The position numbers and the translations under genes were made by a program. Positions 1 through 20,547 of a stretch of 20,547 bases of DNA are shown piece by piece. How positions within the stretch are numbered: the stretch's first letter is position 1; each line of letters begins with the position of its first letter. The stretch is from a virus. The notes beneath the pieces are model-generated. The model did not search any database and was not told the origin of the DNA. It saw only the letters and a program-made list of their open reading frames with translations. The stretch is from the IMG/VR virus record IMGVR_UViG_3300034106_006647, positions 1-20,547 of that record; one strand, given 5' to 3'.

Positions 1-763
1 GCTCTGTTGATTCTAGGTCAAAATAGATTTGATTATAAACGTCATTTTCAAATTGAAACAAATCATCAATGGAAAAAACGTAGCTAGAATCTAATGGAAC
101 TTCAAAAGAAACCTTGAGAGAAACAAAAGGATACTCATCAACTAAATTGTCTGGATAGTCTGGCAAGAGATAGGTTTGCACTTCTCTTTCTGATAAAAAA
201 TTAAATTGCGAATTTAAAATTCTCAGTTGCTTAAAAATATCAGAGTCTTTATTAGAAGAGCTTAAAGTGTAATCGCTATTAATTTTTGACAAAGTTGCGA
301 AAATAGAACTTGCAATATCATTTTTAGAAGATAAGAAAGAACAAGATATTCCAGCGCCATTGTTCGCCGAAAAGGAAGAGAGGTCGCTAATCGAAGTTTC
401 CACAAAACTTCCATTATTATAAAATCTGTTATCAAGCGCTGTTTGGATAAAGCTCAAATCATACTCAAACTTAATCTCTGAAGAGCTTTCGTCAACCGAT
501 TGTCGCACAACGACATCTTCTAAATAAACGCTCTCAAATAATCTAATGTTTTCCACATATCTACCTTTTGGATCAACAAATCCATCAATTTCGCCATCGG
601 AAATCAAATCAATACTCTCAGAATAATCATAAGAAGATACAGCTTGCAAATCGCCAAGCTTCGGCGGTTTTAATGTTGGTGGAGGTGGAGGAGACGAGGA
701 GCCGCCTCCGCCTCCGCCCGCTCCAACAATACCATTAATATATTTTTTAGAAAAATGATTCAT
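1..763 (-). CDS. J: Central tail tip/host-specificity protein, lambda J-like, N-terminal part (3' end outside window)
   Basis: This is the open N-terminal 254 residues of a gene that runs off the left edge; no stop is met. Its ATG (761-763) overlaps the TGA of the I-like gene upstream in an ATGA junction. After a short start comes a glycine run then a serine/proline run (residues about 15-30), a flexible linker. It is followed by SIDLISDGEIDGFVDPKGR, which matches the conserved J signature in which ISEGPIEG is followed by a VDG-type turn and the first hub beta strands. In lambda, J forms the central hub and tip fibre and binds the host receptor. The family call is firm because of this motif and the L-K-I-J gene order. 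The receptor-binding C-terminus is not in view, so nothing can be said about host range. Confidence 0.85.
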   Translation of the reverse strand, partial: MNHFSKKYINGIVGAGGGGGGSSSPPPPPTLKPPKLGDLQAVSSYDYSESIDLISDGEIDGFVDPKGRYVENIRLFESVYLEDVVVRQSVDESSSEIKFEYDLSFIQTALDNRFYNNGSFVETSISDLSSFSANNGAGISCSFLSSKNDIASSIFATLSKINSDYTLSSSNKDSDIFKQLRILNSQFNFLSEREVQTYLLPDYPDNLVDEYPFVSLKVSFEVPLDSSYVFSIDDLFQFENDVYNQIYFDLESTE

Positions 764-1377
764 GAGAATGTTGGATTACTTAGGACTGAATCTGGAGCAT
801 CAACAATAGCCACTTGGTTTCCAGATTTTTTAGATGTTGAGTTTAAAAATTCGTCTGTTAAAGTAAGAGTAAGTGGGAAAGATTTAATTGTGCTCTGCAC
901 AACATAAGAGCCAACTTTTATTCTTCCATAGGCTAGTGGCACTGGATTGCCTTGTTCAGCGAGATTTTCTCGATTAGAGAACGAGAGGGATTTAGAGGAT
1001 GCAGAAGTGGTTCCCTCCGCTCCAGGAATTTGAGGATACTGTTGTTTCCCCGCTTGAACATAGGAATAAACTGCCGCAGCCACAGAAATAACTACGGAAG
1101 CCACTGCAAACCCAACTGGCCCAGAACCTAAAATTGTCGGCACAAAATCTATTTTCTTAATTTTTTGTTGTTTACTGTGAAGACCGCCGCGAATCCACTG
1201 ATTATCAGCAACAATAGAATAAATAATGTTATTTTTTAACAAGTCTTTCAGGTCTTTTGTGAAGTTTTCATGGTTCGCCTCTAGTGCCCGCACCACATCT
1301 TGAGGGTTTTTGATTGCAAATTTATGCAATTTCCCATATTTTTGCCCTAAAATACCATGTAAATGAATTTCTGTCAT
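760..1377 (-). CDS. I: Tail assembly protein, lambda I-like
   Basis: A 205-residue protein. The N-terminus (EIHLHGILGQKYGKLHKFAI) matches the lambda gpI start, where a ubiquitin-like fold carries an LYGxLGxxFG motif. A hydrophobic Gly/Ala-Val stretch (about residues 80-110, GSGPVGFAVASVVISVAAAV) fits the glycine-rich hydrophobic centre of the family. The C-terminal part has GNPVPLAYGRIKVGSYVVQS, the conserved segment also found in I proteins. Lambda I acts in tail-tip assembly and is not clearly kept in the virion. The gene overlaps both neighbours by four bases (ATGA), so translation is probably coupled. Start and family are both well supported. Confidence 0.88.
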   Translation of the reverse strand: MTEIHLHGILGQKYGKLHKFAIKNPQDVVRALEANHENFTKDLKDLLKNNIIYSIVADNQWIRGGLHSKQQKIKKIDFVPTILGSGPVGFAVASVVISVAAAVYSYVQAGKQQYPQIPGAEGTTSASSKSLSFSNRENLAEQGNPVPLAYGRIKVGSYVVQSTIKSFPLTLTLTDEFLNSTSKKSGNQVAIVDAPDSVLSNPTFS

Positions 1378-1778
1378 AGATAGCCTTTTACCTTATTAAG
1401 AGTAATTACATCTACTTCATGAGTTTTTGGCTCATAAATAGCGAATTTCTTTGTATTTAACGAGTAAACAATAGATGGCAAACATGTTGCTTCAGAATTA
1501 GCCTTGTCTGTTTCAGAGAAAGACTCATCTCCATTAATGTGAGAATGAAGCAAGGAAACAAATTCATTTTCGCTTTTGAATTTTAAATAATCAAGAGGAT
1601 CAACGCAAAAAAAATCATTTGGTCTTGGTGATCTGTTTTGCACAAATTGAACCACATAATCTTTCCCATTTTTACCAATAAAACCACAGCATTCTACCGC
1701 AAAATATCTTTCACAATGTTCTTGAATAAAAGCCAAAATCTTCTTAAAGCTTTTATTTTTTACCGTAAGATTGTCCAT
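1374..1778 (-). CDS. K: JAMM/Mov34 metalloprotease, lambda K N-domain-like tail protein
   Basis: A 134-residue protein with a complete JAB1/MPN (JAMM) zinc site: Glu29 in AVECCGFIG, then His78-Ser-His80, seven residues, Ser88, two residues, Asp91. Lambda K has this domain followed by an NlpC/P60 peptidase domain; here the protein stops after the JAMM domain, so the cell-wall peptidase half is missing. I chose the ATG at 1778, because the 24 residues upstream in the same frame lie inside the L gene and do not look like the family. With this start the gene overlaps L by 26 bases and I by four. Likely job: processing or assembly at the tail tip during infection. The catalytic site is seen; the role is inferred from lambda-like gene order. 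Confidence 0.85.
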   Translation of the reverse strand: MDNLTVKNKSFKKILAFIQEHCERYFAVECCGFIGKNGKDYVVQFVQNRSPRPNDFFCVDPLDYLKFKSENEFVSLLHSHINGDESFSETDKANSEATCLPSIVYSLNTKKFAIYEPKTHEVDVITLNKVKGYL

Positions 1779-2769
1779 ATTGATAATTATCTGTTGCTGG
1801 AAACCCGCCAAAAGGCAAATAAAACGAAGACAAGTTGGCTGTTTGAGCACTTGGCACAGGATTATAAACAGAACCAGTTATTGTTGAAGAGCCTGATATT
1901 CCACTGTATGAAATAGAGGGTTCGTAAAATCTTTTTTTGCAAGCTCCAATGGATTTTGAACAACCATCCTTTTCCCAAGGAGCATTATCTAATCCAGGCA
2001 TGTTATTCTCAGACGCCAAATGAGCTTCGTTACAAATATACCAAGTCTTGAACGGGTCTTTTTGAGTTGAGATATACACTATAGCGCCTGCTCCATAATA
2101 AGCCCCATATCTCCATTCGTTATTTGAACTTTGAAAGTTGAAAGTTCCTGTTGGGACATAAGTGAACTGAGAGTCGTTTTCTTGACAAACAGGAGGGCCG
2201 AAATAGTGACATCCCAATCCTCTATACTGCCAATAGCAATACCTTCCCATGATTAAACGGCCAGGAATGGTAAAATTTTCCAAATCAAACGGCGCAGTTA
2301 GCTCAAATTCAACCAATGACTTGTTTTCCTGTGTCTTTTGAGAAACAACATAAGTGTCGCGGGAAATTTCAGAGTTTGGATCGGCAACGCCATAAGGATT
2401 TATGCCGCCTTCAAAATTCACATCGTCAATGTATTTAACAAAAATTTTTACTCTCTCAAGCTTTGCAAATTTAAAATCATTCTTTCTCCGAAGAATTTGA
2501 CTGATAACCAACTGATCGTTACTGATCCTGATTCTTGGGCGACTAATCCTGTTTAAGATATTTGATTCAAAATCTTCAACCTCAACAGCTAACGGCACAT
2601 AGGATATTCCATTCAATACTATTTTGCCCAAAAGCCCATTCGAGCAAGGATGAAACGGAAAGAAAGAGTCTGGCTCGTTCACCGTATCATAGTAGATTTT
2701 ATAAAATTCTAAAACTGCTGTCGGCTCCAAATCAAGCAAATCTTTAGAAACTTTATTGTTAATGGGCAT
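1753..2769 (-). CDS. L: Minor tail protein, lambda L-like, with chitin-binding-like insert
   Basis: A 338-residue protein, about 100 longer than lambda L. Family marks are CYWQYRGLGC (Cys178, Cys187), DGCSKSIGACKKRF (Cys270, Cys277) and near the C-terminus LPFGGFP. The four cysteines correspond to those that hold an iron-sulfur cluster in lambda L. Between the two cysteine pairs, residues about 218-267 read W, AYYGAGAIVY, TWYICNEAH, PGL, W, which resembles a carbohydrate-binding CBM5/12 (chitin-binding type 3) module. It is the first gene of the minus-strand tail cluster, and its ATG (2767-2769) interleaves with the start of the divergent plus-strand gene. The usual upstream partners (tape measure, M) are not beside it. 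Confidence 0.88.
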   Translation of the reverse strand: MPINNKVSKDLLDLEPTAVLEFYKIYYDTVNEPDSFFPFHPCSNGLLGKIVLNGISYVPLAVEVEDFESNILNRISRPRIRISNDQLVISQILRRKNDFKFAKLERVKIFVKYIDDVNFEGGINPYGVADPNSEISRDTYVVSQKTQENKSLVEFELTAPFDLENFTIPGRLIMGRYCYWQYRGLGCHYFGPPVCQENDSQFTYVPTGTFNFQSSNNEWRYGAYYGAGAIVYISTQKDPFKTWYICNEAHLASENNMPGLDNAPWEKDGCSKSIGACKKRFYEPSISYSGISGSSTITGSVYNPVPSAQTANLSSFYLPFGGFPATDNYQYGQSYGKK

Positions 2770-3283
2770 GGTTAAAAATAATAACGGTTTAAACTATAAA
2801 TTACACGAATTTTTAGGAGACGCGCAACAAATCGAAGAACTCAAAACCCTCTTTCAAGATTTCTTGCAGCGATCAAAACCCATAGATTTTAAATGCAGAA
2901 CCCTTTCCGAGTTAAACGCTAAACACGAAGAGTATTTCAAATTCTTAATAGAAAAAACAAAAATATTTTACGCTTCACAAAATAATTCATTAATATTTTT
3001 TATAGCATTTGATTTTTTTTTACAGACTCTAGAAATTCCAAAAGAGTTCAATAAAGATGAAAAAATATGCGAATTTGTATTTGCTGCGTCAAGAAACTTT
3101 AACAAGAATCTTTTTCAGAACGCTTCTTATGATATTTATCAGTTGCTTAAACAAAAGTACGGTGTAAAATACATCGCTGGCAATATTCGCCGCAAACATA
3201 AAAAACAACCTTTTGTCGCTCTAGCGCAAAAAGTATTTAATTTTCAATTTATAAGAGACTTCGCATATCATGAGATACCGTAA
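2762..3283 (+). CDS. Hypothetical protein
   Basis: A 173-residue protein of no recognised family. It is lysine- and phenylalanine-rich, probably helical, with a hydrophobic patch near residue 80 (SLIFFIAFDFFLQTL) too short and mixed to call a membrane segment, and a basic cluster near the end (GNIRRKHKKQP). Possible starts are TTG 2756, ATG 2762 and ATG 2768; I took 2762 because starts in this window often follow a TAA/TAAT-like sequence, but 2768 is just as possible. All three overlap the start of the divergent L gene, so its promoter would lie within the L reading frame. The 3' end overlaps the next gene by 14 bases, which suggests a shared transcript with the PD-(D/E)XK-like gene. Confidence 0.7.
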   Translation: MGMVKNNNGLNYKLHEFLGDAQQIEELKTLFQDFLQRSKPIDFKCRTLSELNAKHEEYFKFLIEKTKIFYASQNNSLIFFIAFDFFLQTLEIPKEFNKDEKICEFVFAASRNFNKNLFQNASYDIYQLLKQKYGVKYIAGNIRRKHKKQPFVALAQKVFNFQFIRDFAYHEIP

Positions 3284-3788
3284 TCGGTTTGACAGAACAG
3301 GAGAGTGTTCAGAAAAAGGACATGATGCAGAAGCTTTATTCATTTCAATCGCAGAAAAACAAGGGTGGAAAGCAATTAAAGCTGATCGCAAACAACAACT
3401 CGCCCACGTTGATGTGTTTCTTTCAAAAGAGAATTATCCCACTTATTCCATAGACATTAAAGCAAGCAAAAAAATCAAAAGAACGGACGAAGAAACAAAT
3501 AACGATTTGATTTGGGTTGAGTTTTTGAATGTGGCTGGTAATGGTGGATGGCTTGTTGGAGCAGCGCAATACATTGCTTTTGAGCGAGAGAACGACTTTA
3601 TTTTAGTAAGTCGCCCCTGCCTATGGAAACTGTGCATGAAAATCGTTGATCAAAATAGCAGGGTAGATTGCTCAAGAGACGCTCTTTATAAAATTTACCA
3701 AAGAAAAGGGCGCAAAGACGAAATCTCAATCATTAAATTTTCAGACATTTTTGAAAACTTAAAATTTAAAGTTTGGCCAAAATGCTAG
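3270..3788 (+). CDS. PD-(D/E)XK nuclease-like protein
   Basis: A 172-residue protein. The start of the domain has GHDAEALFISIAEKQGWKA, the helix with an acidic residue seen at the beginning of many restriction-like folds. The core then reads HVDVF with Asp, a strand, and SIDIKASKK with Asp-x-Lys. This is the D...(D/E)XK layout of PD-(D/E)XK nucleases. Relatives often occur in phages with no assigned role, so whether it cuts DNA is an inference. It overlaps the genes on both sides (14 bases at 5', 7 bases with the ATG of the sulfotransferase at 3'), so it belongs to the same transcription unit as the two transferase genes that follow. Confidence 0.6.
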   Translation: MRYRNRFDRTGECSEKGHDAEALFISIAEKQGWKAIKADRKQQLAHVDVFLSKENYPTYSIDIKASKKIKRTDEETNNDLIWVEFLNVAGNGGWLVGAAQYIAFERENDFILVSRPCLWKLCMKIVDQNSRVDCSRDALYKIYQRKGRKDEISIIKFSDIFENLKFKVWPKC

Positions 3789-4438
3789 AACTTTCTCCAT
3801 GTTCTCATAAATGGATTTGGAGCATGATTTTTGTTCGTGTTCCTAAAAATGCCAGCACTTCCATTTATTCACATCTTGGTGAGCATAATCTCATCAAAAA
3901 ACATGAGAAAATATTTATTGATGCCTTGTTCAAGAAAAAACTATATAAGAATTGGTTTTCTCCAACTCATGCAAAGCCAGACGAAATCTATGGAATTTTT
4001 GGAAGCATGGTGAAAAATTACATGTCCTTTGCTGTTGTGAGGAATCCATTTGATAGAGCCGTTTCCATGTTTCAATTCGCCAAAGAAAATCGCCTTGGGA
4101 CATTATATGAAGAATCAAACGATATTTCTTTCAAAGATTTTTGCGACATAATGAAAGAAAATCATTCAAATAATAATAAAGATTTTATTGCAATTCATCA
4201 GCAAACAGAGTGGTTTGATGGCGCATTCAAGCCAAATTTTATTCTCAGATTTGAGAATTTAAAAAATGATTTTCAAGAAATGCTCGATTTGTGTCAAATT
4301 AAACATATTACTGCCGACATTCCTCACAGCAATTCCTCCAACAGAACAGATTATAAAAATTATTACAATTCTAAAACCAAAAAGATAATTGAAAAAATCT
4401 TTGAAAAAGACCTTGACATATTCAAATACTCATATTAA
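3782..4438 (+). CDS. Sulfotransferase family protein
   Basis: A 218-residue protein with the two PAPS-binding signatures of the Sulfotransfer_2 type: the 5'-phosphosulfate loop RVPKNASTSI (residues 19-28, compare HIPKTAGTSI) and the 3'-phosphate motif VVRNPFDRAVSMF (residues 85-97). The mid-protein has Gln-Trp-Phe and LRFENLKNDFQEML, also usual for this family. Such enzymes move sulfate from PAPS to a hydroxyl of a sugar, lipid or protein. The ATG at 3782 is preferred over the in-frame TTG at 3773, since the motif begins at normal distance. A glycosyltransferase-like gene lies one small gene downstream, so a sugar acceptor is plausible but unproven. Sulfotransferases are known in marine phages. 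Confidence 0.85.
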   Translation: MLELSPCSHKWIWSMIFVRVPKNASTSIYSHLGEHNLIKKHEKIFIDALFKKKLYKNWFSPTHAKPDEIYGIFGSMVKNYMSFAVVRNPFDRAVSMFQFAKENRLGTLYEESNDISFKDFCDIMKENHSNNNKDFIAIHQQTEWFDGAFKPNFILRFENLKNDFQEMLDLCQIKHITADIPHSNSSNRTDYKNYYNSKTKKIIEKIFEKDLDIFKYSY

Positions 4439-4446
4439 GATATAAC

Positions 4447-4695
4447 ATGACTGGAAAAATTAAAATCATTGGCGCAAATAATCGCTCTCACCTTGATTGG
4501 ATGGAGATTGAATTTGAAAATTGTAATATGTGTCACGATGGAAACACATTGCATTATATTGAAGTTCCTGATCGTGGCAGGTTTCCCTTTGAGATTTATA
4601 AAACATTGGTCATTAGTGACCGATTTATATTTGAGGGTTACGCTCACATCGAAGATTCTCTTGGACGTTTGGCGATTGAATTCTTCCCGCAATGA
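4447..4695 (+). CDS. Hypothetical protein
   Basis: An 82-residue protein of unknown family. It has CNMC and a compact, mostly beta-like composition. It sits between the sulfotransferase (8-base gap) and the glycosyltransferase-like gene (ATGA overlap), so it is almost certainly co-translated with the latter. A reading frame on the opposite strand over the same bases is a shadow. The start is preceded by TATAAC with no ribosome site. Confidence 0.6.
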   Translation: MTGKIKIIGANNRSHLDWMEIEFENCNMCHDGNTLHYIEVPDRGRFPFEIYKTLVISDRFIFEGYAHIEDSLGRLAIEFFPQ

Positions 4696-5615
4696 AGTTT
4701 TTGCTCATTGATTCTCACAAAGGTTCCATAAAAGAACCTCAAAATCTTCACTGGCTTAACGCTAAAAAGATTAAGGATTTTTTAATTCAAAACGGTCATG
4801 AAGCTGATCTTGTTTGGAGCTATCCAACCGTCAATGACGAAATCAAGAGTGGATATGACCGAATCATCTTTAATCATGCGAGCCACTATTCGTATGTTGA
4901 CTATGCTTGGCTAAAAGCCAGTCCAGAAGCCAAGCTTTTTCATATCACAAATGAATACAACCTTGGAGAGCCTCGCGCCTTGTGGATGGCGGTGAAAGAA
5001 GGTCGCCGCTATGAAGTTATCGCTAATCACAGTCCAGACATCTCTAAAATCGTAGAAAAGTATGTGGACGATTGGCACTTTATCAATTTAAATTCATTAA
5101 TTTTTGACCCAAAAGAAACAAATAATGAAAAATCTGGTTGCGTTTATTACGGTTCTTTTCGTAAAGATCGCGAACCTTCATTCCGTAAATATTTAAAAGG
5201 CCGCGTAAAAGTCTCAACACATCAAAAAAACCGTGAAAAATTTAACACAATTGGAGTCAATGGCCCCTTCATTGACCGAATCAACTGGTCAAAAGAAGGA
5301 CTCTCTAATTTCGAGACTAGCCTCTATATTGAAGACGAAGTTAACCACAATAACTACAACTGTCTTGCTAACCGATTTTACGAAGCTCTCAATTATAACG
5401 TTCTTACTTTTTTCGACTATAGTTGTAAAAATACCATTGCCTTGTCTGGTTATGACGTACCTACTTATTGCGTGGTTAGTAGCGAGGAAGAATTAGTGGG
5501 GAAAACTCAATATTTATTCCCAGAAATTCGCGACTACTGCTTCCGTTCTTGGAAAGAAAAAGCAAAAGAAGAGTCCAAAAATACCTTGACAAGCATCCTT
5601 TCTGTAGTATTATAA
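4692..5615 (+). CDS. Glycosyltransferase-like protein (GT-B type)
   Basis: A 307-residue protein. The N-terminal half begins MKFLLIDSH, a Rossmann first strand, followed by a helix and NGHEADLVWSY, as in GT-B folds. The C-terminal half has YYGSFRKDRE (residues 152-161) and CLANRFYEALNYN (224-236), then a Phe-Phe-Asp strand; this asparagine-arginine-phenylalanine-tyrosine-glutamate helix is the donor-site helix seen in phage T4-type glucosyltransferases and related phage proteins. The sugar and acceptor cannot be read from sequence: phage DNA bases, lipopolysaccharide or capsid are options. It ends at a TAA lying inside the promoter of the next gene. Confidence 0.55.
   Translation: MKFLLIDSHKGSIKEPQNLHWLNAKKIKDFLIQNGHEADLVWSYPTVNDEIKSGYDRIIFNHASHYSYVDYAWLKASPEAKLFHITNEYNLGEPRALWMAVKEGRRYEVIANHSPDISKIVEKYVDDWHFINLNSLIFDPKETNNEKSGCVYYGSFRKDREPSFRKYLKGRVKVSTHQKNREKFNTIGVNGPFIDRINWSKEGLSNFETSLYIEDEVNHNNYNCLANRFYEALNYNVLTFFDYSCKNTIALSGYDVPTYCVVSSEEELVGKTQYLFPEIRDYCFRSWKEKAKEESKNTLTSILSVVL
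5586..5613 (+). promoter_or_regulatory. Sigma-70-like promoter, TTGACA-16-TATTAT
   Basis: TTGACA (5586-5591), 16 bases, TATTAT (5608-5613), inside the last codons of the glycosyltransferase-like gene. An alternative -10 is TATAAT at 5611-5616 with a 19-base gap. With the 16-base reading, transcription would start near 5619-5620, exactly at an in-frame GTG of the next gene. Its TTGACAAGCA core is shared with the promoter at 7196. Confidence 0.75.
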
Positions 5616-5672
5616 TTTGTGCTTAGGCACTCAATAACAAACCACAAACAAATAATAAAAGTAAAAAAAACC

Positions 5673-5918
5673 ATGAGCAATATTCTTGCCAAGGCAATTG
5701 AAAAGAGCAAGCCAGAACAGATTGACCTCTGTTGGGCAGTTCTAAAATACAAGGAAATCGGCGTTTTGCGCAAAATTAAAGCTCTATGTTCAGCCTTCGG
5801 CTTGGACTTGGAGCAAGTAACGTCAGAACTTCCCAAAGATGATAATGGTCGAATTATTGATTGGCAAACCCGCCACATGATTCACGACTCTCTTATCAAA
5901 ATGAGCAAAACTAACTAA
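5673..5918 (+). CDS. Hypothetical protein
   Basis: An 81-residue protein with no known family, beginning MSNILAKAIEKSKPEQIDLC. Two helices and a central GLDLEQVTSEL segment suggest a small helical fold, possibly DNA-contacting, but there is no clear helix-turn-helix. I took the ATG at 5673, which is preceded by a long adenine-rich leader without a ribosome site. An in-frame GTG at 5619 would add 18 residues and coincides with the predicted transcription start, so a leaderless 99-residue product is a real alternative. The leader contains a tiny GTGC/GCAC hairpin at 5619-5630. Confidence 0.65.
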   Translation: MSNILAKAIEKSKPEQIDLCWAVLKYKEIGVLRKIKALCSAFGLDLEQVTSELPKDDNGRIIDWQTRHMIHDSLIKMSKTN

Positions 5919-5925
5919 TAATAAC

Positions 5926-6123
5926 ATGGAAAAGAAATCAGGTATTAAGTGGTATTCAGTTTATAGTCAAAAAGGCGAGCATCAAGCTTCTTATGATCAT
6001 TATTTCGCAGACGCTTATATTTGGGCGCTAGACTGTGCCCGACACATCGGCGGCTATATTTGCGATTGTGAAATCGGCCAAGAAGAAAAGGTTATTTTTA
6101 ACGCTCTTTCCAAGAAAGCGTGA
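5926..6123 (+). CDS. Hypothetical protein
   Basis: A 65-residue protein of unknown family, beginning MEKKSGIKWYSVYSQKGEHQ. It is aromatic-rich in its first half and contains the pair CDCE near the C-terminus plus one upstream Cys, too few to claim a zinc site. It lies 7 bases after the previous gene and its TGA overlaps the GTG of the next, which suggests co-expression from the promoter at 5586. Confidence 0.55.
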   Translation: MEKKSGIKWYSVYSQKGEHQASYDHYFADAYIWALDCARHIGGYICDCEIGQEEKVIFNALSKKA

Positions 6124-6368
6124 AAATTTTAGACGCCATTCCTTTGTTGTTGCAGCTTGGGGTTGAGTATCTCAAGCTGCGCAATAAATCTTTTCTTTTT
6201 GATATTTTGGAGAAGTTTGATGCCAGAATTGACAAGCTTTCCGCTCGGAGAGATGTTGTTCGTAACATTCCAACACCAGAATCTCAAAGAAAAGCTGAAC
6301 AGCTAGATGAAGAAATTATTGAAGAGCAGCAAAAAATGCACATCTTCTTACAAGACCTAAAGAAATGA
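6120..6368 (+). CDS. Small coiled-coil protein; possible inner-membrane spanin partner
   Basis: An 82-residue protein starting with GTG that overlaps the stop of the previous gene (GTGA). The first 20 residues are hydrophobic (AIPLLLQLGVEYL) but contain a charge, so this is a weak membrane segment at best. Residues about 30-80 are charged heptad-like helix ending EEIIEEQQKMHIFLQDLKK. The next gene, overlapping by four bases, encodes a short proline-rich lipoprotein. That arrangement is like Rz/Rz1 spanins, where the first protein is membrane-anchored and coiled-coil. The missing clear transmembrane segment is the main argument against. Confidence 0.5.
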   Translation: MKILDAIPLLLQLGVEYLKLRNKSFLFDILEKFDARIDKLSARRDVVRNIPTPESQRKAEQLDEEIIEEQQKMHIFLQDLKK

Positions 6369-6601
6369 AAAAACTTTTGATTCTGCTATTGGTTAGCGGG
6401 TGCAGTCAGCAAAAGCCCGTTCCGCTTGAAAAGCTAGAACAACAGCCTCCCGAATTGTTTTTGCCGCCAAATACAGTGATTACAACAACTCAAGGAGTTT
6501 ACAAGAGCGGAAACTTTATTGAAATTTGGCATTCGCACAAGAAATATTCCAATCTTCAAAACGAAATCTCCAAGTTTAGACCTTTAACCTCTTCAAAATG
6601 A
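6365..6601 (+). CDS. Small proline-rich lipoprotein; possible outer-membrane spanin (Rz1-like)
   Basis: A 78-residue protein with a lipoprotein signal: KK, a short leucine core and the lipobox LVSGC, so Cys13 would become the lipidated first residue. The mature part begins with a proline-rich stretch (KPVPLEKLEQQPPELFLPPN), which is the hallmark of Rz1-type outer-membrane spanins. It overlaps the coiled-coil gene upstream and the sigma gene downstream by four bases each. Signal and lipobox are seen; the lysis role is inferred. A superinfection-exclusion lipoprotein is an alternative. Confidence 0.6.
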   Translation: MKKLLILLLVSGCSQQKPVPLEKLEQQPPELFLPPNTVITTTQGVYKSGNFIEIWHSHKKYSNLQNEISKFRPLTSSK

Positions 6602-7185
6602 GCGAATTTAAAGAAGAAAATCTTTGTGATTGGCAAAATAAAAAAAGTTGGGATTCGTTTTTTTCTCAATTTTATGATTATTTAAAGTCTCTTGCAATCT
6701 CATATAAGCTACCATCGCAAGATGTTGATGATGTTGTTCAAGAGGTTTTTATCTCTATGGCGAATTTCTTTAAAGAGAAGAAGTTTGACTCGTCAAAGGG
6801 TAATATTTATTCTTGGGTAACCACGTTTGCCAAGTGGAGAATGATTGACATTATTCGCCGCAACCAAAGAATGAACAAAAAAGTCACATCTGGAGACGAC
6901 TTGCTGCTGGAAATGCAGCCAGATGAGAATCAAGAAATTGACTCCATTATCGAGAAATCATATCGGCAAAATTTGTTCATTAAGGCGCTTAAAAATCTTA
7001 AACAGCAGCGCAAAAATAAGGACTATATGATTTTTAATGATATTCATTTTCAGAACTTGAGTAATGAAGAAGTCATGAACAAATATAAAGTAAATTGCGA
7101 TGCAATTTATCTTGCCAAGCATAGAATGATCAAGAAAATCAAAAAAGAAATCAATAATATATTGCGCCTAGAGCCGAACTATTAA
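6598..7185 (+). CDS. ECF-type RNA polymerase sigma factor
   Basis: A 195-residue two-domain sigma-70 family protein. Region 2 spans about residues 17-92: SWDSFFSQFYDYLKSLA, then DVDDVVQEVFISMANFF (core-binding helix), FDSSKGNIYSWV and WRMIDIIRRNQR (-10 reading helix). Region 4 spans about 130-185 with LSNEEVMNKYKVNCDAIYLA, a helix-turn-helix for the -35 element. The SW..FF start and the KG..YSW motif resemble sigma factors common in Verrucomicrobia and Planctomycetes. No anti-sigma gene is adjacent. It may direct polymerase to some phage promoters. It lies directly before the promoter at 7196, at the end of a run of four-base-overlapping genes. Confidence 0.85.
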   Translation: MSEFKEENLCDWQNKKSWDSFFSQFYDYLKSLAISYKLPSQDVDDVVQEVFISMANFFKEKKFDSSKGNIYSWVTTFAKWRMIDIIRRNQRMNKKVTSGDDLLLEMQPDENQEIDSIIEKSYRQNLFIKALKNLKQQRKNKDYMIFNDIHFQNLSNEEVMNKYKVNCDAIYLAKHRMIKKIKKEINNILRLEPNY

Positions 7186-7195
7186 CGCTTGTTTC

Positions 7196-7223
7196 TTGAC
7201 AAGCAGCAACAAGATGGTATAGT
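7196..7223 (+). promoter_or_regulatory. Promoter with start at or near the ATG (leaderless), TTGACA-16-TATAGT
   Basis: TTGACA (7196-7201), 16 bases, TATAGT (7218-7223), then only AAACC before the uvsE ATG at 7229. A normal start point 6-7 bases after the -10 falls on that ATG, so the mRNA would have no leader. It fills the 43-base gap between the sigma gene and uvsE. Confidence 0.8.
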
Positions 7224-7228
7224 AAACC

Positions 7229-8143
7229 ATGAACCTATCCCTTTGCTGCATCTCCAAAACATTGTCTGATAACGGGCAGAGCTTTCGCTCCATGACTTAC
7301 ACGCAGTTTGCCAAACTGCCTCGTAACACTGCTATTCAAGAGCTTTCTGAGCGCATCTTGCATAATTTCAAGATGACTCTCAATACTATTCGTTTTTGCC
7401 AGCTTAACAATATTCAAGGTTATCGTCTCTCATCTTCTCTCGCTCCAGTTTTGACGCACAAAGATGTTCGTCTTCGCATTGCAGATTTGCCAAATTACGC
7501 AAACATTGTTTCTGTTTGTGAGTCAATCAAGCAGCTTCTTCGTTCTCATCCTATTCGACTATCTGCTCACCCTAGCGAGTATATTACTCTATCCTCTAGC
7601 AATCAAGAATGTATTGACAACAGCATTCTTGACTTGCAGCAACATGCAGAGATTTTTGACCTGTTGGATTTGCCGCAAGATTATCGTTCGCCTCTCAACA
7701 TACACGTCAGGCAGGAAACAGCAGAGCCTCAAAAACTTGCTGATAAAGTTTTGAGCGTTTATGATTCCCTTCCCGACAACATTCGCCAGCGCCTTGTTCT
7801 TGAAAACAATGACAATGCCAAAGGTGTTTGGGGCATCAAGAATCTTATTAAATACTTTTTTAATTCGCGCAAGATTCCAGTTACTTACGACAACTTGCAT
7901 CATAGTATTTTGCACGACAATTTGAGCGCCGAAGAAGCCTTCAATCTTGCTTATGACACTTGGCCAACAAGTCCGTTGTTTCACTATAGCGAAGGTGTTG
8001 ACGGCACTCGCAAGCATGCTGATATGCCAGCTTCAATCCCTAACAACTATGGGCGTGACGTACTTTGGGATGTTGAGATGAAATTTAAGTGTCAAGCTAT
8101 TTTCCGCATTCGCGAGTTGACAAAGCAAAAAATCTCTGCATAA
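7229..8143 (+). CDS. uvsE: UV DNA damage endonuclease UvsE/UvdE
   Basis: A 304-residue protein of normal UVDE length, a TIM barrel that nicks DNA just 5' of UV photoproducts and other lesions using two or three metal ions. Seen motifs: YRLSSSLAPVLTH (residues 65-77), LSAHPSEYI (111-119), NIHV (157-160), LENND with metal-binding Glu (191-195), YDNLHH (220-225), HYSEG (252-256) and DVLWDVEMKFK (277-287). All expected metal-site residues seem present, so it should be active. Some phages carry it to repair their own DNA in the sunlit environment. The ATG lies five bases after a -10 element, implying a leaderless transcript. Confidence 0.93.
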   Translation: MNLSLCCISKTLSDNGQSFRSMTYTQFAKLPRNTAIQELSERILHNFKMTLNTIRFCQLNNIQGYRLSSSLAPVLTHKDVRLRIADLPNYANIVSVCESIKQLLRSHPIRLSAHPSEYITLSSSNQECIDNSILDLQQHAEIFDLLDLPQDYRSPLNIHVRQETAEPQKLADKVLSVYDSLPDNIRQRLVLENNDNAKGVWGIKNLIKYFFNSRKIPVTYDNLHHSILHDNLSAEEAFNLAYDTWPTSPLFHYSEGVDGTRKHADMPASIPNNYGRDVLWDVEMKFKCQAIFRIRELTKQKISA

Positions 8144-8144
8144 T
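8117..8144 (+). promoter_or_regulatory. Promoter with start at or near the ATG (leaderless), TTGACA-16-CATAAT
   Basis: TTGACA (8117-8122) in the 3' end of uvsE, 16 bases, CATAAT (8139-8144), then ATAAGT and the ATG at 8151. The -10 differs from consensus only in its first base. A start 7 bases after it would coincide with the ATG. Confidence 0.65.
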
Positions 8145-8150
8145 ATAAGT

Positions 8151-8735
8151 ATGATCAAGAACTTTTGGTATAAAAAACCCCACAGTCTCGAATGGAATCC
8201 GCACGATGACACCGTTGGCTGGACAGCTTGGGAAAAAGAAACAAAAAAGAACCATCCCGTTCAATACTTCTTCCGCGAAGAAGTCACCACTTTTTTCCGC
8301 ATTAAATGGATGCGGTTCCAAACTTTTAAATACAAAATTAAATGCTTTTTCTTCCCCAAGCATCAAGAGCTTCGCAAAGCTATTCCTCGCACTTGGGTTG
8401 ATATTGCAAATCTTGTTGTTGATCTTAATTTTGCAATGATTCTTAGTTTCAAGAAAGAGGCTGATGAATCATGGGTTGATTGGGATGCAACTCCAGAACA
8501 ACGCAAATTCAAGAATTGGCTTGATTCTTCCGCTCATTGGATTACTGTTGGCAAACCAAATTGTGAATCACAAGCAAACGCTCTTTATCCTCCGCATCCT
8601 CTTACAGACCTTCAAAAGGGCAAATCCTATGAAGAACTCTATGGAGAGCTTAATAAAATGGAGAAACTCATTAGCGAGACTGACACCAACATTCTCAAGC
8701 AAATGATTGAATACCGTGACTACATGTGGACATGA
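8151..8735 (+). CDS. Conserved phage protein of unknown function
   Basis: A 194-residue protein. The pattern of IPRTWVDIANLVVDLNFAMI, then VDWDATPEQRKF and a C-terminal ETDTNILKQMIEYRDYMWT ending in Trp-Thr resembles a protein family found widely in phages with no known role: an acidic W-D segment, a helical hairpin, and a final R..LWT-like motif. The N-terminal 75 residues are basic and aromatic. No enzyme motif is visible. Its ATG lies six bases after a -10 element (leaderless). The stop overlaps the next start (ATGA). Confidence 0.7.
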   Translation: MIKNFWYKKPHSLEWNPHDDTVGWTAWEKETKKNHPVQYFFREEVTTFFRIKWMRFQTFKYKIKCFFFPKHQELRKAIPRTWVDIANLVVDLNFAMILSFKKEADESWVDWDATPEQRKFKNWLDSSAHWITVGKPNCESQANALYPPHPLTDLQKGKSYEELYGELNKMEKLISETDTNILKQMIEYRDYMWT

Positions 8736-8893
8736 AAATTAATAAAGAAAAACTCTATCAACTCTACATGCAAGAAGTGGAGGCCATTTGTGAAGTGTGC
8801 GATTTAAAAACAAGTTTTACAGCGCAAGAATGTGTGTACATTGTGTCACACCTCTTGGAAAGAAATCCAGATTTAATTAAATATGAATCATAA
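8732..8893 (+). CDS. Small hypothetical protein (53 aa)
   Basis: A 53-residue frame beginning MKINKEKLYQLYMQEVEAIC. It starts in an ATGA overlap with the gene before and runs 11 bases into the gene after, which closes an otherwise empty 147-base gap; the packing supports it as real. It is helical, with CEVC and one more Cys. No family is recognised. Confidence 0.55.
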   Translation: MKINKEKLYQLYMQEVEAICEVCDLKTSFTAQECVYIVSHLLERNPDLIKYES

Positions 8894-9206
8894 AACAATT
8901 GTCACCATCATTGCTGCAATCTATGTTGTTTCCACAGCAATCATCATTGCTGTTAATTATAACAGTTCACAAGACCAGAGCCAAACCCAAGAGATTATCA
9001 AAAATATCAAAATCTCTCCAGAAGCTTTGCGACCAGCAAAGACCTTGCAGGAATTTATTAATGAATTGCCAGACGGCAGTTTGAAATCTAATCTCATGAT
9101 TGTCATCGGTACAGAATATAGCGGCGATAGCCAACAACTAAATGAAATTTTACAAGCTTACGCAAAACTTAAAATCAAAGAAATCGAAAGAAGTAATAAG
9201 CTATAA
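8883..9206 (+). CDS. Membrane-anchored small protein
   Basis: A 107-residue protein with one N-terminal membrane segment (IVTIIAAIYVVSTAIIIAV, about residues 5-23) after a short basic start, so probably N-in with the rest outside the inner membrane. The rest is a soluble helical domain. The family is unknown. There is no lipobox. It precedes thyX by two bases but shows no functional link to it. Confidence 0.6.
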   Translation: MNHKTIVTIIAAIYVVSTAIIIAVNYNSSQDQSQTQEIIKNIKISPEALRPAKTLQEFINELPDGSLKSNLMIVIGTEYSGDSQQLNEILQAYAKLKIKEIERSNKL

Positions 9207-9208
9207 AT

Positions 9209-9892
9209 ATGACTAATAAAATTCAGTTAATCGGCCACTATGGAAGCGACGAAGTGATTGCTTGCTCAGCCTGGACTAGCACTAGCCGAGATATTACAGA
9301 AGATAAGCGTGAACGTATTCCTAAACTTATCAACATGCTATGGAGTAATGGTCATGAAACTCCATTTGAAAAAGGAGTCGTGCATTTTCTTATAGACTGC
9401 GACATCGCTTCGCACGTTCATCTTTTAAAACACCGAATTTCTAGCCTTAATGCTGAATCAGCACGCTATAAAGAACTAAAAGAAGATAAGTTTTACATTC
9501 CTAATGACTGGAAAGAAATTAAAGTTACAAATAGTGTTACTTCAGAATGTTATGAAGAATTTGTTTTTGCAGCTAATGATGAAGATTGGCAAGATGTACT
9601 TGAAAGATATACAAAGCTAGGCAATGATCTTTATCATCAATGTATTAGAGATATTGAACCCGTTCTTGGTCGCAAACGCGCCAAGGAATCAGCTAGATAT
9701 TTTAAGACTTATAATTCACAAATTCAATCAGACCTAATGTTTAACATGCGTAGTTTTGCGAATTTTCTAAAGCTTAGAAAAAGCGAGCACGCTCAAAAAG
9801 AAATTCACGATATTGCTTCCACTATGCTTGATCTTGTCAAAAACATCGAAGGCAATCCTTTCAAATATACACTTGACGCTTTTGGATATTAA
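9209..9892 (+). CDS. thyX: Flavin-dependent thymidylate synthase ThyX
   Basis: A 227-residue protein of normal ThyX length. It makes dTMP from dUMP using FAD, NADPH and methylenetetrahydrofolate. The diagnostic RHRx7S motif is present as KHR-ISSLNAE-S (residues 74-84), with the first Arg replaced by Lys, followed by ARY. Other marks are HETPFEKG (49-56), NMRSFANFLKLR (179-190) and AQKEI (195-199), which help bind FAD and dUMP. ThyX in phages supplies thymidine during replication. The Arg-to-Lys change in the motif is conservative; activity is likely but not certain. The start is preceded by TATAAAT one base away, without a ribosome site. Confidence 0.93.
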   Translation: MTNKIQLIGHYGSDEVIACSAWTSTSRDITEDKRERIPKLINMLWSNGHETPFEKGVVHFLIDCDIASHVHLLKHRISSLNAESARYKELKEDKFYIPNDWKEIKVTNSVTSECYEEFVFAANDEDWQDVLERYTKLGNDLYHQCIRDIEPVLGRKRAKESARYFKTYNSQIQSDLMFNMRSFANFLKLRKSEHAQKEIHDIASTMLDLVKNIEGNPFKYTLDAFGY

Positions 9893-9900
9893 GCTATAAT
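9873..9900 (+). promoter_or_regulatory. Promoter with start at or near the ATG (leaderless), TTGACG-16-TATAAT
   Basis: TTGACG (9873-9878) in the end of thyX, 16 bases, perfect TATAAT (9895-9900), AGAAT, then ATG at 9906. The start point would fall within a base or two of the ATG. Confidence 0.75.
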
Positions 9901-9905
9901 AGAAT

Positions 9906-10163
9906 ATGCAACAAAATTGGCAAAACATTATAGAAATCATGCTTGATGAGGCTAGAGGCTTTGTTGCAGCTAAATTTGTAAAAGATTTTAATCTTACACC
10001 ATCAATGATGGCTACAACGTTGATGGTTTTATTCAATAAATTCATTGATTCAATACCAGAGCAGCATCAACGTGACGCTGAACAGATGGTTCTTGAAATA
10101 TTTAATTTTTCTGTTGATAAAAGATTTGAATACATTAATGTAGAAAAACATGAACACAGTTAA
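9906..10163 (+). CDS. Hypothetical protein, paralogue of the gene at 19868
   Basis: An 85-residue helical protein of unknown family. Its C-terminal two thirds align by eye with the protein at 19868: LTPSMMATTLMVLFNKFIDS then IPEQHQ against FDPVFIAGSLVSLYEAFLSH then VPESKQ, and both end in a serine before the stop. Both overlap the following gene by exactly 14 bases, and both follow a CTATAATA sequence. It is expressed from a leaderless-type promoter. Confidence 0.65.
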   Translation: MQQNWQNIIEIMLDEARGFVAAKFVKDFNLTPSMMATTLMVLFNKFIDSIPEQHQRDAEQMVLEIFNFSVDKRFEYINVEKHEHS

Positions 10164-10584
10164 CCACTACACAGACTTTGCCAATGCAGAAAAATACGCC
10201 AAAGATTATCATGCGGTTATTTCTCTTGGGCATTTTCTACCAGAACAGTTTCGTGAAAGAAAGAAGTATTTGTTTCTAGACTTTGAAGATATTACATTTG
10301 ATCAAATACATGTTACTGGAGCTACATTTAAAGATTGTCCTAATGAAGGGCATGTTCGCCAGATTATCGAATTTGTTCGAGAGCTTGCGCCAGTTGATAA
10401 ACTGCTAGTTCACTGCATGGCGGGCTACAGCAGAAGCCCTGCCGCAGTAATCATTGCAAAGTGTGAACGTGATGGAAAAACTATTCATGATGCTAAACAA
10501 GAGCTATATGATGCTAGAATTCCTGACAAGCTGGTGCCAAACCCGAACGACATTATGCTGCACAATTATCTAATGATCAAATAA
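10150..10584 (+). CDS. Dual-specificity (tyrosine-type) protein phosphatase
   Basis: A 144-residue protein with the cysteine phosphatase signature HCMAGYSRS (His88, Cys89, Arg95: HCx5R followed by Ser). The N-terminal part holds HAVISLGHFLPEQF and FLDFEDITFDQI, which in this family carries the general acid Asp. Length fits phage and bacterial dual-specificity phosphatases. It could remove phosphate from host or phage proteins, or from a nucleotide or RNA 5' end; the substrate is unknown. It overlaps the gene before by 14 bases and is expected on the same transcript. Confidence 0.85.
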   Translation: MNTVNHYTDFANAEKYAKDYHAVISLGHFLPEQFRERKKYLFLDFEDITFDQIHVTGATFKDCPNEGHVRQIIEFVRELAPVDKLLVHCMAGYSRSPAAVIIAKCERDGKTIHDAKQELYDARIPDKLVPNPNDIMLHNYLMIK

Positions 10585-10585
10585 T

Positions 10586-10831
10586 ATGGCAAGTTATACT
10601 ATTCAACGACATACATGCGACCATTGTGGTTTGGTTTTTGACGAAAGCAAAGAATCAGGTTTTATTCCTAGCGGCGGTCCCAAGAATTGGAGCAAGTGGG
10701 ACAAAGTTATTAATCCTGTAAAACAAGTTGGAACTCCATCATATTTTTATAGCACAAATCATTCATTAGAATTTTGCAACTATGATTGTGCTATAAGCTG
10801 GATGCAAAAAGAAAAAGAAAGACTTTCATGA
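10586..10831 (+). CDS. Small zinc-binding-type protein
   Basis: An 81-residue protein with CDHC near the start and FCNYDC later (CxxC and CxxxC), the right number of cysteines for one structural zinc. The domain reads HTCDHCGLVFDES then EFCNYDCAISWM, similar in layout to small treble-clef or zinc-ribbon proteins in phages. No DNA-binding residues can be named. It starts directly after the phosphatase gene and shares an ATGA overlap with the next gene. Confidence 0.6.
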   Translation: MASYTIQRHTCDHCGLVFDESKESGFIPSGGPKNWSKWDKVINPVKQVGTPSYFYSTNHSLEFCNYDCAISWMQKEKERLS

Positions 10832-11022
10832 AAATCGGCCCAAGAGAATACAACGATCAAGAGACTGCTATCATTGAAGTTTACAAGAGTCATATTCAAT
10901 ATCTTCAAGAAGAAATTGATGAACATTGGAAAATGCTCATTGAACAATTAAATATTCCTGACAGACTTCCAAATCCAGAAACAGACAGTCTTTGGGATTA
11001 CGTTATAAACGATTTTAAATAA
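10828..11022 (+). CDS. Hypothetical protein
   Basis: A 64-residue protein starting at the ATG in the ATGA overlap; the longer frame from 10786 lies inside the previous gene and is not needed. It is mostly helical (AIIEVYKSHIQYLQEEIDEH), with no recognised family. Confidence 0.55.
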   Translation: MKIGPREYNDQETAIIEVYKSHIQYLQEEIDEHWKMLIEQLNIPDRLPNPETDSLWDYVINDFK

Positions 11023-11127
11023 AAATATGATAAAAAATAAAACTAATTCAATATCATATTTTTTGCCAGTATATATTTTCTCTGCAAACAAATGTCTGAA
11101 TTCTGACCATATAAAAGTTCAGCAATT

Positions 11128-11238
11128 TTAGAAGTTTCTTTTTGGATAAAAAGAACCATCTGCCAAAAAAAATCCTAAAAACCATGCCCATTCAAGCTTG
11201 ACAAGTACATCTGATTCGTTTATATTATGACGTTTCAT
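11128..11238 (-). pseudogene. Possible LAGLIDADG-like fragment or small antisense gene
   Basis: In the only sizeable gap (11023-11251) the minus strand has a 36-residue frame from ATG 11238 whose end reads LEWAWFLGFFLADGSFYPKR. This has the helix-turn shape of a LAGLIDADG motif (WFLG-x-x-x-ADGSF). The frame ends at 11128; downstream, other frames continue with plausible protein (SKIAELLYGQNSDI in a shifted frame), which would fit a decayed homing endonuclease. It overlaps the plus-strand promoter at 11198, so one of the two may be chance. The call rests on a single short motif. Confidence 0.3.
11198..11226 (+). promoter_or_regulatory. Promoter TTGACA-17-TATATT
   Basis: TTGACA (11198-11203), 17 bases, TATATT (11221-11226), with TTGACAAG as in the promoters at 5586 and 7196. 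Start of transcription is expected near 11233, leaving about a 19-base AT-rich leader without a ribosome site before the ATG at 11252. Confidence 0.7.
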
Positions 11239-11251
11239 ATTTAATATTATC

Positions 11252-11989
11252 ATGAAAGACGCTAAAAATCAAATAATTTTTATTGGAGACATCCATGGAA
11301 ACTATTCCAAACTTAATTACGATATTGGTCGATATAATCATCGTGATTCATATTTATTTATATTGGGAGATGTTGGCGTAGGCTTCCACAAGCCTAATTA
11401 TTATAAAACTGAATTCAGTAATTTGAATAAACAATTAATAGAGAGAAATATTCATCTTTATGCGGGAAAAGGAAATCATGACAATCCCGACTACTTCCGC
11501 GAGACAAATAATCCTTTTGATTTAAGTAATATAACCTTACTCAAGGATTATTCAGAGCTAAATTTATTATCTCAAAATATTCTTTGGGTAGGAGGAGCTA
11601 TCAGTATTGATAGAGCATGGAGAATTAAAGAAAACGAAAAGCTTCAAAAACATGGAGACGAAAGACGTTTATGGTGGCCTGATGAAGTTTTTGTTTATCA
11701 AGACGATTTCGATTATAAAAAATATGATATTGTCGCGACTCATACTCGTCCAGCTAATTGCGGAGCTTTTAAGGGATTTGACAATATCAAAATATTCTTG
11801 GATGGTGACGGCACCCTCAAAGAAGAGCTTATTCAAGAAAGCATGGATATGGAAAAACTTTGGGACAAAACCAAACCTAAATACTGGTACTTCGCTCATT
11901 TCCATCAGTCTTTAGTTACTGAATATGAAGGCACAGTTTTTCGCTGCCTTAATATTGACGAGCATTTTGAACACAGAATTGAAAAATAA
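11252..11989 (+). CDS. Calcineurin-type metallophosphoesterase
   Basis: A 245-residue protein with all the blocks of the family in order: GDIHGN (Asp13, His15), GDVGVG (39-44), GNHD (74-77), ATHTRP (162-167) and AHFH (215-218). These residues bind two metal ions and would make it an active phosphatase or phosphodiesterase. Substrates of the family include phosphoproteins, cyclic nucleotides, dinucleoside polyphosphates and RNA ends; none can be chosen here. It has its own promoter and is followed by the holin-like gene after 27 bases. Confidence 0.9.
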   Translation: MKDAKNQIIFIGDIHGNYSKLNYDIGRYNHRDSYLFILGDVGVGFHKPNYYKTEFSNLNKQLIERNIHLYAGKGNHDNPDYFRETNNPFDLSNITLLKDYSELNLLSQNILWVGGAISIDRAWRIKENEKLQKHGDERRLWWPDEVFVYQDDFDYKKYDIVATHTRPANCGAFKGFDNIKIFLDGDGTLKEELIQESMDMEKLWDKTKPKYWYFAHFHQSLVTEYEGTVFRCLNIDEHFEHRIEK

Positions 11990-12016
11990 ATCTATTTTTT
12001 AAGTGTAAAGAATTGT

Positions 12017-12196
12017 ATGATTACTTGGATTCTCACTCACCAACTTGACATTGTTCATGCTGTTACAGCAGTTATTGCTGCTTTTTCAGCTATTGCTGCT
12101 CTCACTCCCACTCCTAAAGACGACACTTGGGCTGGCAAGCTTTACAAGGTTGTTGATTGGCTCGCTTTGAATGTTGGCAAGGCTAAAGATAAATAA
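12017..12196 (+). CDS. Small membrane protein, holin-like
   Basis: A 59-residue protein. Residues about 12-30 (IVHAVTAVIAAFSAIAALT) form one membrane segment, followed by TPTPKDDTWAGKLYKVVDWL and a lysine-rich C-terminus. The pattern of one alanine-rich membrane helix, TPTPKDD and a basic tail resembles small phage proteins annotated as holins, but I cannot be sure of the role. It is followed by the terminator hairpin at 12230. Confidence 0.65.
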   Translation: MITWILTHQLDIVHAVTAVIAAFSAIAALTPTPKDDTWAGKLYKVVDWLALNVGKAKDK

Positions 12197-12229
12197 AACC
12201 TCTCTTACAAACTTTGAGTTGTAGGACGC

Positions 12230-12255
12230 AGAGCGGCTCTATTTGGAGCCGCTCT
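12230..12255. terminator. Convergent transcription terminator hairpin
   Basis: A perfect 10-base inverted repeat, AGAGCGGCTC (12230-12239) and GAGCCGCTCT (12246-12255), with loop TATTTG. It lies between the plus-strand holin-like gene and the minus-strand HExxH gene, whose TAG stop (12239-12241) sits in the hairpin. It is GC-rich against the AT-rich surroundings. The T tract on the plus side (TTGCATTTT) is weak, so efficiency is uncertain. A smaller imperfect hairpin lies at 12205-12220. Confidence 0.75.
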
Positions 12256-12904
12256 TGCATTTTCGGTCATATCTGCGAAAAAGCTCAAAATATTTCTCAG
12301 ACAAGTTCTCAAATTTACCGAGTATTTTTTGCGGGAAATTTCTATAAAAACATTTGTTTTTAATTTTTACAGACTCAGAAATCCACTTTCTTGAGTGCGC
12401 CATATACAAATAAGAAAACATATAAGCATTAGCAGACTGAGCATACTCTTCTGGCGAAATAACGTGCGACCATCTTTTTTTTATTTTTTTAATCGAACGT
12501 CTTTCACAATCAGATTCAAGAGAGATCACATGTTTGGCGCTCTCTGTTGGATTTTTAATGTTTTTTGTCTTTGATAACCAATCAAAAAAACTATTAAAAT
12601 TACGAGCAACTGTCTCATTATACCAGATTGATTGGCTATCCAACCATTGATCAAAATGAGAATCCTCATGAACCAGTGTGGCAATCACCCATTTTAAGGG
12701 CTTGTTGACTGCAATAGCCAACTCTCTCGGAGAATCAGAAAAGAATCCGCCACAGCGGCCTCCGCCCGAATACACTGCCCTGCCTCCTGAGACACGAAAT
12801 TGAACGCCAGATTTTTTGCACTTGTCATCAATTTCTTGAAAATAATCCTGAACATCTTTTGGAAAAGAGTTTAAAATAGCGCGAGCTTTCTTGTCTATTT
12901 TCAC
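12239..12904 (-). CDS. HExxH zinc metalloprotease-like protein
   Basis: A 221-residue protein starting at GTG (MKIDKK). It has LVHEDSHFDQW with HExxH (His79, Glu80, His83) and, downstream, LESDCERRSIKKI (about 129-141), whose acidic residues may give the third zinc ligand. This LVHExxH / ExDCERR pair is known from a group of phage and bacterial proteins of unknown role. It is the only plus-to-minus switch in the middle of the window: convergent with the holin-like gene, and divergent from the oxygenase gene with 34 bases between the starts. That gap holds ACGCT-AGA-AGCGT, a possible operator. A peptidase function is inferred. Confidence 0.65.
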   Translation of the reverse strand: MKIDKKARAILNSFPKDVQDYFQEIDDKCKKSGVQFRVSGGRAVYSGGGRCGGFFSDSPRELAIAVNKPLKWVIATLVHEDSHFDQWLDSQSIWYNETVARNFNSFFDWLSKTKNIKNPTESAKHVISLESDCERRSIKKIKKRWSHVISPEEYAQSANAYMFSYLYMAHSRKWISESVKIKNKCFYRNFPQKILGKFENLSEKYFELFRRYDRKCKSGSK

Positions 12905-12938
12905 GATAGTATTTACACGCTAGAAGCGTATCTCTTGC

Positions 12939-13745
12939 ATGAAAAAGACCAGCTTTGACGATTCTTGGAAATTTTGGATTTGGGATAATGTGAGGAGAGG
13001 TTCGCCTAAACGAGAATTGGCCGAAATTCTGCTGGAAAAAGGGTTTGATAAACAACTCATTATTAATGAATTCGGACTGCCAAATCTTTTCCAAACTGAT
13101 TCCTCTGCCCCAATTCTCAAAATTGAGAATATTCTCAAAAATAATAATGCCGAAAGACTTTCGGACAAATTAAACATCTTTAAAATCAAAAACGTCTTGA
13201 CAGAAGGGCAGTGTTTGAAAACCATTGAAGTGATCAAAGAAAAATGCCAAAAATCTTCCGTCATTGATTATGACAATGGCGGAAGTAAAATTTCAGACTT
13301 TCGCACAAGTTCAACTGCTCATTTGTTTCGCAAAACTAATCCAATCGTTTCTGAAATTGAAGACGCGATTTTAAATATTGTTGATATTCCAGAAAAATAC
13401 AGCGAGCAAATTCAAGGCCAATACTACAAAGTTGGCGAACAATTTAAGCCTCATTTTGATTCGCTTTTTTCTTTAACCGATGAGCAGAAACGTCAAGTTG
13501 AATTGCATGGCAATCGCACATGGACCGCCATGATTTACTTAAACAACACTCCTAAAGGTGGCTATACACGTTTTACAGAAATTGATTTGGAAACAAAACC
13601 AGAAATGGGAACCATGATTTTGTGGCAAAACACAAGAGACGGCTCAAATATTCCTGAATCAAAACATTGGGGAATGCCAGTGGAAGATGGCGAAAAATTC
13701 ATTTTAACAAAATGGTTTCGCGAAAAACCTTATCAAAACATTTGA
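12939..13745 (+). CDS. 2-oxoglutarate/Fe(II)-dependent oxygenase, prolyl-4-hydroxylase type
   Basis: A 268-residue protein. The C-terminal catalytic domain has the iron triad: His172 and Asp174 in FKPHFDSLF and His243 in SKHWG; Lys253, ten residues after His243, would hold 2-oxoglutarate. Supporting motifs are RTSSTAHLF, QYYKVGEQFKPHFD, WTAMIYLN and KGGYTRF. The N-terminal 50 residues (KFWIWDNVRRG, LAEILLEKGF) form a short domain common in front of this oxygenase in environmental bacteria. It may hydroxylate proline or another residue of a phage or host protein. Such genes are known in marine phages. The stop lies inside the next promoter. Confidence 0.9.
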   Translation: MKKTSFDDSWKFWIWDNVRRGSPKRELAEILLEKGFDKQLIINEFGLPNLFQTDSSAPILKIENILKNNNAERLSDKLNIFKIKNVLTEGQCLKTIEVIKEKCQKSSVIDYDNGGSKISDFRTSSTAHLFRKTNPIVSEIEDAILNIVDIPEKYSEQIQGQYYKVGEQFKPHFDSLFSLTDEQKRQVELHGNRTWTAMIYLNNTPKGGYTRFTEIDLETKPEMGTMILWQNTRDGSNIPESKHWGMPVEDGEKFILTKWFREKPYQNI

Positions 13746-13769
13746 CTTCTCCAAAAACACCTCTATATT
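13742..13769 (+). promoter_or_regulatory. Promoter with start at or near the ATG (leaderless), TTGACT-16-TATATT
   Basis: TTGACT (13742-13747) overlapping the stop codon of the oxygenase gene, 16 bases, TATATT (13764-13769), AAGAGC, then ATG at 13776. Geometry is the same as at 7196, 8117 and 9873. Confidence 0.65.
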
Positions 13770-13775
13770 AAGAGC

Positions 13776-13865
13776 ATGGATATACTTATCAGCTTCATTC
13801 TAATGTTCGTCGCCGCACTATCCGCCAAAGAACCCTTTTTTGAAATTATTTTTAAACGACAATGA
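13776..13865 (+). CDS. Very small membrane protein (29 aa)
   Basis: A 29-residue frame (MDILISFILMFVAALSAKEP and nine more) whose first 16 residues are almost wholly hydrophobic, enough for one membrane span. It is supported by a promoter whose start point should fall on its ATG and by a four-base overlap with the next gene. No family is recognised. It may be a membrane peptide or only serve to couple translation of the next gene. Confidence 0.55.
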   Translation: MDILISFILMFVAALSAKEPFFEIIFKRQ

Positions 13866-14020
13866 AACGCGCAATTTATATTGGCAAAGACGAAATCCAC
13901 TTGAGTTATGGTCAAACTGGCTGGCTAGATGAAAACGAAGTTTTCATTCCTGACGGCACAAATGATCGGTATGTTATTTTAGCGACAGAATCCAACTTTT
14001 TCTTTCCAGACGAATCATGA
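13862..14020 (+). CDS. Small hypothetical protein (52 aa)
   Basis: A 52-residue frame beginning MKRAIYIGKDEIHLSYGQTG, with ATGA overlaps at both ends, so it is part of a tightly coupled unit with 13776 and 14017. Beta-rich, small SH3-like in feel, but no family is named. Confidence 0.55.
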   Translation: MKRAIYIGKDEIHLSYGQTGWLDENEVFIPDGTNDRYVILATESNFFFPDES

Positions 14021-14217
14021 ACGAAGAAATGTTAAAAGATCAAATCGCGCAACTGCAAACCGATTTAGAAATCATGCGCAAGAAAAAAGAATTTTATGAA
14101 CAATTTTATTCTCCATGCTTGGGCATCTACTATGGCCGCATTGCAATGAATCAAGATGTTATCGTTGACAATATTCAGAAGATCGAAAATCTTTTGAGAG
14201 AACCAAACTTTAACTAA
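14017..14217 (+). CDS. Small coiled-coil protein
   Basis: A 66-residue protein with a heptad-like first half (MLKDQIAQLQTDLEIMRKKK) and a second helix (VDNIQKIENLL), probably a helical hairpin or dimer. No known family. The four-base overlap with the previous gene suggests coupling. Confidence 0.6.
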   Translation: MNEEMLKDQIAQLQTDLEIMRKKKEFYEQFYSPCLGIYYGRIAMNQDVIVDNIQKIENLLREPNFN

Positions 14218-14225
14218 TAAAAAAA

Positions 14226-14786
14226 ATGGGCCTTTTTGACACTATTATTTTTAACAAATCCGTTATTCAAGGAACGGACCCCAAAGTTGACAAATATTTA
14301 ACCCTTTTGGGTGAAAACGAACTTGGTTGGCAAACCAAAGATTTTAACTGTCTATTGTCAAATTTCTTTATTGAAGAAGGTAAGCTTTTTGAGGAGAAAG
14401 TTGAATCAAGATGGGTTGAGGAAAACGGCCCTTTTGGAGGCTTCTTGGAACCGATTTCAAAAGAAAAAATTCCATACAATAGAACCTGCACAATTAACGC
14501 TTACGACTCTTTACAGTCCGAAACAGTTGATATTTGGATTGAAATGGATTTTGTATTTATTGATGGAGTTTTGCAAAAAACCTCTCTAGTAAAATATGAA
14601 GAGACGGATTCAGCAGAAAGATTAGAGCGCTTAGCAAAATTTCAAAAAGAAGTATCAGAATCCATTAAATTTGGAAAAACCTTTAGGGGTAAAATGCAGA
14701 GAGCTTTTGGCAATTTTTTAGGTCTAGTCTCACGCAAGATTATTAATCTCGGCGATTATATTCGGCTAATTTCATACAAACTTTAA
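14226..14786 (+). CDS. Conserved phage protein (MGLFD/WQTKD type)
   Basis: A 186-residue protein that starts MGLFDTI and contains GWQTKDFNCLLSNFFIEEGK. This MGLFD start with a (F/W)QTK(D)L(D)C segment is a known, uncharacterised phage protein pattern. The C-terminal third is helical and basic and differs from the short members of the family. Eight bases separate it from the coiled-coil gene; it is followed by the next gene after one base. No enzyme motif. Confidence 0.65.
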   Translation: MGLFDTIIFNKSVIQGTDPKVDKYLTLLGENELGWQTKDFNCLLSNFFIEEGKLFEEKVESRWVEENGPFGGFLEPISKEKIPYNRTCTINAYDSLQSETVDIWIEMDFVFIDGVLQKTSLVKYEETDSAERLERLAKFQKEVSESIKFGKTFRGKMQRAFGNFLGLVSRKIINLGDYIRLISYKL

Positions 14787-14787
14787 T

Positions 14788-15432
14788 ATGGAAGATTTCT
14801 CAACACGTTTAATGAACAAATACCCAAGCTTGTTTTACAAGAACGAACTTGGAGAAACAGAGTGCCCATGCGGAATTTGGGTTCCTCAAGGCTGGGAGAA
14901 AATCGTTGATGATCTTTGTGGCGCAATTAAGGATTACATTAAAGGCACATATCGTTTGGATGGCGAAGTTACAAACAAAATGTATTATTTGTGGCGCATC
15001 ATTGGCAAATGCCTAGATCGGGGTCATAAGCGTTTTCTCAAATTTTTTCCAAAATACAACAAATGGGAATACAACAAGCCATTCTATTCTTTTGTGGAGA
15101 AGTTTCGCCAACGCTCCTACAAATGCATCAAGTATAACAGAGTATATCCACCAGCAGTTAAAATTGACCAGGTCAAGGAAAAATTTGCCGAATTAAGTTT
15201 CTACTATTCTGGTGGCGACAAAGAAGTGGCTGGCATGGTTTGTTTTGCAGAATATCTTTGCCGCAAGACTTGTGAAGTATCTGGCGAAGAAGGCGAAATA
15301 TGCAGCAATGGCGGCTGGTATAGAACCCTTTCAGAAAACACCCGTCAACAAGATTCCTATAAAAACTATAAACCTCTAAAACAAACATGTCAGCAGGAAA
15401 AGGAGACAAACTCCGCAAAGGAGCAAATTTAA
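14788..15432 (+). CDS. Conserved phage protein with degenerate zinc-ribbon
   Basis: A 214-residue protein. Two blocks of a common phage family are present: GWEKIVDDLCGAIKDYI (about residues 30-46) and VKEKFAELSFYYSGGDKEVA (128-147). The family normally continues with MAEAMS..TCEVCG; here it reads FAEYLCRKTCEVSGEEGEIC, so the second cysteine of the usual CxxC is replaced by serine, and the following NGGWYRTL is kept. The zinc site may therefore be lost. The C-terminus overlaps the next gene by 46 bases and is charged and probably disordered. Confidence 0.7.
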   Translation: MEDFSTRLMNKYPSLFYKNELGETECPCGIWVPQGWEKIVDDLCGAIKDYIKGTYRLDGEVTNKMYYLWRIIGKCLDRGHKRFLKFFPKYNKWEYNKPFYSFVEKFRQRSYKCIKYNRVYPPAVKIDQVKEKFAELSFYYSGGDKEVAGMVCFAEYLCRKTCEVSGEEGEICSNGGWYRTLSENTRQQDSYKNYKPLKQTCQQEKETNSAKEQI

Positions 15433-15605
15433 ACTCTTATTGGGAAAACTATGATCAAATTTTCCGCAAGAGAAAAACAGTAAAAGAGTGGCAATCATTT
15501 TTGAATCTCAAAATTGAGAATTATAATGGTTTTCGAGAATACAACAGCGACGATCTGCTAACAGAACAAGAATTCAAAAAGTGTTTAAATCATGAAAATC
15601 ATTAA
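15387..15605 (+). CDS. Small conserved phage protein (MSAGKGDK type)
   Basis: A 72-residue protein beginning MSAGKGDKLRKGANLNSYWE then NYDQIFRKR. Short phage proteins with an MS(A/R)GKGD start and a YxxNYDxIF segment are common and uncharacterised. It overlaps the previous gene by 46 bases and the next by 14 bases, both in different frames, so the codons do double duty. Confidence 0.65.
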   Translation: MSAGKGDKLRKGANLNSYWENYDQIFRKRKTVKEWQSFLNLKIENYNGFREYNSDDLLTEQEFKKCLNHENH

Positions 15606-15846
15606 AACAGAGGGATGCACAGCTTATGGCTGGACATTTGATGGAAAATGCTTGTCAGAAATTTCTCCAGAAGAGCAGGAGCAGATTTTTATTTATCTGT
15701 GCCTTAAATTCAAGGAAAACATGAAAGATGGTTGCTGTTCGCTCACTGATCTGGTCGAAGTGTTCCAGTATGATGAATATGAGAGCGATGAAAGTCCATG
15801 TGATCAATGTGGAGACTATGTATCAACAACCACATGGGAGATTTAA
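15592..15846 (+). CDS. Small cysteine-containing protein
   Basis: An 84-residue protein, helical centre, with CCS in the middle and PCDQCGD near the C-terminus. One CxxC plus scattered cysteines could bind zinc but the set is incomplete. No family is known. It overlaps the gene before by 14 bases. Confidence 0.55.
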   Translation: MKIIKTEGCTAYGWTFDGKCLSEISPEEQEQIFIYLCLKFKENMKDGCCSLTDLVEVFQYDEYESDESPCDQCGDYVSTTTWEI

Positions 15847-16298
15847 AATCTATGATTGAAGACATTGCTATTCCAAACGATGTGCGGGAAGCTGCACTCA
15901 AAGTTTCTCACTACGCCACCATGCAGGGCTGGAATGGCGATTGGTGCATTGCTGACGTTTGTTCGCGCAAATCTCTCGACACTCTTAATAAAGAAATCAA
16001 GCAGTGGAAATCCAACCACGACAATCAAGTAAAATTAAAAAGCATTTTAATTCAACGCCCAGACCTTAAAGACCGCGCAAATCGCATGGCGAAATTCATT
16101 GAAGAAAATACAGAATTAAAAACAAAACTACAAGAACTAATTTCATCTTACGAGAGAGATATAAAAGAATGGGAGAACGGCAATACTTTTGTCGAAAATG
16201 AGCTTGACTTTTACATGCAAAAGGGTAAAATGAGCAAACTAAGAGACATTGTTGACGAACTCAAAAACCTGCTCCCAAATGCTTCACGAACTAATTAA
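15834..16298 (+). CDS. Hypothetical coiled-coil protein
   Basis: A 154-residue protein. The N-terminal part (EAALKVSHYATMQGWNGDWC) is a distinct small block; from about residue 50 on it is a long charged helix (FIEENTELKTKLQELISSYE), probably a coiled coil. I used the ATG at 15834, which overlaps the previous gene by 13 bases; ATG 15852 and an upstream start at 15807 are alternatives. No family recognised. Confidence 0.6.
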   Translation: MGDLKSMIEDIAIPNDVREAALKVSHYATMQGWNGDWCIADVCSRKSLDTLNKEIKQWKSNHDNQVKLKSILIQRPDLKDRANRMAKFIEENTELKTKLQELISSYERDIKEWENGNTFVENELDFYMQKGKMSKLRDIVDELKNLLPNASRTN

Positions 16299-16971
16299 TA
16301 CAGAAACAATCACTCGCTGGTCAAAAGATTGGATGGAGTGGTATGATAAGTTTGAAACAATTGGTCTTCCAGAAACTCGCGGAAGATTTTTGCTACGAAA
16401 AAATCGCCGCGAAAATCCAGTTCAATTTTTGAACGAAATTGCTCGCGCCTACAAAAAGGCGCAACATCAATACAGCAATTGGCGGCAAAAATATCTTCTC
16501 CCTATTTTTAGAGAAGCGGAAAAACGAGCGGTTGATGATCGCACTATCATGCACGCCAAACCCACTCATAAATTTGAGCCATATCTCAATCGTACTTGGT
16601 GGGCTTACGATTACTCCAAGCAACCAAAACCCTATGGTTGGAGTTATTCTTTTGATTGGATTGAAGAGCCAAAAGAAAAACTTAATCATGATCTTGGTCA
16701 AGCTCTTTACGAAAGTGACAGAAAGAGCAATAAATACAATAGCCGAGTTTATTTCTTGGAGAAGATTCTGGCTCAAGAATTAGGTAATTATCTTCGCCAT
16801 ATTTATCCTTATAAATGGCTGGATGAAAATCAATTTTCTGGCAAAATTGTGAAGTTTAACTTGCAAGGAGATGAATACTGGTATAAGATTGGTCGCGCCC
16901 GTAAAAGCGGAGCGCCAATTTGGGACAACTTTATTTGGCAAAATAATAATACAGAAGAGATTAATCTATGA
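16279..16971 (+). CDS. Hypothetical protein
   Basis: A 230-residue protein of unknown family, rich in Trp, Tyr, Arg and Lys. The ATG at 16279 is preferred to the in-frame TTG at 16249; it overlaps the previous gene by 20 bases. The N-terminal half is helical and basic (RGRFLLRKNRRENPVQF), the middle is aromatic (TWWAYDYSKQPKPYGWSYSF), and the C-terminal part ends in a beta-like domain with GDEYWYKIGRARKSGAPIWD. Nothing identifies a function. Confidence 0.6.
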   Translation: MLHELINTETITRWSKDWMEWYDKFETIGLPETRGRFLLRKNRRENPVQFLNEIARAYKKAQHQYSNWRQKYLLPIFREAEKRAVDDRTIMHAKPTHKFEPYLNRTWWAYDYSKQPKPYGWSYSFDWIEEPKEKLNHDLGQALYESDRKSNKYNSRVYFLEKILAQELGNYLRHIYPYKWLDENQFSGKIVKFNLQGDEYWYKIGRARKSGAPIWDNFIWQNNNTEEINL

Positions 16972-17219
16972 TCAAAAACTCTCAAGCCGAAACACTACAT
17001 CAAGCAGGCTACCTGCAAAAGCACCGCCATGTATTCTTTTACGAATGGCCCGCTGTTCCAACCATTGATGAAATCTGCCAAAAAAATGATTTAAAATTGC
17101 CGCTTTCAGAATGGTGGGATGTTTATCGTGATCGTGAAAAATGGATCATGGATAGCTTGAATAAAGAACATGTGATTGCAATCATCACAGAAGAAGAATG
17201 CATAAGTTGGGGGCTATAA
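16968..17219 (+). CDS. Hypothetical protein
   Basis: An 83-residue protein in ATGA overlap with the previous gene. Segment LPLSEWWDVYRDREKWIMDS is a helix with conserved-looking aromatics. No family recognised. Confidence 0.55.
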   Translation: MIKNSQAETLHQAGYLQKHRHVFFYEWPAVPTIDEICQKNDLKLPLSEWWDVYRDREKWIMDSLNKEHVIAIITEEECISWGL

Positions 17220-17222
17220 AAT

Positions 17223-17366
17223 ATGTTTGAAGGATTTGACTCTGGCCCTTGGAGCGATGAAACAGATGAAAATGAACCACCGCCGCCTTGGTATATACAA
17301 ATTATGATGTTGGCTATGGTTGTGGTAATCATTCGAGCCGTCTATGAAGGATTTAAATGTTTATAA
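17223..17366 (+). CDS. Small membrane protein (47 aa)
   Basis: A 47-residue frame. The start is acidic and ends in a proline run (ENEPPPPW); residues about 23-40 (WYIQIMMLAMVVVIIRAV) form one membrane helix. It fills the 148-base space between two neighbours almost exactly, which supports it as real. The role is unknown. Confidence 0.55.
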   Translation: MFEGFDSGPWSDETDENEPPPPWYIQIMMLAMVVVIIRAVYEGFKCL

Positions 17367-17367
17367 T

Positions 17368-17637
17368 ATGAACAAAGAACAATTTCAACAACGATGCCCA
17401 ACTCAAAAATGGGAATGGCCCGAAACTGGCGACAAAGTTCGCTTTCAAGGTGCTGATGGAAAATTTTACCCACACTACACCAACGTCATTCAATTCGCCA
17501 AAGACAACCTTATGCTTGGGCAGATTTATACAGTTCGAAATTGTGAAGTTTATTCTAGCTGGTGTGCTGTTTGGTTGGAGGAAATTGAAGGCGATCATTT
17601 CTTTCATCTCTCAATGTTTGAATGGCCAATAAAGTAG
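17368..17637 (+). CDS. Small SH3-like phage protein
   Basis: An 89-residue protein starting at the ATG at 17368 (the longer frame from 17344 lies in the preceding gene). It contains GDKVRF, then LMLGQIYTVRNCEVYSSWCA and VWLEEIEG..FHLSMFEW. The order G-x-x-Y-x-V / S-x-x-x-V-x-L-E-E / F-x-L-x-x-F is typical of small beta-barrel phage proteins of unknown role. Not coupled to neighbours by overlap. Confidence 0.6.
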   Translation: MNKEQFQQRCPTQKWEWPETGDKVRFQGADGKFYPHYTNVIQFAKDNLMLGQIYTVRNCEVYSSWCAVWLEEIEGDHFFHLSMFEWPIK

Positions 17638-17658
17638 TAATTAATTTTAATTAAAAAT

Positions 17659-17838
17659 ATGTTTGATCCTCCAAATAAAGAATATGATGAAGTAACTATA
17701 GCGGTAGATTTATCTACACTTATTGAGTACTATGTTAAAGATTTTGAAGTAAAGGATGGCAAAGTAATAAGTTATGAATGGGCTATCAACCCTATAACTA
17801 ATAAAGTTATCTTTGTATTAACCACACAAAACAAATGA
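17659..17838 (+). CDS. Small hypothetical protein (59 aa)
   Basis: A 59-residue frame beginning MFDPPNKEYDEVTIAVDLST. It ends in an ATGA overlap with the first YopX gene, which supports it. The YEWAIN and VIFVLTT strands suggest a small beta fold. Family unknown. Confidence 0.55.
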   Translation: MFDPPNKEYDEVTIAVDLSTLIEYYVKDFEVKDGKVISYEWAINPITNKVIFVLTTQNK

Positions 17839-18215
17839 ATAGACAACTAAAATTCCGCATTTGGGATAAACAGAATAAAAAGTGGATTTATGAATGGGAT
17901 GCTTCACATCAACGCTTAGCAATCTCTTTGGTGGGTCTAGTTTATCATGGCGGTTATGATAATGTTTTGCCAGAAAATGATTATGTTATCCAGCAATACA
18001 CTGGATTGAAAGACTCCAAAGGAAATGACATTTACGAAGGCGATATTGTTTCTGGTTCCTTTTACGACGAAGAATACCGTCATGCTGAGACTATAAAACA
18101 CGAAGTTGTATTTAATAACGGAGCGTTTAATATCGCTTCAAGAAATTGGCACAAACCTTCTTTAAAAGTTATTGGCAACATCTTCGAAACGAAAAAAGAC
18201 AATAACAATGAATAG
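17835..18215 (+). CDS. YopX-family phage protein (copy 1)
   Basis: A 126-residue protein with the YopX hallmarks: FRIWDKQNKKW at the start, QQYTGLKDSKGNDIYEGDIV in the middle, and LKVIGNIFE at the end. YopX proteins are common in phages of many hosts; their role is unknown. It overlaps the 59-residue gene before it by four bases and its paralogue after it by eight. Confidence 0.9.
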   Translation: MNRQLKFRIWDKQNKKWIYEWDASHQRLAISLVGLVYHGGYDNVLPENDYVIQQYTGLKDSKGNDIYEGDIVSGSFYDEEYRHAETIKHEVVFNNGAFNIASRNWHKPSLKVIGNIFETKKDNNNE

Positions 18216-18663
18216 ATTTAAATTCCGAATCTGGGATAAACAGAATAAAAATTGGCTAAAAAATAGCAGCAGTTTTCATTGCTACAGCAATTGGGCAATT
18301 TGCCCATTCACAGGCAATCTTGTTGATTATGTTGGAGATTATGGCTGCGATAGCTTTACATCTTCTCCTGCTGTTGATTATTATTTTGAAGGAGCAGAAA
18401 TCGTCAAAGAACCAAGATACGTTATTCAGCAATATACTAGATTGAAGGACAAAAATGGAAAAGAAATTTACGAAGGCGACATTCTAAAATATAGCGATCT
18501 TTATTACGAAGTGATGTGGGCTGACTATCGGTGGATTGCTACATGTCCTTATTATAATCGTTATCATTGGCCCAAATTTGAATCTTTTGGTCGAGAGGCT
18601 AGAGCATCTATGGTATCTGGCAATATTTTTGAGAACTCTGAACTAATTAAAAACAATGAATAA
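18208..18663 (+). CDS. YopX-family phage protein (copy 2)
   Basis: A 151-residue protein, a tandem paralogue of the gene at 17835. It repeats FRIWDKQNKNW, QQYTRLKDKNGKEIYEGDIL and VSGNIFEN. Compared with copy 1 it has an extra block of about 25 residues in the middle (CPFTGNLVDYVGDYGCDSF) with two cysteines. I took the ATG at 18208, where the motif begins; upstream codons belong to copy 1. The same ATGAATA(G/A) overlap joins it to both neighbours. Confidence 0.9.
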   Translation: MNRFKFRIWDKQNKNWLKNSSSFHCYSNWAICPFTGNLVDYVGDYGCDSFTSSPAVDYYFEGAEIVKEPRYVIQQYTRLKDKNGKEIYEGDILKYSDLYYEVMWADYRWIATCPYYNRYHWPKFESFGREARASMVSGNIFENSELIKNNE

Positions 18664-19072
18664 ACAAGACTATAATGATGGACTAGATACTGCTGCAAGT
18701 ATTGTTGAGGAGATGCTTGGAGGAACAGCAGAAGGTGAAACAATTATTTGTGGGATTGAATCAAGCAAAAAGAATATTAGCAAAGAAATTCAATCTCAAA
18801 TTGATAGCGAAGAATCACCATACTGCGCCAAATGCGATAGCTGTGGAGAAACTGGCTGCTGCCCTCCTATTCATTGTGAAGAAGTGGTTTGTAAATACGG
18901 CGAAATCAATTTAAAAGATTATAATTGTTTCCAAGATCAATGGGCGGTGATGTTTAATGCTTTGAAAGAAATTGCTGATATGGATTATGGAGCGGCAGGG
19001 TGGCCAGACATTGCTAAAAATGCACTAAATGAAGTTGACAAATTGTGGGACAAACTCTATAGTAAAAAATAG
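18656..19072 (+). CDS. Cysteine-rich small protein
   Basis: A 138-residue protein. The centre has CAKCDSCGETGCCPPIHC, with a further Cys two lines on (VVCKYG), a dense set that may hold one or two zinc ions. The flanking parts are helical. The last 13 residues (EVDKLWDKLYSKK) are important: the DNA for them is repeated at 19834, after the next gene. Family unknown. It overlaps copy 2 of YopX by eight bases. Confidence 0.6.
   Translation: MNKQDYNDGLDTAASIVEEMLGGTAEGETIICGIESSKKNISKEIQSQIDSEESPYCAKCDSCGETGCCPPIHCEEVVCKYGEINLKDYNCFQDQWAVMFNALKEIADMDYGAAGWPDIAKNALNEVDKLWDKLYSKK
19035..19063 (+). promoter_or_regulatory. Promoter TTGACA-17-TATAGT
   Basis: TTGACA (19035-19040), 17 bases, TATAGT (19058-19063), within the last codons of the cysteine-rich gene. 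The start of transcription would be near 19070, giving about a ten-base leader before the alanine-rich gene's ATG at 19080. The -10 region is part of a direct repeat. Confidence 0.65.
19040..19071 (+). repeat. Direct repeat, left copy (32 bases)
   Basis: AAATTGTGGGACAAACTCTA followed by TAGTAAAAAATA. It matches 19834-19865 with three substitutions. It includes the last codons of the cysteine-rich protein (KLWDKLYSKK) and the -10 of the promoter. Confidence 0.85.
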
Positions 19073-19079
19073 CAAATTT

Positions 19080-19847
19080 ATGCAAAAATATTATAAACTT
19101 CTCTCTCAAGAAATGACTAGCCATAATGATACAAAATGGGAAATCGGAGTTCCTATTTTTGTCTCAAAGCAGGGCAATGAGATGTGTACAGATCAAGTAT
19201 TACATTGTTATAATCATCCAATGTTGGCAGTCATTTTTAATCCAATTCATGCTAATATTAGAAAACCAAAGCTTTTTGAGATTCAAGTTGATGGGATTTG
19301 TAATAATGATGGATTAAAATTTGCCAGTAAAAGCCAAACATTAATCAAGGAAATCAGTCTTCCTGAAATCTCTCTTGAACAAAAAATAGAATTTGCCATC
19401 AAGGTGGCAAAATTAGTATATAAAAATGGGTCATGGAACTCTTGGGCAGACAAATGGTTAGATGGTAGTGATCGCACTGTTGCTGCTGCTGATGCTGCTC
19501 ATGCTGCTGCTGATGCTGCTGCTGATGCTGCTGCTTATGCTCATGCTTATGCTGCTTATGCTGCTGCTGATGCTGCTGCTGATGCTGCTAATGCTGCTGA
19601 TGCTGCTGCTCATGCTGCTGCTGATTATGCTGCTGCTCATGCTGCTGCTCATGCTGCTCATGCTGCTGCTGATGCTGCTGCTCATGCTGCTGCTGCTGAT
19701 GCTGATTATGCTGCTGCTCATGCTTATGCTGCTTATGCTCATGCTGCTTCTGCTGTTGCTGATGCTGCTGATGCTGCTGCTTATGCTGGCAAGAGAGAAG
19801 AATTTAATCAAAAAATGATCAATATTGTCGAAGAAATTGTGGGATAA
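19080..19847 (+). CDS. Alanine-rich repeat protein
   Basis: A 255-residue protein from ATG 19080; an upstream in-frame start at 19029 lies in the gene before. Residues 1-134 are a normal domain with MCTDQVLHCYNHPM, resembling the N-terminal domain of small phage proteins with an (E)MC..G(L)H.C pattern that often carry alanine-rich tails. Residues 135-236 are 102 residues of low-complexity sequence: 70 Ala, 12 Asp, 9 His, 8 Tyr and one each of Asn, Ser and Val. A short normal tail follows (GKREEFNQKMINIVEEIVG). The tail should be helical. Function unknown. Confidence 0.75.
   Translation: MQKYYKLLSQEMTSHNDTKWEIGVPIFVSKQGNEMCTDQVLHCYNHPMLAVIFNPIHANIRKPKLFEIQVDGICNNDGLKFASKSQTLIKEISLPEISLEQKIEFAIKVAKLVYKNGSWNSWADKWLDGSDRTVAAADAAHAAADAAADAAAYAHAYAAYAAADAAADAANAADAAAHAAADYAAAHAAAHAAHAAADAAAHAAAADADYAAAHAYAAYAHAASAVADAADAAAYAGKREEFNQKMINIVEEIVG
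19482..19787 (+). repeat. GCT/NAT codon repeat tract
   Basis: A run of 102 codons, all ending in T: GCT (Ala) in runs of one to four separated by GAT, CAT, TAT or AAT, with one TCT and one GTT. GCT runs equal CTG/CAG repeats, which form hairpins and slip easily in replication. All the non-alanine residues except two are one NAT codon family. Confidence 0.9.
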
Positions 19848-19865
19848 ACTCTATAATAAAGAATA
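19834..19865 (+). repeat. Direct repeat, right copy (32 bases)
   Basis: AAATTGTGGGATAAACTCTA followed by TAATAAAGAATA, matching 19040-19071 in 29 of 32 bases. In a frame not used by the alanine-rich gene it still reads KLWDKLYNKE then stop, against KLWDKLYSKK in the left copy. It carries TATAAT (19852-19857) just before the next gene. Confidence 0.85.
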
Positions 19866-19867
19866 AT

Positions 19868-20137
19868 ATGCAAGAACAAATTCAATCCATAGCTTTGCTT
19901 GGTCAATATGAAGACAATAATAAACTCTACCCTGCTGCTAAGATTTTAAATCAAAATCAAAATGTAGCTTTCGATCCAGTGTTTATAGCAGGTTCTTTGG
20001 TTTCATTATATGAAGCGTTCCTGTCTCATGTTCCAGAAAGCAAACAAATAGAGTTTGAAAAGACTTTTAAATCTTCTTTAATGCACATGTTTCAAAACAA
20101 AGAACAATACATGATCAAATTCAATGAAAACTCATAA
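19868..20137 (+). CDS. Hypothetical protein, paralogue of the gene at 9906
   Basis: An 89-residue protein. Its second half, FDPVFIAGSLVSLYEAFLSH and VPESKQ, aligns with the protein at 9906; both are helical with a conserved P-x-x-x-A-x-x-L-x-x-L-x-x-x-F-x-x-x-(I/V)-P-E pattern. The 14-base overlap with the following gene is also shared. It follows the right direct repeat, whose TATAAT ends ten bases before this ATG. No known family. Confidence 0.65.
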   Translation: MQEQIQSIALLGQYEDNNKLYPAAKILNQNQNVAFDPVFIAGSLVSLYEAFLSHVPESKQIEFEKTFKSSLMHMFQNKEQYMIKFNENS

Positions 20138-20330
20138 AATCCGCGAAACATTCACAGTGATTAGAGAATACGAATACAAAGGCTCTATGAGTAATGTTAA
20201 GAGCCATGCATTGTATGTAGCAGATGACGCTGGTGAGTTCCTCTTTGGAGGAAGTGGGGATACAGAAACCATATCAGTTGTGATTGAAGTGGATAGCGGC
20301 AAAGGCTACAAAAAAATTGACACAGATTAA
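20124..20330 (+). CDS. Hypothetical protein
   Basis: A 68-residue protein, mostly beta (IRETFTVIREYEYKG, ETISVVIEVDSG), of no recognised family. It overlaps the gene before by 14 bases and is followed by the macro-domain gene after one base. Confidence 0.55.
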   Translation: MKTHKIRETFTVIREYEYKGSMSNVKSHALYVADDAGEFLFGGSGDTETISVVIEVDSGKGYKKIDTD

Positions 20331-20331
20331 T

Positions 20332-20547
20332 ATGATAACAACAATCAATAAAGACATTCTTGCAGTAGATAAAGGCGTCATTGTTCACAGCGTCAACTGC
20401 ATTGGAGCAGTTGGCGGTCTTGCTGGCGCAATTGCCCGCAAATGGCCCAAAAATGCAGAAAAATACAAGGAATATGTGCAGCATCGAAAATCTTCTATTA
20501 TGCTGTTGGGCAGCGTTTTTGAAGTGAATGTTGCGCATAATGTCGTT
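20332..20547 (+). CDS. Macro-domain protein (ADP-ribose binding/hydrolase), 5' part
   Basis: The first 72 residues of a gene cut by the right edge. It begins with NKDILAVDKGVIVHSVNCIG then AVGGLAGAIARKWP, which fits the macro-domain start: GDIT-like strand, VNC with the conserved Asn, and the glycine-rich GLAGAI helix. Macro domains bind or remove ADP-ribose or its derivatives; the type with CxGxxG(G)LAxAI is close to ADP-ribose-1''-phosphate phosphatases of the Poa1 kind. In a phage it may reverse ADP-ribosylation or use NAD-derived signals. The C-terminus is unseen. Confidence 0.85.
   Translation, partial: MITTINKDILAVDKGVIVHSVNCIGAVGGLAGAIARKWPKNAEKYKEYVQHRKSSIMLLGSVFEVNVAHNVV

Follow-up and report, generated by a model that had tools for sequence, protein, structure and literature searches.

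The cI mRNA that phage lambda makes from PRM is a leaderless phage transcript that begins at its AUG, as do the transcripts predicted below, but lambda does this for one gene and relies on Shine-Dalgarno (SD) sites elsewhere. The late promoters of phage T4, in which a single -10-like element is read by the phage sigma factor gp55, provide a model for the GTGTAA element described here, although the sequence differs and T4 genes carry SD sites. In the Thermus phage phiYS40, most middle and late transcripts are leaderless according to the summary of Sevostyanova 2007 in PMC3594737, and the same source presents evidence for a rise of IF2 and a fall of IF3. Cells of Deinococcus-Thermus commonly express genes from a -10 box adjoining the open reading frame, and expression is higher when a -35 box is present at 17 bp (PMC12340547).

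The viral lineage examined here shares features with both of the latter systems. Like phiYS40, it consists of tailed phages with many leaderless mRNAs (here predicted from sequence), and the first 50 kb of phiYS40 also show a small peak of start codons 6–7 nt from the -10 box. However, SD matches precede 0.51 of phiYS40 starts versus 0.24 in the control, whereas the present lineage stays at control level and shows no SD retention of the phiYS40 type; it also differs in having two motif classes locked to the start codon together with sigma-70 family genes. A -10 box placed a few bp ahead of the reading frame would, as in Deinococcus-Thermus, yield a leaderless mRNA, but that system is cellular and depends little on sequence beyond the -10 box (PMC12340547), whereas the promoters here are viral and have strong -35 boxes. 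The principle of leaderless expression is already known; what is new is the lack of SD sites combined with a two-class layout. The first-pass annotation of this DNA had called repeated leaderless genes unusual in a phage, which is only partly right given the mostly leaderless middle and late mRNAs that PMC3594737 summarises for phiYS40.

Viral window and relatives

The window is a whole virus record of 20,547 bases (GC 37%). Its minus strand encodes lambda-type tail proteins, and its gene content also includes a sulfotransferase, a sigma-70 family factor, a UvdE-type UV endonuclease, ThyX, a phosphatase-like protein, and a 2OG-Fe(II) oxygenase. Searches of the window for tRNAs and Rfam families gave zero matches for either. 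The sigma factor (6598..7185, plus strand; 195 aa; Sigma70_r2, PF04542, E=1.2e-10) is a possible candidate reader of one of the promoter classes described below. Several longer relatives have a second sigma factor, and in one of them (G001) a sigma factor gene is near the terminase.

More than 100 viral contigs were gathered as relatives using four protein queries, and 16 contigs including the window (1.07 Mb in total) were analysed whole or almost whole; some of the contigs are fragments, and gene starts were taken from a simple ORF rule. The viral genomes of the lineage have 31–42% GC. No match of UvdE, tail protein L, or TerL to a named phage reached 60% identity, and the sigma factor had no match, so that there is no close isolate among them. 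PhiYS40 was absent from the named-phage matches listed, in searches that were not aimed at it. A literature search found no paper on this virus lineage.

Several other features of these genomes were recorded. At 2767–2770, a CATG forms the overlapping start codons of the divergent tail protein L gene (minus strand) and a plus-strand gene from 2768, with zero intergenic DNA. The adjacent genes at 17835–18663 have similar N-termini, and the second matches YopX. At 19460–19800, GCTGCTGATGCT-like units repeat in tandem over a long stretch, where they encode runs of Ala/Asp/His/Tyr close to the C-terminal end of a DUF7666 protein. Terminase frames of 1050–1480 aa occur in three relatives (L163:14443-17637, L196:9407-12556, and L201:3994-8433) versus ~620 aa in their kin, which suggests inteins or other insertions.

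Promoters adjoining start codons in the window

Five arrangements of a -35-like box, a 16-bp spacer, and a -10-like box close to a start codon had been reported in the first-pass annotation, and their coordinates, hexamers, and spacers were all exact on recheck. The -10 box ends 5 nt (7196, 9873) or 6 nt (8117, 13742) before an ATG, and 5 nt before a GTG at 5586. As had also been stated, four of the five -35 boxes (5586, 8117, 9873, and 13742) are located within the end of the gene before them or span it, and the box at 7196 is intergenic. We refer to this arrangement as class A; all of its sites in the window are on the plus strand.

The UvdE-like endonuclease gene (7229–8143) is preceded by a predicted leaderless promoter, TTGACA-16-TATAGT-5-ATG (7196..7231), whose boxes are conserved column by column. 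Among 20 distinct relatives, conservation was 0.70–0.95 across TTGACA and 0.80/0.95/0.85 at the TA...T positions of the -10 box, against mostly 0.3–0.6 in the spacer. Gene 8151–8735 has a predicted promoter of the same kind, TTGACA-16-CATAAT-6-ATG (8117..8153), with its -35 box within the end of the UvdE gene; this promoter is retained in relatives, even in one whose upstream sequence differs (L016). Within thyX lies the -35 box of a third predicted site, TTGACG-16-TATAAT-5-ATG (9873..9908), which serves gene 9906–10163 and has counterparts in relatives. In four contigs (L091, L003, L011, and L013) a phosphatase-like gene directly follows thyX, and the promoter in the thyX tail again stands 5 nt before its start. 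The fourth, TTGACT-16-TATATT-6-ATG (13742..13778), precedes a 29-codon ORF (13776–13865), and its -35 box shares bases with the stop codon of the 2OG oxygenase gene; three relatives (L055, L087, and L033) retain the TTGAC position, with a varying -10 box. A direct count added a sixth site absent from the earlier list, TTGACA-17-TAAGAT-5-ATG (4413..4449), before gene 4447–4695; the TAA stop of the sulfotransferase gene lies within its -10 box, and TTGAC plus TAnnnT-5-ATG is retained in many relatives. The gene at 4692 has no class A promoter in the window, but its homologues in L081, L083, and L086 have their own TTGAC...TATATT...ATG.

Could A+T-rich sequence simply yield TATA-like boxes beside ATGs, from which the best were picked? 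The GC content of 37% would favour this, and the window's total of promoter-like sites exceeds expectation only moderately (88 versus 62 +/- 7.7). By contrast, the window holds six TTGAC-16/17-TATAAT-like-5/6-ATG/GTG arrangements, and 1000 dinucleotide shuffles averaged 0.40 and never exceeded 3, so that none matched the observed count. The pattern also repeats in relatives and before unrelated genes (see below). We consider chance refuted by the shuffles, by the distance peak in relatives, and by the unrelated protein clusters, and its remaining probability negligible; the earlier argument that the pattern is not accidental now has a shuffle comparison behind it.

The leaderless reading proposed for all five sites finds strong support in sequence comparisons at 7196, 8117, 9873, and 13742, but not at 5586. 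There, TTGACA is kept in 17 relatives, most of which have in-frame stops between the promoter and a conserved ATG at 5673, which rules out GTG 5619 as a leaderless start. The promoter TTGACA-16-TATTAT (5586..5613, plus strand) would thus express gene 5673–5918 through a leader of ~53 nt. The leader region (5614–5672) is A-rich and G-poor, has no SD, and is A-rich in relatives too. For two other strong promoter-like sites, at 11198 and 19035, the predicted leaders are short (about 19 and 11 nt); some promoters of the window are thus not leaderless.

Class A across the lineage

In the 16 contigs, -10 boxes stood most often 5 or 6 nt from an ATG/GTG. Each of the three kinship groups showed this sharp peak, many times the background (38+14 of 185, 12+14 of 86, and 41+41 of 225 promoter hits), with mostly a few hits per position at other distances and no peak in shuffled sequence. 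The class A motif precedes 103 of 2199 gene-start ATGs versus 44 of 34,234 other ATGs. A count of all hexamers at all distances, made independently of gene calls, also recovered TTGACA at 28 nt before ATG. Comparison of relatives shows conserved -35 and -10 boxes with a drifting spacer, and the 16-bp spacer that had been described as constant holds for the five window sites but not for the lineage, where it is 16 bp in 99 genes, 17 in 55, and 18 in 9.

Since the tallies include related genomes, we also report cluster counts. The 151 genes preceded by class A fall into 97 protein clusters that show no detectable similarity to one another, which rules out shared descent of one upstream region as the explanation. 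The encoded proteins include a clamp loader, DNA polymerase, RuvB-like and UvdE proteins, and one Gad1-like anti-Gabija protein (E=7e-75) from a relative. In two relatives of 148–165 kb (L175-L176 and L194-L195), a dense block of small genes was observed, many of which have their own predicted leaderless promoter.

With TTGACA and TATAAT 16–18 bp apart, class A has the form of a sigma-70 promoter, and the peak at 5 and 6 nt agrees with the spacing of leaderless promoters (-10 box about 5–7 nt from the start codon). Against a general leaderless rule, only about a third of the strong promoters in the lineage (36 of 109) had a start codon at 5–6 nt, and the window itself has the leader-bearing promoters at 5586, 11198, and 19035.

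Predicted transcription start and absence of Shine-Dalgarno sites

Bacterial transcription favours a purine at +1 preceded by a pyrimidine at -1, and class A start codons show this initiator-like context. The base at -1, which played no part in choosing the sites, was C at 49 of 80 class A starts versus 232 of 1125 other starts (p=5e-14), and a pyrimidine at 70 of 80 versus 687 of 1125 (p=5e-7). The pyrimidine enrichment was equal whether the gap was 5 or 6 nt, which fits a transcription start that tracks the ATG.

SD sites were measured as matches of at least 4 bases before starts relative to a shifted control, with the same script for all genomes. They were at or near control level in the window (0.03 versus 0.06) and in G001 (0.15 versus 0.16), as well as in G016, G007, G011, G013, and G015. 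In contrast, T4 gave 0.63 versus 0.15, and four more distant UvdE-bearing phage loci (L034, L035, L043, and L045) gave 0.56 versus 0.07. Because SD sites are present in these distant phages and absent here, the SD-free state belongs to this lineage, where it probably follows the host. Among genes with neither class A nor the class B motif described below, 563 of 1135 overlap an upstream stop or start within 15 nt of one.

These data bear on a further explanation, that ordinary promoters crowd the starts of genes in a compact genome and give short leaders with weak or hidden SD sites. It would account for the many class A promoters within the tail of the preceding gene and for the 11–55 nt leaders of some window promoters. 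However, it would predict a broad spread of distances and not a peak only 2 nt wide, and both the SD frequency at control level and the enriched -1 pyrimidine argue against it. We regard this explanation as improbable, and favour promoters placed so that transcription would begin on the start codon.

A second element, GTGTAA

The same hexamer count showed GTGTAA 29 times at 8 nt and 21 times at 9 nt before ATG, with 3.9 expected, and GTGTAA at 8 nt was the top hexamer-distance pair apart from a coding repeat. This repeat, TCTGTA-type hexamers with the highest count, recurs at 12-nt steps and was set aside as a coding tandem repeat and not a signal. The GTGTAA motif (class B) precedes 41 gene-start ATGs versus 15 other ATGs, and GTGTAA-8/9-start was found for 66 genes in 36 unrelated protein clusters. 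Their products include tail fibre, tail spike, minor tail, and other virion proteins, but also homing endonucleases and an RNR subunit.

Two copies lie in the window. GTGTAA-8-ATG (12003..12019, plus strand) precedes a small membrane protein gene (12017–12196) and is conserved even in distant relatives. GTGTAA-8-GTG (12902..12918, minus strand) precedes gene 12904–12239, and GTGTAA (TGTAA in the most distant) occurs at this place in 12 relatives. The latter gene diverges from the 2OG oxygenase gene with 34 bp between start codons, and this intergenic stretch (12905–12938) holds its GTGTAA together with a conserved TTACAC...CGTAT for the oxygenase gene.

Class B probably serves as a late promoter read by a phage sigma factor, with early and late timing judged from gene content alone. 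GTGTAA may instead be no promoter at all, and mark translation starts or serve as an operator ahead of late genes; no conserved -35 partner was seen upstream of it, and a -1 pyrimidine at 25 of 33 class B starts is not a significant enrichment (p=0.10). On the other hand, its distance fits a -10 box with transcription starting at the ATG, virion genes lie downstream, and the lineage encodes sigma factors. A non-promoter role for GTGTAA is thus the less likely reading, though a serious one, and we continue to treat class B as a probable promoter.

Proposed mechanism

Very probably, judging from sequence, this lineage makes leaderless mRNAs from two promoter classes. We have considerable confidence in the fuller reading, in which class A would be used by the host sigma factor, class B would act through GTGTAA, and translation would initiate at a 5'-terminal AUG without SD sites. 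The host's RNA polymerase would read TTGACA-16/17-TATAAT through its primary sigma factor, and the -10 box 5–6 nt before the start codon would make the A of ATG the first transcribed base, a position that we infer from the spacing and the -1 pyrimidine. The ribosome would then initiate at the 5'-terminal AUG with no SD contact, and the later genes of each cluster may be translated through overlap or tight spacing, likewise without SD. GTGTAA-8/9-ATG would do the same for tail, other virion, and some other genes with a phage-encoded sigma factor late in infection. Whether this extends to the entire lineage, with replication and takeover genes under host-sigma promoters, virion and other genes under phage-sigma promoters, both kinds placing +1 on the start codon, and all further genes tightly coupled without SD contacts, is a tentative proposal to which we give slightly less than an even chance.

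Clues to the host

TerL relatives were found in bins labelled Flavobacteriaceae, Flavobacteriales, and Verrucomicrobiales. Two sampled bins showed no leaderless peak, and we therefore claim no host. Verrucomicrobiota genomes contained 51 exact TTGACA-16/17-TATAAT-5/6-ATG arrangements versus 25 at 10–11 nt, which is too weak to name a host. Bacteroidota-type promoters have the form TAnnTTTG, which the class A consensus does not match. A cyanobacterial host was considered via psbA and rejected, as there was none in 10 contigs, and phage-borne ribosomal protein S21 was considered as a translation switch and likewise rejected, with none in 25 contigs.

Implications

These uncultured bacterial viruses, with promoters abutting genes that have no ribosome-binding site, probably have an unusual start of protein synthesis. 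The 151 class A and 66 class B genes with predicted leaderless starts are a large testable set in phages seemingly without SD initiation, of use for start-codon annotation of uncultured phages and as a clue to a host bacterium that tolerates SD-free initiation. If the entire lineage is SD-free, the host ribosome, or a ribosome altered by the phage, would have 5'-terminal AUG initiation as its main route. The lineage may thus offer a natural system for 5'-terminal AUG initiation and for the separation of early and late transcription without 5' UTRs.
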